A stretch of 64,000 nucleotides of DNA from Pseudomonadota bacterium (GTDB taxonomy: Bacteria; Pseudomonadota; Alphaproteobacteria; Micavibrionales; CSBR16-224). Where the stretch lies: contig CP053449.1 in NCBI GenBank assembly GCA_013285465.1, positions 62,001 to 126,000 of the forward strand. The letters run 5' to 3'. Under the pieces are notes generated by a model. It was given only the letters and a program-made list of their open reading frames with translations, did no database searches and was not told where the DNA came from. Made by a program: the position numbers and the translations under genes. Numbering within the stretch: position 1 is the stretch's first letter; each line of letters begins with the position of its first letter. Of the stretch, positions 1 through 64,000 are shown piece by piece.

Positions 1-1
1 G

Positions 2-115
2 GATGCGGACGGCCAGGACGGCGACGGTCAGGACGGCCAAGGTCAGGATGGCCAAGACGGTCAGGACGGACAAGACGGTCAGGATGGTCAAAAAGGCCAG
101 AAGGGCGATCAATCC
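2..115 (+). repeat. In-frame tandem repeat coding Asp-Gly-Gln
   Basis: Units of about nine bases of the type GAC-GGT-CAG recur in tandem, with third-position variation. They encode a run of Asp-Gly-Gln triplets that passes into Gln-Lys-Gly near its end. The repeat begins before the window. It is probably a flexible acidic linker whose copy number can slip. Confidence 0.85.
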
Positions 116-1159
116 GGTGACCCGAGCGAATCCAGCGATCAGGCCGGAACCGGTGACGGTAAATCACTGTCTGAACTGGCAAAGCAGGACTGGACACAGT
201 ATGAGAAACGTGTTGCGGAATTGCGCGGCCCGATCATGCAGACACGGAAGGTCTTTAAGCGCGTACAGGATCTGCAAATGCAGAATAAAAAGAAGAAATC
301 CTCTTCGATGGATATTCTGCCGCAGGATGGCGAAGTTATGGACCGCTTCAACATGGAGGCGCATAAGCATCTGACGCTGAAAAAAGCGATCGGTGATGTG
401 CAGGAAGATGATTTGAAACGCTTCCACCTTGATGATGATTACGAAATCCCGGCCGAGATCGATATTCTGATTATGATTGACGGTTCCGGCTCTATGGGTA
501 TGGGCGGCGGCTCCAGTGCAAGCCCGCTGGAAAGCGCGCTGCAGGCAGGTGCGATTCTGTATGAAGCGGCTGCCGGTAAAGACATGAAGATGAATGTCTA
601 TGTCGGAATGTGGGGCGATTCAAACGCGCCGATCAAGATTAAGCCCGGCGATAACCGCACCAAAATCGGTCAGGTTATGCAGGCAATGCGTAGCGGTTTG
701 CACAGCGGTACCGATCTGGCGCCTGCGATTAAACGTGCGGCGGAAACGATTTCCGAACAGCGCGGCAAAGGCGATACATTGAGCGGCTTTACGCATATTC
801 TGGTTCTGTCCGATGGTGATATCGGCGATCAGGCGGAATCGGTTAAGAATCTACAATCGCTGTTTAAATTCTGTGACAAAGTCACGATGGATACGGCCAT
901 TATTAAGCCGCGCGGCGGTTCGTCCGAAATGGAACGGATGGCCAAGACCTTTAAAGGCAAGAAAAGTAAACCGAATGAAGAAATCGGTACCGTCATCGAA
1001 AATAAAGGTGATGCTGTTCCGATGGCGATTGTCGGCTTGCTGCTGAACAAGATCCGCAAATGCGGCAGCTTTAAAGCCGAGCCGCATCAGAAAAAACGTC
1101 GTGATATGAAGAAAGCGGCGAATGAGATGAAGAAACGCGGCGGCGGACGCAGATGGTAG
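2..1159 (+). CDS. VWA-domain protein, 5' end outside the window
   Basis: The frame is open to the left edge, so the start is missing; 385 residues are visible. The first 40 or so are a low-complexity Asp-Gly-Gln repeat, followed by a Lys-rich segment and a von Willebrand A domain. The MIDAS motif DGSGSM is encoded at 479-496, a later GTDLAP supplies the conserved Thr, and LVLSDGD is the next core strand. The tail is very basic. VWA proteins of this kind (CobT, the MoxR partners) work with a AAA+ ATPase, and one follows 90 bp downstream on the same strand. The pairing is inference from family and context; the substrate is unknown. Confidence 0.85.
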   Translation, partial: DADGQDGDGQDGQGQDGQDGQDGQDGQDGQKGQKGDQSGDPSESSDQAGTGDGKSLSELAKQDWTQYEKRVAELRGPIMQTRKVFKRVQDLQMQNKKKKSSSMDILPQDGEVMDRFNMEAHKHLTLKKAIGDVQEDDLKRFHLDDDYEIPAEIDILIMIDGSGSMGMGGGSSASPLESALQAGAILYEAAAGKDMKMNVYVGMWGDSNAPIKIKPGDNRTKIGQVMQAMRSGLHSGTDLAPAIKRAAETISEQRGKGDTLSGFTHILVLSDGDIGDQAESVKNLQSLFKFCDKVTMDTAIIKPRGGSSEMERMAKTFKGKKSKPNEEIGTVIENKGDAVPMAIVGLLLNKIRKCGSFKAEPHQKKRRDMKKAANEMKKRGGGRRW

Positions 1160-1249
1160 GATAAGGTTTACAGGAACCGTATTTATTTAGGAACAGAAAC
1201 AAAGAGAACACAAAACAAAGCTTAAAAAAAGAAGAAAGAGGTAGGCAAG

Positions 1250-4186
1250 ATGGCAAAGAAAAAAGGTGAATTGAAAGGCAACGGAACAGATAAACTGTTG
1301 CACAAGAAAATCTCCGATCTGACGGACGCGGACGTCGATAAGCTGGAGGTCGCACTCGGCACGAATGCACGCCCTTACCCGATGTGGGGAACGGTTGTCG
1401 TTGACGAGGACGGACATCAGTCTATCGAACAGCGCCTTGGTAAGATTAAAGATGATGAAGAGCCTCTGCGTCTTTACTCCGAGCGCCCTTACGAGGAAGT
1501 CATCGGTATGATGTACCGGGATATGCCTACGCCCAGTATGATGCCGATGCTGAAAGACATCCTCGAGATGATCAAGCCGGAAAGCAAAAGCCGCATCTAC
1601 TTTATGAAAGGTGATCCGGGTGCCGGTAAATCCTTCCTGGGTGGTCTGGTCGGCCGCGCACAATCCACACGCCCTGTCGAAATCTTCGATTGCGGCGGTA
1701 AGAACATGAACGACCTTCTGTTCGAGATGGTTCTGGATTTCGGTGCCGGTGATGCGCTTCCCGAAGCAATTGACAAACGTCTTGCAGCCGGTGCGTTGCA
1801 GCCGCTGTCCTACGGTCTGCTGAAAAGCGGTCTGCCGAGCAAATTCGTCGAGGAAACCGATGAAGGTAAACTGGTCATTGACTGGGAAGGCCTGAAAGAA
1901 TCCGGTACGGATAATGTCGAGAAAGCTTTCCAGGTTCTGACGAAAGTCAGCAAGCTTGAAGGTCTGGACAGTGCCGGCGGAAACGCGCTGGGTATGAACT
2001 CGCAGTTCGGTCTCGCGATTCGCGACTTTGAAGAAGGCAACTTCTCGACTTATGACGAGTACAACAAATCGAAAGAAGGCACGGATAACGCCCTGCAAAC
2101 ATTCCTGCAATTCGCCAATGGCGAAATTGACGAATGTACAGTTGTTAACCCGCTGAAAAACAAAGATCAGACCAGTGGTCCGAGCGAATACACATTCCGC
2201 CGTGAAAACACGAAAACGGGCTGGGGTATCGTGATGACAGGTAACGCGGTTGAAGATGGTACGACAACCCGTTCGCTGAACAAATCGGTCTATTCCCGTC
2301 TGTCTCCGGTGACGATTCCGAAACCGTCCCTGATGGATTGGCAGCACCGTATCTGCCAGATCATGACAGGTCTGCCGGTATCGACGCTTTACCATTCCTT
2401 TAAGGACAAAGCGGATAAAGATCCCGAGCAATTCACGGAAATGCTGCTGTACTGGCGTACTGCCGGTCTGACGGAAGAGCAGAAAGCCAATGTTCCGCAA
2501 ATCCACACATCGCTTCTGAAAAACTGGAAGAATGTTGTGGAAGCCTCCGAGAAACTCGCCAAGTTCTACAAAGGCTGGGCCGAGCTGACGGATCCGGACA
2601 AAGCGCTGATCAAAGACGGAAACCTTGTTGAAGAGGTGGATGAGGAATACCAGAAAGAAGTCAGTATCGACTTCCGTAAGGTCATCCAGCATCTGCAATA
2701 TGCGATGCCGCTGCGTGCGCGCATGACGAAAAGCGAAAGCAACGAGGATGTTGATTTTGATCCGAAATCATGGGCGGAAAAACCTGCAAAACGCGTTAAG
2801 CGTACGCAGGAAAGCGTCGAGCGTAACTATGGTACGCGCCTGACCGATCTGCTTGCGGATAAAATCTATGAAACCTCCGGTGCTGCCGGTAAACCGGTTC
2901 TGTACAAGCATCTGAAAGAGCTGATGAAACAGTGCGGCCTGAAAGACCTGCACCTGCAGGAAGGCGCACATAGTAACGTCAAATCTGTCGAGGCATCGCT
3001 GAACATCAATCTGTTTGCGACGACCGATCCGAAAGAGCAGATGAAACTGGCGCAGAAAATGTTTGCCGATTATGTCCGTGAAAGCAATACGGATGTGAAA
3101 ACGCAGGATGACAACGCCATTGTAACTGTTGCGCAGATCAAGGAAACGCTGGATCGTGTGAAAACACAGCTCAGCAGTGATGATGCGACTTTCGTTATCC
3201 CGAATACGGATGTCGAAACGCTGTCTTCGCAGCCCTTTATCACGGCGGAAAAAGTCGATGTTGCCAATGAAGCAAACCGCGACTTTGAGCCGGTAACGGA
3301 AGAACTGGTTGACCATGATGCTCTGATGATGACGCTGGCCTTCCCGAAAGCGAGCGAGCAGAATCTGAAAGCCGTCTGGGACAAGGAAAACCACCTTGCG
3401 CTGCTGCTGATGAAGAGCAACTACGCGCAAAAGCGGATTGACCTTGAAAGCGATATCGAAGAGCTGAAAGCACAGCAACCTTCGGCTTCCGCTGATAGTG
3501 ACGATGATGCAAGCGGCTTCTTTGCCGGTGGCGATGATGATCTGGTCGGAAAACAGAAAGAGCTTCTGGACCTTCTGAAGAAGGAACAGGCGCAGCTGAA
3601 AGATTTCGGTCAGGACACAGACGAAGTCGACACATATATCACAACGCTGAAGAAAGACATCACCGCAGCAGGCGGCACAGTTGAAGACGATACCCGTACG
3701 GTAACGCCCTTCACCGGTGACATGATCCTGGATGATGATGTTAAAATCGCTGAGAACAACTCGGATACCGGTATCGGCGCGACGACAGTCGTGGTGAAAG
3801 CCACAAACGAGAATGGCGAAGCAGAACGCGTTCCGGTTCATATTATCGTCAACAACAACAGCCAGAAAACACTGGTTGTCGGTGGCGAGACATCGGAACG
3901 TCTGTCGACCCTGTTCCGCGAAGTCGGCGTGAAACATGTGAACCGTAATGACAAGAACGCGGCGTCTCAACTGCGCGAAGCACTGGATGACATCCTGCGC
4001 GGCGCATCCGAGGAAACGCGTAACAATGTCCGCTCGGCTCTCTTGTTCCGTAACGATCCTGTTGATGTTCCGGAAAGCAAGATTATCGAGCATAATGAGA
4101 AGGCAAGCATGGAAGATATTCTTCTGTCTTACGAGCCTTACCTCGGTAAATATCTTGTTGCGAAACAAGCCCCGCGCAATATCTGA
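1250..4186 (+). CDS. MoxR-like AAA+ ATPase, 978 residues
   Basis: The AAA+ core occupies roughly residues 75-360. Walker A is GDPGAGKS at 121-128, the Walker B region is DEYNK at 268-272 (the AAA_5/MoxR style DE-x-N-K), and sensor 1 is Asn331 in VMTGN, followed by a SRLS segment that may hold an Arg finger. The remaining 600 residues are far longer than a usual MoxR protein (about 330) and match no domain I know; residues about 735-790 look like an acidic coiled coil. It lies 90 bp after the VWA gene, so a MoxR/VWA chaperone-like pair is likely. The start ATG follows GAGGTAGGCAAG. Confidence 0.8.
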   Translation: MAKKKGELKGNGTDKLLHKKISDLTDADVDKLEVALGTNARPYPMWGTVVVDEDGHQSIEQRLGKIKDDEEPLRLYSERPYEEVIGMMYRDMPTPSMMPMLKDILEMIKPESKSRIYFMKGDPGAGKSFLGGLVGRAQSTRPVEIFDCGGKNMNDLLFEMVLDFGAGDALPEAIDKRLAAGALQPLSYGLLKSGLPSKFVEETDEGKLVIDWEGLKESGTDNVEKAFQVLTKVSKLEGLDSAGGNALGMNSQFGLAIRDFEEGNFSTYDEYNKSKEGTDNALQTFLQFANGEIDECTVVNPLKNKDQTSGPSEYTFRRENTKTGWGIVMTGNAVEDGTTTRSLNKSVYSRLSPVTIPKPSLMDWQHRICQIMTGLPVSTLYHSFKDKADKDPEQFTEMLLYWRTAGLTEEQKANVPQIHTSLLKNWKNVVEASEKLAKFYKGWAELTDPDKALIKDGNLVEEVDEEYQKEVSIDFRKVIQHLQYAMPLRARMTKSESNEDVDFDPKSWAEKPAKRVKRTQESVERNYGTRLTDLLADKIYETSGAAGKPVLYKHLKELMKQCGLKDLHLQEGAHSNVKSVEASLNINLFATTDPKEQMKLAQKMFADYVRESNTDVKTQDDNAIVTVAQIKETLDRVKTQLSSDDATFVIPNTDVETLSSQPFITAEKVDVANEANRDFEPVTEELVDHDALMMTLAFPKASEQNLKAVWDKENHLALLLMKSNYAQKRIDLESDIEELKAQQPSASADSDDDASGFFAGGDDDLVGKQKELLDLLKKEQAQLKDFGQDTDEVDTYITTLKKDITAAGGTVEDDTRTVTPFTGDMILDDDVKIAENNSDTGIGATTVVVKATNENGEAERVPVHIIVNNNSQKTLVVGGETSERLSTLFREVGVKHVNRNDKNAASQLREALDDILRGASEETRNNVRSALLFRNDPVDVPESKIIEHNEKASMEDILLSYEPYLGKYLVAKQAPRNI

Positions 4187-4223
4187 TTGATAAGGCGCTA
4201 GGCCCGGCACTGAAACGGACACC

Positions 4224-4682
4224 ATGATCAAGGACGCGCTTGTGACGGAAAAGAAAGACAAGTCCGAAAAAAACAGTGACCCGAAAGAAAGATATGAGGG
4301 GGGAGGCTCCGCAGGCGGAGGCTCCCCTTCTTCATCTCGGGACAAGGCTGCTGCGACGGAGCGTAATATCGATATCGTGGCACGGCAGGCTGCACGGCTG
4401 CGGGCGATGGAAGCAGGTCCGATGGAAATATTGCCGCATGGATCACGGCTTTATTTTGTTGATAAAGGATGGGAAACCTCTATCATAGAAGGCGATCCGA
4501 ACGTCAGAACTGCTGCGACTCTGCGCACATTTGAAGAGGCGTTCAAAGATCCGGAGGTGGGAACGATTTTTGTTCCAGAGGGTGCGCTTGTAACATTGGC
4601 CGGGGTAACGCGAATTTGTCGCCGTTACGCCGTGAGCAAAGTGATTTATAAAGAAGAAGAAGGGAAACAAAGCGATGCCTGA
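4224..4682 (+). CDS. Hypothetical protein, 152 residues
   Basis: I do not recognise this protein. The first 45 residues are charged and disordered with a Gly/Ser-rich stretch. The rest (about 50-145) looks like a small folded domain ending in a basic strand (CRRYAVSKVIYKEEE). There is no signal peptide or membrane segment. It sits 37 bp after the AAA+ gene, and its last 8 bases overlap the next gene, so it belongs to the same operon and may be an adaptor of the ATPase. That role is inference from position. Confidence 0.65.
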   Translation: MIKDALVTEKKDKSEKNSDPKERYEGGGSAGGGSPSSSRDKAAATERNIDIVARQAARLRAMEAGPMEILPHGSRLYFVDKGWETSIIEGDPNVRTAATLRTFEEAFKDPEVGTIFVPEGALVTLAGVTRICRRYAVSKVIYKEEEGKQSDA

Positions 4683-6183
4683 TAACAAAAAAAATGACAG
4701 TTCTTTAAAACAGGCTTTCATTGCGACACTGTGCAAACACCCCAAAGCTTCTGATTACCAACAGGATGCCTTCCGCAGCGCCGATATTATGGGGCTTTAC
4801 AAAAAGCTGAAAGAGGCCGGCGAAACGCTGTCGAAAGAAGATTTTCTGGGTGCGGATAAAAGCGGGGAATATTTCCTTGGCTCTTCGCGCGCATGGGATA
4901 ATTTCCATCATATTGTTGAAATTCTGCGTGATAACGGTGAAGAATTTACCGCCGATGATTTCCTGACGGTGAAAGAAGGCTCTTATTACCAGCGTCCGCT
5001 GATTGAAAGCGTTGTCAGCCATGACAAAGTGGACAAATTGTTCAGCGCCGATGTCTGGAAAGGCCGTTTCGAAGAAATGGAAAATCTGTGGTATTACATT
5101 CCGCCGAATAAGCGCGGTCAACTGGCGCAGGATGAAGACGGACGTGTGCCGCTGAAACTGAAACGCGAAGTGCTGGAACTGGATGAACAGACGCCGTTGC
5201 GCGAGGAATCGTTGAAAAAAATCGGTGTTGATTATAAAGCCATCCCGGATATGTTCTCCAAACGCGGAACATTTGATGCGTTTTTGCAGACATTGTATGA
5301 AAACAACACGCCGCTGAAAAAGGAAGATCTGCTCTTCGTCAATAAAGACGGCGACACCATGTTCCACAATGCCGCGGCCTGGCAGTATTACGATAAAATT
5401 GTCGACAGTCTGCAGCAGACGGGACAAAGTTTTGGTATTGAAGAGCTGACCTTTAAACGCGGCCGGAAGCCGTCTATTCTGGAACGCGCCGCACAGCATA
5501 AAATGCTGCATAAAGTCTTCGAGCCGCGCTTCTGGATCGGACAAGTCGACGAAATGGTCGGGTTGTGGGATAATCTGCCGCCGGCACAAAAAGTCCTGAG
5601 CGGCCGCAACAGTTTCGATACGGTCGTTGCCGATGTGGAAAATATGACATACCGTTCGCATGTCTCTTTGAATGAAGATATGACGGCATCCTCGCTGACG
5701 ACGCCGATTGTCGCCAATGACGGCAAGCAGAGCAAAGTTCTTCCGATCGGTCTGCGTGACACATGGGACAATATGGACATCGTGCGCGAGAAATTGCAGT
5801 CCAAAAAGGATGATCTGAAAGTAGCACATCTGCGCCAGACAAGCGGTGCATTGGAAAACACGGTCTTAATGGTGGCGGCGGAAGCCGGACAGTTCGATAA
5901 GGTTCTCGATATTGTCCGCAGCGATTCCGATACGCTGCAAGTACAGGACTTCCTGAAGCCGAATAAAAACGGTGTCTCGCTGCTGGATGTTTTGATTGAA
6001 AAACGCCAGTTGAAGAAAGCCTTTGCACCGGAAATCTGGGCAGGCCGTCTGCGTGAGATGCATATCCTGTGGAACAATGTTCAAAACCGTGACCGCGGGC
6101 AGGTTGATTTCCAAAAGGTGGTCAGCCAGGTGAACCAGATGACGGTGCGCCAGAAGCTGCGCCGTCCGGGCCGCAAAATGTAA
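4675..6183 (+). CDS. Repeat protein of unknown function, 502 residues
   Basis: The protein contains three diverged copies of a unit of about 90 residues, at roughly 60-155, 180-300 and 400-490, with a half copy at the N-terminus. Each copy has a helical part ending in a Val-Asp/Leu-rich turn and 'DFL', then a Leu-rich helix, then the hallmark W-x-G-(R/Q)-h-x-E-M-x-x-L-W (for example VWKGRFEEMENLW and IWAGRLREMHILW). The spacing is reminiscent of ankyrin-type solenoids but the signature is different. It is the last gene of the cluster, overlaps the preceding gene, and ends 20 bp before a terminator. Function unknown. Confidence 0.7.
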   Translation: MPDNKKNDSSLKQAFIATLCKHPKASDYQQDAFRSADIMGLYKKLKEAGETLSKEDFLGADKSGEYFLGSSRAWDNFHHIVEILRDNGEEFTADDFLTVKEGSYYQRPLIESVVSHDKVDKLFSADVWKGRFEEMENLWYYIPPNKRGQLAQDEDGRVPLKLKREVLELDEQTPLREESLKKIGVDYKAIPDMFSKRGTFDAFLQTLYENNTPLKKEDLLFVNKDGDTMFHNAAAWQYYDKIVDSLQQTGQSFGIEELTFKRGRKPSILERAAQHKMLHKVFEPRFWIGQVDEMVGLWDNLPPAQKVLSGRNSFDTVVADVENMTYRSHVSLNEDMTASSLTTPIVANDGKQSKVLPIGLRDTWDNMDIVREKLQSKKDDLKVAHLRQTSGALENTVLMVAAEAGQFDKVLDIVRSDSDTLQVQDFLKPNKNGVSLLDVLIEKRQLKKAFAPEIWAGRLREMHILWNNVQNRDRGQVDFQKVVSQVNQMTVRQKLRRPGRKM

Positions 6184-6203
6184 TCAAAATGCGGATATTT
6201 TTT

Positions 6204-6237
6204 AAAAACGGCGCAGCATTTGTTGCGCCGTTTTTCT
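6204..6237 (+). terminator. Rho-independent terminator of the VWA/AAA+ cluster
   Basis: A perfect 11-bp stem, AAAACGGCGCA pairing with TGCGCCGTTTT, closes a loop of about 8 bases and runs into TTTTTCTTTT. It lies 20 bp after the stop of the 502-residue repeat protein. Confidence 0.9.
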
Positions 6238-6371
6238 TTTCATGTTGCAGCAAAGCGATTCGAGCGGATTGCCGCCTATATTGCTTTATCCGGCGAAATT
6301 GTGGAAAACTCCTGCATTATTGTAATAATATTGCGCATATTTTGAAAAAAACACCCATTATAGAAATAAAA

Positions 6372-6400
6372 TTGACAGAAATCTAAAATTTTTGTTAACA
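6372..6400 (+). promoter_or_regulatory. Sigma-70-type promoter
   Basis: TTGACA at 6372-6377 and TTAACA at 6395-6400 are separated by 17 bp in an AT-rich stretch. The expected transcript starts near 6407 and has a leader of about 125 nt before the small ORF at 6533. The leader holds a strong Shine-Dalgarno-like AAGGAGGT near 6450 with no usable start codon after it. The rest of 6238-6532 shows nothing else I can name. Confidence 0.55.
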
Positions 6401-6532
6401 TTTTAGCTGTACTATCGTTTGCATTCATATGTGACATTGCAGAGAGAAGAAGGAGGTTAATACTCGGAATCTGCAAAAGCTGTGAATGTTTATTTTTAAA
6501 ACAATCATTTGAAAAACGGGGTCTTTTACGTC

Positions 6533-6703
6533 ATGAAACAGTTAAGCCAAGCCAAAGTCATCTTCGTCGTCGGAAATAATGTGCCGGATCTGGGCATTGG
6601 AAATGTTATTCCGAAAGCGCCGAAACTGCGCATGGTTGGCGAGGATGAGACACCCGAACTTCTCCCCAAAGAAATCCATTGCTGCATTGCCGCCACCGAT
6701 TAA
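6533..6703 (+). CDS. Small hypothetical protein, 56 residues
   Basis: From the ATG at 6533 the product is 56 residues with no recognised domain: a short hydrophobic strand (KVIFVVG), a Pro-rich middle and a CC pair near the end. A good promoter lies upstream, but the ribosome-binding site directly before the ATG is weak. A TTG 24 bases upstream is a possible alternative start. It may be a real small protein or just an open frame in an untranslated transcript. Confidence 0.35.
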   Translation: MKQLSQAKVIFVVGNNVPDLGIGNVIPKAPKLRMVGEDETPELLPKEIHCCIAATD

Positions 6704-6748
6704 GGCGCAGCATTTTTAGATAAAACAGGCGTGACAGGTTGCCATTTT

Positions 6749-7159
6749 TTATGATGGTTGTGTCGGTTTTCTGTATTTTTGCATTGTTGCGATTGTGCCA
6801 TTCCGGTAAACAGAAGGTAAAATCGCCACGGCATCTGTGATGCATTCTTCAATCAAGGAGGCAGTGTCAGCGAACCCGTTTTCCTTCGCGCTGTTTGCGA
6901 TTTTCCTCCAATTCGGATCGACAGCGGATCCTGTCGCCATGATATCTTGTAAAGATTTATATGGTTGCAGATCAAAATCTTTACAGATAGTTCTGTAAAG
7001 CACATCAGGCTTATGTGTCAGCCTGTTGAAAGCTAGCTGCAACAGAGAGACGACCGCCGATTTTTGTGTATCCTTAATGGCATTCAGTTGCTGTTGCTGG
7101 AAAGTGAAATAGTCCGTCACATTATCTTTAATTGCGGTCGTCCATTGAACGGTCATCAT
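6749..7159 (-). CDS. Hypothetical helical protein, 136 residues
   Basis: The protein is soluble, mostly helical, and Gln-rich in its first third, with no signal peptide, membrane segment or recognised motif. The N-terminal pattern recalls phasin-like proteins, but I cannot support that name. It lies downstream of lpdA on the same strand with an 87-bp gap. It is AT-richer than lpdA. Confidence that it is a gene is moderate, because the frame is clean and no better frame overlaps it. Confidence 0.5.
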   Translation of the reverse strand: MMTVQWTTAIKDNVTDYFTFQQQQLNAIKDTQKSAVVSLLQLAFNRLTHKPDVLYRTICKDFDLQPYKSLQDIMATGSAVDPNWRKIANSAKENGFADTASLIEECITDAVAILPSVYRNGTIATMQKYRKPTQPS

Positions 7160-7246
7160 TATATCCCTTTTAGAATCACATTATGAGAAAAATGATACGC
7201 CTGTTTTATTAATATGTCAAATGACACCAACTGGCAGAAAGGGTAT

Positions 7247-8641
7247 TTAGAAATGCAACGCGCGGCCGTATGCATCCAGCACTGATTCATGCATCATTTC
7301 CGACAGGGTCGGATGCGGGAAGACGGTGTGCATCAATTCCGCCTCGGTCGTTTCCAGCGTTTTGGCAATGCCGTAGCCTTGAATCAGTTCCGTGACTTCC
7401 GCGCCGATCATATGGGCGCCGAGCAGCTCACCGGTTTTGGCATCAAAGACGGTTTTGACCATGCCTTCCGGCTCACCCAAAGCAATCGCCTTACCGTTGC
7501 CGATAAAAGGGAAGCGTCCGACTTTGACCTGATGGCCTTTTTCTTTTGCGGCGGCCTCGGTCAGTCCGACAGAAGCGACCTGCGGCATGCAATAGGTACA
7601 GCCGGGGATCAGACCCGTTTTCAGCGGGTGAACATCTTTGACGCCTGCGATCTTCTCAACGCAGATTGTGGCCTCGTGACTGGCTTTATGCGCCAGCCAA
7701 GGCGGTCCTGCGAGATCACCGATGGCATAAACGCCTTTCTCACCCGTTTCCGACCATTCATTGACGGTGACATGCGTGCGGTCCGTTTTGATTTTGGTGT
7801 TTTCCAGACCGAGATTTTCAACATTGCCGACAATGCCGACCGCCATGATAACGCGGTCAACCGTCAGTTCCTGCTTTTTACCGCCTGCTTCGAGCGGGAC
7901 GGTGACGTTATTTGCGCCTTTTTTGAAATCGCCGAGTTTGGCGGAGGTGATGATTTTCATCCCCTGTTTCTCAAACTGTTTTTGCGCGAAGGTGGAAATT
8001 TCCGCATCTTCCACCGGCAGAATACGATCCATGACTTCAACGACCGTAACATCGACGCCAAGCGTGCGGTAGAAGCTGGCGAATTCGATACCGATTGCGC
8101 CCGAGCCGACGACCAGCAGTGATTGCGGCAGCGTGTCCGGTGTCATGGCTTCCTTATAGCTCCAAATCAGCTTGCCGTCCGGCTCTTTGCCTTCCAGCGC
8201 GCGTGCGCGTGCGCCTGTTGCGAGAATGATATTTTTTGCCGTCAGGGTTTCGGTTTTTTTATCCGGTGTTTCAACCGTGACTTTGCCGCTGCCGGCCAGT
8301 TTGCCGTGGCCGTTAAAGACGGTGACTTTATTCTTTTTCATCAGATGCGCGATTCCGGCGCTGAGCTGTGCCGCGACACCGCGCGAGCGTTTGATGATTT
8401 TTGAGAAATCGATGCTGACATCCTTGACCGACAGACCGAAAGCATCAGCATGTTGAATCAGGTGATAAACTTCGGCAGAGCGGAGCAGCGCTTTCGTCGG
8501 AATACAGCCCCAGTTCAGGCAGATGCCGCCCAGATGTTCACGCTCAACCAAGGCGGTTTTCATACCCAGCTGTGCGGCACGGATAGCGGCAACATAGCCG
8601 CCGGGTCCGCCACCGATAACGATGAGATCAAAATTTGACAT
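7247..8641 (-). CDS. lpdA: Dihydrolipoamide dehydrogenase (E3)
   Basis: This FAD enzyme reoxidises the dihydrolipoyl groups of the pyruvate and 2-oxoglutarate dehydrogenase complexes and passes the electrons to NAD+. The N-terminal GGGPGG dinucleotide-binding loop is at about residues 10-15. The redox disulfide GGICLNWGC has Cys41 and Cys46. The NAD-binding GSGAIG lies in the middle, and the C-terminal HPTLSE segment carries the active-site His and Glu. The 464 residues are normal for the family. I start at the ATG at 8641, because the ribosome-binding site GAGGAGGG lies 9 nt before it and would abut the upstream GTG at 8650. The pdh operon of the same complex lies 8.6 kb away. Confidence 0.95.
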   Translation of the reverse strand: MSNFDLIVIGGGPGGYVAAIRAAQLGMKTALVEREHLGGICLNWGCIPTKALLRSAEVYHLIQHADAFGLSVKDVSIDFSKIIKRSRGVAAQLSAGIAHLMKKNKVTVFNGHGKLAGSGKVTVETPDKKTETLTAKNIILATGARARALEGKEPDGKLIWSYKEAMTPDTLPQSLLVVGSGAIGIEFASFYRTLGVDVTVVEVMDRILPVEDAEISTFAQKQFEKQGMKIITSAKLGDFKKGANNVTVPLEAGGKKQELTVDRVIMAVGIVGNVENLGLENTKIKTDRTHVTVNEWSETGEKGVYAIGDLAGPPWLAHKASHEATICVEKIAGVKDVHPLKTGLIPGCTYCMPQVASVGLTEAAAKEKGHQVKVGRFPFIGNGKAIALGEPEGMVKTVFDAKTGELLGAHMIGAEVTELIQGYGIAKTLETTEAELMHTVFPHPTLSEMMHESVLDAYGRALHF

Positions 8642-8691
8642 GAGTTTCACCCTCCTCTTGTCTTAATGTAACTGCCGCTATTGCCGTATGA

Positions 8692-10125
8692 TCAGCGCTT
8701 CGGAGCCTTGCCTTTTTTCTGCTGCGGAGACGGCTTGTTCTCTGCGGTATCTCCGGCAGGATTGTCATTGGCAGGTTTATCTTTTTTCTTCCACAATGTC
8801 CATGGCATAAAGACCGCTTTCAGCCCGTTTTTGAATTTGCTGGTCGGTTTTTCCTGATAGCGTTTTCTTTCACGCAAGACGCCGACAACCCGGTCCAGCT
8901 GGTTTAAATGGTCTTCCTCAAGGTTCTTGGCCAGTTCCTGAATATCCCGGTCTTCCGCGGGGATATCTGTGACATCGACATCGCTGGAATATTTCACCAC
9001 TTTGGTATAGGCGATATTCAGCTCTTTCGTGTTTTTGGTATCGGCCAGGATATCGGTCAGCTCCGTCAATGCGGCGCGGCTTTGCGTATAGGCCTGATCG
9101 ACATAGACTTTGCTTTTCAGAATTTCGCAAAGCCTGTCGAGATCATCACCGTAATCCTCAACCAGACGCTCGGAATAATCGAGCAGGGCGTTCAGGTTCT
9201 TCTCCGAAGCGTCATCCAGACGAATCGACGGGTTGATATCAGGCGCATATTTGTCAATCGACTGGTCAAAACTGAACAAGCGGTCACCGATTTCGGATTT
9301 TAAATCATCCAATACGGCAGTGCCGTTCATATGAATCATCAATCCGACGGTTTCTTTCAGCAGTGTCATGGGTGACACTTTATTAAATTCATCCGGAGAC
9401 GCGCTGAGTTTCTGAAAGGCCGTGCCGATATGCACAACAACAATTTCCGCATCCGGCGGTGCCGCCTGTTTTGCCTTGGTATAGGCGTAACGCGGGGCGG
9501 AGGCGCTGAAGATATTACCGTCTAAAAAGGTATAACGCTCACGCACATCCGGCGTATTGGGATTGGGGGCGGTATAGGTATATTTTGCCTGAAACAGCGA
9601 CGGTGCCGTGCAGCTTGCGCGCACTGCTTCCCACAAATCCATATTGCGCCAGCCGTCCTTATCGGAGAGTTTTTTGATGTTTTGAATCCAGGCCGGGCGA
9701 TAGGCTTTCATATCCGTTGCCGTGACAATCAGATCGGTCAGGCTTTCGCCCATTTTTGTTTCGCCGTAAAGGGTTTTCAGAATTTTCTCAAAATTCTCGA
9801 CATCATAATAACCGTCCGCACCGGGAACGAAATGTTTGATATTACGGAATTTGATATTCGGAAAAATATTCGGCGCTTCGCGTTTGAAGGTCTGGAGAAC
9901 TTCACTGGCGGTATAGCGCGGTTTTTTCGGGTCATCTGCGGACGGAACCGTCAGGCTGGCACCGACAAGTGCGCCTGCCGAGGTCACGGCAATCATATCG
10001 AAGAGCTCGGATGTATGTTTACCCGTCTTTTTTTCGATTTCTTCCAACATTCTTGCGGGAATTAACCCGCGTACACCACCCCCGTCGATCACCAAAACCG
10101 TGTAAACGCGTTTTTTCGTGCTCAT
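8692..10125 (-). CDS. Patatin-like phospholipase-family protein
   Basis: The N-terminus has the patatin oxyanion loop DGGGVRG (about residues 14-20) and the overall order of a patatin domain (about 8-330). The nucleophile elbow, normally G-x-S-x-G, reads V-T-S-A-G here, with Val in place of the first Gly. The Asp of the dyad sits in DGN instead of DGG or DGA. Ser and Asp are both present, so activity is possible but not assured. The C-terminal 150 residues are helical and end in a Lys/Pro-rich tail. The family hydrolyses acyl chains from lipids; the substrate here is unknown. It lies 51 bp upstream of lpdA on the same strand. Confidence 0.75.
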   Translation of the reverse strand: MSTKKRVYTVLVIDGGGVRGLIPARMLEEIEKKTGKHTSELFDMIAVTSAGALVGASLTVPSADDPKKPRYTASEVLQTFKREAPNIFPNIKFRNIKHFVPGADGYYDVENFEKILKTLYGETKMGESLTDLIVTATDMKAYRPAWIQNIKKLSDKDGWRNMDLWEAVRASCTAPSLFQAKYTYTAPNPNTPDVRERYTFLDGNIFSASAPRYAYTKAKQAAPPDAEIVVVHIGTAFQKLSASPDEFNKVSPMTLLKETVGLMIHMNGTAVLDDLKSEIGDRLFSFDQSIDKYAPDINPSIRLDDASEKNLNALLDYSERLVEDYGDDLDRLCEILKSKVYVDQAYTQSRAALTELTDILADTKNTKELNIAYTKVVKYSSDVDVTDIPAEDRDIQELAKNLEEDHLNQLDRVVGVLRERKRYQEKPTSKFKNGLKAVFMPWTLWKKKDKPANDNPAGDTAENKPSPQQKKGKAPKR

Positions 10126-10186
10126 TCGGGTGCCTTTCTCGCGAAACGGCGCAAGCGAAAAGCTGACGCGCCGCTGTTCCTTTTTG

Positions 10187-10209
10187 AGAGCCTGCCTGTA
10201 AGAGGCTCT
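10187..10209. terminator. Hairpin between hemY and the patatin gene
   Basis: AGAGCCT pairs perfectly with AGGCTCT around a 9-base loop, 60 bp downstream of the hemY stop. The T-run is short on the plus side and absent on the minus side, so this is a weak terminator at best. Confidence 0.35.
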
Positions 10210-10271
10210 TTTACGAAACGTTTTTACGTGTCAGCAGTATAAGAGATTCCCATAGGGATGTCAGTAAATTA

Positions 10272-11663
10272 TTATTTTCCAGAACTTTGCGGTGTCGGCG
10301 GGGCAATAATGCCGTCGCCGGGAGCGTCGATGCTGATGGTAGGAGACGGATTTTTGCGCCGTCCGCCCACGCCGGAGGAAAGCGCCCAGACAGATGTATT
10401 AAACGCACCGCAACCGCGGCATAACGGTTTCCATTTTTTGCCGGACTGTCCGCAGGAGCGGCAGACCCATGCGGGTTTTCCGGGTGTTTCGGCGGCCATT
10501 TCCAGCCATTCCCGTGCTTTTCCTTCATCACCGCCATCGACCAGTTCCAGCTTGGCCAGCATGCGGTAGTCACCGGATTGTTTGAACAGCCCGCGTGCTT
10601 CTTCCCATTTTTCCGCAGCCATGGCCGCGCGCCCCAATATGGCAGCGGAAGCGCTGCTATGCGGTGCCTTTTTGAACAAGCGGCGTACCCAGTAATAGCG
10701 GTTTTCTGCGCGGTCCAAATCGCTGGCATCTTTCTTGCGCAGCGCCGGTGTCATGGAATGCCACAATTCCTGTAAATCCGGATGCTGGTTCGTTTCCCAT
10801 GTTTTCTCGACCACTTTGATCGCAGCGCGTTGCTTATTGGTTTCCAGCAGCAGGCGGGCATAGAAAACAGCTGCCGGCGCAAAAGACGGGTCGATGCGAT
10901 AGGCTTTTTTCGCCAGACTGATTGCCGTGTGCAGAATGTCCTGATCTTCGGTTTCCATGGCGCGCGCCAGCAGGAGTGCCTGACGGTGATGTTCGCCCGC
11001 TATGCGGTCAATAGCACCGAGACGGACGGCTTTGGACAGGCTTTGCTCGGCCTTTTGCCATTGCCCCTGCGTGGCTTCATTTTCAAAAAGCTGTGCAACG
11101 ATCCATGGCTGTTTCGGGGCGATCAGCTCCGCATGCTGCATCAATTCGACCAGACGGGCATAATCATTTTCATTTGCGGCCAGTTTCATCAAGCCGCGAA
11201 TCCCGAAGAAAGAGGCGTGTTTATCATCCAGCAGGGTTTCAAATTCCAGCTTGGCGGCGGCAGTGTCACCGGCCATTAAGGCGGCTTGTGCGGTCAGTAA
11301 ACCCGTCAGTGGCGCATCGGGAAGAAGTTTCTTTGCGCGTTTTGCCTGTTTGGCGGCGCCTGTGCCGTCACCTGCGGCAACGGAAGCCAGACCGCGGGTA
11401 ATGGCAAGATAGCCGTTTTCGCGGCTTTGCACTTCGCGGTAATGGCGGACGGCCTTTGGAACGGAAATAAAAGCGCGGTAAAAACGGTAGCCGAGTGCAA
11501 AAAGCACAACAATAAAAGTGATAAAGAACAGCAGGAACTGTGTGGATGTTTCAATCGTGTAATCCTGCCAGTCGATACGGACATCACCGGGATGGGCCAT
11601 CACCCATCCGACCGCAGCGACCAGAAGACCCAGCCGTAATATAAACCAGATTGCCCGTATCAT
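10272..11663 (-). CDS. hemY: HemY-like membrane TPR protein
   Basis: This inner-membrane protein is found beside heme-synthesis genes; its biochemical role is not settled. Two N-terminal transmembrane helices (about residues 4-23 and 42-62) are followed by the HemY_N region (FYRAF, KAVRHYREVQSRENGYLAITRGLA split over about 63-100) and TPR helices over about 100-400. The C-terminus has a zinc-ribbon-like CRSCG...CRGCGAF, which other alphaproteobacterial HemY proteins also carry. It is downstream of the Mic60-like gene in the hemC-hemD-Mic60-hemY order. The length of 463 is normal. Confidence 0.85.
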   Translation of the reverse strand: MIRAIWFILRLGLLVAAVGWVMAHPGDVRIDWQDYTIETSTQFLLFFITFIVVLFALGYRFYRAFISVPKAVRHYREVQSRENGYLAITRGLASVAAGDGTGAAKQAKRAKKLLPDAPLTGLLTAQAALMAGDTAAAKLEFETLLDDKHASFFGIRGLMKLAANENDYARLVELMQHAELIAPKQPWIVAQLFENEATQGQWQKAEQSLSKAVRLGAIDRIAGEHHRQALLLARAMETEDQDILHTAISLAKKAYRIDPSFAPAAVFYARLLLETNKQRAAIKVVEKTWETNQHPDLQELWHSMTPALRKKDASDLDRAENRYYWVRRLFKKAPHSSASAAILGRAAMAAEKWEEARGLFKQSGDYRMLAKLELVDGGDEGKAREWLEMAAETPGKPAWVCRSCGQSGKKWKPLCRGCGAFNTSVWALSSGVGGRRKNPSPTISIDAPGDGIIAPPTPQSSGK

Positions 11664-11719
11664 AATTGTTCCAGCCTGTTTAAAAACCTTCTATAGACGT
11701 TTTAAACGCTTTTTATCGG

Positions 11720-13501
11720 TTAATCAAACTCTATGACGGTTTGCTGGTTGGGGTTTTTTGTCGGGTCCCATTGCAGATTAAGCGGTTTTCCGCCTTTCGG
11801 GATGCCGAGAGGCTGTAGGAAATTACGGTCAATAAAGTTTTCCATGCTGTCGATGGAGACGGAACCTGCGCGTCCTCCGCTGCCGTTTGAAAGGCGTCGC
11901 AGAATATCCTGACTGATCTTCATATTCGCATCCTCGGCCAGCAGGGCGGCGCGGGCTTTTTGTACCCATTTTTCTGCGGCTTTTCCGGCGGGTCCTTCAA
12001 GATTTTGCAGGGTTTGTACCGCACCGCGGACATCACCTTTTAAAATCTGTGCATGTGCCGTATTGACGACATTGGTGATGGGATGGTTGGGCGTCAGGAT
12101 ACGTTCGCCGTCTTTGGTGACAGTGACAAGACTGCTGAAACGCTGGGCGGCAAGATCGCTGATGGATAAATCTTCTCCCGATAATCCGGCGGCGACGATA
12201 TCCGTTGCCAAATCGCCGAATTCCGATTGCAGTGCATCAGGCGTGAGAATACCGGATTCGGCATAAGGCGCCATTTTATTGATTGCGGCGGATAACTCCG
12301 GAGAATTGCCGACAAGGTCGCGGATGATTTGCAGATCATCTTTGAAAGGACGACCGCTGCCGACGCTTTCACGGAATTGTCCGAGCGCCAGCAGCATTGC
12401 GGCCGCACCCAGATCCTGACGGCTGACATCCTGCAGCAGTCTTGCGAGTTCTTCATTTTTTTCGCGGGCATCGGCAACAGCATCATCCAGCCTGTTCACA
12501 TCACCTTGCATATGTTGAATAACGCCTTGCAGGTTTTTCACCGATTCATTGACATTCTCTTTTTTGCCGGAGCCGGTCATGCTGTCGATACGGTCCATTA
12601 AACCGTTCAGGCTGGAATACTGGCTTTCAAGTCTTTCAATACGGCTGCCGATTGTTGCGCCGCCGATTTTGCCGATCGCACCGACGGTTCTGGAAATCGT
12701 GTCCGTGCGGTTTTCCAGTTTTTCCAGTTTCTGATGCAGAAGACCGGCATAAGACGGGGAATTAATGGCATTGCCGCGTTGAACATCTGTTAAGGCGATG
12801 CCGAGATCATTCAGGCGTTTTTCAATTGCGGCAACACGATGTGCGCGTTCCTGCAAAGAATCATATTCCGGCTTCATCATAAAAATAAAGGCGGTTGCAA
12901 TCAGCATGTAAAGAACGGAGGCGGTCATAATCGTCCGTTCAACGAAATTCCATTTTGTCTGCCAGACGACCTGACGGCGGCGGCGATCCATAAAGGCGCG
13001 GCGGTCAACACCTGTCCGGCGCTGGACGCCTGCGCGGCGTTCCGGGCCTTTGTAATTCGGGTCCAATCCTTTACGGCGGTCCTGCCCCGAGCGGCGCTCC
13101 TTGGCGGAGCGGCGGCCATTGGGGTTACGGTCTTCGCGGCGGTCATCAGGGATGATGATATCATTGCCGCTTTCAAGATAGCGGACGGCTTTCTCATTGC
13201 CATGCACCGCTGTCGCGGGGGACGGTGTTGCGCCGCTGACGGTCTGGCTTGTGGTGGAGCTGATCGCCATATTTCCGGTTTCATTGCCGGATTGCTGTTC
13301 CGCTGCGGATTCGTAGATATCAATCCCCTCGTCCTCTGCCAGTGCGGTCAGCTGTTCCAGACGGTTATCCGGAATACTGTCACGCTGTTTCCAGCCCTGT
13401 ACGGTGCTGGGGGTCAGCCCCATTTTTTTCGCAAGCGGGCGGATACCGCCGAAACGGTTGATAATTTCTTCGGCGGAGAGGGGAGAGCTCTTTTTGATCA
13501 T
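11720..13501 (-). CDS. Mic60/mitofilin-like membrane protein with N-terminal HTH
   Basis: The place between hemD and hemY, one transmembrane helix (about residues 190-210), a long coiled coil (about 215-390) and a C-terminal region of mitofilin type (small Ala-rich helices with EKWVQKAR at about 510-520) mark it as an alphaproteobacterial Mic60 homologue, which shapes inner-membrane invaginations. The N-terminus is unusual. Residues 8-55 read as a helix-turn-helix (FGGIRPLAKKMGLTPSTVQGW), and 120-185 hold several copies of an Arg-rich RR-x-G-x-x-RR motif, all on the presumed cytoplasmic side. The HTH and Mic60 assignments are from motif and context only. Confidence 0.7.
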   Translation of the reverse strand: MIKKSSPLSAEEIINRFGGIRPLAKKMGLTPSTVQGWKQRDSIPDNRLEQLTALAEDEGIDIYESAAEQQSGNETGNMAISSTTSQTVSGATPSPATAVHGNEKAVRYLESGNDIIIPDDRREDRNPNGRRSAKERRSGQDRRKGLDPNYKGPERRAGVQRRTGVDRRAFMDRRRRQVVWQTKWNFVERTIMTASVLYMLIATAFIFMMKPEYDSLQERAHRVAAIEKRLNDLGIALTDVQRGNAINSPSYAGLLHQKLEKLENRTDTISRTVGAIGKIGGATIGSRIERLESQYSSLNGLMDRIDSMTGSGKKENVNESVKNLQGVIQHMQGDVNRLDDAVADAREKNEELARLLQDVSRQDLGAAAMLLALGQFRESVGSGRPFKDDLQIIRDLVGNSPELSAAINKMAPYAESGILTPDALQSEFGDLATDIVAAGLSGEDLSISDLAAQRFSSLVTVTKDGERILTPNHPITNVVNTAHAQILKGDVRGAVQTLQNLEGPAGKAAEKWVQKARAALLAEDANMKISQDILRRLSNGSGGRAGSVSIDSMENFIDRNFLQPLGIPKGGKPLNLQWDPTKNPNQQTVIEFD

Positions 13502-13518
13502 AGGGATGTGTTTCCGTT

Positions 13519-14247
13519 TTATCTGAATTGCTGTTCAATGCAATGCAACATATGTGCATGGTCGGGTTTTTCCGCTGTGAGGATATTTCCCCACTGTACG
13601 TCTTTTATCGCCTGCGCCGTACGTGTGCTGATACATATTGCTGTTATTTGACCATATTTTTCCGTCAGCTCATAGTTTTTTGACAGACGGATAAAGTTCT
13701 CAGCCGTACGTACGGAATAAAATAACACACAAGCTATCTTTTCATTATGCAGGAGGGATTGTAAATTTTTTGTAAAGTTTTCGGCACGTACGGCGGAATA
13801 AACCGTAAAAGTCGTGATTTTGGTGTTTTTCACGTCAAAATGATGGGCGCGGTCCCTGCCGCAGATATGCAGCATGTTTTCAGGCAGGGTGTTTTGGGCG
13901 GATTCTCTTTTAAAAACAGCCTCTAACGCTGTTGCGGAAGCTGCTGTGGCGGCGATATTGCGGAATCCTTTTTTTTTCAAAGCGGCTGCGGTTTTTTCGC
14001 CGACGGTATAGACCGGTTTTTGCAACAGTTCAGGAGGAATATCCTGCCAATGGGCGGCGGCGCGCGCGCTGGTGAAAATCAGTGCATCCGCCTGTACGTC
14101 TTTTGGTAATTGGTGTGAAACCGGACGGATTTCCAGCATCGGTTCGGAAAAAGTTTCAAAACCGCGTCTTTGCAGTTCACCGGCAAGTGCCGCAGCCTGC
14201 TGTGCAGGGCGGGTAATCAGAATGGTCGGTGTACGTATAGCCGTCAC
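13519..14247 (-). CDS. hemD: Uroporphyrinogen-III synthase
   Basis: HemD closes and inverts ring D of hydroxymethylbilane to make uroporphyrinogen III. The sequence is weakly conserved in this family. The supports are the N-terminal ILITRPAQQAAALAGEL, the motif DALIFTSARAA at about residues 55-65, a length of 242, and the position directly after hemC, which it overlaps by 4 bases (GTG start inside the hemC stop). Translational coupling is likely. The AT-richer 3' half does not disturb the frame. Confidence 0.85.
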   Translation of the reverse strand: MTAIRTPTILITRPAQQAAALAGELQRRGFETFSEPMLEIRPVSHQLPKDVQADALIFTSARAAAHWQDIPPELLQKPVYTVGEKTAAALKKKGFRNIAATAASATALEAVFKRESAQNTLPENMLHICGRDRAHHFDVKNTKITTFTVYSAVRAENFTKNLQSLLHNEKIACVLFYSVRTAENFIRLSKNYELTEKYGQITAICISTRTAQAIKDVQWGNILTAEKPDHAHMLHCIEQQFR

Positions 14248-15212
14248 GCGACCCGCCCCATCAGTTGATCCAGAATATCCTGCGGGACTTCGGCGCGGAT
14301 ATCGCGCCCCAGCTTGTCACCGATGGCGCTCGCCGTGCCGTCATCGGTCTTTTGTACGGGTTTTGTGACGGCGGCATGCCAGAGCATTTCGCCGTTTTCG
14401 GTGGCAAGCGCGCCTTCCAATGTCAATTTTTCTTCCTGTTCATTATAGACCGCATGGGCGGCAATCGGGGTTTTGCAGGAGCCGTCGAGGGCGGCGATAA
14501 AGCCGCGCTCCGCCGCGACGCAAAGTGCCGTCACGGGGCAGTTGACGGGGGCAAGCAGATCACGGCAGCGCGTATCCCCTTTGCGGATTTCAACGCCGAC
14601 TGCGCCCTGCCCTGCGGCGGGCAGCATGTCATCGGCATCCATCACAGCGGTAATCTCATCGGTCAGGCCAAGGCGGTTTAAGCCTGCGACGGCCAAAAAG
14701 GTTGCATCCGCCACGCCGTCGCGCAGTTTTTGCAGGCGGGTTTCGACATTGCCGCGGAACAGCACGACATTTAAATCAGGGCGTTTTGCCAGCGCAAAAG
14801 CCTTGCGGCGGACACCTGCCGTGCCAAGCGTCGCACCTTTAGGCAGGTCCTCAAGCGAGGCGTATTTGACCGACAGGAACGCATCATGCGCATCTTCGCG
14901 CGGCAGGATACAAGCCATTTCGCCTTCATCCGGCAGAAAGGCGGGGACATCTTTCATGGAATGTACCGCCATATCGATACGGCCTGCGAAAAGCGCTTCC
15001 TCGATTTCCTTGATGAATAATCCCTTGCCGCCGGCTTCCAGCAGGCTGCGGTCCTGAATTTTATCGCCGCTGGTGGTGATGATTTCGATGGCGATTGCGC
15101 TCTCTGCCGCCAGAGAAGGATGGGCGGCGCGCAAAGCATCAGCGACCATATGGGTCTGGATCAGGGCAAGGCGGCTGCCGCGCGTGCCGATGGTGACAAG
15201 GGGTTTTTCCAT
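14244..15212 (-). CDS. hemC: Porphobilinogen deaminase (hydroxymethylbilane synthase)
   Basis: HemC links four porphobilinogen molecules into hydroxymethylbilane in the cytoplasm. The N-terminal IGTRGSRLALIQT, the VHSMKDVP loop, and the dipyrromethane-cofactor cysteine in DGSCKTPIAAHA are all present. The length of 322 is usual. It is the first gene of the minus-strand hemC-hemD-Mic60-hemY series and diverges from pheA across 87 bp, which must hold both promoters. Confidence 0.95.
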   Translation of the reverse strand: MEKPLVTIGTRGSRLALIQTHMVADALRAAHPSLAAESAIAIEIITTSGDKIQDRSLLEAGGKGLFIKEIEEALFAGRIDMAVHSMKDVPAFLPDEGEMACILPREDAHDAFLSVKYASLEDLPKGATLGTAGVRRKAFALAKRPDLNVVLFRGNVETRLQKLRDGVADATFLAVAGLNRLGLTDEITAVMDADDMLPAAGQGAVGVEIRKGDTRCRDLLAPVNCPVTALCVAAERGFIAALDGSCKTPIAAHAVYNEQEEKLTLEGALATENGEMLWHAAVTKPVQKTDDGTASAIGDKLGRDIRAEVPQDILDQLMGRVA

Positions 15213-15299
15213 TATAAAACTCTTTCCGGCTTTTGTTTTTGCTTCTCTCTGTTTAAATTAAAACGACTGATAATGTAAGAGCGAAGGACTTAAAAAATA

Positions 15300-16151
15300 A
15301 TGTCAGCAGAAAAGAAAAAAGTCGCCTATCAAGGCTGCCCGGGCGCTTATTCCGATATGGCCTGCCGCGCCGCCGCGCCGGATTATGAGCCGCTGCCCTG
15401 TAACAGTTTTTCCGATGCCTTTGATGCGCTGGAGGAGGGAGAGGCTGATTACGCGATGATTCCGATTGATAATGCGATCGCCGGACGTGTTGCCGATATC
15501 CATCATTTACTGCCAAACCGCGATTTTTACATTCAAAAAGAATATTTTATGCCGATCCATCACTGTCTGCTGGGGGTGAAGGGTGCGAAGCTGGAAGATA
15601 TTACCCGTATTTTCAGCCATGTCCATGCACTGCCGCAATGCCGTAAATTCACCAAGCCGCTGGGGGCGGAAGAGATTGTCTATGGCGATACCGCCCGTTC
15701 CGCACAGAAAGTGGCGGAAGACGGCAATAAGGATTCCGCTGCGATTGCCTCCGCACTGGCGGGGGAGATTTACGGGCTGGAGGTACTGGCGGAAAATATC
15801 GAGGACGAGCCTTATAACACCACGCGTTTTATCCTGCTGTCAAAAAATGCGAAGGTGACGGAATATAGCGAGGACGGGCGTTATATTACCTCCCTGATTT
15901 TCGAGGTGCGGAACTGGCCTGCGGCGCTATATAAATCGCTTGGTGGATTTGCCACGGCGGGCATCAATATGACGAAGCTGGAAAGCTATATGATGAAGGG
16001 CAATTTTGTTGCCACGCAATTCTATTGCGAGGTCGAGGCGCATCCGAAGGAACAGCGTTTCCAATATGCGCTGGAGGAAATGGCCTTTTTTGCCAGCAGT
16101 ATTCGCACGATGGGAACTTATGAGGCTGATATTAATAGGCAGGATGGGTAA
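15300..16151 (+). CDS. pheA: Prephenate dehydratase
   Basis: This enzyme decarboxylates and dehydrates prephenate to phenylpyruvate for phenylalanine synthesis. The catalytic domain covers about residues 5-185, with GCPGAYSDMA near the start, PIDNAIAGRV in the middle and the hallmark TTRF motif at about 175-178. The ACT regulatory domain (about 195-275) has the G-I-N-(M)-T-K-L-E-S region, but the usual ESRP reads ESYM, so phenylalanine binding may differ. No chorismate mutase domain is fused. The 283 residues fit the stand-alone alphaproteobacterial form. Confidence 0.92.
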   Translation: MSAEKKKVAYQGCPGAYSDMACRAAAPDYEPLPCNSFSDAFDALEEGEADYAMIPIDNAIAGRVADIHHLLPNRDFYIQKEYFMPIHHCLLGVKGAKLEDITRIFSHVHALPQCRKFTKPLGAEEIVYGDTARSAQKVAEDGNKDSAAIASALAGEIYGLEVLAENIEDEPYNTTRFILLSKNAKVTEYSEDGRYITSLIFEVRNWPAALYKSLGGFATAGINMTKLESYMMKGNFVATQFYCEVEAHPKEQRFQYALEEMAFFASSIRTMGTYEADINRQDG

Positions 16152-16183
16152 AGTAAGTGGGACTTGGCAAGGCTGGTGATAAT

Positions 16184-17002
16184 ATGAAGGTAAAAAGCAA
16201 AGTGCAAGTTTTTGGAACGAAAGGAGAGGACGCTAACTGCAATCTTTGTAATAGTAAACTAAAAATGAGCCAAGCACATGTGCCGCCGAAATCTTGCGTT
16301 GAACAGAATAAAAGAGGGCGTGGTGTTAGCCACTATTTTTGGGGAGAGGGGAAGTACAACCTACAAAATGGCATTCATTTTTATACATTGTGTAAAAGCT
16401 GTAATGGTAAGTTGGGTGACCCTTTTGATAAAGAGCTGGCGTCTTTCTCTCGTACGTTACGAAGTAAAATACACTTATTTAAATATCTCCCTAACTATTC
16501 TTGGGGGATTGACTGTAAACCGAACTTGATAGCTCGTTCGCTGGTCGGTGCTTTCTTAACGGGCTCTCGTGGTTGTATTGATGCTTCGCATAGGGATTTA
16601 CAACATTATATTCTCAATACAATAAGTGGGTTGCCGGGTAACTTAAAGGTAGGTTTCTGGCTGCACCCGTATGATAGCGTAATTGTGAAACCGGATTTTA
16701 TTATGGCTGCTCCCAAGAGAGCGCCCCGACATGTTCTTTTTATAATGAAGTACTTTCCCCTTGCTTGGATACTTTATTATCAAGACGAGGGTACTGCTAG
16801 CTTTTGCAAGGAACACAATATTCACGATTTTTCTCAGTATCTCAGTACTGACGTTGATTCTATATCAAGAATTAGCGTGTATCCGAAAAAATATAAGCAT
16901 CAATATTGGCCATCAACTTCTGATAATATACGAATTTTGATAGGAGAGAATGTTGTTAATAATGCTGTTTTAGGGAGTAGCTTGCAAGCAAGTTCAGAAT
17001 GA
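16184..17002 (+). CDS. Putative HNH-type nuclease, AT-rich acquired gene
   Basis: The N-terminus has a zinc-knuckle HNH arrangement: C19-x2-C22, then AHVPPKS with the candidate catalytic His at 32, and later C-x2-C-N with a following G. The C-terminal 180 residues are unrecognised. The codon and base usage is clearly AT-richer than in pheA before it and pdhC after it, which suggests transfer. I start at the ATG at 16184; a GTG at 16157, only 6 bp after the pheA stop, is an alternative. It could be a defence or homing-type nuclease, but no partner gene is visible. Confidence 0.6.
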   Translation: MKVKSKVQVFGTKGEDANCNLCNSKLKMSQAHVPPKSCVEQNKRGRGVSHYFWGEGKYNLQNGIHFYTLCKSCNGKLGDPFDKELASFSRTLRSKIHLFKYLPNYSWGIDCKPNLIARSLVGAFLTGSRGCIDASHRDLQHYILNTISGLPGNLKVGFWLHPYDSVIVKPDFIMAAPKRAPRHVLFIMKYFPLAWILYYQDEGTASFCKEHNIHDFSQYLSTDVDSISRISVYPKKYKHQYWPSTSDNIRILIGENVVNNAVLGSSLQASSE

Positions 17003-17025
17003 CGCTGTACGCGTTGTAACGAAAA

Positions 17026-17235
17026 TTAGCGATTATTCTTCTGCGCGAGTTTATGGGTCAGATATTGATCGACTTTGACCGCGCCTTCATAGGGTTTGCA
17101 GATATTTAAAGGGGCGTAGCCGTTGAAATCGGCATTGGGGCTGGTCATCCACTCGCTGGCCTTGTCTTTGTCGCCGTTGTGGAGGGCGGCGGCTTTGTCG
17201 AAAATATCGCGCATGATATGCGGGTTGAAATCCAT
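17026..17235 (-). CDS. DUF2384-like (Xre/ParS/MbcA antitoxin C-terminal) small protein
   Basis: The 69 residues resemble the DUF2384 domain, with the pattern A-x-x-W-(x)-x-x-P-N...G..P......EGA..V..YL. This domain is usually the C-terminal part of Xre antitoxins of RES-domain toxins. The HTH part and a toxin gene are both missing here. It lies 28 bp downstream of pdhC on the same strand and is probably cotranscribed with it. It may be an orphan antitoxin remnant or a domesticated regulator. Confidence 0.6.
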   Translation of the reverse strand: MDFNPHIMRDIFDKAAALHNGDKDKASEWMTSPNADFNGYAPLNICKPYEGAVKVDQYLTHKLAQKNNR

Positions 17236-17262
17236 CGTCTTTATCCTTTGTTAGGCCAGCTG

Positions 17263-18582
17263 TTACGCCAGCATCGTCAGCGGGTTTTCGATCAAATTCT
17301 TGAAGGCTTCAAGGAATTGCGCGCCGACGGCGCCGTCAACGGCGCGGTGGTCGAAAGAGGCGGTGGCTGTCATCACCGTGCCGATGGCAAGGGCACCATC
17401 TTTCACGATCGGGCGTTTATCGCCTGCGCCGACCGCCAGAATACAGGATTGCGGCGGGTTGATGATGGCAACGAATTCCTTGATACCGAACATACCGAGA
17501 TTGGAGACGGAGATCGTGCCGCCCTGATATTCCTCGGGTTTCAGCTTGCCGTCTTTGGCACGGGCGGCGAGGTCTTTGACCTCGGCGGAAATGGCTTTCA
17601 GGCTTTTGTTATCGGCATCCTTCACGATCGGCGTAATCAGCCCGTCGGGGATGGCAACGGCGACGGAGACATCGGCGCGGTCATAAATGACCAGCGCATT
17701 ATCCGTCCATGAGGTATTGACGGCAGGCACTTTTTTCAGCGCCAGCGCGGTGGCTTTGACGATAAAGTCATTGACCGAGAGTTTGAACAGCCCGTCTGCG
17801 CCGTTATTGATTTGTTTGCGCAGATCGAGCAGTTTATCCAGCACGCAATCCACCGTCAGATAATAATGCGGTACGGTTTGTTTTGATTCCAGCAAGCGGC
17901 GGGCAATGGTTTTGCGCATACCCGAATTTTCCTGTAGATGATGCGGAATGCCGAGCATTTCGGCAAGCACGGCGGCATCGGGGCCGGAGCTTGCGGGGGC
18001 GAAAGTCGCGCTTTGTGGTGCGGCGGCGGATTTCTGTGCCGTGCCGCCTGTTTTGGCGTTTTCGATATCGGCTTTGACAATGCGTCCGTTCGGACCGCTG
18101 CCCTGAATATTGGCAAGGTTTAATCCGGCTTGTTCCGCCAGACGTTTTGCCAGCGGGCTGGCGAGAATGCGGGAGGCGGAGGTTGCGGGAATTGGCGCGG
18201 GCGCGGCGGTGGGTGCAGGCGCAGGTGCTGCCACAGGGGCGGCTTTCGGTGCGTCCGCTTTGACCGCTTCTTTTGCGGCGGGTGCGGTGGCATTGTCATT
18301 GCCGCCTGCCAGCAGTTTTTCAACGGCGCCGTCATCTTCGCCTTCTTCCAGCAGCACGGCAATCAGATCATTGACCGGCACATGATCCGTGCCTTCGGGA
18401 ATAACGATTTTCGCCAATACGCCTTCATCAACGGCTTCGACTTCCATTGTCGCCTTATCGGTTTCGATTTCGGCAATGATATCGCCGGAGACAATCTCGT
18501 CCCCTTCGGCTTTTAGCCATTTGGCAAGTTTGCCTTCCGTCATCGTCGGCGACAAGGCGGGCATTAAGATTTTAACCGGCAT
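17263..18582 (-). CDS. pdhC: Pyruvate dehydrogenase E2, dihydrolipoamide acetyltransferase
   Basis: E2 is the core of the pyruvate dehydrogenase complex and transfers acetyl groups from lipoate to CoA. One lipoyl domain (about 1-78) has the lipoylated Lys43 in [10 protein letters not shown]. An Ala/Pro-rich linker, an E3-binding domain (about 135-172, [13 protein letters not shown]...GRIVKADI) and the catalytic domain follow, with [13 protein letters not shown] near the C-terminus. The 439 residues are normal. I chose the ATG at 18582, which lies inside the end of pdhB (11-base overlap); the frame upstream of it is only pdhB in another frame. Confidence 0.95.
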
Positions 18583-19960
18583 AGCACACCTTCTTTGCTG
18601 CGTTGATAATCTCCTCGATTTGCGGCAGCGCCATCTTCTCGAGATTTTCCGCATAGGGCATCGGCACATCCGCGCCGTGGACACGCAGAACCGGTGCATC
18701 GAGATCGTCAAAAGCCTGTTCCATGATAATGGCGGCGAATTCCGACCCCATTCCTGCGACGGGCCAGCCTTCTTCAATAGAGACAAGGCGGTTGGTTTTG
18801 CGGACGCTGTTCAGGATGGTTTCCGTATCCAGCGGACGCAATGTGCGCAGATTGATGACCTCGGCAGAGATACCTTGTTCCGCCAGCGCATCGGCGGCTT
18901 CCAAAGCACGCCCGACGGAGATCGAGAAGGAGACCAGCGTGACATCTGTGCCTTCGCGTTCGATTTTGGCCTTGCCGATCGGAATGACGTAATCTTCGGA
19001 AGTCGGAACCTCGAAGCTTTTGCCATACATGATTTCATTTTCCAGCACGACAACCGGATTCGGGTCACGGATGGCGGCTTTCAGCAAGCCTTTGGCATCT
19101 GCGGCGGAGTAAGGGGCAACGACTTTCAGACCTGGTACATGCGCATACCAGCTGGCATAGCATTGCGAATGCTGTGCGCCGACACGGGCGGCGGCACCGT
19201 TCGGGCCGCGGAAGACAATCGGGCAGCCGAGCTGACCGCCTGCCATATAAAGCGTTTTCGCAGCGGAGTTGATGATGTGGTCAATCCCCTGCATGGCGAA
19301 GTTGAAGGTCATGAATTCGACAATCGGTTTTAATCCGGAATAAGCCGCGCCGACGCCGACGCCGGCAAATCCCATTTCGGTAATCGGCGTATCAACGACG
19401 CGGTCGGCACCGAATTCCTGCAACAGACCTTGTGTGACTTTATAGGCGCCCTGATATTCGGCGACTTCCTCACCCATCACGAAAACGTCCGGGTCGCGGC
19501 GCATTTCTTCAGCCATGGCATCGCGCAGAGCTTCGCGCACCGTCAGTGTGACGGTATCGGCAAAGAATTTATCTTCGTCGCTGGCAGGGGCGGCGGCGGT
19601 TGCGGGTGCGCCGGGGCGTTCCGGTTCAGCCGGACGCTCCATCTGTTTTTCAACCGCACAGGCTTCGACAGGTGCAGGTGCAGCGGCGGGGGCTGCACCG
19701 ATATCGCTTTCACTTTCGCCTTCTTCCAGAAGGACGGCAATCGGCGTATTGACCGCGACATTATCCGTGCCTTCGGCAATCAGGATTTTCCCGATTTTGC
19801 CTTCGTCAACGGCTTCAACCTCCATCGTGGCCTTGTCGGTTTCGATTTCAGCAAGAACATCGCCCGCGGAAACCTCGTCCCCTGCGGCAACATGCCATTT
19901 GGCAAGCTTGCCTTCCGTCATGGTCGGGGAAAGTGCGGGCATGAGAATGTCGATCGTCAT
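18572..19960 (-). CDS. pdhB: Pyruvate dehydrogenase E1 beta subunit with N-terminal lipoyl domain
   Basis: E1-beta pairs with E1-alpha for thiamine-diphosphate-dependent pyruvate decarboxylation. The first 80 residues are a lipoyl domain almost identical in plan to that of pdhC (Lys43 in [10 protein letters not shown]), joined by an Ala/Pro linker to a transketolase-type beta domain from about residue 135 on ([22 protein letters not shown]-like, [12 protein letters not shown]). The extra lipoyl domain is a known alphaproteobacterial trait. It sits between pdhA (30 bp upstream) and pdhC. Confidence 0.95.
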
Positions 19961-19990
19961 GGCAAATACCTTTTTAAAGAGCAGTGTTTT

Positions 19991-21037
19991 TTAAAGTACG
20001 ATATCCGTCCACAGTTCCGACGGGTCGGGTTCGGGACTTTGTTGTGCGAATTCCGCGGCTTCGTTGACGATGGATTTGATCTCTTTCTCCACCGTTTTGA
20101 TATCATCTTCGGAATAGGTGCCGTCATCCAGCAGCAGTTTTTTGATGCCTTCAATCGCATCGCTTTCGGCGCGGACGGATTGTACCTCTTCCTTTGTACG
20201 GTATTTGGCCGGATCGGACATCGAGTGACCGCGGTAACGATAGGTATCGAATTCCAAAATCATCGGGCCGTTGCCGTCGCGGACGTAATCGGCGGCTTTT
20301 TGCGCCTCTTCATAAACGGTGGTGACATCCATACCGTCGACTTTTTTGCCGGGAATGCCGTAGCCCTCGCCGCGTTTATATAATTCACCTGCGGCGGCGC
20401 GTTGCTGGCTGGTGCCCATCGCATATTTGTTGTTTTCGATGACGAAGATCACCGGAAGCTTCCATAGGGCGGCCATATTATAAGCTTCATAAACCTGACC
20501 CTGATTTGCGGCGCCGTCGCCGTAATAACAGGTGGTGATGCCGCCGTCTTTACGGTATTTATGCGCAAAAGCCAGACCTGTGCCCAGCGGCGCGGTGGCA
20601 CCGACGATGCCGTGACCGCCGTAGAAATTCTTTTCGCGGCTGAACATATGCATCGAGCCGCCCTTCCCTTTGGAATAACCTGTGGCGCGGCCTGTCAGCT
20701 CGGCCATGACGCCTTTCGGATCCATACCGCAGGCCAGCATATGGCCGTGGTCGCGATAGGCGGTGATGACAGTGTCAATGTCTTTCAGGGCGGATTGTAC
20801 GCCGACAACGACGGCCTCCTGCCCGATATAAAGATGGCAGAAACCGCCAATCAGACCCATGCCGTAAAGCTGGCCGGATTTTTCTTCGAAACGGCGGATC
20901 AAAAGCATCTCGCGGAAGAAGGTCATAAGCTGCGCGGCGGGCAGGCTTTCCTTCTTCGCAGATTTCTTTGGGGATTTTTTGGCTGCACTCTTCAAGGATG
21001 GTTTCCCCCCTTTTTTTGTTCCGGTTTTGACACTCAC
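19991..21037 (-). CDS. pdhA: Pyruvate dehydrogenase E1 alpha subunit
   Basis: E1-alpha binds thiamine diphosphate. The cofactor motif GDGAANQGQVYEA...NN is at about residues 168-200, and the phosphorylation-loop-like YRYRGHSMSDP follows at about 265. The N-terminus is a Lys/Ser/Ala-rich tail of about 30 residues, probably disordered. The start codon is GTG at 21037, with AAGGCGAG upstream; no ATG is better placed. It is the first gene of the pdhA-pdhB-pdhC operon and diverges from the EIIA-Man gene. Confidence 0.94.
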   Translation of the reverse strand: MSVKTGTKKGGKPSLKSAAKKSPKKSAKKESLPAAQLMTFFREMLLIRRFEEKSGQLYGMGLIGGFCHLYIGQEAVVVGVQSALKDIDTVITAYRDHGHMLACGMDPKGVMAELTGRATGYSKGKGGSMHMFSREKNFYGGHGIVGATAPLGTGLAFAHKYRKDGGITTCYYGDGAANQGQVYEAYNMAALWKLPVIFVIENNKYAMGTSQQRAAAGELYKRGEGYGIPGKKVDGMDVTTVYEEAQKAADYVRDGNGPMILEFDTYRYRGHSMSDPAKYRTKEEVQSVRAESDAIEGIKKLLLDDGTYSEDDIKTVEKEIKSIVNEAAEFAQQSPEPDPSELWTDIVL

Positions 21038-21174
21038 GATTTGCTACTCGCCTTATCTTTATCAAATTCGGTTACTAAAGTATATGATTCCCGCATTTTT
21101 TCAAGCTTGCAAATACACAAAAAAACGCAGTAATATGCCTTTTACAACGCATAAATCAAAAAGGCGCAAGTTTT

Positions 21175-21591
21175 ATGATCGGTCTCGTTATCGTTACCCA
21201 TGGAAAATTGGCAGAAGAGTTCCTGAATGTTGCCGAACAGATTTCCGGCAAACAGGAGGGGATTGAGACGGTTTGCATCGCCGAAAAAGACAATATTGAG
21301 GAAAAACGGCAGGAATTGCTGAAAAAAGTCCGCCGCGCCGATGGCGGTGACGGTGTGATCGTTCTGACCGATCTGTTCGGCGGCACGCCGTCCAATATCG
21401 CCATTTCCGTCGCGCAGGATGAAAATGTCGAGGCTTTGACGGGCGTGAATTTGCCGCTGTTGATCGAGCTTTTGACCGTGCGCGGTCAAACCGGCCATGA
21501 TTTACAGACCGTGGCACAAAAAGCGCAGGAAGCCGGACGGAAATATATCCATGCCGCGACATCATTGCTGGAACAAAAAGAAGTCGGCTGA
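21175..21591 (+). CDS. PTS EIIA component, mannose family
   Basis: The 138 residues form a single EIIA-Man domain. The phosphorylatable His9 is in VTHGKLAEEF, and LTDLFGGTPSN is the second signature, at about residues 63-73. No sugar-specific EIIB or EIIC is nearby, so this is the stand-alone alphaproteobacterial form, which passes phosphate from HPr and acts in regulation. HPr follows 8 bp downstream. An HPr kinase, usual beside these genes, is not in the adjacent sequence; pdhA lies there, divergent. Confidence 0.9.
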   Translation: MIGLVIVTHGKLAEEFLNVAEQISGKQEGIETVCIAEKDNIEEKRQELLKKVRRADGGDGVIVLTDLFGGTPSNIAISVAQDENVEALTGVNLPLLIELLTVRGQTGHDLQTVAQKAQEAGRKYIHAATSLLEQKEVG

Positions 21592-21599
21592 TTTTCCCC

Positions 21600-21896
21600 A
21601 TGCCCGCGCCGCCGAAAATTTTGACACAATCCGTTACCGTGACGAATGAAAAAGGCCTGCATGCCCGCACGGCCGCGCAGATCGTGGCGGAGGTGCAGCG
21701 TTTTCCGGAGGCGGTTTTGTATGTGGAACGCGACGGTTACAAAGTAGACGGGCGTTCGGTGCTGGGATTGCTGACGCTGTCGGCAACGCAAGGGACAAAA
21801 TTGACACTGCATATATCGGGGAAAGAGGCTCCGGCGCTTTTGGCGGCATTAACGGCGTTATTCGCAAGCGGATTTTTGTCCGCTGCGCCGGAATAA
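21600..21896 (+). CDS. ptsH: HPr phosphocarrier protein
   Basis: His21 in GLHARTAAQIV is the phosphate carrier. The regulatory serine region VDGRSVLGLLTL is at about residues 49-60. The 98 residues include a short N-terminal extension. No clear Shine-Dalgarno precedes the ATG, so coupling to the EIIA gene 8 bp upstream is likely. Confidence 0.9.
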   Translation: MPAPPKILTQSVTVTNEKGLHARTAAQIVAEVQRFPEAVLYVERDGYKVDGRSVLGLLTLSATQGTKLTLHISGKEAPALLAALTALFASGFLSAAPE

Positions 21897-22027
21897 GCCC
21901 TAGCCAATCGCGGTAAAATCTGTCATAATTTGAAGCGATAAAACGAGAAACAGGAAAACCGGCTTGAGGGGGAGGTTTTCTGCGAAAGAAGGAACGCCGG
22001 AAACAGGCGGAAAGCGAGAGCGAAAGA

Positions 22028-24031
22028 ATGAGCTTGCAGCAGGATACAGCCTCAGTCGTCGGAACCAAACCCACAGAAATGATGCGTTGCGTTGTTGATG
22101 AAACCGGGGAAGTGGTTTTCGCAAGCCCTGCCCTGAGCTGGCATCTGGGTTCCAACACCTCCGAAATTCTGTCGCGTCCCATTGATAAAATCATCCATAT
22201 TTTGTCGGGCGATAGCGGTGTTCCGCAAAATATCATTGACATCCAGTCCGGTTTTTACGATACGGCTCTGCAGCGCAAGGGGCGTGACCCGCTTTTGGTG
22301 CAAAGCCGTATTGATAATATTCACCTGCCCGACGGGCGGCGTTTCGTTGTGTTCTGGGTTGATCCCGATCAGAACGCGGCGGCTGTTGCGCAGGGTGCGG
22401 AACTGTTATCAGGTTATGAAAGCACGGCATTGGAACTGGCGAATATTGCCAGCCGCTTTGTGTCGCGCAAACGCATTAACCAGCATATGCACCGGAAGCT
22501 GGTGCGGGAAACCAGCGGATTATCCATCCCGCGCATCGGCCATATCTCGCAGGATGACGGTGAGCTGCGCCATTTCCTGAATCTGTCGAATGATTTGCTG
22601 GCGGTTTACCGCCGTGACGGGTCTTTTGTGCGCGTCAATTACGCTTTTAACCGCGTCTTGGGCTATACGGATGATGATCTGCGCCAGATCCCGTTTATTG
22701 ATATGATCCATCCCGAAGACCGCGAATATGTTTGCGTTGAAATGAACAAGCTGACCGCGCTGGATGATTTTGAAGAAAAACGCGTTGATTTTCAGGCGCG
22801 CGCACGTTGCAAAGACCGCGGCTGGCGCTGGATTGAATGGATTCAGAAATCCATCGGCGGGCATATTTACATTATCGGCAGCGATATTACCGACCGCAAA
22901 CAGCATGAAGCGGAATTGCGGTTGCAGGAACAACAGCTTTCCGAAGCCCAGAAAATCGGGCGTATGGGGCATTGGTACTGGGTGGTGAAGGACAGCCATA
23001 TCGACTGGTCGGATAACCTTTATGAAATTTTCGGCGTAAAGCGCGGCGAATTCGAGCCCAGTTTGAAGAACATCAAAACCCTGATGCCGGATGAGGATGC
23101 CCAGCAGATTTTGCGTGTTTTCCGCCAATCCATCCGCGATGCCAGCGATTGCGTTCTGGAATTTCGTATTCGTATGGGGCCGATGAAAGAGCTGCGCTAT
23201 ATCCATTGTGAAGGGCGTTGCAAGACCGATCCGAAAAGCGGCAAAGTAAAAGCGCTGTTCGGCATTATGCAGGATATTACCGAGCGTAAATGCCATGAGC
23301 GCGCTTTGAATGAAGCAAAAGAAGCGGCGGAAACCGCTTATGCGTCGAAAACGCGTTTTCTGGCGAATATGAGCCATGAACTGCGTACGCCGTTGAATGC
23401 GATTATCGGTTTTTCACAAATGATGCAGCAGCAGCTGCTCGGCCCGCTGGGGAATGAGCGCTATGTCGAATATATCAGCGGTATCCGCGAAAGCGGTGAG
23501 CATCTGCTGAATCTGATTAATGACATTCTGGATATGTCGAAAATCGAGGTCGGCAAATACGAGCTGGAGATTGAGGATTTCAATCTGTCCAAGCTGGTGC
23601 AGTTGGCCGTGCATATGATCGAAACCCGCGCCCATGAAGGCAATATCCGCCTGATCGCCGATCAGGTGCCCGAAAATATTACCATCCGCGCCGACCGCCG
23701 CGCCATTATGCAGATTATGCTGAACCTGATGTCGAATGCGGTAAAATTTACCGCCAATGACGGCGAGGTTGAAATTTCCTGCAAACAGGGCGAACAACTG
23801 GTTGTTATCACTGTACGCGATACCGGTTACGGCATTCCCGAAGATAAAATCAATCTGGTGACTCTGCCGTTCGAACAGGTCAAAAGCGCGATGACGCGTG
23901 ACCATGAAGGATCAGGCCTTGGCCTTGCCATCACGAAAGAGCTGGTGGAAATGCACAGCGGTACGCTGACGATCAAAAGTAAAGTCGGTGAAGGTACAAG
24001 CGTCACCGTTCTTCTTCCCCAGAATTACTGA
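22028..24031 (+). CDS. PAS-domain sensor histidine kinase, cytoplasmic
   Basis: Three PAS-type folds can be read at about residues 15-100, 180-292 (YRRDGSFVRVNYAFNRVLGY) and 300-420 (a PAS with a PAC-like end, DITERK). A HisKA domain follows with phospho-accepting His450 in NMSHELRTPLNAI, then a HATPase domain (about 550-667) with N, GYGIPED and GSGLGLAI boxes. There is no membrane segment. It converges on the response regulator gene, leaving 1 bp between the stops. The partner regulator and the signal are not evident. Confidence 0.9.
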   Translation: MSLQQDTASVVGTKPTEMMRCVVDETGEVVFASPALSWHLGSNTSEILSRPIDKIIHILSGDSGVPQNIIDIQSGFYDTALQRKGRDPLLVQSRIDNIHLPDGRRFVVFWVDPDQNAAAVAQGAELLSGYESTALELANIASRFVSRKRINQHMHRKLVRETSGLSIPRIGHISQDDGELRHFLNLSNDLLAVYRRDGSFVRVNYAFNRVLGYTDDDLRQIPFIDMIHPEDREYVCVEMNKLTALDDFEEKRVDFQARARCKDRGWRWIEWIQKSIGGHIYIIGSDITDRKQHEAELRLQEQQLSEAQKIGRMGHWYWVVKDSHIDWSDNLYEIFGVKRGEFEPSLKNIKTLMPDEDAQQILRVFRQSIRDASDCVLEFRIRMGPMKELRYIHCEGRCKTDPKSGKVKALFGIMQDITERKCHERALNEAKEAAETAYASKTRFLANMSHELRTPLNAIIGFSQMMQQQLLGPLGNERYVEYISGIRESGEHLLNLINDILDMSKIEVGKYELEIEDFNLSKLVQLAVHMIETRAHEGNIRLIADQVPENITIRADRRAIMQIMLNLMSNAVKFTANDGEVEISCKQGEQLVVITVRDTGYGIPEDKINLVTLPFEQVKSAMTRDHEGSGLGLAITKELVEMHSGTLTIKSKVGEGTSVTVLLPQNY

Positions 24032-24032
24032 T

Positions 24033-24482
24033 CTATTCTTCCTGCGGCAGTTTGGCTGCCAGAAACCAGAATTCTTCGATACGGTGCGCGAAATCGACCA
24101 TTTCCGAGAAGCTTTCCGGTTTGGTGATGAAGGCATTGGCGTAATGTTTATAGCTGGCGCGGACATCATCCTCATGGCCTGACCCTGTCAGCATGACAAC
24201 GGGAATATCTTTCAGATCCTTATTGCCTTTGATTTCTTCCAGAACCTCAATGCCGCTTTTTTTCGGCATATTGATATCCAGCAAAATCATATGGGCGCGG
24301 GGATTCTTTGTATCGGTCAGAAATTCCAGTGCCGCTTCGCCGTCGCAGGCGGTGAAAACGCTGACGCTGCTGTTTTCGCAATGGCTGAAGGCTTTGCGGG
24401 CGATTTCGATATCCAGTTCGGAATCATCCACGATCAGAAGATTGATCGGCATTTTATTCGGCGTTTGTTTTTTGGTATTCAT
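24033..24482 (-). CDS. Single-domain response regulator, Rcp1-like
   Basis: The 149 residues form one receiver domain with no output domain. The acidic pair is D19-D20 in LLIVDDSE, the phospho-acceptor is Asp69 in LLDINMPKKSG, Thr is in VMLTGSG, and Lys is in ITKP. It resembles the small regulators linked to phytochrome-type kinases. I start at the ATG at 24482, which has AAGGA 8 nt upstream; the ATG at 24491 abuts that site. It lies 45 bp after the MASE1/CHASE kinase gene on the same strand and is probably its partner. Confidence 0.88.
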   Translation of the reverse strand: MNTKKQTPNKMPINLLIVDDSELDIEIARKAFSHCENSSVSVFTACDGEAALEFLTDTKNPRAHMILLDINMPKKSGIEVLEEIKGNKDLKDIPVVMLTGSGHEDDVRASYKHYANAFITKPESFSEMVDFAHRIEEFWFLAAKLPQEE

Positions 24483-24527
24483 AAGATACATCCTTTGGAT
24501 AGAAAATTATTTAATTAAATCAGTATA

Positions 24528-26804
24528 TTATACATTATCGTGATGCGGCAGGGTGAAACAGAAACGGCTGCCGCCCTTGTAATCCGTATCAAGCCAAATA
24601 CGGCCTTTGTGGTATTCTATAATTCTTTTACAGGCGGGTAAACCTATACCGGTGCCGGAATATTCGGCGTTCCGGTGCAGTCTTTGGAAGACTTCGAATA
24701 TTTTCTCGGAAAATTGCGGCGCGATGCCGATGCCGTTATCACTTACGCAGATAATCCATTCATTGTCATTTTGTTTGCAGGAAACATGGATGCGCGGCGG
24801 CCTTCCCGGGTCTTTATATTTCAGCGCATTATCAAGCAGGTTCAGGAAAACCCGCGATAAAAGCGCGCCGTCGGCATGGACAACGGGCAGGTCATCCCGC
24901 GTGACGGAGGCATCATTCTCCGCGATAACGCTCGCCATATCCTGTTTGACCGTGTCGAAAACATCATTCAAAGACGTTCGTTCCTGTTCGCCGTCACTAT
25001 GATTGATACGCGCATAGTCAAGCAGGCTGTCGATCAGGGCCGACATATGTTTGGTGCTTTTGCGGATGACTTCCAGATATTCCCGCGTTTCCGTTGCCAG
25101 TCTGTCACCGTCGCCGTCATTGATGAATTCGGCGCAGATCGAAATATGCCTGAGCGGTGTTTTTAAATCATGTGAGGCGGCATAGGCGAATTGTTCCAGC
25201 TCGGTATTTGATCTTTTCAAAGCCTGTGTCCTTTCGGCCACGATACGTTCGGTGGCGCTGGTTTGTCCCGTAATAATCAGCAGCAGAAATTGCAACAGCG
25301 AAACAAAGACAACGCCGCCGATCATGGTAAACCAGACTGCCCAGGGACGGTAGGCGGAAAAATATTCCGGCGTGGCGATATAGGTGATATTCCATGACCG
25401 TCCGGCAAGCTCTATCTGCCGCATTTCCCGCAAGACCGGCTGACGCGGTGTTTCTGCGGGAGAAGAGGGCAGTGCGGAGATCTCTGTGCCGCTATCTGCT
25501 GTTGTGATCTTGATGCCGTTTGTCTTTGTCGGCGACAGCAGCGTGTCAATCAAATGGGGAATATTCAATGTGACGACAACAAAGCCGGTTACGTTTCCGT
25601 TCATTTTATCATCATGGTTTTTAAAGACCGGGTCGGCGATGATGATTCCCTGTGTGTCGTCGGTCAGTAATAAGGGTCTGCTGGCCTGCGGTGTTTTTTC
25701 GGACAAGGCCTTTTCAAGCGCGATGCGTTTTTCTGCGACGGACCCCAGATCAAAGCCGATCGGAGGGTTTGAGTCTTTTTCCGGCGCAATCAGCAAAACC
25801 GGAAAGTAATCGGAACGGCGGTCGGCCGGGACAAAAGCGCTATCTTTGTTTTTTTCCAAAATCCGGAAACGGGGGCCGTGTTTCCTGCCGGTTTTTCTTT
25901 CAAACAGGGCGCGCTTATTCGCGGTGATATAAGGCACCCATTGCACATTCCGTATCTCGTCATATTGCGCGAGAATATGGCGTGTGAAAATGCGGAATTC
26001 ATCAGCGGTTACTTCCTCGGAGGCAACATAAAGGCCGGAAACGGAATGCAGAACATTCCGCATACCTTCAAGATAATCCTGCACCTGATCGGTTTTACCT
26101 GTGACTTCCGTCTGAAAGCGGAGCTGGACACTTTTTTCTTCGACATGTTTAACCCATAGGAATACGGCAAAACTGGCAGCGGCCACACCGATCAGCGGCA
26201 GGGTGACGGTTATTTTCCGCTTTGCGGAAATGGATGCGGTGGAAGAGGCCAGCAAAATGAACAAAGGCGCGGCAATCAGAACGCCGATCGTATCGCCTGC
26301 CCACCAGGTAAAATACTGAAAGAAAAGTGCGCCCTCATCGACAATGCCGACGAGATTGAGCCATGTTACCGATAGCGCGGCGCTGATCAGGCATCCGACG
26401 GGGCCGCCGAGCAGCAGGAAAAGCGCAATATCCCGCCCGCTTTCCAGATGGCCGGGAAGACGGATACAGGTTCTGACCAGTTTTGCGCCCAGCCATGCCT
26501 GCATAAAAACAGCGGTGGAGATGCCCAGCGGCACGATCAGGAGCGCAGCACCTGATGAGGCGGCACCGGCCTGCGCGACGGCGAGGATATTGGTGCAAAC
26601 GGCACCCAGCAGAATACCGGGCAAAACGGCATTGCCCCATAGCAGCACCGCCCCCAGCGCGATACCGGCGGCGGGCCAGATCGGCGTGGCGATTTCCGGC
26701 ACCAGTTCAAGCAGCAGGCTGGCCGCACCTAATCCGAAATATAGCAGCGCCGCCAGAATATTGCGGCGGAATGCGGTTTTTTTATCTATACCGTTCCGTG
26801 TCAT
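24528..26804 (-). CDS. MASE1-CHASE sensor histidine kinase
   Basis: An N-terminal MASE1 membrane domain of about eight helices (residues about 10-205, with IWPAAGIALGA and WWAGDTIGVL) is followed by a periplasmic CHASE domain (about 240-430), another transmembrane helix (about 487-510), a HisKA domain with the His in YAASHDLKTPLRH (about 552), and a HATPase (N, DNGIGI, GTGIGL). MASE1 and CHASE sense ligands that are mostly unknown. The response regulator gene downstream is likely cotranscribed. The length of 758 fits the architecture. Confidence 0.9.
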   Translation of the reverse strand: MTRNGIDKKTAFRRNILAALLYFGLGAASLLLELVPEIATPIWPAAGIALGAVLLWGNAVLPGILLGAVCTNILAVAQAGAASSGAALLIVPLGISTAVFMQAWLGAKLVRTCIRLPGHLESGRDIALFLLLGGPVGCLISAALSVTWLNLVGIVDEGALFFQYFTWWAGDTIGVLIAAPLFILLASSTASISAKRKITVTLPLIGVAAASFAVFLWVKHVEEKSVQLRFQTEVTGKTDQVQDYLEGMRNVLHSVSGLYVASEEVTADEFRIFTRHILAQYDEIRNVQWVPYITANKRALFERKTGRKHGPRFRILEKNKDSAFVPADRRSDYFPVLLIAPEKDSNPPIGFDLGSVAEKRIALEKALSEKTPQASRPLLLTDDTQGIIIADPVFKNHDDKMNGNVTGFVVVTLNIPHLIDTLLSPTKTNGIKITTADSGTEISALPSSPAETPRQPVLREMRQIELAGRSWNITYIATPEYFSAYRPWAVWFTMIGGVVFVSLLQFLLLIITGQTSATERIVAERTQALKRSNTELEQFAYAASHDLKTPLRHISICAEFINDGDGDRLATETREYLEVIRKSTKHMSALIDSLLDYARINHSDGEQERTSLNDVFDTVKQDMASVIAENDASVTRDDLPVVHADGALLSRVFLNLLDNALKYKDPGRPPRIHVSCKQNDNEWIICVSDNGIGIAPQFSEKIFEVFQRLHRNAEYSGTGIGLPACKRIIEYHKGRIWLDTDYKGGSRFCFTLPHHDNV

Positions 26805-26893
26805 ATAAAATAACCTGTTTCAAAACAAAGAACCTCCTAATAGAATATAAACCGATATGGATGTTGTTGCACAATAATAAGGCGAAAAGAGAC

Positions 26894-27991
26894 ATGTTGA
26901 AAAAAACCGGACAGATTGTTTTGGCGGGCGTTTTAGGTCTGTTGACGCTGCTTCCCGGAGGCTGCGCCGCACCCTATAGCGCACCGCCGCAGGTGAATGC
27001 GCAGGCGGTGCAGCAGGAAACGCTGGAACAGAAGAAACTGCTGTATAAACGGGCGGAGCAGGATAATGACCGTGTGGCAAGGATTGCCTTTCCGCTGATG
27101 ACAGCGAATACCGCGTTTTGCGGGCGGAATGTTACGGCTTTTGACGGTTTGTCGGGCTGGACGCTGGATGCCTTCCCGCCGCAGGAACAGCAAATGGCGC
27201 GGCAGTTATTCGGTCTTGGGGCGGAGGTGACGCTCAGTCAGGTTGTCAAAGGCTCCCCCGGTGATAAGGCGGGATTGCGCAAAGGCGATGTGCTGGTTTC
27301 CATCAACGGTGTCCGGCTGATGACAGGGCGGCAGGGGCTGAAACAGGCCAGTGACTTGATGAAACAGGCGGGGTTGCGCCCCAGCCAGATTCACTTTATG
27401 CGCGGCGGTCAAATTGCCAATACGACTCTGACACCTGTCCAGAGCTGCGCGTTTTCGGTTTACATCGATCAGAAAGCGTCAAATTTGAATGCCTATGCCG
27501 ACGGGCAGAATATCGTGATTTCGCGCGGGATGATGCGCTTTGTCGAAAGCGATACCGAGCTGGCGCTGGTGATCGCGCATGAGCTGGCGCATAACGCCAT
27601 GGCGCATGTCGACAAGAAAAAGAACAACGCCTTAACGGGGGCGCTGGGCGGGCTGGCGATTGATGCGCTGCTGGGCGCGGCAGGGGTTTCGACCGGCGGG
27701 CAGTTCGGTCAGGCCGGTATGCAGGCCGGAGCATTGTCTTATTCCGTCGCCTTTGAACAGGAAGCCGATTATATCGGCATGTATTTCATGGCGCGAGCGG
27801 GATTCGATACGTCAAATGTGGCGACATTCTGGCGGCGCATGGCGGTGGAGCAGGGAAATGCGGCGATCCAGATCCGGTCAACGCATCCGACCTCGCCCGA
27901 GCGTTTTGTGGCCATTTCCCGCACGCATGAGGAAATCCAGAGTAAGAAAAAACGGGGGCAGACGCTGGCTCCGAATATGCAGAAGCGGTAG
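26894..27991 (+). CDS. M48-family lipoprotein metalloprotease with PDZ domain
   Basis: A lipoprotein signal peptide ends in the lipobox LPGGC with Cys24. A PDZ-like segment (about residues 110-170, GSPGDKAGLRKGDVLVSINGV) comes before the M48 peptidase core, whose zinc site is HELAH at 229-233, with a third ligand in EQEADYIGM about 60 residues later. This combination suggests an outer-membrane-anchored periplasmic quality-control protease like LoiP or BepA, but with an added PDZ. I start at the ATG at 26894, because it opens the signal peptide; the longer frame upstream is antisense to the kinase gene. Confidence 0.9.
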   Translation: MLKKTGQIVLAGVLGLLTLLPGGCAAPYSAPPQVNAQAVQQETLEQKKLLYKRAEQDNDRVARIAFPLMTANTAFCGRNVTAFDGLSGWTLDAFPPQEQQMARQLFGLGAEVTLSQVVKGSPGDKAGLRKGDVLVSINGVRLMTGRQGLKQASDLMKQAGLRPSQIHFMRGGQIANTTLTPVQSCAFSVYIDQKASNLNAYADGQNIVISRGMMRFVESDTELALVIAHELAHNAMAHVDKKKNNALTGALGGLAIDALLGAAGVSTGGQFGQAGMQAGALSYSVAFEQEADYIGMYFMARAGFDTSNVATFWRRMAVEQGNAAIQIRSTHPTSPERFVAISRTHEEIQSKKKRGQTLAPNMQKR

Positions 27992-27998
27992 AGAAAAC

Positions 27999-28634
27999 GT
28001 GACAACGGAAGCATGGCGTCAATTATCGACCGTTGAAGGTGCGGATGGCCGCCACCGCTGCGGCTGGGTCGGTGAAGGCAAGATTTTCGAGGGCAGGGCT
28101 TTTTACGAGGACTATCACGACAGCGAATGGGGCGTGCCTGTCCATGATGATGCGAAACATTTTGAATTTCTGATTCTGGAAGGCGCACAGGCCGGACTGA
28201 GCTGGGAGACGGTTTTGAAAAAACGCGCCGGATACCGCGCCGCCTTCAAGGATTTTGATCCTGCCGCGGTTGCCGCCATGACGGATGAGGCGCTGGAAGC
28301 ATTACTGCAAAACCCTGAAATTATCCGCAACCGTTTAAAAGTCTTCGCGGCACGGAAGAATGCGCGGGTGTTTCTGGAGATTCAAAAGGAATGCGGCAGT
28401 TTCAATGATTATATCTGGTCATTTATTGGCGGTGCGCCGCTGGTGAATAGTTGGGAATCTCTGGGGGAGGTTCCCGCGACATCAAAGGAAAGCGACGCCT
28501 TGTCAAAAGATTTGAAAAAGCGCGGGATGAGCTTTGTCGGCTCCACCATTATCTATGCGCATATGCAGGCCACAGGTCTGGTGAATGACCATCTGACGGG
28601 TTGTTTCCGTTATGCCGAAACGGTGAATCTATAA
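27999..28634 (+). CDS. tag: DNA-3-methyladenine glycosylase I
   Basis: Tag removes 3-methyladenine from alkylated DNA. The zinc-binding residues are all visible: RCGWV at the N-terminus, the following YHDSEWG, and NDHLTGCFR at the C-terminus. The 211 residues fit the family. The start is GTG at 27999, 7 bp after the M48 stop; the frame further upstream runs through the protease gene and is not coding. The 3' end overlaps a convergent gene by 6 bases. Confidence 0.93.
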   Translation: MTTEAWRQLSTVEGADGRHRCGWVGEGKIFEGRAFYEDYHDSEWGVPVHDDAKHFEFLILEGAQAGLSWETVLKKRAGYRAAFKDFDPAAVAAMTDEALEALLQNPEIIRNRLKVFAARKNARVFLEIQKECGSFNDYIWSFIGGAPLVNSWESLGEVPATSKESDALSKDLKKRGMSFVGSTIIYAHMQATGLVNDHLTGCFRYAETVNL

Positions 28635-29144
28635 GCCGCGCACCGGTTTTTGCGGTTTTCTGCGGCGCATATTGCGGGAAATTCCGCCCGCGGCAAAAGC
28701 CGCGCCCAGCAGTGCAAAGGAAATTCCTGCCGCCGTGCCGAAGGCTTTGTTCATGTCGCGGGTTTTTTCGGCATGACGCAGCGGTGTGACTCCGTGCCAG
28801 TGCAGATCGGAAATCTCTTTCCACTCCGCGCCGTCTCCGCGTTTTTCATACAGAAAGGCGTTGAGCGTATTTTTATCCATCGCATCGGCGGCGGCGTGTT
28901 CCTCATCTGTGACCAGCGGTTGAAGGCGCGTCAAGGCCTCGCTGCGCGCATCGGCGTAAATTTCTTTCGCGTTTTCCATGCCGCCGTAATAGGGTTTCAT
29001 CCAGTAATTGCCGCGCTCCATATTCGTTAATACGGGTGTGGCGGCGATGGCGAAGGCGAAACACAGACCCGCCATGGCGTAATCGGCGTTTTTCAATAGC
29101 GTTCCTCCGGCTTTTCCAAGAAAGTCGGTTTTTTTCTGCGTCAT
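28629..29144 (-). CDS. Hypothetical membrane protein, 171 residues
   Basis: Two hydrophobic segments (about residues 20-40 and 137-158) bracket a soluble region of about 95 residues with many Glu, Asp and Tyr (YWMKPYYGG...). The C-terminal tail is basic (RNMRRRKPQKP), so both ends are probably cytoplasmic. I know no family for it. It is convergent with tag. Confidence 0.6.
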   Translation of the reverse strand: MTQKKTDFLGKAGGTLLKNADYAMAGLCFAFAIAATPVLTNMERGNYWMKPYYGGMENAKEIYADARSEALTRLQPLVTDEEHAAADAMDKNTLNAFLYEKRGDGAEWKEISDLHWHGVTPLRHAEKTRDMNKAFGTAAGISFALLGAAFAAGGISRNMRRRKPQKPVRGL

Positions 29145-29290
29145 GGCTTTGGATACTCCCCTTTTATATGACAGTCGTTATTTTTAAGAACCGGCTGTTT
29201 TAAAGGATACCTGCGTTATGGCAGCACATCCTTGCTGCCGCTATTGTAGCGATTCTGTATGTATTATGTCAATAAAAAACAGGGAGGAAT

Positions 29291-29320
29291 AAAAAAAGCC
29301 CCTGTTTGACGAGGGGCTGT
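29291..29320 (-). terminator. Terminator of tRNA-Lys
   Basis: On the minus strand AGCCCCT pairs with AGGGGCT around an 8-base loop and is followed directly by seven T. It lies 17 bp after the tRNA-Lys 3' end. Further along, 29220-29239 forms another small hairpin (GGCAGCA/TGCTGCC) without a T-run. Confidence 0.85.
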
Positions 29321-29336
29321 TTTAAAGCGTTTTCAA

Positions 29337-29412
29337 TGGTGAGCGCTCAGGGATTCGAACCCTGGACCTACTGATTAAAAGTCAGTTGCTCTACCGACTG
29401 AGCTAAGCGCTC
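29337..29412 (-). tRNA. tRNA-Lys (anticodon UUU)
   Basis: The 76 bases include an encoded CCA. The acceptor stem GAGCGCT/AGCGCTC is perfect, the D arm is normal, the anticodon loop CTTTTAA gives UUU, and the T arm is GGTTCGAATCC. It ends just before its own terminator. Confidence 0.97.
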
Positions 29413-29570
29413 CCATAGAAAACAGTCAGCTTTTCCGTTGCTGAAAAAGCTCGTGGCACATTACTGCAAAAAAGCCAGAAAGGTCAAGGCGTTTTTTGCC
29501 TTTGCCCGCGATAAAATTCCCTTTAGATTTCACGGTGGTTTTCAGGGCGGTTTTCATTACCGAAATGCTT

Positions 29571-29597
29571 GACAAAAAAAAGCGAAAGCATTACTAA
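29571..29597 (+). promoter_or_regulatory. Promoter of tRNA-Leu
   Basis: TTGACA at 29571 and TACTAA at 29592 are separated by 15 bp, shorter than ideal, but they place the transcript start a few bases before the tRNA at 29607. Confidence 0.5.
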
Positions 29598-29606
29598 GAA
29601 TGTCAT

Positions 29607-29693
29607 GCCCAGATGGCGGAATTGGTAGACGCGCTAGCTTCAGGTGTTAGTTCTCGTAAGGGAGTGGAGGTTCGAGTCCTCTTCTGGGCACCA
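29607..29693 (+). tRNA. tRNA-Leu (anticodon CAG), island attachment site
   Basis: The 87-base class II tRNA has a long variable arm and an encoded CCA. The acceptor stem is GCCCAGA/TCTGGGC, and the anticodon arm GCTAGCTTCAGGTGTTAGT carries CAG. A tyrosine recombinase gene starts 170 bp downstream in the same orientation, the classic layout for integration into the 3' end of a tRNA gene. I infer that the left attachment core lies in the T arm and acceptor 3' half. Confidence 0.96.
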
Positions 29694-29796
29694 AAATTAC
29701 GTAAATTCTGATAAATAATTTCCCCCTAACATGCTGTTTTAAAAAGACTTATTCCGATGATGTTGCCGGATAAGCCCTCCTCAAACCCCGCATTCG

Positions 29797-29826
29797 GTAT
29801 ACTTTTCGGTATACATTGTTGTATAC
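29797..29826 (+). repeat. Three GTATAC palindromes at exact 12-bp steps before the integrase
   Basis: GTATAC occurs at 29797, 29809 and 29821. The first two are inside a longer shared CGGTATAC. The 12-bp period is a little more than one helical turn. The set lies between the attachment site and the integrase start, where recombinase arm sites or an operator would be expected. Confidence 0.6.
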
Positions 29827-29863
29827 TAAAAGGATAGGCTTTGACCGGAAAGGATGCGGCGAT

Positions 29864-31180
29864 ATGTCCGATTATCTGATTGAGCGCGACGGATATTACT
29901 ATTATTTCCGGCGTGTGCCCAAACACATTAAACCCTATGATTCGCGGCGGCATATTAAAATCTCGCTGAAAACGCGGGATAAGGCAACGGCGAAAAAACG
30001 CGCACTTGTCCAGAATGAGTCGATTGAAAAATTCTGGCGTAATCTGGCACAGTCTGCCCCGACGGATTTGCAGCGCGATACGCTCTACCGTGATGCGGTA
30101 CAAAAGGCACGGATGCACGGTTTTGTTTACCGCGATATTACCGACTTGTCGGAGAACGCTTCAGCGGCGGAACTGGTGGACAGGTTGCTAGCTCTGAAAG
30201 AGGCGGAAGACAAACAGCCTGGTGCTGCCGTTGAACTCGGCGCGGCGCTGGTCGGCACGGCAGAACATCCGGATATTAAACTCAGCGAAATCTGGGAAAT
30301 TTACCGTCCGAAAATCGGTGATCGATTGGTTGGTAAGACCGATCATCAAATCCGCAAATGGGAAAACCCGCGTAAGCTGGCGGTTAATAACTTCATCAAG
30401 GCCGTTGGCGATAAGAACATTCTGGAAGTCAATCGTAAGGATGTTCTGGCCTTTCATGACTGGTGGTTGAACCGTGTCACCAAAGAGGGCAAGAAACCGG
30501 CCAGCGCCAATAAGAATTTCCGCCATGTGAAGGATATGCTTGATATCGTTTTTACGGCGCTGGATATAACGCCCGTTGTTGATGTCGAAACGCTGTTCGC
30601 CAAAATCAAGCTGCGAGTTGTTGATGACAGTCGTCAGTCCTATGAGGCGGAATATGTGCAGCGTGTCTTTATCAGCGGCGATGCCTTAAACGGCTTGAAT
30701 GAGGAAGCACGGGCGCTTGTCTATATCATGGCCGACACCGGGGCTCGTGTGGCTGAAATCACCGGACTAATGCCCGAAGATGTTCGGTTAGATACACCGA
30801 TCCCCTATATTCACATTCGATCAAATGCGCGGGGCGGGTTGAAAACTCTGCATTCCGAACGGCAAATTCCGTTAGTTGGTGCGGCTTTGTACGGTGCCAA
30901 GATGTTTCCGAACGGGCTGGAACGCTATTCCAGCGGTGACACGGCCTCAAATGTTATCAATAAATTTCTGCGCGAAAACAATCTGAATCCGTCTGAAGGT
31001 AACTCACTCTATTCGCTGCGCCATACGTTTAAAGACCGGTTGCGTGATATTCAGGCACCGGAGGAAGTGATCGACAATCTGATGGGGCACAAATCACGCG
31101 GCCCGAAATACGGGCGCGGGCATATCTTGGAGACCAAGCTGGAATGGCTCAACAAGATTGCTTTTAAGCCTCCGAAGTAG
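29864..31180 (+). CDS. Tyrosine site-specific recombinase (integrase)
   Basis: The N-terminus (DGYYYYFRRVPKHIKP...) is the DUF6538-like DNA-binding part common in alphaproteobacterial integrases, followed by a SAM-like core-binding region. The catalytic domain shows Arg in DTGARVAEITGL, Lys in the RGGLKTLHSERQIPL turn, SLRHTFKDRL, GHKSRG, and the nucleophile Tyr in KYGRGH near the end. I start at the ATG at 29864, which has AAGGA upstream. It should cut and join DNA at the tRNA-Leu 3' end. Full length of 438 residues suggests it is functional. Confidence 0.92.
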   Translation: MSDYLIERDGYYYYFRRVPKHIKPYDSRRHIKISLKTRDKATAKKRALVQNESIEKFWRNLAQSAPTDLQRDTLYRDAVQKARMHGFVYRDITDLSENASAAELVDRLLALKEAEDKQPGAAVELGAALVGTAEHPDIKLSEIWEIYRPKIGDRLVGKTDHQIRKWENPRKLAVNNFIKAVGDKNILEVNRKDVLAFHDWWLNRVTKEGKKPASANKNFRHVKDMLDIVFTALDITPVVDVETLFAKIKLRVVDDSRQSYEAEYVQRVFISGDALNGLNEEARALVYIMADTGARVAEITGLMPEDVRLDTPIPYIHIRSNARGGLKTLHSERQIPLVGAALYGAKMFPNGLERYSSGDTASNVINKFLRENNLNPSEGNSLYSLRHTFKDRLRDIQAPEEVIDNLMGHKSRGPKYGRGHILETKLEWLNKIAFKPPK

Positions 31181-31184
31181 GAAA

Positions 31185-32327
31185 TCAGTTTACTGCACTA
31201 TTGCGTGAGCTTAAAGAAAACAACCTCTTCTCGTCCAGTTTAACTCTTAGTTTACTCAAAATTTTATATTGGTAGGACTGATAGCGTATTACATTTTCAT
31301 GCAATAATCGGCCTAAAACGATACCGGGCGCAATACGCTGTTCTGCGGCAAATGTTTCAATAAACTCACTATCGGGATTTAAACACATCATTTCGAATTC
31401 CCTCCACTCTGCTTTGGGAATGAGAGTGTTCTGGGAAAAACTATTTGCCTCTGCTTCTAAATTGATCACAGAAGAAGCAGGCTCCATGTCAATAAACAAT
31501 TCTTTTTTGCCGTGCAAAAGAATATGTCCCGCTTCATGAAAAAATGTAAACCAAAAACTGTCTTCAGTCTTATAGCGTCCACTTAATTGAATAAGTGCCT
31601 TCTCCTTTGTTAACCAACGTGCTGCACCACTCAACCTTGTCCCGTTGAATTCTGGAATAATAGTGAGCGCCACACCAGCTTCGGCACAAATTTCTTGCGC
31701 CTGTGGGAAAGCGCTATCAATGGGCTCTCTTGTTAATTCTCGGATTTTCTTGAGAGCACTTTTAAATTTATCGGCGTTGTATGACTTAGTTTCAATATCT
31801 TCTGCCTGTATCTGGCCACAGCGCAACCAAGCAGCAACAGAAAATTCATTACTATCGAATTTTTCTGAAGCACGATAGTAAGCTTTTTGGATATTATGCC
31901 ATTGGCTAAGCGCATCTACGGATGCTACACCGAAAAACGATAAAACTTTCTTTAGTTGTTCAGCCGGGTTGCTTTCTTTATCTAAAAATCCGAATTTAAC
32001 AAGGCTATTAACAGGAAAGCGGCCTAAGATTTCCTTGTGTTTTTCTAAATCCTTGTGTTCGACTTCCTCAGCCAGCTTTAGTCTATAACGTGCCTCCAAG
32101 TTGGACCATAGGCGCGCAGAGACACCCAGGACTTTCTCAAATTGCAAAGCTGTTTCAGGGGTAATAGCAGCCTTGCCAGCGATGATTTCGCTGATCATTT
32201 TTGCTGTTCTTCCGCAACGTTCTGCAAATTCCTTCTTTTTTATGCCACGTGCCTCTAATGTTTCTTCCAGAATTTCTCCGGGAGTAATAATATAATCAGG
32301 CATAAATGTTTCTGTACTTGTGCTCAT
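31185..32327 (-). CDS. HigA-type antitoxin with ImmA/IrrE peptidase domain
   Basis: An N-terminal helix-turn-helix (residues about 15-70, TPGEILEETLEARGIKKKEFAERCG) is joined to an ImmA/IrrE-type zinc peptidase domain with FHEAGHILLHG at about 255-265. The HTH should repress the toxin promoter, and the peptidase part may cut a regulator or sense stress. It overlaps the toxin gene upstream by 4 bases. The combined HigA-ImmA form of 380 residues is a known variant. Its stop lies 4 bp from the convergent integrase stop. Confidence 0.85.
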   Translation of the reverse strand: MSTSTETFMPDYIITPGEILEETLEARGIKKKEFAERCGRTAKMISEIIAGKAAITPETALQFEKVLGVSARLWSNLEARYRLKLAEEVEHKDLEKHKEILGRFPVNSLVKFGFLDKESNPAEQLKKVLSFFGVASVDALSQWHNIQKAYYRASEKFDSNEFSVAAWLRCGQIQAEDIETKSYNADKFKSALKKIRELTREPIDSAFPQAQEICAEAGVALTIIPEFNGTRLSGAARWLTKEKALIQLSGRYKTEDSFWFTFFHEAGHILLHGKKELFIDMEPASSVINLEAEANSFSQNTLIPKAEWREFEMMCLNPDSEFIETFAAEQRIAPGIVLGRLLHENVIRYQSYQYKILSKLRVKLDEKRLFSLSSRNSAVN

Positions 32328-32665
32328 CGGTGATAATCCTCACATATGTCTGTTATGACGATAGATGTTATTTTTTCTTTATCTATTCCACCGTCTTTTT
32401 TGCGTGGAATGGGATTATGATCCGGAATAAAAATAATCCTCCATTGTTTTTCTACATCAACAGCAAAGAGCTCGTCTTTGTCTTGCGTTAGTTGGTGGCA
32501 ACGCTCCGGCGGTGTATGCGGCACATGTTCTAAGTTATCCGCCGAAACTAGAACCTCTAGCCGTCGCGCTATTTTACGTGCGCACTGCCGCCCGAAATTC
32601 TTTTGAAGCTCTTTCATGCTTTCGCATACTTTTTTCAGCTTCTTACTTTTAAAGTTTACATCCAA
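32324..32665 (-). CDS. HigB/RelE-type toxin
   Basis: The 113 residues match RelE/ParE-fold toxins: a basic N-terminal helix (KSKKLKKVCESMKEL, ARKIARRLEVL), then strands with LTQDKDELFAVDVEKQWRIIF near residues 70-85 and the C-terminal ITDICEDYH. Such toxins cut mRNA on the ribosome. It is the first gene of the toxin-antitoxin pair, the usual hig order, and the antitoxin gene overlaps its stop. Confidence 0.85.
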   Translation of the reverse strand: MDVNFKSKKLKKVCESMKELQKNFGRQCARKIARRLEVLVSADNLEHVPHTPPERCHQLTQDKDELFAVDVEKQWRIIFIPDHNPIPRKKDGGIDKEKITSIVITDICEDYHR

Positions 32666-32705
32666 TTTATAAATTTTTCCTTAACGTATTAGGTAAAGGT
32701 TTTGT

Positions 32706-32721
32706 TTATACGAAGTTATAA
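32706..32721. promoter_or_regulatory. Palindromic operator candidate upstream of the toxin gene
   Basis: TTATACGAAGTTATAA is a 16-bp imperfect palindrome 41 bp before the toxin start and 99 bp before the divergent Panacea gene. It is well placed for binding by the HigA helix-turn-helix. Thirteen of its bases equal one arm of loxP; no second arm is present. Confidence 0.4.
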
Positions 32722-32819
32722 AAAAAAATACCCAAAGGCAAGTAAAAATTCTTAGTTGGTAAAAATAGTGCTATAGTGCAAGATACGAACTCGGGGACAT
32801 TTACTTAGGTGTAATAGCG

Positions 32820-33320
32820 ATGCCATATGATGGTAGAGATATAGCCAACTTTATTCTTGATATCTGCGATGAAAATGATCGTAAAATTACCAACCTTGCT
32901 TTACAGAAAATCATCTACTTTTGTCACGTCTGGTCTTTAATTGACTTTGATCGTCCTTTAATTAAACAAAGATTCGAAGCATGGCAGTATGGCCCTGTCC
33001 TTCCTTATGTATACAGAGAGTTTAAAGAATTTGATGCCAGTCCTATAACAAAAAGAGCGCAAAAGCTGAATATTGAAACTGGGAAAAAGGTGGTTGCCTC
33101 CATTCGGTTTGATGAAACAACAGAAGATTGGCTTAAAAGAGTGATTAACTTTTATAGCCGATTGTCAGCAGGACAGCTAGTTGAGTTGACACACACAGAA
33201 AATGGGCCATGGGCAAAAGTTTGGAAGCATGAAAGCGCCGTTAATCCGGGAATGAAAATTGACGACAGAGAAATCAAAATTTACTACTCCCAAGTTATAC
33301 CGCCTTACGGAATACAGTAA
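32820..33320 (+). CDS. Panacea-domain (SocA-like/DUF4065) antitoxin
   Basis: The 166 residues show the Panacea pattern: DIANFILDICDEN, then TNLALQKIIYFCHVW, then FEAWQYGPVLPYVYREF, and a late SAGQLVELTHTENGPWAK. The family includes the proteolysis adaptor SocA and many antitoxins that neutralise unrelated toxins. It is AT-rich like its neighbours. An unrecognised gene follows 75 bp downstream on the same strand, in the place where the toxin of a PanAT pair is often found. The start ATG at 32820 opens the conserved N-terminus. Confidence 0.88.
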   Translation: MPYDGRDIANFILDICDENDRKITNLALQKIIYFCHVWSLIDFDRPLIKQRFEAWQYGPVLPYVYREFKEFDASPITKRAQKLNIETGKKVVASIRFDETTEDWLKRVINFYSRLSAGQLVELTHTENGPWAKVWKHESAVNPGMKIDDREIKIYYSQVIPPYGIQ

Positions 33321-33395
33321 TTTAAAACCACCTTGACATTGCGTATAAAAATCATTACGTTTTTGGTTAAGGATTTTATATAGGATTTTTGTATT

Positions 33396-34124
33396 ATGGC
33401 TACACTTAAAATACCAACTTTGTTACATGCGGCCCGTCTTTGTAAGGAAACGCCTGAGCTAACTCAAAGGGAGTTTATAAAAATCTTCTACAGTAAGATC
33501 CCGTTCAATTACAATCCGCTTGTAGCTGGTATGAGGGATATGATGTTATGGGGTATACCTTATGAAACAGTAGCACAGGGGATAATTAGGAAGGAAAAGC
33601 GACAAAAGGTTGCGGATAATTTTCTTGAGGCACTGCCGCTCATGCAAGAGTATGTTGATAGTATTTCACCGCATCATATTCAAGAAATGCCACGCGTTTA
33701 CTACCCCCTTTCGCACGATTTGCGGATACCATTCTCTTCCCCTCTTGTTTATCAACAAAACAATCAATTACATATACCCTCTTTTATTTTTTGGAAAACG
33801 AACCCTCTAACCGAAGAACAAAAGTCGCTCTTGGCGACAATAATTGATGATTTGTTTTTAGAGGACCCAGATTTCGAAAACGCTAACTTCCAAATAGTAG
33901 ACTTTAGTAAACCAGCTAAAAAAGAAGATCGGGAGTTATTGATTACAAATACAAAAGAGATACCTCGCCTTACGCAGAGTGAGAAAAATCGTAAACTGGA
34001 AAACCTCGTTCAAGGTTTTCATTTGGCTGAAGCAGAAATAGCAAATGCTCGACCCTCTCAGGAAAAAAATAGACCGCAACCTGAAAGTTATTCAAAAGAC
34101 CAATACACCTTATTCTTGGAATAG
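33396..34124 (+). CDS. Unrecognised 242-residue protein next to the Panacea gene
   Basis: I recognise no domain. The protein is soluble, with no signal peptide or membrane helix. The first 100 residues are helical (LLHAARLCKETPELTQREF...), the middle is Pro- and Tyr-rich (RVYYPLSHDLRIPFSSPLVY), and the last 35 are hydrophilic and probably disordered. It follows the Panacea antitoxin gene and matches it in base composition, so a toxin role is a reasonable inference. TTGACA at 33333 in the 75-bp gap may give it its own promoter, which weakens the operon argument. Confidence 0.6.
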   Translation: MATLKIPTLLHAARLCKETPELTQREFIKIFYSKIPFNYNPLVAGMRDMMLWGIPYETVAQGIIRKEKRQKVADNFLEALPLMQEYVDSISPHHIQEMPRVYYPLSHDLRIPFSSPLVYQQNNQLHIPSFIFWKTNPLTEEQKSLLATIIDDLFLEDPDFENANFQIVDFSKPAKKEDRELLITNTKEIPRLTQSEKNRKLENLVQGFHLAEAEIANARPSQEKNRPQPESYSKDQYTLFLE

Positions 34125-34141
34125 AGAGTTCTGGAGACGGC

Positions 34142-35035
34142 CTAAGCCGCCTCCTGTTGTGTTTGCGGTTGCAGCGCTTTCAGAAAGTCTGCTGCCTTTA
34201 CAGCCTGACTTGCGGCAGTGAAGATCGCTTTCTTGTCAGCTTTGAGAACGGCCAGCCAGTTCTCAAGATAGGCTGCGTGATCTTGTCTCGGTTCAACTGT
34301 GATACCGAGATCGGCGCAGAGGAATGCAGCACTCAGCTCTGCGACCAGTTCTTCCACCGCATAGGCGTTATCGCCGAAGCGTTTGCCGAAGGTTCTGTCC
34401 AGACGGTGCTTTGCACCTGTCCAGTGGCTGAGTTCATGCAGCAGCGTTGAATAATAGGCCTCTGTTGCCGTGCTGGTCTTGGAGCCGAGAAAGCGGCTTT
34501 GCTCGGGCATTGTGATACTGTCATCTGCCGGGCGGTAAAAGGCACTGTTGCCGGTATGTTTGATTGTTGCATTTGTATGCTTGATGAATTTCTCGACATT
34601 ATCGAGGATTTCGACCGGATTTTCCGGTACGGGCGCTGGCGGTGCTTGATAGCCGTCTACCTGATCGGCGTTAAAGACGTAGGATGCTCTGGCGATATAG
34701 CGTGTTTCAAGTTCACCGTCGGTGTTTTCGATCTCATCTGTTTTATAGAAGATTACCAGAGAAGATTTTTCGCCTTTGCGGACTTGGCAGTCTTTTTCTT
34801 GCCATTGCTTGTATGTGCCCCATGTTCCGGTGCTGAAGCCTTGTGCCTGAGCTGAAACCCAGAGGTTCAGGATATTGATGCCGCGATAGTGATTGCCGGT
34901 ATTGATGTTGTTCGGGCGGTTGAGGCCGGTTCCTGTACGGTGCCAGGGCATTTGCCAATCGCCTGCGCCTTTTTCGATAGCGGTGATGATGTTCTGCGTT
35001 ACCCGGCTGTAAATATCTGAATGTTGTTTTGTCAT
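34142..35035 (-). CDS. ArdC-like antirestriction / zincin-like protein
   Basis: An N-terminal ArdC single-strand-DNA-binding domain (about residues 5-125, with WQMPWHR, NHYRGINILNLW, GTYKQWQ and VRKGEKS) is followed by a zincin-like metallopeptidase domain with HELSHWTG at about 205. Proteins of this family protect incoming plasmid DNA from restriction. I start at the ATG at 35035 because AGGAAG lies 8 nt before it; the frame continues open upstream. Its convergent neighbour is the Panacea-linked gene. Confidence 0.9.
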   Translation of the reverse strand: MTKQHSDIYSRVTQNIITAIEKGAGDWQMPWHRTGTGLNRPNNINTGNHYRGINILNLWVSAQAQGFSTGTWGTYKQWQEKDCQVRKGEKSSLVIFYKTDEIENTDGELETRYIARASYVFNADQVDGYQAPPAPVPENPVEILDNVEKFIKHTNATIKHTGNSAFYRPADDSITMPEQSRFLGSKTSTATEAYYSTLLHELSHWTGAKHRLDRTFGKRFGDNAYAVEELVAELSAAFLCADLGITVEPRQDHAAYLENWLAVLKADKKAIFTAASQAVKAADFLKALQPQTQQEAA

Positions 35036-35494
35036 TGTCTTACTTCCTTTTGCTTGGCGTTTGTTGGCCGCGACCGCCGCGGCCGTCTCATGGCAACCGA
35101 TAGACGGCAGACCAAGCCAAAGGCGCACTCCAAAGGAGCCGCAACAAAGTGAAGGACGCGATAAAGCGGGCTGTTTCTTGTTTTCCGCGAGGAAGGCGCA
35201 AGCCGGGGAAGAAACCGACCGTCAAGCGTTGCGCCGCAGGGCGCATGCCGTCAGGTTCGCCACAAAAGAGACGACCGCGCCGGTTAGCGGCGATAGGCAA
35301 GCTTAAAAAAGGGAGAAGGGTTAAATGGCAGGTGTTCAGGGAATTTACAGGTGACGAAAGAATAGTGCATTGCTGTCCCTATGGCGCAGACATTAGTAGC
35401 GATACCCACGCTCAATAGGGTCAGAAATCGGTATAAAACTGGACAGCAAGCGTCCACCACGGAGCCTTATAGTATCAGAATTGGACTAGGTCAC
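35036..35494. other. 459-bp region between ardC-like and fic genes, no supported gene
   Basis: The ardC-side half holds a GC-rich hairpin, GGCCGCG/CGCGGCC at 35066-35084, about 30 bp upstream of the ardC-like start. Frames in it are Arg/Lys-rich and look non-coding. Nothing else can be named. Confidence 0.5.
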
Positions 35495-36544
35495 TCATGG
35501 GAGTCCATACCATGTTGATCGCCCTGCCCCATGCCGCGCAAGAAGGCCTTTTTCCACGAGTGATGAAAAAGTCGCCTTCAGAGTATTCGGACTTGCGCCA
35601 TACTCCCGAACGATATCTCTGTTTGTAACGCGGCCATGATCACGAACATAATCCAAAATCTTGATCGCCAGTTCCGGCAAATCAGCGATTGCCCTCCGCT
35701 CACGCTCCACCTTATCGGCTAGGCGGCGCTTTTGTTGCTGTAAAGCACGTAGAAAAAAACTTAGCCAAGGTTGCCAATCCGGCGCTTCGCTGCGGATCGT
35801 GCCCTGCGTTTGGCGCAAGGCGAGGTAATAGCCGTCCTTGCTGTTTTCAATTACGCTCTCTAACGAGGAATAAGGCACGTAGGCATAGCCTGCCTGTAAC
35901 AGCAGGAGTGTGGTTAGTACGCGGCTCAATCGGCCATTACCATCTTGAAAGGGATGAATGGCCAAAAAGTCGACTGTGAAAACAGCAACAATTAGCAGTG
36001 GATGTATCCGGTCAAGCTCACGGGCTTCGTTTAGCCATGTGACAAGCTCCTGCATCTGGCGCGGCGTGTCAAACGGCGTGGCGGTTTCAAATACGACACC
36101 GATCATCTTGCCGGCAGCGTCGAATGCGCCGACGTCGTTGCGCAGGGCTTTGTAATCCCCCCGGTGCCGCTCGTCTTTTTCGCTGTAACGCAGCAAGTCG
36201 CGGTGAAGCTGTTTAATATGATTTTCAGTGATCGGGATATCTTTCCACGAATGAAAGATCGCTTCCATCACCTCGGCGTATCCGGCGACTTCCTGCTCGT
36301 CACGGCTGGAGAACTTCTTGACCTCTAGCTTATCCAAAAGTTGTTCCACCTCTCGGTCGGTCAGCTTGCTGCCTTCGATGCGGGTGGAGGAGCCGATGCT
36401 CTCGATTGTTGCGACATGGCGCAACGCACGCAGGCGCTCGGGTGCGAGGGTTCTAAGGGCGCGCCATGCACCCTTGAACTCGTCAATCTCAGAGATCAAA
36501 GCCAGTAATTCAGGCGTGATCTGAATGGAATCAGTATTTATCAT
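35495..36544 (-). CDS. Fic-family AMP transferase, class II, with winged helix
   Basis: The Fic motif HPFQDGNGRLSR is complete at residues 197-208. Fic proteins transfer AMP or similar groups to target side chains. The inhibitory helix motif S-x3-E-G is at residues 53-58 (STRIEG), the N-terminal position of class II, so the protein should be autoinhibited. A winged-helix DNA-binding domain occupies about 285-345 (VTNRDIVREYGASPNTLKATFSSLVEKGLL). The start codon lies at the first base of a duplicated sequence that may be its own operator. No small antitoxin gene is adjacent. Confidence 0.92.
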   Translation of the reverse strand: MINTDSIQITPELLALISEIDEFKGAWRALRTLAPERLRALRHVATIESIGSSTRIEGSKLTDREVEQLLDKLEVKKFSSRDEQEVAGYAEVMEAIFHSWKDIPITENHIKQLHRDLLRYSEKDERHRGDYKALRNDVGAFDAAGKMIGVVFETATPFDTPRQMQELVTWLNEARELDRIHPLLIVAVFTVDFLAIHPFQDGNGRLSRVLTTLLLLQAGYAYVPYSSLESVIENSKDGYYLALRQTQGTIRSEAPDWQPWLSFFLRALQQQKRRLADKVERERRAIADLPELAIKILDYVRDHGRVTNRDIVREYGASPNTLKATFSSLVEKGLLARHGAGRSTWYGLP

Positions 36545-36610
36545 ACCTGATAATATACCCGATTATACCGGATTGTCCATACCTGGTAATATATCCAATT
36601 ATACCGAATT
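36542..36610 (-). promoter_or_regulatory. Duplicated 33-bp operator candidate at the fic start
   Basis: Two direct copies at 36542-36574 and 36578-36610, 36 bp apart, agree at 29 of 33 positions. Each begins with CATACCTG and contains a TATACC-type core. The first copy includes the fic start codon and the second covers the expected promoter. The winged-helix end of the Fic protein suggests autoregulation. Confidence 0.6.
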
Positions 36611-36952
36611 ATGGAGGATGGCGGATTCTAGGGGGGGAGAGAATATCTAGTGGCATCCAATCGGCGTACGGTTGGTCGTTAGTCCAGAGCGCGAAAGCTT
36701 TTGGTCGATGGGTGTCCAGAGGGAGCGCTGAAAGCTCCCTTTGGTCTCAATGAAATTGTGCGCATCCAAACCGCACAGGGTTGGTCAGGGTTTTCAGGGG
36801 CAGGAACGCCCATGAAGCGATGGGGTATTGTTAAAGGGGAGAGCGCAGTCTCCTCCTTTGACGCGGGCTCAAACAGCGATATGTTTGTCTCCGTGAAACG
36901 GCCCTAAAAGAGGGATGCAACGGGAGAATACGGGTAGTAGTTTCTCCCTTGC

Positions 36953-36984
36953 CAAGATCGTTTTGTACTACAAAACACATCTTG
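36953..36984. other. Candidate origin of transfer (oriT) inverted repeat
   Basis: CAAGATCGTTTTGTA and TACAAAACACATCTTG pair almost perfectly (one mismatch with one bulge) around a single base. GC-rich GCGCGGCAGGCGCG follows. There is no T-run, so it is not a simple terminator. It lies 600 bp before mobC, in a 520-bp region (36545-37064) without supported genes. An oriT usually shows such a repeat next to the nick site; the nick position is not identified. Confidence 0.45.
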
Positions 36985-37064
36985 CGCGGCAGGCGCGATT
37001 CGAGGTTTTCTGGGATTTTACTTGATAGGCTAGCGCGGGTTTTTGCGGGTGCTGTTAAACTTTT

Positions 37065-37412
37065 TTACTCCCGCGAAATCGTCCTTGCCTCTTCATCGCT
37101 CCAGGGCAGTCTTTGCACAGCGCCTTTGAGCAAAGTCTGCGGCTTTTTGCGGAGCGTTTCGTCTTTCGTATAGGTTTTCAGAGGCTTTGCTGTCTCGTTC
37201 AGCACGATAACAGCCTCGATCACCTTCACATGGACAAATTCAGCGGATATTTCCTCGATTTGTCCCGTAACCTGCTGTTTTCCGGTAATTTTATGCTTTG
37301 CCGCCTTGCCGCGCCCCTTTTTGCGGTCAGACCAGATGTTTTCCGTCCAGCGGATCACATCTCCAGGCGTTAAATCCTCCGCTGCGGCGATCCATTCCGT
37401 ACTATCGGGCAT
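37065..37412 (-). CDS. Hypothetical protein next to mobilization genes, 115 residues
   Basis: I cannot name a family. The protein is soluble and basic, with an N-terminal PGDVIRWTE segment, a Lys-rich middle (DRKKGRGKAAKHK) and a beta-rich part (VTGQIEEISAEFVHVKV) that could form an OB- or SH3-like barrel. It lies between the candidate oriT and mobC, divergent from mobC, where relaxosome accessory proteins are often encoded. Confidence 0.65.
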   Translation of the reverse strand: MPDSTEWIAAAEDLTPGDVIRWTENIWSDRKKGRGKAAKHKITGKQQVTGQIEEISAEFVHVKVIEAVIVLNETAKPLKTYTKDETLRKKPQTLLKGAVQRLPWSDEEARTISRE

Positions 37413-37581
37413 GGTTTAAGCGTCCTTCCATTAGGAGAGTTTAGCAAAAACAGCGCGGAATGGCGAGAATATTAGGTCACAGAAATGGCTGAAAACCGGC
37501 CATAATTTGTGCAGTGCGACATGAAAGCACCGCCGCCCTCGTGATAAAATATAAGGATAGGGGAAAAGAAGGTGTTTTAAG

Positions 37582-37962
37582 ATGGCTGATAAGGGGAAAT
37601 ATCCACCGCCTTATTCGCTCAGATTAACGTTTGAAGAGCGAAAACAGCTCCGGCAACAAGCCGGAACCAAGACGCTGAGCGCCTATATCCGCGAGAGGTT
37701 GTTTGAACAGCCCTCTCCACGCCGTCATTACCGGCAATTATCCGAAGATCATGCTGTTTTGGGCGAGCTTCTCGAAGAACTCGGCAAAACACGGCTGTCA
37801 AATAATCTCAACCAGCTGGCCAAGGCCTGTAACAGCGGTGCCTTTGAGGTGTCCGATGAAGCGGAAGCCGCAATCATCGAAGCACGCGATGATATTAAGC
37901 GTATGCGCGAAGAATTGGTGGCGGCGCTTGGCCTCAAGCCCAAAACAGGAGAAACGCCGTGA
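37582..37962 (+). CDS. mobC: MobC-like relaxosome accessory protein
   Basis: The 126 residues have a MobC layout. A ribbon-helix-helix-like N-terminus (YSLRLTFEERKQLRQQAG...LSAYIRERLF) is followed by a helical region with the typical L-x-x-L-G-K-T-R-L-S-N-N-L-N-Q-L-A-K at about 72-90 and a C-terminal RMREELVAALG. It should bind oriT and help the relaxase. The relaxase gene overlaps its stop by 4 bases. Confidence 0.88.
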   Translation: MADKGKYPPPYSLRLTFEERKQLRQQAGTKTLSAYIRERLFEQPSPRRHYRQLSEDHAVLGELLEELGKTRLSNNLNQLAKACNSGAFEVSDEAEAAIIEARDDIKRMREELVAALGLKPKTGETP

Positions 37963-39863
37963 TCCTGAAAGCCAGTCAGAGAAAAGGCGGAAAAGACCTG
38001 GCTTTGCACCTTGGGCGCGGCGATACCAATGAACATGTCACCGTGCATGAGGTGCGCGGTTTTATCAGTGAAGATATGATTGAAGCCTTTCAGGAGGCCG
38101 AAGCTTTAAGCCGGTTGACGAAATGCGAGCAATATCTGTTTTCTCTCAGCCTTAATCCGCCGAAAGAAGAATCTGTAGGGGTTGGGGATTTTGAAGAGGC
38201 GATTGATAAGGTCGAGAAAGCTCTCGGTCTGTCAGAACAGCCGCGCGTCATCGTGTTCCACGAAAAGAACGGGCGGCGGCATTGTCACTGCGTCTGGTCG
38301 CGTATCTTCCATGACGGCGAAAAATTCAAGGCGCTGAATATGGCGCATTACAAATTAAAGCTCAACGCCATTGCCAAAGAGCTGTTCCTGCATCACGGCT
38401 GGCATCTGCCGCCGGGATTCAAGAACAAAGAAGAAACCAGCCCGACCAATTACACGCTGCATGAATGGCAGCAGGCGGAACGGCTGAAAGACGATCCGGT
38501 TAAGCTGAAGGCGTTTTTTCAGGAATGCTGGAACGGTTCGGACAATAAGCAAAGCTTTGCAGGTGCTCTGCAAGAGCGCGGCTATTATCTCGCCAAAGGC
38601 GACAGGCGCGGCTATGTGGCGGTGGATTTTGAAGGGGAAGTTTATTCGCTCTCACGCTGGCTGGGCGTGAAGAAGAAAGAGCTGAAACAAAAACTCGGTG
38701 CCTATGAAGAGCTGCCAACGGCAGATCAGGCAAGAGACTTTCTGCAAAGCCGGATGCAGCAAGGAACAACGCAGCTTTTGGCTGAAAAACGGGCGATGTT
38801 CAAAGAGCGGAAGAAGCCTGTTGTGCAGGAGCTGCGGCAGCTGGTGAAAATCCAACGCCAAGAGCGTGCAGAGCTGCTGGAGCGGCAGAGAGAAAGATGG
38901 ATTGTAGAGACCAAAACCCGCGCGGGGCGGTTTGCAAAGGGCGTGTCCGGCATCTGGGATATGATGACAGGCAAGAATGCCGAGATCAGGAAGCAGAATG
39001 AACAGGAAGTGGATACTGCGCATAGACGAGACCGTGCCGAGATGGAAGCAATGGTGCGACGTCATCTCGAAGAAAGCCGCGATCTGCACAAAACGCTGAA
39101 CTTCTACAAGGAACAACATAGAGAAGAAGAATGGCAGCTTAAGAAGCAGATTGCCGGGCATATCAATGCCGCGACTGTGCCGGAGAAGCCGAAAGACAGT
39201 CAAGAACAGATTAAAGAGAAGTTGGCGGTGCTGGAGAGCAAGATTGCGGCATTATCAGGCGATATTGCCTCTTTGCAGGCATCACTCGACAGCGCATTGC
39301 TGTCTGATGATATGAAGGCGAAAATCCGTGCGCTTATCTTAAGAGCGCAGGAGACCATCATGGCCGAAAAAGTGCAGAAGAAACGCGCGGAGATAAAACA
39401 GCAGGAAAAAGCTGATACGGCAAGACTGATCCAGATGCAGCAGGAGCTTTACCGTGCCTTGCAGCAGCATGAGCAGTTAATACAGCAGCAGGAAGAACAG
39501 AAACGGCAAATAGCAGCAAATACGGCGTTTTACGCACGTGTGCAGCATATGAGCTATGATCTAAACGGCTTGCCGCTTTATCCGCTGAAAGTGACCGCAC
39601 CACCGGGTGAGCCGTTCAATGAAGTGCGATACAAAGAGACATTAAAGCGCGAGAGCAATACCAGCCTTGTTAAAACCGTTAAAACAGTGCCGCCGAAGAA
39701 GCAGCATGTGACAACAACCGGCCTCAAGCAATCGACACTGACGGTTTCGGAAGTTCTGAAACGCGGCAAAATACCGCCGCGAAATGCTGGAAGGAAAACA
39801 CGCGCTCCAGCGTTCAATGCAAAGACAACAGTAAAATTCTCAAAGACTGTTTTGCAGCCGTAA
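37959..39863 (+). CDS. MobA/VirD2-family relaxase
   Basis: The relaxase domain covers about residues 1-160. The metal-binding HCHCVW of motif III is at about 107-112, after PRVIVFHEKNGRR, and LFSLSLNPP is at about 58-66. The protein nicks oriT and leads the strand into the recipient. No Tyr occurs in the first 55 residues, where many relaxases keep the catalytic one; Tyr57 (EQYLFS) is the first. Residues about 280-520 are a long charged coiled coil rich in Gln and Glu, and the tail is basic. Translational coupling to mobC is likely. Confidence 0.88.
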   Translation: MILKASQRKGGKDLALHLGRGDTNEHVTVHEVRGFISEDMIEAFQEAEALSRLTKCEQYLFSLSLNPPKEESVGVGDFEEAIDKVEKALGLSEQPRVIVFHEKNGRRHCHCVWSRIFHDGEKFKALNMAHYKLKLNAIAKELFLHHGWHLPPGFKNKEETSPTNYTLHEWQQAERLKDDPVKLKAFFQECWNGSDNKQSFAGALQERGYYLAKGDRRGYVAVDFEGEVYSLSRWLGVKKKELKQKLGAYEELPTADQARDFLQSRMQQGTTQLLAEKRAMFKERKKPVVQELRQLVKIQRQERAELLERQRERWIVETKTRAGRFAKGVSGIWDMMTGKNAEIRKQNEQEVDTAHRRDRAEMEAMVRRHLEESRDLHKTLNFYKEQHREEEWQLKKQIAGHINAATVPEKPKDSQEQIKEKLAVLESKIAALSGDIASLQASLDSALLSDDMKAKIRALILRAQETIMAEKVQKKRAEIKQQEKADTARLIQMQQELYRALQQHEQLIQQQEEQKRQIAANTAFYARVQHMSYDLNGLPLYPLKVTAPPGEPFNEVRYKETLKRESNTSLVKTVKTVPPKKQHVTTTGLKQSTLTVSEVLKRGKIPPRNAGRKTRAPAFNAKTTVKFSKTVLQP

Positions 39864-39939
39864 AGAGCTTGCTCAGATTAACTTTGTGAGTTATGCGATT
39901 TAGTATGATAACGCCCTTCACCGGAATATGCGGCAAGTT

Positions 39940-40146
39940 TTATTTTTTTAAGCCGAGCTCTTTCAATACATTATCTTTGTCAGATTTAATTAAAAATCTA
40001 TCTGCGGGCATTTTAAGCACTTTGTCTATCAAGTCTGGCTCAAACAACTCTGCTGCAATCCGGCCTTGCTCTGCGCTTGGTGGAGAGGAAACACCTATTC
40101 GATTGAAAAACTCTGATACTTCTTGATCACTTAATTTTTTGGCCAT
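39940..40146 (-). CDS. Small hypothetical protein, 68 residues
   Basis: The protein is charged and helical with no recognised domain. It lies 45 bp after the Xre-type regulator gene on the same strand and may form an operon with it. It has the size of a small antitoxin or regulatory partner, but nothing in the sequence proves that. Confidence 0.45.
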   Translation of the reverse strand: MAKKLSDQEVSEFFNRIGVSSPPSAEQGRIAAELFEPDLIDKVLKMPADRFLIKSDKDNVLKELGLKK

Positions 40147-40191
40147 GTTTTAATCCCGTTTCCAATATATAGTTTTTAGCGGCGATGCCAT

Positions 40192-40482
40192 TTATGGCGT
40201 CTTAGAATTGGCAATCTTAGCGCTTAAGTAGCCACCTATTTTTGCTACAATTTTTTCATCGTTTTTGTTAATGGGCACCCTGCCTGATTCCACTCTGGAA
40301 ATATCATCCTCTTGAGCACCGATCTCTTTCGCTAGCTCTTTTGTAGATAAGCCTGCAGCGATACGGAATTGTTCCAATAATCTACCAAGAGTTCTTTTCG
40401 TTCTTGTTTCTTCCCATCTTTCAAGAAACTCTTTGCTCGGTTTTAGCCCAGAAGAAAACTGCTCTTTATTTGGATCCGTCAT
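40192..40482 (-). CDS. Xre-family HTH regulator, 96 residues
   Basis: The helix-turn-helix lies at about residues 33-80 (LLEQFRIAAGLSTKELAKEIGAQEDDISRVESG). The first 30 residues are hydrophilic. It probably represses its own operon with the 68-residue gene downstream. No RelE- or HipA-type toxin is adjacent. Confidence 0.8.
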   Translation of the reverse strand: MTDPNKEQFSSGLKPSKEFLERWEETRTKRTLGRLLEQFRIAAGLSTKELAKEIGAQEDDISRVESGRVPINKNDEKIVAKIGGYLSAKIANSKTP

Positions 40483-40652
40483 TTCATCTTATCCTCATTA
40501 TTTCCAGTGTATTCTACGGGGCGGCTAATCGCTTGTTTTCATTAATCTGAGTCGCCGCCGTTAAAGAGGCATAATGGCATACAGAAATTATTATGTCAAT
40601 GTGTGGACGTAAAAACGTATATATAACAATACTTTAAATATGTTGTATTGCA

Positions 40653-40862
40653 TTACATTGTCAAAATCGATGCTTGGCTATTTATACTAAAATGTGTGTT
40701 CATGATGTTGATAAGTATTCTGATTGGCCCACCCTCTGTGCGTGGTGGGGCAGGTAAGATACCTTCCATCTCGAAATATCGGGTGGTTTCAATGTTTACG
40801 CTTGTCTGAGAAGACAATTTTCCATTGGTAAAATCTTTGCTTATAAAAAAAAATCCTTGCAC
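40653..40862 (-). pseudogene. merR: Decayed merR regulator
   Basis: The frame preserves the N-terminal DNA-binding domain of a MerR regulator (GKLSSQTSVNIETTRYFEME, then LPAPPRTEGG) but carries substitutions at conserved sites and ends about 20 residues after TEGG. The metal-binding half is gone. A one-base shift after the GG restores a short stretch that reads like the next MerR residues before a stop, so a frameshift is likely. It diverges from merT across an intact MerR-type promoter. Confidence 0.7.
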
Positions 40863-40887
40863 CTGTAGTAACTACAGGTTTTATATT
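40857..40887 (+). promoter_or_regulatory. MerR-type promoter with 19-bp spacer before merT
   Basis: TTGCAC at 40857-40862 and TATATT at 40882-40887 are 19 bp apart, the long spacer typical of promoters twisted open by MerR proteins. The perfect palindrome ACCTGTAGTAACTACAGGT fills 40861-40879. The start of transcription should fall at about 40894, which is also the A of the merT ATG. Confidence 0.85.
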
Positions 40888-40893
40888 AGAACT

Positions 40894-41274
40894 ATGAAGT
40901 GGAAATTCAACATTAACAAAACCAAGGCCAGCGCTATTGGTAGCGTCTTTGCATCATTTGGGGCCATTTTGGCCTCGTCCTGCTGCATCATCTCCATTAT
41001 GTTTTTTAATATAGGTATTGGTGGAGCATGGCTGGGAAATTTAGCTGTTCTTCATCCTTATCGTTTTCATTTCATCAGTGTTTCCGTATTGATGTTTGCT
41101 GCGGGCCTGTTCTTATTTGTGCGTGGCCAATTAAAAACTAAAGAGGTTTGTGACCCTAAAGACGGCAAACTCATAAAGCGTGTGCCTATCATGCTGACTG
41201 TATCTGCAATTCTGATTGCTGCGGCGATTGTATGGCCGGAAATGGAACCCATTCTTTTAAGAGCTATACGATGA
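40894..41274 (+). CDS. merT: MerT-like mercuric transport protein
   Basis: The 126 residues have three hydrophobic helices and the MerT signature: a Cys pair in the first helix (SSCC, about residues 28-31) followed by GGAWLGNLAVLHPYR. MerT brings Hg(II) through the inner membrane for reduction by MerA. A second Cys lies at the loop after helix 2 (VCDPKDGK), where MerT has its cytoplasmic pair. No merP or merA is visible nearby. The ATG coincides with the predicted transcript start, so translation may be leaderless. Confidence 0.85.
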   Translation: MKWKFNINKTKASAIGSVFASFGAILASSCCIISIMFFNIGIGGAWLGNLAVLHPYRFHFISVSVLMFAAGLFLFVRGQLKTKEVCDPKDGKLIKRVPIMLTVSAILIAAAIVWPEMEPILLRAIR

Positions 41275-41486
41275 AAGGTATATTTGAAACCCATTCCACA
41301 ATCACATGTCCAAAATGTGGCCATGAAGAAACCGAAGAAATGCCAACGGATTCCTGCCAGTATTTTTATGATTGTAAAGGGTGTGGTGGAATTCTAAAGC
41401 CGGAACAAGGTGATTGCTGTGTGTTTTGTTCTTATGGCACTGTAGCTTGCCCACCGATACAGCTCGATAAAGGATGTTGTAAATAA
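41271..41486 (+). CDS. GDCCVxC-domain protein
   Basis: The 71 residues hold two CxxC pairs (CPKCG, CKGC), the hallmark GDCCVFCSYGTVACPPIQ (18 residues at about 48-65) and a final CC. The family often sits in mercury operons and sometimes has selenocysteine; here all positions are Cys. It overlaps merT by 4 bases (ATGA), so the two are coupled. The role is unknown; metal binding by the cysteines is likely. Confidence 0.85.
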   Translation: MKGIFETHSTITCPKCGHEETEEMPTDSCQYFYDCKGCGGILKPEQGDCCVFCSYGTVACPPIQLDKGCCK

Positions 41487-41529
41487 TTACTATACCTTCT
41501 TGTTTATCAAGTTCTTTGCTTGCTCCCCG

Positions 41530-41558
41530 TTGACAAAGTAAGGCTCTCTGTTTAACTC
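41530..41558 (+). promoter_or_regulatory. Possible promoter before the 118-residue metal protein
   Basis: TTGACA at 41530 and TAACTC at 41553 are 17 bp apart. The predicted start of transcription is within a base or two of the ATG at 41566, and no Shine-Dalgarno is seen there. Confidence 0.4.
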
Positions 41559-41565
41559 TAAAGAT

Positions 41566-41922
41566 ATGAAGATGGTGTTTCATATCATAACTCTTGTAAT
41601 GTTTGTATTCGGTACGACCGTGTTGCCGTCAGCTGCGTGGTCGATAGGCTGCCAGGGGCTGGATTGCGCTGGTCTCGCATCTTCCGTAACAAACGAAATC
41701 GCGGCGGCATCCTATAATCAGGACAAAAATTCAGAACGGCCTATTCCGCTTGAAAGTCAGCATGATTGCGGTGATTGTTGCCACCATGCCCATGCCATTA
41801 ATGCCGTTCTTGCTGTCACTTTGGTTGATTTTTCATGTGCCGAACATTTGTACGGTATATCTGACAACCTGAAACTTTCCATTATTTACGGACTTGACCG
41901 TCCGCCACGCACTTTTGCTTAA
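41566..41922 (+). CDS. Periplasmic Cys/His-rich protein of metal-efflux loci
   Basis: A signal peptide (about residues 1-25, ending in SAAWS) precedes a small domain with CQGLDC and HDCGDCCHHAHA (about 66-77), a cluster well suited to metal binding. The C-terminus reads LDRPPR, an ending I know from small proteins at the head of Czc-type operons. It lies 120 bp upstream of czcC and may be a periplasmic metal buffer. Function is inferred from composition. Confidence 0.6.
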   Translation: MKMVFHIITLVMFVFGTTVLPSAAWSIGCQGLDCAGLASSVTNEIAAASYNQDKNSERPIPLESQHDCGDCCHHAHAINAVLAVTLVDFSCAEHLYGISDNLKLSIIYGLDRPPRTFA

Positions 41923-41977
41923 GGGCGAAGTGCGTCTGGAATTCATTTTTTCATAAAGCATTTTGCCTGTTTACACG

Positions 41978-42006
41978 GTAGCTAGATCAAAGGATCGATC
42001 TGCTAC
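41978..42006. promoter_or_regulatory. Dyad in the czcC leader
   Basis: GTAGCTAGATC and GATCTGCTAC pair with one bulged base across an 8-base centre, 36 bp upstream of the czcC start. It may be an operator or an RNA hairpin in the leader. Confidence 0.4.
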
Positions 42007-42042
42007 GAATTTGTATGACGAAAGCAAAAGAGATGAAATAAA

Positions 42043-43332
42043 ATGATAAGAAAATGGATTCCGTTTTTGATTTGCGCTGTTTTGGGGGCGGCTCCTATAC
42101 AGGCGTTAGCGCAAACCAACCATAATAAGCCGTTATTTGCTGTATTCGATGCAGTACTCAAAAATTCACCATCACTACGTTCCGGTGTCGCAGCTGTTGA
42201 TGTGGCGAAAGCCGGAACAGTTCAGGCAGGATTGAGGCCAAATCCTTCAGCTTCATTTGAGGTGGAGAATTTTTCTGGCGATGGCCCGTTTTCTGGTGTT
42301 AATAGTGCCGAGATGACGCTCGGATTTACGCAGGAAATTGAAATAGCCGGAAAGCGGCGGTTACGGCGCGAGGTCTCCGGATATAATGTATCGATTGCCC
42401 ATCAGAACGCTGTAGCATCGGCGCTGTCCTTATTGGCTGAGGCTTATCAGACTTACGCGGCGTACATTATTGCAGAAGAACGTCTGGCGCTTGCAGAGAA
42501 AAGGCGCACACTGGCCGATAAAATGCATGATGCTGTAAAAAAACGCGTGAAAGCAGCTGTTGCATCAGATATTCAGCATACACAAGCAGATATTGAACAA
42601 CAGACAGCTGGTATCCAAAAAGCAAGGGCAGAAAGAGATTTGAGAAATGCGGTTCTGCGTCTTGAGCGACTGACAGCAACGGATATGACGCAGTTTGCAG
42701 CGGGTCGTGAATTTTTAAAAGCACTTCCTACGCTCCCGACCGAAGATATGTTTTTGTCATCTATTGCTGACCTGCCACAGATACATCTTTTGAAGTTTAA
42801 AGAATTGCAGGCGCAAAGGATGTCAGAGCTTGCAAAATCTAACGCTGTCCCGAACCCGACAATAGGACTGGGGGTGCGGCGGTTGAACGATGCAGATCGC
42901 AGCGCGTTTCTCGCGAGTATATCATTCCCCCTACCTGTTTTTGACCGTAATCAGGGAAAACGGCAAGAGGCACATGCTCTGAGAGAGCAGGCTGAGTTTG
43001 ATAAACGAGCGGGCGAGCTGCTTTGGACGGAAACAGCAAAAAACGTCTATACCGGTCTGGAAGTAGCTGTGCAGAACGTTTTATCCTATCGCGACAAAAT
43101 TATTCCTAGTGCACAAAAAGCCTATGATCAGGCTACGCAAGGATATGAGGCTGGTCGGTTTTCTTTCCTGCAAATGTTGACTGCGCAAAGAACGTTATAT
43201 GAAGCCCAAGATGATTATTTGAGTAATTTGCTGTCGCTGCATGAATCAAAAGCACAAGCGGATTTTCTTATGGGAGTTCATCGGGACATAGTTGAAAAAA
43301 CAGTCTCTTTACATGAAGGAGAGAGCCAATGA
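42043..43332 (+). CDS. czcC: CzcC-like outer-membrane efflux protein
   Basis: This is a TolC-family protein. A signal peptide ends at about residue 23 (ALA), and two repeats of coiled helices follow, with GLRPNPSASFEVENFSGDG at about 68 and a second LGVRRL-type segment at about 280. The 429 residues are typical of CzcC. It should form the outer channel for the CzcB-CzcA pump. It overlaps czcB by 4 bases (ATGA). Confidence 0.9.
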   Translation: MIRKWIPFLICAVLGAAPIQALAQTNHNKPLFAVFDAVLKNSPSLRSGVAAVDVAKAGTVQAGLRPNPSASFEVENFSGDGPFSGVNSAEMTLGFTQEIEIAGKRRLRREVSGYNVSIAHQNAVASALSLLAEAYQTYAAYIIAEERLALAEKRRTLADKMHDAVKKRVKAAVASDIQHTQADIEQQTAGIQKARAERDLRNAVLRLERLTATDMTQFAAGREFLKALPTLPTEDMFLSSIADLPQIHLLKFKELQAQRMSELAKSNAVPNPTIGLGVRRLNDADRSAFLASISFPLPVFDRNQGKRQEAHALREQAEFDKRAGELLWTETAKNVYTGLEVAVQNVLSYRDKIIPSAQKAYDQATQGYEAGRFSFLQMLTAQRTLYEAQDDYLSNLLSLHESKAQADFLMGVHRDIVEKTVSLHEGESQ

Positions 43333-44426
43333 AAATATGTAATTTTGTAATAGCCCTCGGACTATGTCTTTCGCTTTCGACGTCTGTGGCGGTGGCTTAT
43401 GCGCAATCGCATGATAGCCATATGCACGAAGAAACCCATGAGAAACATACGGTGACGGAGAGTGGAGGGCATGATGATCATAACGATCATAGTGAAGAAG
43501 GTGATAGTCACGATGAATATGATCACGATGCGCATGAGGAGCAAGATATTCATGACGATCATGGTCACGGTGCAGAAGACAAACATGATGATGAGCATGG
43601 AGAGCATGAAGACAGCAAGACGGAAATATCGTCGGAAATGGCTTATAGTGCCGGTATTGTTACCGAACAGGCAGATTCGAAAACAATTGCCAAAACAGTC
43701 GCATTGACGGGGCGCATTATTATAAACCAGAATGCAAAAGCAAATGTGCGGGCGCGGTTTTCCGGCATTATCCGTAGCGTGAACGTCAATCTAGGAGAGG
43801 CAGTCGAGAAAGGGCAGCTTCTGGCAGTTGTTGAAGCAAATGAGAGCTTGAAGGATTATAGCGTCACAGCGCCGATCAATGGCGTTATTCTGGAGCGCAA
43901 TACCAATCTGGGTGATGTGGCAAATGGCAAACCTTTATTTGTCATTGCTGATTTATCTGAAGTTTGGGCGAAATTCCATATTTTCCCAAAGGATGCAGAT
44001 AGAATAAAATCCGGACAAAATGTGCGGGTTCATACATTAGATGAAGGCAAACAAGGGGTAGCCAAGATCGATATGCTGTTTCCTATGGCGGATGAGGCAA
44101 GTCAGACATTGGTTGCGATTGCTCCACTATCAAATCAGAGCGGTTTATGGCGTCCCGGTATGACGGTTGAAGGCGATGTTATAGTTGCCGAAAAACCGGT
44201 ACCTCTTGCTGTCCGTGTGTCCGCGTTGCAAACGATGGAAGATAGAACAGTTGTCTTTTTGAAAGAGGGAAATTCTTATGAAGCAATGCCTGTCCAGACC
44301 GGTATCAGCGATGGAGAATACGTTGAAGTTCTGAGCGGAATACAAGCGGGACAGGAATATGTCAGTGAGGGTAGCTTTATCATTAAGGCAGATATCATGA
44401 AAGCCGGTGCGGAGCACCATCACTAA
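43329..44426 (+). CDS. czcB: CzcB-like periplasmic adaptor
   Basis: The signal peptide covers about residues 1-26. A His/Asp/Glu-rich stretch (about 30-95) with many HD and HDDH groups is a likely metal sponge. The adaptor body has the lipoyl-like ARFSGIIRSVNVNLGEAVEKGQLL at about 140-165 and the beta-barrel after it. It links CzcA in the inner membrane to CzcC. The 365 residues are short for CzcB, but all parts are there. Confidence 0.9.
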   Translation: MKICNFVIALGLCLSLSTSVAVAYAQSHDSHMHEETHEKHTVTESGGHDDHNDHSEEGDSHDEYDHDAHEEQDIHDDHGHGAEDKHDDEHGEHEDSKTEISSEMAYSAGIVTEQADSKTIAKTVALTGRIIINQNAKANVRARFSGIIRSVNVNLGEAVEKGQLLAVVEANESLKDYSVTAPINGVILERNTNLGDVANGKPLFVIADLSEVWAKFHIFPKDADRIKSGQNVRVHTLDEGKQGVAKIDMLFPMADEASQTLVAIAPLSNQSGLWRPGMTVEGDVIVAEKPVPLAVRVSALQTMEDRTVVFLKEGNSYEAMPVQTGISDGEYVEVLSGIQAGQEYVSEGSFIIKADIMKAGAEHHH

Positions 44427-48522
<4,096 letters not shown>

Positions 48523-48578
48523 GACTGGGTCAGATTAAAAATCTTGTATTATATGATATCTCGGCTACATTAAAATTG

Positions 48579-49028
48579 ATGAAGAACTTTATTTTAACAT
48601 TCTTAATAGTGCAGCTTTTTATGCCAGCTTTGTTACCGTGGCTACCTCACGGTTCTGTACATGCATGGCACAATCACCAGGAAAAACACTCTCAAAGCCG
48701 CAGTCAGTTAAATTTTGTTCAGGTACATGATCACCTGACACATGAGCATGAGCAAGAAGCTTCAGTCAATAAGCACCACCCTATAAGTCTGGACATCTCG
48801 GCGTATTTTAGTGATTATCTCCATGTCGATTTGCAGCACTCCAATCGCGACGTTTTGACGGCTTCTACGCAGGACAGTGAGAACTTTGATTATACACTCA
48901 CGACTGATTCATTGCTGCGATCACGCTATAAGCTAGCTTCTGTGCAAAATCGTTCGCCTCCTGATCGACTAACGACTAGAGTGAAAATCACCCCTCTTTT
49001 TCTATCTACGCAGCGCTTGCGTATTTAA
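48579..49028 (+). CDS. Secreted His-rich protein of the czc operon, 149 residues
   Basis: A signal peptide or membrane anchor (MKNFILTFLIVQLFMPALLPW) precedes a His-rich stretch (HGSVHAWHNHQEKH, HDHLTHEHEQE, about residues 25-60). The rest is unrecognised, and the C-terminal part contains RSPPDR. I start at the ATG at 48579 because it opens the hydrophobic segment; an ATG at 48513 gives 22 unlikely residues. It probably binds metal in the periplasm for the Czc pump. It resembles the role of the 118-residue protein before czcC more than its sequence. Confidence 0.6.
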   Translation: MKNFILTFLIVQLFMPALLPWLPHGSVHAWHNHQEKHSQSRSQLNFVQVHDHLTHEHEQEASVNKHHPISLDISAYFSDYLHVDLQHSNRDVLTASTQDSENFDYTLTTDSLLRSRYKLASVQNRSPPDRLTTRVKITPLFLSTQRLRI

Positions 49029-49137
49029 AATCTAAATTTGGAGCATGTTTGTATATCTATCACAGGATAGATATCTGTACCCTATGCCTTCAATTACTAA
49101 TCCAAAAAATTCACTCTATGAAATGGAGACACTATTA

Positions 49138-49863
49138 ATGACTAATTTTTTACAATTTTTTAAGGGACGAGAGCGATTGCTGACCTTTGTGGGTTTTGGA
49201 ATAGTTTTCGCCGTTATCTTTGGATTTATTCCGGAAACTTTCGCTCACTCAGTAACAGAAGGCGATAAAGGCTATATTCAAGAAAGTACTGGAATACTTA
49301 CCATGCCGTTTCTTTACCTTGGTGCAAAACACATGATGACCGGATACGATCATTTATTATTTTTATTCGGAGTGGTTTTCTTTCTATACCACCTTAAAGA
49401 TGTAACGATCTATGTAACCTTGTTTGCGGTTGGCCATGTTATCACACTACTTTCAGGTGTTTTAATGGGGATCAGCATTAATGCCTATCTTATTGAAGTA
49501 ATTATTAGCTTCTCAATTATTTATATAGCACTTGATAATATGGGTGCATATCAACGCTGGTTTGGCTTTCAGCCAAGTACAAAGATAGCCACGCTTATTT
49601 TTGGGCTCTTTCACGGTTTTGGCCTAGCCACTAAAGTACTGGATTATAAAATTTCGCCGGACGGCCTCTTCCCTAACTTAATAGCCTTTAATGTTGGTAT
49701 TGAAGTAGGTCAGATTTTAGCTTTGGCCGTAATATTAATTTTAATGGGTTATTGGCGACGCTCAGAGAGTTTTATACGCCATTCTTATGCGGCAAATACG
49801 GCATTAATGACCGCCGGCTTCCTTCTTATTGGCTTCCATGTAACCGGATTTCTTACCGCATAA
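49138..49863 (+). CDS. HupE/UreJ-like metal permease
   Basis: After a signal-like helix (about residues 12-36) there are six or so transmembrane helices with the family motif GAKHMMTGYDHLLFLFGVV at about 62-80 and GLFHGFGLA at about 155. HupE/UreJ proteins move nickel or cobalt. The gene is AT-richer than the czc genes, which suggests another source. I start at the ATG at 49138, with GGAGA about 9 nt before it; an in-frame start at 49045 lacks that support. The next gene appears to be its partner. Confidence 0.8.
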   Translation: MTNFLQFFKGRERLLTFVGFGIVFAVIFGFIPETFAHSVTEGDKGYIQESTGILTMPFLYLGAKHMMTGYDHLLFLFGVVFFLYHLKDVTIYVTLFAVGHVITLLSGVLMGISINAYLIEVIISFSIIYIALDNMGAYQRWFGFQPSTKIATLIFGLFHGFGLATKVLDYKISPDGLFPNLIAFNVGIEVGQILALAVILILMGYWRRSESFIRHSYAANTALMTAGFLLIGFHVTGFLTA

Positions 49864-49899
49864 CTAACTTAGATTTAACAAATAACAAAAGGAATTATC

Positions 49900-50517
49900 A
49901 TGTATAATAAAAATACCCCTACACAAGCCGAGCTTCCTTCAACAGGCAAGCTTATTAAATCAACAATTATAGCGGCAGTTACCGCTGGTTTTTTACTGGT
50001 CACTGTTGTTATGCCTGCCGAATATGGTATTGATCCGACAGGCATTGGCAAAACTATAGGCCTGAAGAAAATGGGAGACATCAAAGTCTCACTTGCTGAA
50101 GAGGCGGCAGCAGATAAAGCTAAGAGTTTGATTGCTCAAGATGGTTCTGCAAATTCAACTATCGTAGAGCCTACGCCGGAGGCTGCGCCAGCCATATTAG
50201 TCCACGAAATGCAGGTAACACTTTCTCCTGATGAAGGCACTGAAATTAAAGTTGCCATGGCAAAAGGAGCAAAGGTTACTTACTCATGGTGGACAGATGG
50301 TGGTAAAGCAAACTTCGATATCCATGGGGATTCTAAAGAGCTTAAAATTGACTATCATAACTACGAAAAAGGCTCAAAGAAACGTGTCGACAACGCAACT
50401 ATTGTAGCAGATTTTGATGGTAGCCATGGCTGGTTTTGGCGTAATAGAACATCTAAAATAATGACCATTACCCTGCAAACAAAAGGTGAATACACTAAGA
50501 TTCAGCATATGAAATAA
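49900..50517 (+). CDS. Membrane-anchored periplasmic protein next to hupE-like gene
   Basis: One transmembrane helix (about residues 20-40) anchors a periplasmic domain (about 100-205) with a VTYSWWTDGGKANFDIHGD segment and SHGWFWRNR. The linker between them is Ala/Glu/Pro-rich. It follows the HupE-like gene by 36 bp with the same AT-rich codon use, so they act together. The name 'transmembrane anchor protein' is used for such neighbours of metal permeases; the function is not known to me. Confidence 0.6.
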   Translation: MYNKNTPTQAELPSTGKLIKSTIIAAVTAGFLLVTVVMPAEYGIDPTGIGKTIGLKKMGDIKVSLAEEAAADKAKSLIAQDGSANSTIVEPTPEAAPAILVHEMQVTLSPDEGTEIKVAMAKGAKVTYSWWTDGGKANFDIHGDSKELKIDYHNYEKGSKKRVDNATIVADFDGSHGWFWRNRTSKIMTITLQTKGEYTKIQHMK

Positions 50518-50662
50518 AGAGGGGTGAGCATGAAGACCTTATCTCATCGGCTTCTACCCGCGCAGTTCTTCTAAGAAGTCTTTTTGTAAATCGTTGGGCT
50601 CATCGAGAATTAGTCGCTTGTCTTGTTTTCCGATGTTTATCCCCCGCTATTTGACGGTAAAA

Positions 50663-50717
50663 GGTTGGTTGCGTTAAATATTTATCTCAAGATCGTGGCC
50701 TCTCACCGCAACCAACC
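50663..50717 (+). terminator. Long-loop hairpin with T-run after the hupE cluster
   Basis: GGTTGGTTGCG at 50663 pairs perfectly with CGCAACCAACC at 50707 over a 33-base loop and is followed 5 bases later by seven T. It may terminate the hupE transcripts. The rest of the 350-bp gap (50518-50868) holds only the promoter below. Confidence 0.5.
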
Positions 50718-50798
50718 AATGTTTTTTTGACGCAGAACTTATACTAAAAGAGTCTGCTGATGGAGTATTGTCTGCAAGCATAGCAATCAGATAAAAAA

Positions 50799-50826
50799 GT
50801 GAGGGAAAGGTAGCATTTGATTCGTA
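50799..50826 (+). promoter_or_regulatory. ECF-type promoter of the cnrYXH-like operon
   Basis: GTGAGGG at 50799-50805 and TTCGTA at 50821-50826 are 15 nt apart. The same two blocks, 14 nt apart, stand before the cusC-like and cusF-like genes. The ATG of the anti-sigma gene follows 42 bp later. Confidence 0.55.
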
Positions 50827-50868
50827 TAAGGATTATATAAAGGCTATAGCTATAAGAGAGACGGATTT

Positions 50869-51186
50869 ATGTTGTTGAGAACTGTGGACAAATTATTGGA
50901 TAGGTTTTTCAAAAGGGAGGCATCCTTCTCTCGGCTTGATAGGCTTGAAGAGGATGTGTGGGGACGCATCAATTTAAGAGATGATAGTTATCAGGTGTCC
51001 TTTTTTCTCCTTCCAATATGGGAAAATGCTAGATTTCGTTATGTATCGTTAGCAATAGCATTGGTAATAGGGCTTATTGCTTCCCAACTATCGACTATAA
51101 GTGTGCACCCTGATAGCATGGGGCTGGAGGTGTTTTCAACAAACGCCCCATATATGCTCACATCCTCCATTCTCAACGCCATATAG
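50869..51186 (+). CDS. CnrY-like anti-sigma factor candidate
   Basis: The 105 residues have a cytoplasmic N-terminal part (about 1-55, LDRLEEDVWGRI) that may hold the sigma factor and one transmembrane helix at about 58-76 (VSLAIALVIGLIASQL). Size, topology and place before a CnrX-like sensor and an ECF sigma gene match CnrY (about 95 residues). The sequence itself is too diverged for proof. It ends 6 bp before the sensor gene. Confidence 0.65.
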   Translation: MLLRTVDKLLDRFFKREASFSRLDRLEEDVWGRINLRDDSYQVSFFLLPIWENARFRYVSLAIALVIGLIASQLSTISVHPDSMGLEVFSTNAPYMLTSSILNAI

Positions 51187-51192
51187 AAAAAT

Positions 51193-51648
51193 ATGAAAAA
51201 AACAGAACAATTTATCACATTTGCGATATTAATCATTTGCATGGTAAGTGCTGGTGTTTTAGTGGGGCAACTCTTTAAGAGTGACGATGCTGCATATCAT
51301 AGTGCGGTATCTGGTGATATGCATGCTCTTTTCCATCGTGACTTGAAGCTCAATGAAAAACAGGATGAAGAGCTGCAAAAAATTGAGAAACGTTTTTATC
51401 AGCAAAAGACGTTATTGGAAGAGCAAATGAAACTGGCTAATTTAGAACTTGCTGAAGCGATTAAAAGTGCGGATTACTCTTCTGCTGAAGTCCAAAAAGT
51501 TGTCGATAAAATTCATGCTGCGATGGGAAAATTGCAAAAACTTACCCTACAACATCTGACTGATATGCAGTCTGTTTTGAGTGATGAGCAAAACAGAATA
51601 CTAGAGGAGAAAGTCGTTGAGCAGCTCTACCGAAACGCCGGACGGTAA
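51193..51648 (+). CDS. cnrX: CnrX-like periplasmic metal sensor
   Basis: A membrane anchor (about residues 8-27) is followed by a helical hairpin of the CnrX/ZraP type. CnrX binds nickel or cobalt through His42, His46, Glu63, His119 and Met123. The residues here at 44, 48, 65, 121 and 125 are His, His, Glu, His and Met, a constant shift of two. This makes a Ni/Co-type site very likely. It should signal through the CnrY-like protein to the sigma factor, whose gene overlaps its last 32 bases. Confidence 0.85.
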   Translation: MKKTEQFITFAILIICMVSAGVLVGQLFKSDDAAYHSAVSGDMHALFHRDLKLNEKQDEELQKIEKRFYQQKTLLEEQMKLANLELAEAIKSADYSSAEVQKVVDKIHAAMGKLQKLTLQHLTDMQSVLSDEQNRILEEKVVEQLYRNAGR

Positions 51649-52225
51649 TTATGCTCCGGAAAGTTCTGATGAAGAGCTAATGCTTGCTTTACAGGGCGGG
51701 CAAGATAGTGCTCTTGACGATTTAATGAAGCGGCACAAACAGCCACTTTACCATTTTATTGTCAGCTATACACGTGATGACGATATTTCATACGATCTCT
51801 TACAAGAAACTTTTTGTCGGGTATTCACCCGCTCGGAAACATATAATTCTACATATAAATTTAAAACGTGGCTTTACCAAATCGCGCTGAACTTGTGTCG
51901 CGACTATTCGCGCAAGAAAAAATTATTATCTATTATGTCTTTGGATACGTTTTTTCGTAGTGAAGAAAATGGATCGTTACATGATGTTTTACCAAGTGAT
52001 GCGAATATTGAAAGCCTGACGGAGCATCGCCAAACCTTAAAGCTACTTGGAAAGCATATTGACAAACTACCTCATAAATTAAAAACAGCTCTAATTCTCT
52101 TTGCTCTTGAGGATCATTCACAAGAAGAGTGTGCTCGGATATTAGGGGTTACTCCAAAAACAGTAGAAATGCGCGTATATAGAGCACGTAAAATTTTGAT
52201 GCAAAAACTTGCGAATAATTTTTAA
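51617..52225 (+). CDS. cnrH: ECF sigma factor, CnrH-like
   Basis: Region 2 covers about residues 25-95 (YDLLQETFCRVF, FKTWLYQIALNLCRDYSRKKK), and region 4 covers about 140-195 (LPHKLKTALILFALEDHSQEECARILG, 27 residues at about 145-171, then VEMRVYRARKIL). There is no region 3. The start is TTG at 51617, inside cnrX, with a clear GAGGAG 7 nt before it; the next in-frame ATG would cut into region 2. It is the likely reader of the TGAGGG/TTCGTA promoters. Confidence 0.9.
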   Translation: MSSSTETPDGNYAPESSDEELMLALQGGQDSALDDLMKRHKQPLYHFIVSYTRDDDISYDLLQETFCRVFTRSETYNSTYKFKTWLYQIALNLCRDYSRKKKLLSIMSLDTFFRSEENGSLHDVLPSDANIESLTEHRQTLKLLGKHIDKLPHKLKTALILFALEDHSQEECARILGVTPKTVEMRVYRARKILMQKLANNF

Positions 52226-52286
52226 GTACAATTTTGGCGCCCATCGTAGCTTATAACTGTTAGCATTATCCTATATGAAAAGATTC

Positions 52287-52313
52287 TTGAGGGATGGTAC
52301 GATATTCTTCGTA
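52287..52313 (+). promoter_or_regulatory. ECF-type promoter of the cus-like operon
   Basis: TTGAGGG at 52287-52293 and TTCGTAACA from 52308 are 14 nt apart, the same blocks and spacing as before the cusF-like gene. The cusC-like ATG follows 33 bp after the second block. Confidence 0.6.
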
Positions 52314-52346
52314 ACATATTAAACGACTGTATTCTCGGAGAAGGTC

Positions 52347-53594
52347 ATGACATTTAAAAGAATTCTATGTATTAGCGCTGTTCTTATTTTCTGCACATCG
52401 GGTTCCGCTATGGCGGCATCCTTTGAAGACTATGTGCGGCGTTTAAATGAACACCCTCAAGTGGAGAAACTTCTGGCTGAAAGTGCAGCATCCAATGCAC
52501 AAGGAGCGGGGGAGCTGGGGCTTCCTGATCCAATGTTCATGATTGGTGTCGATAATATGCCTATCTCCGATCCGGCTTTTGATCGTTTTCTGCCAACATC
52601 CAAGGTAATCGGTTTTTCCCAAGCTATTCCTAACCCCGCTTTACGTGGGGCAAAAGCTGATAAGCTGCAACAAATGTCTAAGAAACAAGCACTGATAGCT
52701 AATTATACGCTTAGCAGGCTTCGTTTTATGCTGGTTGCTAAACTGGCAGAATATGAAAGTGTTAAAACGCAGCAGAAGCTGATCAAAACTCAACTTGGTC
52801 ATTATCATGACCTGGAAAATACGTTTAAAGGGCAAATTGAATCTGGACGCTCTGTTTACCAGCGTTTTTCTGAAGTCGATGTCGAACGTGCCGAAGCTGA
52901 ACGCAAGCAAAATGATCTTGACTCACAAAAGGCCGCAATTGAGGCGGAGTTTATTCGTTTGGTCGGGGAAGTACCGGAGATTGGTTTGCCGGAGATTGTT
53001 AATGAGAACTGGGATAAAAATCCTAATGTAATTTATGCTGTTTTGATTGCGGCGGAAGATGTTGCGATCGCACAAAAAGATATAGGAATTGCTGATGCTG
53101 CTTTTCTGCCGAATTTCGGTGTAAACGCAGTTTACAAACAGCGGGAGGGTGGCAGAAATGGAATGTTTTCAGGTGATGACTGGTTTTCTGTTCAGGCCCA
53201 GGTGAGTATTCCGCTTTGGGCATCTGCTAACCAGAAACCGAAATTGCAAGCGGCGAAAGACAGGCAGCGCGGCGCCATGTTTGCCTATGACGATGTGAGC
53301 CGGATGTGGGTGAAACAAATGACGGCGCTCCAGAGTGCCCGCGATGCTGCCGCGAAGAATGTGGCGGTGTTGCAGGATAAGGATCATGCGATGAAGGGCA
53401 AGATCGATGCGGCGCAGCGCAACTACGAGGCTGGAACCGAAGATCTCGACCGGGTGTTGTTGGCCAAAATTGACAGGCTGAATATTCAGGCGCAGCTGGC
53501 GCAAGTTAAAGCGGCGCATATAGCCAAAACGGCAGAATTTAATTCCAACATTGCCTCTCAAAATATCGGCGGTTTTAAGGAGACACAAGAATGA
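52347..53594 (+). CDS. CusC-like outer-membrane efflux protein
   Basis: This TolC-family protein has a signal peptide ending at about residue 24 (SAMAAS). It is 415 residues long. Motifs are GLPDPMFMIGVDNMP (about 55-70) and SIPLWASANQKPK (about 287-300). It should be the outer channel of the CusB/CusA pump that follows; the cusB start overlaps its stop by 4 bases. The first 900 bases are AT-rich and the last 340 are markedly GC-richer, like cusB and cusA, so the gene may be a recombinant. Confidence 0.85.
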   Translation: MTFKRILCISAVLIFCTSGSAMAASFEDYVRRLNEHPQVEKLLAESAASNAQGAGELGLPDPMFMIGVDNMPISDPAFDRFLPTSKVIGFSQAIPNPALRGAKADKLQQMSKKQALIANYTLSRLRFMLVAKLAEYESVKTQQKLIKTQLGHYHDLENTFKGQIESGRSVYQRFSEVDVERAEAERKQNDLDSQKAAIEAEFIRLVGEVPEIGLPEIVNENWDKNPNVIYAVLIAAEDVAIAQKDIGIADAAFLPNFGVNAVYKQREGGRNGMFSGDDWFSVQAQVSIPLWASANQKPKLQAAKDRQRGAMFAYDDVSRMWVKQMTALQSARDAAAKNVAVLQDKDHAMKGKIDAAQRNYEAGTEDLDRVLLAKIDRLNIQAQLAQVKAAHIAKTAEFNSNIASQNIGGFKETQE

Positions 53595-55447
53595 GAAAAA
53601 TAATCCCGGCCCTGTTTCTGATCATGGCCTTCTTTTCGATGCCCGCTTTGGCGGAAGGGCAAAAATACACCTGCCCGATGCATCCGCATTACATTGCCGA
53701 CCGGCCGGGCAGCTGTCCGATTTGCGGTATGGATTTGGTTGCTCTTGATGCGGAAGAAGAAAGCAGCGGTTCTGACGCGGCTGATACTTCTTCATCCTCA
53801 GCGCCATCCGGCGAGAAGAAAATTCTCTACTGGCAAGCGCCGATGAACCCGAATTACAGAAGTGATAAACCGGGAAAATCACCGATGGGCATGGATCTGG
53901 TGCCGGTTTACGGCGATGGCAGCGAGGGCAAAAAGAAAGACCCTAACGCACGAACGGCAGTTACGATTGCGCCTGAAACCATCCAAAACACAGGCGTGCG
54001 GACGGAGCAAGCGCAAATGGCGGCGTTTGGAACAGCCGTGCGCAGCTATGGCGATGTGACTGAAAATGTCCGTCTGCAGACCGATATTGCGGGGCGCGTG
54101 TCCGGCTGGGTACAGGATTTGAAATTCAAGGCTGAAGGCGATGAGGTTAAAAAAGGCGAATTGCTGTTTACGCTGGATAGCCCGGAGTTGATCTCGGCGC
54201 AGCAGGATTATATCAGTGCGCTGCAAACAGGCGTTCAGGGACGGATCGGCGCGGCGGAAAGACGGCTGCGTTCGCTCGGCGTGCAGAACTCTGTGATTAA
54301 GACGATCCGCAAAAACCGCAAGGCTGAAATCTATATGCCGTTTTATGCGGAAAGCGACGGCGTGATCAGCATGATCAGCATTCGTGAAGGCACCTATGTG
54401 AAGCCCGGCATGATGGTGATGCAGATACAGGATTATGCCTCCGTCTGGGCCGAGGTCAGCATTGCCGAACAGGATATTCCTTATATTGATGAAACGACCA
54501 AGGTTATGGTGTCTTTCCCCAATCTTGGCATTCAGGAAACGCGGGCGAAGATTGATTATATTTACCCCACCATTGACCGTGCCACGCGCACTGGCCGTGT
54601 GCGGCTGGTGCTGGATAATCCGGATAACATCCTAAAGCCTGGTGCCTATGCCGATGTGGAATTTGAAACGGGCGTGGAGCGCCGCCTGTCAATCCCCAGC
54701 GATGCGATCCTGAAAAGCAAGGACGGCGATTTTGTCGTGGTGGCCTTGAATGAATCCCGGTTTCAGCCGCGTAGAATTTTGGCGGGTCTGAAATATAAAG
54801 GCCGGACGGAAGTGCTGAAAGGCCTGGCCGAGAATGACAATGTCGTGGTCAGCGGGCAGTTCCTGATTGATTCCGAAAGCTCGCTGCGGGAATCCTTCCG
54901 CAAGATGCAGCGCATGCAAAGACCGTTGCATCTGCTTGAGGTCGGCGATGACCAGATGGCAATGATCGATCATCTGGCCGATGCCGCGCTTTATATCCAT
55001 GAAGAATTGATGGAAGGCCGTACGCCCAACCCGAAAATGATCATGCCGGCGATAACGCTGGGCGATCATTTGATGCCGGTCTTCCGGGGCACGAAACTGC
55101 AATTCGTTCTGGAAGATGCGGAAGATGCGCTTGTCAAAGCCAAGGACAGCCTGACCGATATGGAATGGCAAACCAGCCTGAATGAGTTGGTGACGGCCTT
55201 AAAACCGTGGCTGCTGGAAGGCCGTCCGCAATATTACAAGGATAAGGGCTTAAAGCTTTATATGGCGCACGGTCTGGACAAATACTGGCTGCAGCTGGAT
55301 GAAGAGGTGCAGAACCCTTACGGCGAAGGTCATCCGATGAAGATGGACTGGCCGGATAAGGTTGTTGAAGCCGCAAATGATACAGAAGCCCCTGAAGAGG
55401 CGGAAGCGGCAGAACGTTCAGCAGGAGGCGGCCATGGCGGACATTGA
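53591..55447 (+). CDS. cusB: CusB-like adaptor with two metal-binding modules and a C-terminal extension
   Basis: After a signal peptide (about 1-21) come a heavy-metal-binding domain (YTCPMHPHYIADRPGSCPIC, 20 residues at about 26-45, then GMDL) and a second, degenerate module (YWQAPMNPNYRSDKPGKSP...GMDLVP) at about 77-107. The adaptor core (about 120-450) has IAGRVSGWVQDLKFKAEGD and a barrel. About 150 more residues follow, helical and ending in GGGHGGH, a length well beyond the usual CusB. The family passes Cu(I) and Ag(I) to CusA. The cusA start lies inside its end. Confidence 0.92.
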   Translation: MRKIIPALFLIMAFFSMPALAEGQKYTCPMHPHYIADRPGSCPICGMDLVALDAEEESSGSDAADTSSSSAPSGEKKILYWQAPMNPNYRSDKPGKSPMGMDLVPVYGDGSEGKKKDPNARTAVTIAPETIQNTGVRTEQAQMAAFGTAVRSYGDVTENVRLQTDIAGRVSGWVQDLKFKAEGDEVKKGELLFTLDSPELISAQQDYISALQTGVQGRIGAAERRLRSLGVQNSVIKTIRKNRKAEIYMPFYAESDGVISMISIREGTYVKPGMMVMQIQDYASVWAEVSIAEQDIPYIDETTKVMVSFPNLGIQETRAKIDYIYPTIDRATRTGRVRLVLDNPDNILKPGAYADVEFETGVERRLSIPSDAILKSKDGDFVVVALNESRFQPRRILAGLKYKGRTEVLKGLAENDNVVVSGQFLIDSESSLRESFRKMQRMQRPLHLLEVGDDQMAMIDHLADAALYIHEELMEGRTPNPKMIMPAITLGDHLMPVFRGTKLQFVLEDAEDALVKAKDSLTDMEWQTSLNELVTALKPWLLEGRPQYYKDKGLKLYMAHGLDKYWLQLDEEVQNPYGEGHPMKMDWPDKVVEAANDTEAPEEAEAAERSAGGGHGGH

Positions 55448-58400
55448 TAACCAAGCGCCGGGCGGAGACGATCACCTTTCTCATGACCCGACGAAATCTT
55501 TTGTTGCCAAAGTCATAGACTGGTCGGTGCATAACCAGCTGCTGGTCGGCATGATGATGATTGCGTTGCTGGTGGCAGGCATATTGGCTGTGCAGAAAAC
55601 GCCGCTTGATGCCATTCCTGATATGTCGGATACGCAGGTGATTATCCGCACCGATTTTGCCGGGCAATCGCCGCAGATCGTTGAGGATCTGGTGACCTAC
55701 CCGCTATCTACCACCATGCTTGGTTTGCCGAAAACGAAAGATGTGCGCGGCTTTTCCATGTTCGGCAGTTCCTTTGTATACATTATTTTTGAAGATGACG
55801 TGGATCAATACTGGGCGCGAAGCCGTGTCATCGAGGCTTTATCCAAGATCCAGGGCGATTTGCCGGATGCGGCCAAGCCGCAAATCGGGCCGGATGCCAC
55901 CGGTGTCGGCTGGGTGTATCAATATGCGCTTGTTGATAAAAGTGGCACTTATGATTTGGCACAGCTGCGCAGCCTGCAGGATTGGTTCTTAAAATTTGAG
56001 CTGGCGACTGTGCCCGGCGTGTCGGAGGTGGCTTCGGTCGGTGGGTTTGTGAAGGAATATCAGGTCTTGATCGATCCTAACCGTTTGCGCGCCTTTAACG
56101 TGCCGCTGAAACGGCTGATGGAAGCGGTCAGGAATGCCAGTATGGAAGCCGGTGGCCGGGTCATTGAAAAGGGCGAGATGGAGATGATGATCCGCTCCAA
56201 AGGCTATGTCACCAAACTGGATGAACTTCAGAAGGTTGTGGTCTATGCTCAGGACGGCGCGCCTGTAAGGCTGCAGGATGTCGCCCGCGTGATTGAAGGA
56301 CCGGAGCTTAGGCGCGGTGTGACAGAGCTTAACGGCGAAGGCGAGGTTGTGGCCGGGGTCGTGGTGATGCGCGCCGGGGAGAACGCCCTGCATGTGATTG
56401 AGGGCGTGAAGGAAAAGATTGAAGAATTGCAGCACGGCCTGCCGGAAGGGATCGAGATTGTTTCGGTTTATGACCGTGCGCCGCTGATTGAGGGCGCTGT
56501 TGAGTATCTGGTGGAGAAGCTGATTGAGGAAGCTATCGTTGTGGCCTTGATCTCGTTTATTTTCCTTCTCCATGTGAGATCGGCTTTTGTGGCGATTGTG
56601 ACTTTGCCCCTTGGCGTTCTGGCCGCTTTTATCGTGATGTCGGCGCAAGGGATCACAGCCAATATAATGTCACTGGGGGGAATTGCGATTGCGATTGGCG
56701 CGATGGTGGATGCCTCGATTGTCATGGTTGAAAATGCGCACCGAAAACTTTCGGAACTTCCCAAGGATGCTTCGCGTGAGGATAAAAACGCGGCCATTTT
56801 ACTGGCGACCAAGGAAGTCGGTCCGGGGCTGTTTTTCTCATTATTGATCATTACCGTCTCGTTTCTGCCCGTCTTTGCTTTGACCGGACAGTCTTACCGT
56901 TTATTTGCGCCGCTGGCCTTTACCAAGACCTATGCGATGGCGTTTGCCTCTATCCTGTCGGTGACGATTGTGCCGGTGCTGATGCTTTGGCTTATTCGCG
57001 GCAAGATCCGCAAAGAGGAAGAAAACCCGATCAACCGCTGGTTCATTCACCTCTATGAGCCGATTCTGAAGCTGGCCTTAAAACGCAAATGGCTGACGGT
57101 TTTGATTGCCGCCGGACTTTTAGGCTCGATGGCCATACCTTTAGCCAAAACCGGATCTGAATTCATGCCCGCGCTGTATGAGGGTGAGTTGCTTTATATG
57201 CCAACCACACTGCCCGGCGTGTCCATCACCAAGGCCAAGGAAATTCTCCAGCAATCAAACCGCCTGATTAAAACCATTCCTGAGGTGCATCATGTCTTCG
57301 GTAAGGTGGGTCGCGCCGATAGTGCCACGGACCCGGCCCCGATCTCCATGATTGAAACATGGATCAGGCTGAAACCGCGCGATGAATGGCGTAAGGGGCT
57401 GGATGCGGACGGGTTGATCAAGGAGCTGAATAATCGCGTCAAAATCCCGGGCGTGGTCAATTCATGGGGCTATCCGATTAAAATCCGTATGGACATGATT
57501 TCCACCGGCATTCGTACCCCGATTGGGATTAAGATTGCCGGAGATGATCTCAATGTCATAGGCCGCGTGGCTTTGGATATCGAGGCAGCTGTGAAAGACG
57601 TGCCGGGCACGCGCTCTGCTTTTGCTGACAGGGTCACAGGCGGGAAATACCTGGAGATTGAACCCGACCGGGATGAGTTGGCGCGGCGCAATATCGACCT
57701 TGGCGTATTCCAAAAGATTATTCAGACGGCGCTGGGCGGCATGAAAATGGCGGAATCCATTCAGGGACGTGAGCGCTATAATATCATGTTGCGCTATGAC
57801 CGTCCGTTTCGTGAAGATCCGGAAGATCTGGCCGATATTCTGGTGCCGACGCCGCAAGGCCAGCATATTCCGCTGGGTGAGTTGGCGAAAATAGAGTTCG
57901 TCGAAGGCCCTCCCATGATCAAGTCGGAAAATGCCCGCCTGACCGGCTGGGTGTTTGTCGATATTGAAGACCGGGATATTGGCACCTACGTTAAGGAAGC
58001 GCAGAAAATTGTGGCGGAGAAAGTCGATCTCCCCGCTGGTTATGCCTTGATCTGGTCGGGACAGTTTGAGCAGATGTTAGAGGCTGCGGCGCGTATGAAA
58101 ATCGCTGTTCCTGCCGCTATCTTTATTATCTTTACGCTGTTGATGGTGCATTTCGGGCGGCTGGACAGAACGCTGATTATCATGCTCTCGCTCCCCTTTG
58201 GTTTGATCGGCGGGGTCTGGGCGCTATATCTGGCCGGATATAATTTCTCGGTCGCGGTCGGTGTCGGCTTTATCGCGCTGGCCGGGATTGCGGTGGAAAC
58301 CGCCGTAGTGATGTTGCTTTATATCGATCACCAGGTACGGGAACATCCACCAAAAACCAAGCAGGATTTGCTTGAAGATGTGATCCATGGCGCGGTGCTG

Positions 58401-58646
58401 CGTGTCCGGCCGAAATTGATGACGGTCTCCGTTATTCTGGCAGGTCTGGCGCCGATCTTTATCACAGAAGGCTTAGGGTCTGATGTTATGCGCCGCATCG
58501 CCCTGCCGATGGTCGGTGGCATGATCAGCACAACCATTCTCACGCTCATTTTCATCCCGGTTGTCTATTACCTCTGGGAAGGACGGCGGTTTAAGCCAGC
58601 GGAAATCAAAAAAGACGAACAGGAAGCGCTGTCGCATGAAGCATGA
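55434..58646 (+). CDS. cusA: CusA-like Cu/Ag RND efflux pump
   Basis: This is a twelve-helix RND pump of 1070 residues. The relay motif GAMVDASIVMVENAHRKL is that of the copper/silver branch, unlike the DFG form in the CzcA above. The N-terminal AIPDMSDTQVIIRTDFAGQSP is typical. I start at the ATG at 55434, with AGGAGG 5 nt before it; the frame upstream runs through cusB. It overlaps cusB by 14 bases and the next gene by 11, so a tight coupled operon is formed. Confidence 0.94.
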   Translation: MADIDNQAPGGDDHLSHDPTKSFVAKVIDWSVHNQLLVGMMMIALLVAGILAVQKTPLDAIPDMSDTQVIIRTDFAGQSPQIVEDLVTYPLSTTMLGLPKTKDVRGFSMFGSSFVYIIFEDDVDQYWARSRVIEALSKIQGDLPDAAKPQIGPDATGVGWVYQYALVDKSGTYDLAQLRSLQDWFLKFELATVPGVSEVASVGGFVKEYQVLIDPNRLRAFNVPLKRLMEAVRNASMEAGGRVIEKGEMEMMIRSKGYVTKLDELQKVVVYAQDGAPVRLQDVARVIEGPELRRGVTELNGEGEVVAGVVVMRAGENALHVIEGVKEKIEELQHGLPEGIEIVSVYDRAPLIEGAVEYLVEKLIEEAIVVALISFIFLLHVRSAFVAIVTLPLGVLAAFIVMSAQGITANIMSLGGIAIAIGAMVDASIVMVENAHRKLSELPKDASREDKNAAILLATKEVGPGLFFSLLIITVSFLPVFALTGQSYRLFAPLAFTKTYAMAFASILSVTIVPVLMLWLIRGKIRKEEENPINRWFIHLYEPILKLALKRKWLTVLIAAGLLGSMAIPLAKTGSEFMPALYEGELLYMPTTLPGVSITKAKEILQQSNRLIKTIPEVHHVFGKVGRADSATDPAPISMIETWIRLKPRDEWRKGLDADGLIKELNNRVKIPGVVNSWGYPIKIRMDMISTGIRTPIGIKIAGDDLNVIGRVALDIEAAVKDVPGTRSAFADRVTGGKYLEIEPDRDELARRNIDLGVFQKIIQTALGGMKMAESIQGRERYNIMLRYDRPFREDPEDLADILVPTPQGQHIPLGELAKIEFVEGPPMIKSENARLTGWVFVDIEDRDIGTYVKEAQKIVAEKVDLPAGYALIWSGQFEQMLEAAARMKIAVPAAIFIIFTLLMVHFGRLDRTLIIMLSLPFGLIGGVWALYLAGYNFSVAVGVGFIALAGIAVETAVVMLLYIDHQVREHPPKTKQDLLEDVIHGAVLRVRPKLMTVSVILAGLAPIFITEGLGSDVMRRIALPMVGGMISTTILTLIFIPVVYYLWEGRRFKPAEIKKDEQEALSHEA

Positions 58647-59967
58647 TCACTCCACGCAATATAAAGAAAACAGTTTAAGTCTGGTTGGGGCTGTCTCTAT
58701 GGGGACAGCTGTTATCATCGGCGCAGGGATCTTTGCGCTGACCGGCCAGATTGCCGAGCTGGGCGGGCAGTGGTTTCCCCTGGCCTTTCTGGTTGCGGCT
58801 GTTGTGACCGCTTTTAGTGCTTATTCCTATGTGAAAATGTCGAATGCTTATCCATCCGCTGGGGGTATCGCAATGTTTCTGGAGAAGGCCTACGGTAAGG
58901 GCACAATCACGGCTGGCGGAGCATTATTGATGTATTTCTCAATGGTGATCAATGAAAGCCTGGTCGCGCGAACATTTGGCTCCTACACCATACAGCTCTT
59001 TGATGTTGGTAAAGACAGCTGGCTCATTCCGGTTTTGGGTGTCGGCCTTTTGTTGTTCGCCTTTTTCATCAATATTTCTGGTAACCGCTTGATCGGAACA
59101 TTCTCGTTTGTTATGTCAGTGCTGAAAATCGGTGGGATTGCCGTATTTGGTATTGTTGGGCTGTGGTTATCGGGCTTTTCGTTAGAGAGTTTTTCCGTTG
59201 CCCCCGCACAGCCATCCGGTGCGAGCGGATTCTTAGCTGCGGTTGCCTTGGCGATTTTATCTTATAAAGGCTTTACGACCATCACAAATAGCGGCTCGGA
59301 GATTGTTGACCCGCACCGCAATGTCGGGCGGGCGATTATTATTTCTATTGCCATCTGCGTTGTTGTTTATTTTTTGGTGGCGTTGGCTGTAGCTGGTAAC
59401 TTATCATTACCTGAAATTATTGCTGCGAAAAATTTTGCTCTGGCGGAGGCGGCGCGCCCTGTTCTGGGTGATTTTGGATTATGGTTTACCGTCGCCTTAG
59501 CGATTATTGCGACAGTTTCAGGAGTGATTGCTAGTGCTTTTGCAGTTTCCAGGATGCTCGCTATGCTCACCGATATGAAGTTGGTTCCACATAGTCATTT
59601 CGGAATGCCAGGCGATATTCAAAAGCACACACTTGTTTATACGATTATTCTGGCGATCTTTCTTACGGTGTTTTTTGATCTCAGCCGGATTGCTTCTCTT
59701 GGTGCAATTTTTTATCTCATCATGGATATTGCCGTTCATTGGGGTGTGCTCCGATATTTGCGCAAGGATGTGAAGGCTAATGTGCTTGTCCTGATTACCG
59801 CGATCGTAATGGATATTGCAGTGCTGGGCGCATTTCTGATAATAAAAGTGCAGACGGATATGCTGGTGATATATGTAGCTCTCGCCGGAATAATTTTTAT
59901 ATTTGGGGCAGAAAAGCTCTTTTTAAGCACGTCTTCTAATCCTGATGGCGGCGCCGATAAGCCATAA
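58636..59967 (+). CDS. APC-family permease coupled to cusA
   Basis: Twelve transmembrane helices and the APC N-terminal motif (SMGTAVIIGAGIFALTGQIAELGG, split at helix 1, about residues 19-42) place it in the amino-acid/polyamine/organocation superfamily. The N-terminal MKHDHS has two His. The ATG at 58636 lies in the end of cusA (11-base overlap), which ties it to copper efflux. The substrate is unknown; an amino-acid or metal-chelate role is only a guess. Confidence 0.85.
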   Translation: MKHDHSTQYKENSLSLVGAVSMGTAVIIGAGIFALTGQIAELGGQWFPLAFLVAAVVTAFSAYSYVKMSNAYPSAGGIAMFLEKAYGKGTITAGGALLMYFSMVINESLVARTFGSYTIQLFDVGKDSWLIPVLGVGLLLFAFFINISGNRLIGTFSFVMSVLKIGGIAVFGIVGLWLSGFSLESFSVAPAQPSGASGFLAAVALAILSYKGFTTITNSGSEIVDPHRNVGRAIIISIAICVVVYFLVALAVAGNLSLPEIIAAKNFALAEAARPVLGDFGLWFTVALAIIATVSGVIASAFAVSRMLAMLTDMKLVPHSHFGMPGDIQKHTLVYTIILAIFLTVFFDLSRIASLGAIFYLIMDIAVHWGVLRYLRKDVKANVLVLITAIVMDIAVLGAFLIIKVQTDMLVIYVALAGIIFIFGAEKLFLSTSSNPDGGADKP

Positions 59968-60107
59968 AAAAACCGTTTCTGCCCTTTGCGGCATTATCAC
60001 TCTAATACCCACGTCTGCAATGTGGCCTAGCCGTAAATTCTCTCCGCATTGTATTAAGATTGGTGCCCTAAAGTTTCTAATATAGCCATTAAGAAAATCA
60101 TCTTTTT
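59968..60107. other. Gap after the APC permease gene
   Basis: No gene and no clear terminator are visible here. The promoter of the cusF-like gene follows at 60108. Confidence 0.4.
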
Positions 60108-60134
60108 TTGAGGGTTAGTCTGTATCTGTTCGTA
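60108..60134 (+). promoter_or_regulatory. ECF-type promoter of the cusF-like gene
   Basis: TTGAGGG at 60108-60114 and TTCGTAACA from 60129 are 14 nt apart and identical in sequence and spacing to those before the cusC-like gene. The ATG lies 48 bp after the second block. Confidence 0.6.
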
Positions 60135-60181
60135 ACAGTTCTGTAAGCCGTTTTATTAAACTTTATAAGGAGAGCTCTGCT

Positions 60182-60646
60182 ATGGATTTTGTCAAAAAGA
60201 TGTTGTTTTTAACTATGGTATTTATTCTGGGATCGGCGTATACCCCTTCAGCATTTGCTGAAGGTGATCAACACAAGAGCCATCATCAAGAGCAGGCCAA
60301 ACATGACCATCATGACAAGGTTAGCGCAAAGCATGATGCTGTAATGGGGAAGGCAATTATTCATAGCATTGATCTGGAAAACAGAAAAATCAATCTCTCG
60401 CATGAGCCGATCCCGGCTTTAAAATGGCCTCAAATGACCATGGATATGGATGTTGCTGAAAATGTAGATATAGCTTCTCTGGAGCCAGAACAAAACATTC
60501 TCTTCCATATCGAATTGGGTGCGGACAAAATTTACCGCATCACTCAGATTATGGAAGCGGATGATCATCAGGCTACTCAGCAGTGTGTAGCTGGTATGGA
60601 CTGCCCTATGCAGAAAAACCTAAACCATGCAGAACATGCTCATTAA
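60182..60646 (+). CDS. CusF-like periplasmic copper-binding protein
   Basis: A signal peptide (about 1-26) and a His-rich linker (HKSHHQEQAKHDHHDK) precede a CusF-type OB fold (about 55-125) with INLSHEPIPALKWPQMTMDM: the His, Trp and two Met that bind Cu(I)/Ag(I) in CusF are all there. The tail has CVAGMDCPM and HAEHAH. It should hand copper to CusB. The promoter links it to the same sigma factor as the pump operon. Confidence 0.88.
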   Translation: MDFVKKMLFLTMVFILGSAYTPSAFAEGDQHKSHHQEQAKHDHHDKVSAKHDAVMGKAIIHSIDLENRKINLSHEPIPALKWPQMTMDMDVAENVDIASLEPEQNILFHIELGADKIYRITQIMEADDHQATQQCVAGMDCPMQKNLNHAEHAH

Positions 60647-60667
60647 GGCAGGAGAAAAATTAGTATC

Positions 60668-61285
60668 ATGGATATAGAACTCATTCCAAATTGGCATCCT
60701 GTATTTGTTCATTTTACGGTCGCTTTATTAAGTTTATCGGCGCTGATGTATTTGACAGGGTTCGTTTTAAAAAAAGAAAATCTGTTAGTTGTTGCGCGGT
60801 GGAACCTTTGGATTGGCGCGATTATTACAGTCGGCACAGTTCTGGCTGGTTTTCATGCTTATAATACAGTTGCACATGATGGCCCCTCGCATGCTGCGAT
60901 GACAGATCATAGGCACTGGGCGTTAATGACAGCATCCGTATTTGGTGTAATAGCACTCTGGTCACTCATCATGCATCGTGGCGCAAAAACTGTGAGCGCG
61001 GCTTTTGTTCTGGTAATCCTTTTGGCTTCCGGATTACTCGCCATTACCGGCTATAAAGGTGGTGAGGTCGTATATCGACATGGTACGGGAGTAATGAGGT
61101 TGCCGAAGGTTACGGGGGATGGTAGTCACGCAAGCCACAAACATGGTGAAGAGGTGCGTGGTGATGAGCATAAGAGCCATGCGCACAATGAAGAGCCCGG
61201 CAACCATAACGCTATGACAGAAGAGGTTGATAAACAGCCGAGTAGCGATCACATAGATCACGACCATGGCGGAGCCACGCACTGA
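60668..61285 (+). CDS. DUF2231-like membrane protein with His-rich tail
   Basis: Four transmembrane helices start with NWHPVFVHFTVALLSLSALMYL (the DUF2231 pattern, HP..VHFPIAL-like, about residues 8-29). The C-terminal 55 residues are hydrophilic and rich in His (HASHKHGEE, HKSHAHNEEPGNHN, HIDHDHGGATH), probably a metal-binding tail. It is 21 bp after the cusF-like gene, so cotranscription is likely. Function is unknown. Confidence 0.75.
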   Translation: MDIELIPNWHPVFVHFTVALLSLSALMYLTGFVLKKENLLVVARWNLWIGAIITVGTVLAGFHAYNTVAHDGPSHAAMTDHRHWALMTASVFGVIALWSLIMHRGAKTVSAAFVLVILLASGLLAITGYKGGEVVYRHGTGVMRLPKVTGDGSHASHKHGEEVRGDEHKSHAHNEEPGNHNAMTEEVDKQPSSDHIDHDHGGATH

Positions 61286-61508
61286 TTTGTATATCTCTTC
61301 TTGGAGGGGTGTGGCGCTATGGTAGTAACGAGGTCAAAACTATAGGGGGTTATCACCCGAAAATTAATTGTTAAAGACAGCGCAGATCACTTCGTAATAG
61401 AGCGCTATGCATGAATTGGAATGATAGTACGGGGTCATAAAATAGCGTCGTTTCCTGATGCATGGGGCTCTAAGCTGTAACCAGTAAAAAACCGGCAGAA
61501 AAAACATC
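61286..61508. other. Gap before the MerR-type regulator gene
   Basis: No gene is seen. A small GGGGGTTATCACCC dyad near 61345 is not followed by a T-run. Confidence 0.4.
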
Positions 61509-61540
61509 TTGATCTTAGAGTACACTTCAAGGTGTAGGGT
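61509..61540 (+). promoter_or_regulatory. MerR-type promoter of the zntR-like gene
   Basis: TTGATC at 61509 and TAGGGT at 61535 are 20 bp apart, and the spacer holds the imperfect dyad CTTAGAGTACACTTCAAG (61514-61531). This is the layout of self-regulated MerR-family promoters. Confidence 0.7.
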
Positions 61541-61560
61541 TAACTGGAAAGGTGAAATAT

Positions 61561-61968
61561 ATGAGAAATTTAACTATAGGACAATTGGCAAGTGAAAGTG
61601 GCGTTCGTTCCGATACGATCCGTTATTACGAGCAGTTGGGGCTTATTAATCCAGATGGGAGGTCTGCAGTTGGATACCGTCTCTACGGAGCAGAAAGTAT
61701 TCGCCTGTTAATGTTTATTCGCAGAGCAAAAGGTTTGGGATTTAAGCTGAGAGAGATTAAAACCCTTCTTGCTCTTAAGTCATCGCAAACTGCGACCTGC
61801 AAAGACATGTTAGAGCGGACAAATCATAAGTTGGAGGAAGCTAAGGGTAATATAAAGTACTTGAAAAATATTTACGGAGCGCTCGAAAAATTATCTCAGG
61901 AGTGCCCTGGTGGCGATATGCCGCTTAGTGAGTGTCCAATTTTAGATTATTTGCATGCAGAGGGTTAA
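61561..61968 (+). CDS. MerR-family metal regulator, ZntR-like cysteine spacing
   Basis: The helix-turn-helix (LTIGQLASESGVRSDTIRYYE, split at about residues 3-23) and long dimer helix are typical. Three Cys lie 35 and 10 residues apart, the spacing of Cys79, Cys114 and Cys124 in ZntR; the extra Cys and His of ZntR are not conserved (CPGGDM). A Zn, Cd or Pb response is suggested but copper is possible from the context. The ATG at 61561 has AAAGG 8 nt upstream. It probably controls the genes that follow and its own promoter. Confidence 0.88.
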   Translation: MRNLTIGQLASESGVRSDTIRYYEQLGLINPDGRSAVGYRLYGAESIRLLMFIRRAKGLGFKLREIKTLLALKSSQTATCKDMLERTNHKLEEAKGNIKYLKNIYGALEKLSQECPGGDMPLSECPILDYLHAEG

Positions 61969-62091
61969 TACAATTTCTTTCAGGAATGTGTCGGTATTTG
62001 TACATATGCTGGGGTTATTTTGACAATACTGGGAATTGTTTTGGTCAACACACTTCAGCAAACAGCTCTGATGAAATAACAGGAGGAAATT

Positions 62092-62352
62092 ATGAACCAC
62101 CATCACAAACATTATCACAAGCCGGAAAATAAGAAAATTTGGTGGAAAACACCTTTCGGAATGGTGTGTATTTTCTTTTTTGCTATAGCTGGGTATCTCC
62201 TATTTATGGAGCACCGCGCACACATTGGCGACAAGTGGATATGGCTGCTACTGTTGGCCTGCCCGTTAATGCACGTATTCCATCACGGCGGACATAGTGG
62301 ACATGGCGGCCACGGAAGCCATGATCATTCAGATATCGAAGAGGAAAAATAA
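62092..62352 (+). CDS. DUF2933-like small membrane protein
   Basis: The 86 residues have a His-rich start (MNHHHKHYHK), two transmembrane helices (about 22-40 and 49-64), and a His/Gly-rich end (HHGGHSGHGGHGSHDHSD). This fits DUF2933, common in copper loci. The strong AGGAGG before the ATG and the 3-bp gap to the next gene show an operon. Confidence 0.8.
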   Translation: MNHHHKHYHKPENKKIWWKTPFGMVCIFFFAIAGYLLFMEHRAHIGDKWIWLLLLACPLMHVFHHGGHSGHGGHGSHDHSDIEEEK

Positions 62353-62355
62353 ACA

Positions 62356-63021
62356 ATGGAACATGAAATGGGAAGTTCCTATGGACTATGGTCGTTGGTT
62401 ATTTTGAATTCGGCAATATTTATCATTTTTGCTTTTAGTTTTTTCAAGCCACGAACCAAGAGAGATTGGCGAAGCTTCAGTGCTTTTTCCGCCTTTGTCG
62501 TGGCATTGTTTGTGGAGATGTACGGCTTCCCTTTAACAATTTATCTTTTGTCCGGATGGCTTGCGAGCCGTTATCCGGGTGTGGATTTCCTAGCTCACGA
62601 GAATGGGCACCTATGGCATACGATTTTTGGCTTTGATGGTGACGCTCATTCCGATCCGATGCATATTGCCAGCTTTGTATTTATTGGTGGCGGCTTCTGG
62701 ATTTTATCGGCCGCTTGGAATGTGCTTTATAAAGCACAGCGCGTTGGAAAAATGGCGGTGACAGGGCTGTATGAAAAAGTACGACATCCGCAATATATCG
62801 GTTTTATTGCCATTATGTTCGGCTTCCTGTTGCAATGGCCTACGATCCCAACCCTCATTCTTTTCCCGATCCTGACCTATATGTATATCCGTTTAGCTAA
62901 GAAAGAAGAACAAGATTCAAGTGAACGTTTTGGCATAGCATGGGCAGATTATTCTGCCCGAGTTCCGGCGTTTATCCCTAAATTTTCATCATCTTCAACT
63001 GCTCAAAAAGGAGAAAAATAA
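62356..63021 (+). CDS. ICMT-family membrane methyltransferase-like protein
   Basis: Five or so transmembrane helices and the C-terminal motif VRHPQYIGFIAIMFGFLLQW (20 residues, about 147-166) followed by EEQDSSERFG..YSARVPAFIP mark the isoprenylcysteine carboxyl methyltransferase family. Bacterial members act on unknown targets. The first half has His-rich loops (HENGHLWH, HSDPMH). It overlaps the next gene by 1 base (TAATG). Confidence 0.8.
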   Translation: MEHEMGSSYGLWSLVILNSAIFIIFAFSFFKPRTKRDWRSFSAFSAFVVALFVEMYGFPLTIYLLSGWLASRYPGVDFLAHENGHLWHTIFGFDGDAHSDPMHIASFVFIGGGFWILSAAWNVLYKAQRVGKMAVTGLYEKVRHPQYIGFIAIMFGFLLQWPTIPTLILFPILTYMYIRLAKKEEQDSSERFGIAWADYSARVPAFIPKFSSSSTAQKGEK

Positions 63022-63194
63022 TGAACGATCATAAACACGATAAAAAATCCGGCGGGTGCTGCGGTAGTGATAAACATAACGATCATAGCAACCCAGAAAA
63101 AGACAAAGATGGCTGTTGTGGGGGAGATAAAGATAAAAAACCAGAAACAGATAAAGCAGAAGAAAAAGGCGGTTGCTGCGGTAGCAACAAATAA
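63021..63194 (+). CDS. 57-residue protein with three GCCG motifs
   Basis: The start ATG shares its A with the previous stop, and GGAG lies upstream. The product has three GGCCG/GCCGG motifs, at about residues 11-15, 31-35 and 50-54, joined by charged His/Lys/Asp linkers. There is no signal peptide. It is likely a cytoplasmic metal-binding peptide. It lies 14 bp before copA. I know no named family; it is too small to be called by default gene finders in many cases. Confidence 0.75.
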   Translation: MNDHKHDKKSGGCCGSDKHNDHSNPEKDKDGCCGGDKDKKPETDKAEEKGGCCGSNK

Positions 63195-63208
63195 AGCGGA
63201 GAAATGAC

Positions 63209-64000
63209 ATGGCCTCACATGACCACGGCTCGACAAAAATGGCTGAAGATCATTCCCATTGTGCCCATCACGGTGACAATAAGCCTACCGATGACGCGCT
63301 CAAGCACGGTGGCAAATACGACAGGGTGCCGGAAGGGTTTGGTGGAACAGTTTATACCTGTCCCATGCACCCCGAAGTGCGTCAGCCTAAACCGGGGTCG
63401 TGTCCTATTTGTGGAATGGGCCTTGAAGCCGAAACGACTTCTGCTCGGGATGATGAGGAACCTAATCTGGAACTTGTGGATTTCGCTCGCCGTTTTTGGG
63501 TGGGGGCAGTTTTAACAATACCGCTCCTTATTTTATCAATGTCGCCTTTCGTTGGGTTTACTGCTATCCGTGAGTTTTTTGGGGAACGCATGACGCTCTG
63601 GATTGAATTTGCCTTGGGTACGCCCGTTATTGTCTGGTCGGGGTGGCCTTTTTTTGTGCGAGGCTTTCACTCTTTCCGCACTATGAAACTCAATATGTTT
63701 AGCCTGATTTCTATGGGTACGGGCGCAGCTTATATCTTCAGTATTTTTGCGGTTCTAATGCCTGATATTTTCCCTGATGGATTTCGTGATGCTGAAGGTC
63801 ATGTCGGGGTTTATTTTGAAGCTGCTGCTGTCATTATAACGCTTGTGTTGTTAGGCCAGATTATGGAGTTACGTGCTCGTGAGCGCACGGGGGCGGCGAT
63901 TAAGGCGTTACTGGATATGGCGGCTAAAACCGCCCGTGTGATCCGTGAAGACGGCACGGAAGAGGAAATTCCGCTTGAAGATGTGCTGGTTGGCGATAAG
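63209..64000 (+). CDS. copA: CopA-like copper P-type ATPase, 3' end outside the window
   Basis: 264 residues are visible. A His-rich start (HDHGSTKMAEDHSHCAHHG, 19 residues) is followed by the heavy-metal-binding module YTCPMHPEV...GSCPICGMGLE (about 51-77) and then the first four transmembrane helices of a P1B ATPase (about 95-225) and the start of the actuator domain (LLGQIMELRARERTGAAIKALL split). The CPC and DKTG motifs would lie beyond the edge. It exports Cu(I) from the cytoplasm. It closes the DUF2933 - ICMT - GCCG - copA cassette in the window. Confidence 0.92.
   Translation, partial: MASHDHGSTKMAEDHSHCAHHGDNKPTDDALKHGGKYDRVPEGFGGTVYTCPMHPEVRQPKPGSCPICGMGLEAETTSARDDEEPNLELVDFARRFWVGAVLTIPLLILSMSPFVGFTAIREFFGERMTLWIEFALGTPVIVWSGWPFFVRGFHSFRTMKLNMFSLISMGTGAAYIFSIFAVLMPDIFPDGFRDAEGHVGVYFEAAAVIITLVLLGQIMELRARERTGAAIKALLDMAAKTARVIREDGTEEEIPLEDVLVGDK

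Follow-up and report, generated by a model that had tools for sequence, protein, structure and literature searches.

A chromosomal AAA+/VWA cassette of Alphaproteobacteria with a predicted zincin-like domain and putative repeat-protein partners

AAA+/VWA machines are widespread, and how they choose their targets is poorly known. Several described systems are close to the locus studied here. NorD, the partner of NorQ, consists of an N-terminal domain, a disordered linker and a C-terminal VWA domain (PMC9976466, PMC13036017). In jumbo phages, a MoxR-vWA pair in which the vWA protein carries an N-terminal metallopeptidase has been proposed (PMC7824862). The vWA-MoxR ternary systems comprise VMAP, iSTAND and effector modules (PMC7159879). 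Finally, Wss1/Cdc48/Doa1 associates a minigluzincin-type metalloprotease with an AAA+ unfoldase and an adaptor (PMC4559962). We looked at a four-gene cassette that the original prediction, made from the letters of the DNA, had presented as a possible new MoxR-type system. We found no paper describing this cassette in the open-access literature. We regard it as a variant of AAA+/VWA systems, and our confidence in the mechanism proposed below is moderate.

Operon layout and distribution

The window, that is, the whole stretch of DNA analysed, is 64,000 nt of contig CP053449.1, from a genome of 2.67 Mb in a single contig. The operon lies at its beginning, in the order VWA gene, AAA+ gene, g3, g4 and terminator. 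The window begins inside the VWA frame, and the 10 kb preceding the window (L002) supplied the gene start, 1.9 kb upstream at window position -1897 (L002:8103). The features are as follows.

1..1159, + strand: VWA gene, 3' part (frame 2-1159 in the original prediction); the full gene encodes 1018 aa, with a putative zincin-like N domain (aa 1-440), a DGQ linker (aa 441-685), the VWA domain and a basic tail
2..157, + strand: end of the Q/G/D-rich disordered linker (aa 441-685, mostly upstream of the window), from composition
464..817, + strand: VWA domain with intact MIDAS (DGSGSM, T, D), from PF13519 (E=2.2e-7) and residue conservation
1250..4186, + strand: AAA+ ATPase, 978 aa, from the ORF, conservation, predicted structure and fold matches
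1610..1633, + strand: Walker A GDPGAGKS (aa 121-128); G121, G126 and K127 invariant in 30 sequences
2054..2059, + strand: Walker B D269-E270, invariant in 30 sequences
2243..2245, + strand: sensor 1 N332, invariant in 30 sequences and collinear with TAN of CobS
2297..2299, + strand: candidate arginine finger R350, invariant in 30 sequences
3728..4057, + strand: AAA+ C-terminal alpha/beta domain (aa 827-936), also present as separate small proteins in relatives
4224..4682, + strand: g3, small protein of 152 aa, 3' of the AAA+ gene in 42/47 cassettes
4675..6183, + strand: g4, 502 aa, three ankyrin-like repeats of about 160 aa and a basic C-terminus
5797..6180, + strand: g4 C-terminal module (aa 375-502), common to ankyrin and LRR proteins elsewhere in the genomes
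6204..6235, + strand (L002 16204-16235): strong intrinsic terminator with a 14-bp stem, closing the operon

The four frames are thus found where the original prediction had placed them, and the single operon with a shared terminator that it had proposed is supported. g3 and g4 overlap by 8 bp, and the gaps are of about 90 bp between the VWA and AAA+ genes and about 37 bp between the AAA+ gene and g3. In many relatives, the VWA and AAA+ genes overlap by 4 bp, which fits translational coupling. On the minus strand, some 2.5 kb past the end of the operon, lies a gene for a patatin-like protein (window 8692-10125), recognised by eye from GGGVRG and a serine motif.

We compared the locus with a panel of about 50 loci from Micavibrio-like and other alphaproteobacteria, counting a gene only where the flanking sequence sufficed; some of these loci are near-identical, and the counts are of loci rather than of independent lineages. 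A VWA gene lies upstream of the AAA+ gene in 45 of 46 loci, g3 lies downstream in 42 of 47, and a gene with the g4 module lies downstream in 31 of 45. The downstream genes, grouped with the pair in the original prediction, are therefore conserved next to it in relatives. Judging by this conservation, the four frames are genes and not chance ORFs, since orthologues of all four keep their order in many genomes.

AAA+ homologues were detected in 24 of 55 relatives, in 33 of 142 genomes of the order and in 4 of 289 genomes of the class, while in a sample of 398 genomes of the phylum the only one was that of the source genome itself. A survey of the genomes of 84,980 species returned 39 loci, nearly all in records with alphaproteobacterial titles, a few titled only 'Proteobacteria' and several named Micavibrio. 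Some genomes contain several paralogous cassettes. A viral, phage or plasmid origin was rejected, as the viral contigs and the phage and plasmid collections searched gave no matches to the cassette.

The AAA+ and VWA proteins

In all 30 AAA+ sequences compared, Walker A, Walker B (DE), sensor 1 N332 and R350 are conserved without exception. Membership of the Pfam MoxR family (AAA_3, PF07726) was rejected: PF07726 matches five other places in the genome and not this gene, its best match (195.8 bits, at C1:320 kb) being a canonical MoxR. Pfam gave no clear family for the AAA+ protein of the window, and two of its relatives match AAA_5, with a best value of 3.3e-4; beyond these weak matches, sequence profiles tie it to no known AAA+ family. 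Searches with PDB sequence profiles for the AAA+ protein, the VWA protein and g3 returned nothing useful. The CobS model TIGR01650 matched the source genome only at C1:1753 kb, where a CobT-like gene lies alongside, and did not match the AAA+ protein of the window. Profile alignment with CobS is weak and collinear from Walker B to the arginine.

The predicted structure of the AAA+ protein (pLDDT 80, pTM 0.62) was compared with known folds by Foldseek. It matched dynein motors (E=1.3e-4), NorQ in complex with the NorD VWA domain and CbbQ2 (both with probability 1.00), and also McrB. Because of these matches, the predicted fold is placed in the dynein/NorQ/CbbQ/McrB group (helix-2-insert/dynein-related), which includes MoxR, and by family model the protein is not a MoxR. 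Of the MoxR-type label, the pairing of an AAA+ with a VWA protein and extra partners stands, and the membership of the Pfam family does not.

In the predicted structure, residues 827-936 form a separate alpha/beta domain. Small proteins that join this C-terminal domain to a short or coiled N-terminal stretch are encoded in some genomes of one family (f3; L132-L141), and these are possible competitors or regulators of the machine. The source genome also encodes a canonical MoxR (C1:320253-320654), a McrB-like AAA+ protein (C1:1020675-1021082) and a CobS/CobT pair (C1:1753309-1754265).

The VWA protein has an N-terminal domain, a disordered DGQ linker and a C-terminal VWA domain. The DGQ repeat and basic tail noticed at the outset are both there: DGQ occurs in 22 copies, mostly within the linker, which over its 245 aa is 72% Q/G/D with a net charge of -51, and the tail is of 45 residues with a net charge of +12. 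MIDAS residues D793, S795, S797 and D904 are invariant and T870 is nearly so.

To look at the N domain, we used a model folded from the relative L087 (pLDDT 89.8, pTM 0.87). All of its high-probability PDB matches are archaeal minigluzincins (probability up to 0.93; E 0.5 or worse). In the viral library, a phage CobT-like protein ranks first (probability 1.00), followed by SprT-like proteins and phage metalloproteases. The best Foldseek E-values behind this assignment, 0.05 in the viral library and 0.5 in the PDB, are not significant, and the N domain is putatively zincin-like by its modelled fold. Other known families were tried and rejected. For PrkA/YeaG with YhbH, the VWA piece only weakly matches TIGR02877 (E=5e-4, far below the cut-off); for the DUF2201_N metallopeptidase-VWA family, a PF13203 search of the source genome gave no match; and for CobT, tried with the VWA part and with the N domain, only a generic MIDAS strand aligns.

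The HExxH motif is intact as HEIGH, HEVGH or HEVAH in deep, scattered branches. Elsewhere it is replaced by REIGH, REIGR, REIGY and others, the copy in the window being REIGY, and two glutamates downstream of this position show full or almost full conservation. Mapped on the AAA+ tree, the motif needs a minimum of three to four changes of state. Since HExxH is unlikely to arise repeatedly, several losses are the simpler reading of these sequences. With REIGY, the N domain encoded in the window is predicted to be inactive as a protease. The putative zincin-like N domain, its apparently decayed active site here and the shared g4 module described below are points that go beyond the original prediction.

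g3, g4 and the shared C-terminal module

For g3, we rejected the idea that it is a copy of the AAA+ C-terminal domain, as the two have no profile similarity. Three repeats, each about 160 aa long, make up g4 (profile probability above 99%). Its ankyrin match is below the cut-off (Ank_3, E=0.11), and Ank_3 is matched by 6 of 15 g4 proteins, with a best value of 0.0046. The last repeat and the basic tail of g4 form a module that many other proteins carry at their C-terminal end or close to it, several of them encoded in tandem arrays. Relatives bearing the module carry clear ankyrin repeats (Ank_2 down to 1e-49), and in divergent or deeper cassettes the position of g4 is occupied by an LRR protein bearing this module (L147:3311-4525, L148:9446-11254, L043:10704-11936). 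About ten N-terminal sequences, read by eye, showed no signal peptide.

Within the order, the module is present in 29 of 33 genomes with the cassette and in none of the 109 without it. In the class, it is found in 3 of 4 cassette genomes against 2 of 285 others (Fisher p=1e-5), and both comparisons overstate the strength of the association, as they ignore shared ancestry and count g4 itself as a module. The two cassette-free genomes of the class match the module model over its ankyrin-like part. Other cases are more telling than these counts. Two families outside the order (f107 and f9) have the cassette together with module-like proteins encoded elsewhere, the matches in f9 being weak, and in one genus (g11) the genomes whose main cassette is without g4 have no module or only one. 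Clade II cassettes have an intact HExxH and no g4, so that the possible protease is not always accompanied by g4.

Two loci of the source genome were also seen. At L153:4257-5549 (C1:939.3-940.5 kb), a 430-aa ankyrin protein with a g4-type module adjoins genes that look by eye like those of a Tad/Flp pilus. At L152:4611-5561 (C1:206.6-207.6 kb), a shortened g4-like gene of 316 aa covers g4 positions 110-301 and has an unrelated C-terminus; it is also present in two genus mates.

A proposed machine, its alternatives and known systems

Starting from the observed gene order, domain content, motif conservation and loss, and shared module, we infer complex formation, docking, target delivery and proteolysis as the possible steps of one machine. 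The operon would encode an ATP-driven protein-remodelling machine for which repeat proteins serve as exchangeable adaptors; it would cleave its targets in some lineages and probably not in this one, a reading whose chances we regard as evenly balanced. The AAA+ protein would be the motor. By analogy with NorQD, the VWA protein would dock on the AAA+ ring via its C-terminal VWA domain, with the zincin-like N domain held on the long disordered tether, and the energy of ATP hydrolysis would be used to pull on either the linker or the N domain. g3 would be a small core subunit, and g4 and its relatives would bind or bring targets through their repeats and dock via the common C-terminal module. Ankyrin and LRR proteins from other loci carry this module too, so target receptors would be interchangeable on the machine. 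Where HExxH is intact, the N domain may cleave the target, by analogy with Wss1 beside Cdc48. In the lineage of the window, where the putative zincin site appears to have decayed to REIGY, the machine would most likely only unfold, hold or release its targets, and the N domain may act as a binding or regulatory domain.

A more specific form of this proposal is tentative, and we lean somewhat against it. In this form, a fixed core (the AAA+ protein, the VWA-tethered zincin and g3) would be programmed by ankyrin or LRR receptors docking via one C-terminal module, and a protease would have turned into a pseudoenzyme several times. Such a receptor-programmed core would follow a logic comparable to that of the receptor subunits of ubiquitin ligases.

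Alternatively, the cassette could encode a dedicated chaperone for cofactor insertion or maturation, like NorQ/NorD or CobS/CobT, serving one target complex with the repeat proteins as assembly scaffolds instead of exchangeable receptors. The two-protein core and its layout are as in NorQD, the motifs from Walker B to the arginine are collinear with those of CobS, and the loss of HExxH suits a non-proteolytic role. However, CobS and CobT are encoded separately in this genome, we recognised no gene for a metalloenzyme next to the cassette in the window, and both cassette duplication and arrays of module proteins are ill-suited to a single target; we consider this chaperone unlikely.

It seems distinctly unlikely that the cassette is a conflict system of the vWA-MoxR ternary type, in which repeat proteins would sense invaders or prey and the AAA+/VWA core would restructure an effector. 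Such ternary systems are already described (PMC7159879), the arrays of repeat proteins resemble a diversified recognition set, and the distribution is patchy with paralogues. On the other hand, Pfam and PADLOC scans of the cassette recognised no VMAP-type third component, no iSTAND and no effector domain, whether fused to the VWA protein or encoded beside it, and gave no PADLOC family match. The absence of the cassette from the viral contigs, phage and plasmid collections searched also speaks against a conflict system.

The ankyrin and LRR proteins could also be secreted effectors, with the module as an export signal and the AAA+/VWA pair preparing export. Type IV substrates carry C-terminal export signals, which the basic C-terminal tails resemble, and ankyrin proteins are common effectors. 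We judge this very unlikely, and type IV secretion was rejected for the ankyrin proteins since VirB4 does not track with the cassette: only 5 of the 33 cassette genomes have it, and it is missing from all of family f1, the source genome included. Lastly, it is highly improbable that the ankyrin proteins are inhibitors shielding the cell from its own hydrolases and removed or loaded by the AAA+/VWA pair. In the stretches read, none of the module genes has a hydrolase gene as a visible partner. In favour, there is a precedent in Bd3460, a Bdellovibrio ankyrin protein that protects the cell from its own hydrolases (PMC4686830), and Micavibrio, a genus of predators, gives its name to several of the related records.

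With the adaptor-fed remodelling machine as the preferred reading, the cassette ties one AAA+/VWA machine to a countable set of candidate receptors with a common module. In organisms close to bacterial predators, it allows the choice of targets by exchangeable adaptors to be tested, and the probable repeated loss of HExxH provides natural pairs of likely active and inactive copies.

Compared with known systems, the cassette shares with NorQ/NorD and CbbQ/CbbO, in which a MoxR AAA+ protein has a VWA partner, an AAA+ fold predicted to be of the same group, and with NorD a variable N-terminal domain followed by a disordered linker and a C-terminal VWA domain. Unlike their ATPases of about 270 aa, the one found here has 978 aa with extra domains, and the cassette adds a putative zincin-like N domain, a conserved g3 and repeat-protein partners. 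CobS/CobT is alike in its AAA+ protein with a VWA partner and in the collinear DEY...TAN/TGN...R motifs, whereas the profile similarity is weak and the genome has a separate CobS and CobT. Like the ternary systems, the cassette combines AAA+ and vWA proteins with a third component and variable recognition or effector modules, but here the variable part consists of separate proteins with a common C-terminal module. Wss1/Cdc48/Doa1 is eukaryotic, has no VWA protein and uses another AAA+ family, and is a functional analogy only. In the jumbo-phage pair, an AAA+ protein also stands beside a vWA protein with an N-terminal metallopeptidase, an architecture matched by the relatives with intact HExxH, and a phage CobT-like protein gives the closest fold to the N domain in the viral library; a tblastn search of 50,697 phage records detected no sequence similarity. 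In contrast to that pair, the cassette is chromosomal, has the additional g3 and g4 and has lost HExxH in many copies. A metallopeptidase-vWA fusion is therefore not new, as it was already proposed for jumbo phages; what is new is a chromosomal cassette with g3, repeat proteins sharing a module and an active site that appears to have decayed repeatedly.

Follow-up and report, generated by a model that had tools for sequence, protein, structure and literature searches.

Organization of the mic60 Locus

The window, by which we mean the whole analyzed stretch of 64,000 nucleotides, carries on its reverse strand an open reading frame which starts with ATG, contains no internal stop codon and encodes a protein of 593 amino acids. 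The gene is real, and its product combines a C-terminal mitofilin domain, characteristic of Mic60, with an N-terminal helix-turn-helix (HTH) domain, referred to as the head in the following. The features of the locus are:

10272–11663, reverse strand: hemY, downstream neighbor of mic60 (PF07219 HemY_N, E 1.6e-25)
11720–13501, reverse strand: mic60, 593 aa, Cro-like HTH head at the N-terminus (open frame; PF09731 and NF046037 above their cut-offs)
11936–12436, reverse strand: mitofilin domain, residues 356–522 (PF09731, 39.2 bits; 7pv1, E 3.8e-10, 60-sequence profile)
12875–12934, reverse strand: membrane helix, residues about 190–209 (hydropathy maximum 2.13; helix 167–244 in the model)
12971–13141, reverse strand: Arg-rich juxtamembrane repeats, residues 121–177, five copies of [RK]Rx4[RK]R (shuffle test; mostly predicted disordered; in some relatives only)
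13328–13474, reverse strand: Cro-like HTH head, residues 10–58 (NF046037; pLDDT about 91–95; Cro matches in the PDB; 47% identity to a phage Cro)
13519–14247, reverse strand: hemD, upstream neighbor of mic60 (PF02602, E 2.1e-34)
14244–15212, reverse strand: hemC (TIGR00212, E 7.7e-101)

With hemD upstream and hemY downstream, mic60 lies in the heme gene neighborhood in which alphaproteobacterial Mic60 proteins such as that of Cereibacter (Rhodobacter) sphaeroides are encoded, and it shares with them the mitofilin domain, the coiled-coil and the N-proximal transmembrane (TM) helix. The order hemC-hemD-mic60-hemY likely represents one run with hemC as its first gene. A hemY-like frame was located 3′ of mic60 in 54 of the 64 head-bearing loci from the order to which the window genome belongs. 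The HemY protein of the window (10272–11663) ends in a CxxC...CxxC segment with a weak likeness to the zinc ribbon of LapB (PF18073, E 0.09); the same pattern occurred within the last 120 residues of 37 of 193 HemY-like frames, some of which are cut by locus ends.

The C-terminus is a true mitofilin/Mic60 domain. In a Pfam scan it exceeded the PF09731 cut-off of 27.4 bits, and a profile built from 60 relatives matched the solved Mic60-Mic19 chain 7pv1. Hydropathy analysis revealed one TM helix, which is followed by a helical and coiled-coil region (predicted helices between residues 167 and 330), as expected for Mic60. Both the Mic60 identity proposed in the first-pass annotation and its estimate of roughly 190 residues ahead of the membrane helix are therefore borne out. 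The N-terminal side of the TM helix is rich in arginine, and according to the positive-inside rule the N-terminus presumably faces the inside of the cell. What distinguishes the window protein from headless alphaproteobacterial Mic60 is the Cro-like HTH and the long cytoplasmic linker preceding the TM helix.

Fold and Conservation of the Head

Residues 10–62 matched the NCBIfam family NF046037 (“carph-isopro”) with 66.3 bits at a cut-off of 38. Structure prediction, which had been proposed as a check on the HTH, folded the head confidently into four helices comprising residues 10–16, 20–27, 31–40 and 45–58. Helix 2 corresponds to residues 20–27, and the recognition helix 3 to residues 31–40 (PSTVQGWKQR). 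Kinship with Cro was found in sequence as well as in fold: the head matched the Cro structure 3bd1 (E 2.4e-5) and P22 Cro (1rzs, E 0.0036), and N15 Cro bound to its operator DNA (6on0) was recovered as a fold match with Z 7.3, all fold matches of the head having Z below 8 and all Foldseek E-values lying above 0.001. Weaker fold matches (Z 3.9–4.6) include the enzymes HppE, HEPD and MPnS.

An alignment of 60 full-length head-bearing Mic60 proteins has 12 invariant columns. Ten of them fall into the head, which is by this measure the most constant part of these proteins. Among 96 Mic60 heads, R21 was present in all, P22, T33, Q35, G36 and R40 in 95 each, and W37, P44 and R47 in at least 95. Helix 3 hardly varies (0.08 bits at T33, Q35 and G36), and the exposed positions of helix 4 are variable. 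The alignment with Cro proteins would put R21, T33, Q35 and G36 on those faces of helices 2 and 3 that point toward the DNA. Comparison with a 90%-identical relative (L033) yielded dN/dS values of 0.054 for the head, 0.064 for residues 341–545 and 0.101 for residues 65–125; selection on the head is purifying.

The Arginine-Rich Linker

Between head and membrane helix (residues 66–180) the motif [RK]Rx4[RK]R occurs five times and RRxGxxRR three times, which agrees with the RR-x-G-x-x-RR repeats first noticed in the sequence. Shuffled sequences contained 0.11 copies of the former motif on average, and none of 20,000 shuffles reached five. The linker following the head is probably disordered in view of the predicted model, in which pLDDT was below 50 for nearly all residues from 67 to 146 and near 50 up to about residue 160. 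One to five copies of the Arg motif were detected in most members of family f1, which includes the window protein, and of family f3. The motif was absent from the head-bearing Mic60 proteins of families f4 and f7, so the repeats cannot be a conserved DNA-binding device. A conserved function of the repeats was likewise rejected, as most head-bearing relatives are devoid of them; on this distribution the repeats are a real but lineage-specific extra, separate from the HTH.

Distribution of the Head-Mic60 Fusion

A Mic60 match was obtained in 69 of the 75 genomes of the order. Among the fetched loci, head and Mic60 part were encoded in one frame in 97 genomes, of which 64 belong to the order and 33 to other parts of the class. 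The 64 are out of 68 Mic60 genomes of the order with fetched loci; in one of them (G016) the head is incomplete because the contig ends there. By the same profile no head was detected in G011, G014, G044 and G058 of the order, nor in 100 Mic60 genomes outside of it. The counts refer to loci fetched from among the listed PF09731 matches, about a dozen of the weakest aside, and G053 of the order is not included although its head and tail share a frame. The 33 of 133 genomes outside the order do not represent a frequency, as some of these loci were chosen because they bear a head. The fusion had initially been regarded as an unusual architecture for Mic60, a view which this survey does not bear out. 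On the basis of these loci, both an assembly error and a recent one-off fusion were dismissed.

On a tree of 204 Mic60 parts, the head state requires 21 changes, compared to a mean of 68 and a minimum of 58 in shuffled assignments. The head thus appears either to be old and often lost or to have been gained more than once. Of the families on the tree, 20 consist of head-bearing and 54 of headless members only, and two are mixed. Matches to the head profile outside the class were all at or below 41 bits and mostly concerned frames of 74–121 amino acids. Two longer frames from outside the class (L392 and L393, from genomes G549 and G720; 607–614 amino acids) combine a head-like domain with a tail that resembles LeuA (2-isopropylmalate synthase) by eye.

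Relationship to Phage Cro Proteins

Outside of fused proteins, the closest relatives of the head are Cro proteins of phages. Cro of Paracoccus phage Psul1 (AZV00326.1) is 47% identical over about 50 residues (E 3e-8) and adjoins CI, as does the head relative of Sinorhizobium phage phi2LM21. In Azospirillum phage Cd we found an unannotated cro-like frame (L346:1486–1749), which is divergent from the annotated HTH regulator. All three phages infect Alphaproteobacteria, and their proteins have the helix 3 sequence (S/T)TVQGW in common with the Mic60 head, and the fold is shared with the Cro proteins of P22, N15 and Xfaso 1 as well. Several palindromes of the type ACGYN5RCGT are located in the CI-Cro intergenic regions of the Azospirillum and Sinorhizobium phages; the Paracoccus phage carries GCGCN5GCGC instead. 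In the phages, Cro is an unfused protein of about 70–80 residues that takes part in the CI-Cro switch, whereas the Mic60 head is fused to a membrane protein.

The Same Head on Biosynthetic Enzymes

In 27 of 233 classified frames the head was present and a Mic60 match absent; a contig end truncates one of these frames (G258). Pfam analysis of ten of them identified HisZ-type, CarA, alcohol-dehydrogenase-type, NnrD, SerA, PyrB-type, amino-acid kinase, CoaBC and E1 dehydrogenase partners, where the alcohol-dehydrogenase-type frame was assigned to Ccr and the amino-acid kinase frame to ArgB by eye. Most genomes with a strong head carry a single one. To judge by these frames, the head is a module of the phage Cro type which is not specific to Mic60 and is found on enzymes in other lineages, too. 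The original reading of an HTH on Mic60 holds for both parts, and the idea of a head peculiar to Mic60 has to be given up. The family name “carph-isopro”, which gives no function, seems to refer to carbamoyl-phosphate and isopropylmalate synthases, and both the CarA fusions and the LeuA-like tails fit this name. One of the ten frames, with 374 amino acids (L256:1407–2528), encodes a head of the Mic60 type and a membrane helix without any match to Pfam or to the Mic60 profile, and may be a divergent Mic60; the respective genome (G125) has a second head, located on SerA.

Palindromes were detected just upstream of the starts of the enzyme fusions, and they vary with the partner and its helix 3. 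TGGGAN7TCCCA precedes all four CarA fusions (L246, L248, L251 and L254; 0/200 shuffles). Among the seven HisZ fusions L260 and L263–L268, TTCATN5ATGAA was found exactly in six and within one mismatch in all (0/200 shuffles). The arms of both palindromes had at least two mismatches in every upstream region of the other groups compared. The two NnrD fusions (L244, L252), whose heads contain TTVQGW or TTIQGW, are both preceded by ACGYN5RCGT, a pattern that was derived from the phages first and searched upstream of NnrD afterwards; it occurred in none of 17 other fused-enzyme upstreams. It was also absent upstream of the single SerA fusion with a TTVQGW head. For the ArgB fusions (including L261, L378 and L379), TTACTN5AGTAA was present exactly in two of four cases and with one mismatch in one more, and TCACAN4TGTGA was located upstream of two of four CoaBC fusions (including L269 and L270). 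In a second HisZ group, TCCYGN4CRGGA was recognized by eye in two of three upstreams exactly and in one with a single mismatch. These group tests cover the partners other than Ccr, PyrB, PdhA and SerA.

The resulting pairs of helix 3 residues and palindrome arms include QG with ACGY, SN with TTCAT and RK with TGGGA, among others. Such partner-specific palindromes support DNA binding by the head module as a family, and the enzyme fusions probably form a class of self-regulating enzymes. Besides a collection of helix 3/palindrome pairs, they offer a simple model for enzymes that control their own expression.

Search for an Operator of Mic60

An operator near its own gene, as expected for a Cro-like domain, was not found for mic60. 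ACGYN5RCGT was detected upstream of mic60 in none of 63 head-bearing loci of the order and in one of 33 outside, which is about the level of shuffled sequences. The pattern was absent from 30 hemC upstream regions as well, and 27 linked hemC upstreams had no palindrome in common. Autoregulation of the hem operon is consequently not supported. The genome-wide search offered no usable target either: the extended pattern TACGYN5RCGTA occurred three times in the window genome, compared to 29 sites for the reversed control pattern, and the only site shared with the close relative G001 is located inside a gene. Because the prediction of an own operator failed for Mic60, three explanations come into question: the target lies elsewhere, the site is a different one, or the head has been put to another use.

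Possible Function of the Head

The reading that we prefer is that Mic60 is membrane-tethered and DNA-binding at the same time, to which we assign a probability of roughly 0.6. The computations demonstrate the two domains and their fusion, the near-invariance of the residues expected to face DNA, the kinship with phage Cro and the palindromes ahead of enzyme fusions with related heads; DNA binding by the Mic60 head, the DNA concerned and the effect of binding are inferred. Since its helix 3 is the same as in phage Cro and in the NnrD heads, the Mic60 head would most likely bind a related palindrome. The cytoplasmic N-terminus would then be a sequence-specific DNA-binding domain of the phage Cro repressor kind, which a single membrane helix would join to the coiled-coil and mitofilin part across the membrane. 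In Mic60 oligomers, the heads would face the cytoplasm in pairs and could grip a 13-bp palindrome of the ACGYN5RCGT type. A site in the chromosome, or a promoter under regulation, would thereby be tied to patches of Mic60 in the inner membrane. In the family of the window protein, the Arg-rich linker might additionally contact lipids or nucleic acids through its charge. The suggestion in the first-pass annotation that the protein might link DNA to the curved inner membrane is supported in part: the best supported element is a membrane protein with a head that binds DNA, and no operator was found near mic60 or hemC.

A function of the head in protein binding was considered as well, in which the HTH would connect Mic60 with a protein partner in the cytoplasm, cytoskeletal or otherwise, and the basic linker would act as a juxtamembrane spacer. 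The model for this is RodZ, which has its parts in the same order (an HTH, a juxtamembrane stretch with positive charge, a single TM helix and a periplasmic part) and uses its HTH to bind MreB rather than DNA (PMC6946637). The charged stretch of RodZ is reported as unimportant for key functions, among them cell shape (PMC6946637). MreB was present in all 45 head-bearing genomes tested, an observation which is uninformative because MreB is nearly universal. RodZ differs in its HTH family (HTH_25, PF13413), which the Mic60 protein of the window (P0001) did not match in a Pfam scan with E-values up to 1, and it shows the opposite pattern of conservation. In 27 RodZ heads from head-bearing genomes, with alignment columns assigned to helices as we presume them to lie, the sequence LPGxxYxxGFxRSYA is constant and the outward start of helix 3 is variable (2.2–2.9 bits); the Mic60 heads show the reverse, with a constant helix 3 and variable surfaces of helix 4, and no conserved helix 4/5 block as would be expected for MreB binding. 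The window genome also encodes a separate RodZ-like frame. We therefore regard a RodZ-like role as unlikely.

Two further explanations appear less probable still. ToxR and CadC span the membrane once and carry their DNA-binding domain at the N-terminus, in the cytoplasm, and a tethered autoregulator of this type would repress its own hemC-hemD-mic60-hemY transcript depending on the state of the periplasm or membrane. The enzyme fusions, with palindromes just ahead of their own starts, look autoregulatory in this sense; however, the matching operator could not be found upstream of mic60 or hemC, and the HTH of these two proteins is of the winged-helix type and not Cro-like, which makes this a rather remote explanation. 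Similarly improbable is a captured structural domain without DNA binding which serves oligomerization or folding, a role ascribed to the HTH-like domain in the epoxidase HppE. It would be in line with HppE, HEPD and MPnS among the weaker fold matches and with the many losses or gains of the head on the Mic60 tree, but the invariant residues of the head lie on the predicted DNA-facing side and not on a packing surface, and recognition positions and upstream palindrome change jointly from one fusion partner to the next. By analogy, RodZ and, judged from the fold match, HppE show that folds of this kind need not bind DNA.

With the DNA-binding reading as a basis, the fusion suggests a physical link between membrane shape and genome in many Alphaproteobacteria. 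The more comprehensive proposal that Mic60 in much of this class is a DNA-binding membrane anchor coupling genome and inner-membrane architecture, that its head was captured from phage Cro or shares ancestry with it and still reads ACGYN5RCGT, and that the same module on CarA, HisZ, NnrD, ArgB, CoaBC and others defines an undescribed class of self-regulating enzymes with operators readable from sequence, is put forward tentatively, as we rate it slightly short of an even chance in its entirety.

Within the open-licence PMC literature, no paper on such a head on Mic60 or on the domain by name was found. Mitochondria received Mic60, the core subunit of MICOS, from their alphaproteobacterial ancestor (PMC12631773), and the alphaproteobacterial origin of Mic60 is given in PMC12136173 as well; the term helix-turn-helix does not occur in the accessible portions of these two MICOS papers. 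For human Mic60, the available text likewise describes no HTH and ties the protein to mitochondrial DNA (mtDNA) together with transcription factors: it is reported to co-precipitate mtDNA and TFAM and to affect mtDNA transcription (PMC4303897). The co-precipitation is a published precedent for an association of Mic60 with DNA (PMC4303897). The Cro-type head would make the age of the mitochondrial Mic60-nucleoid link concretely testable, by way of the DNA that is held and of membrane organization without the head.
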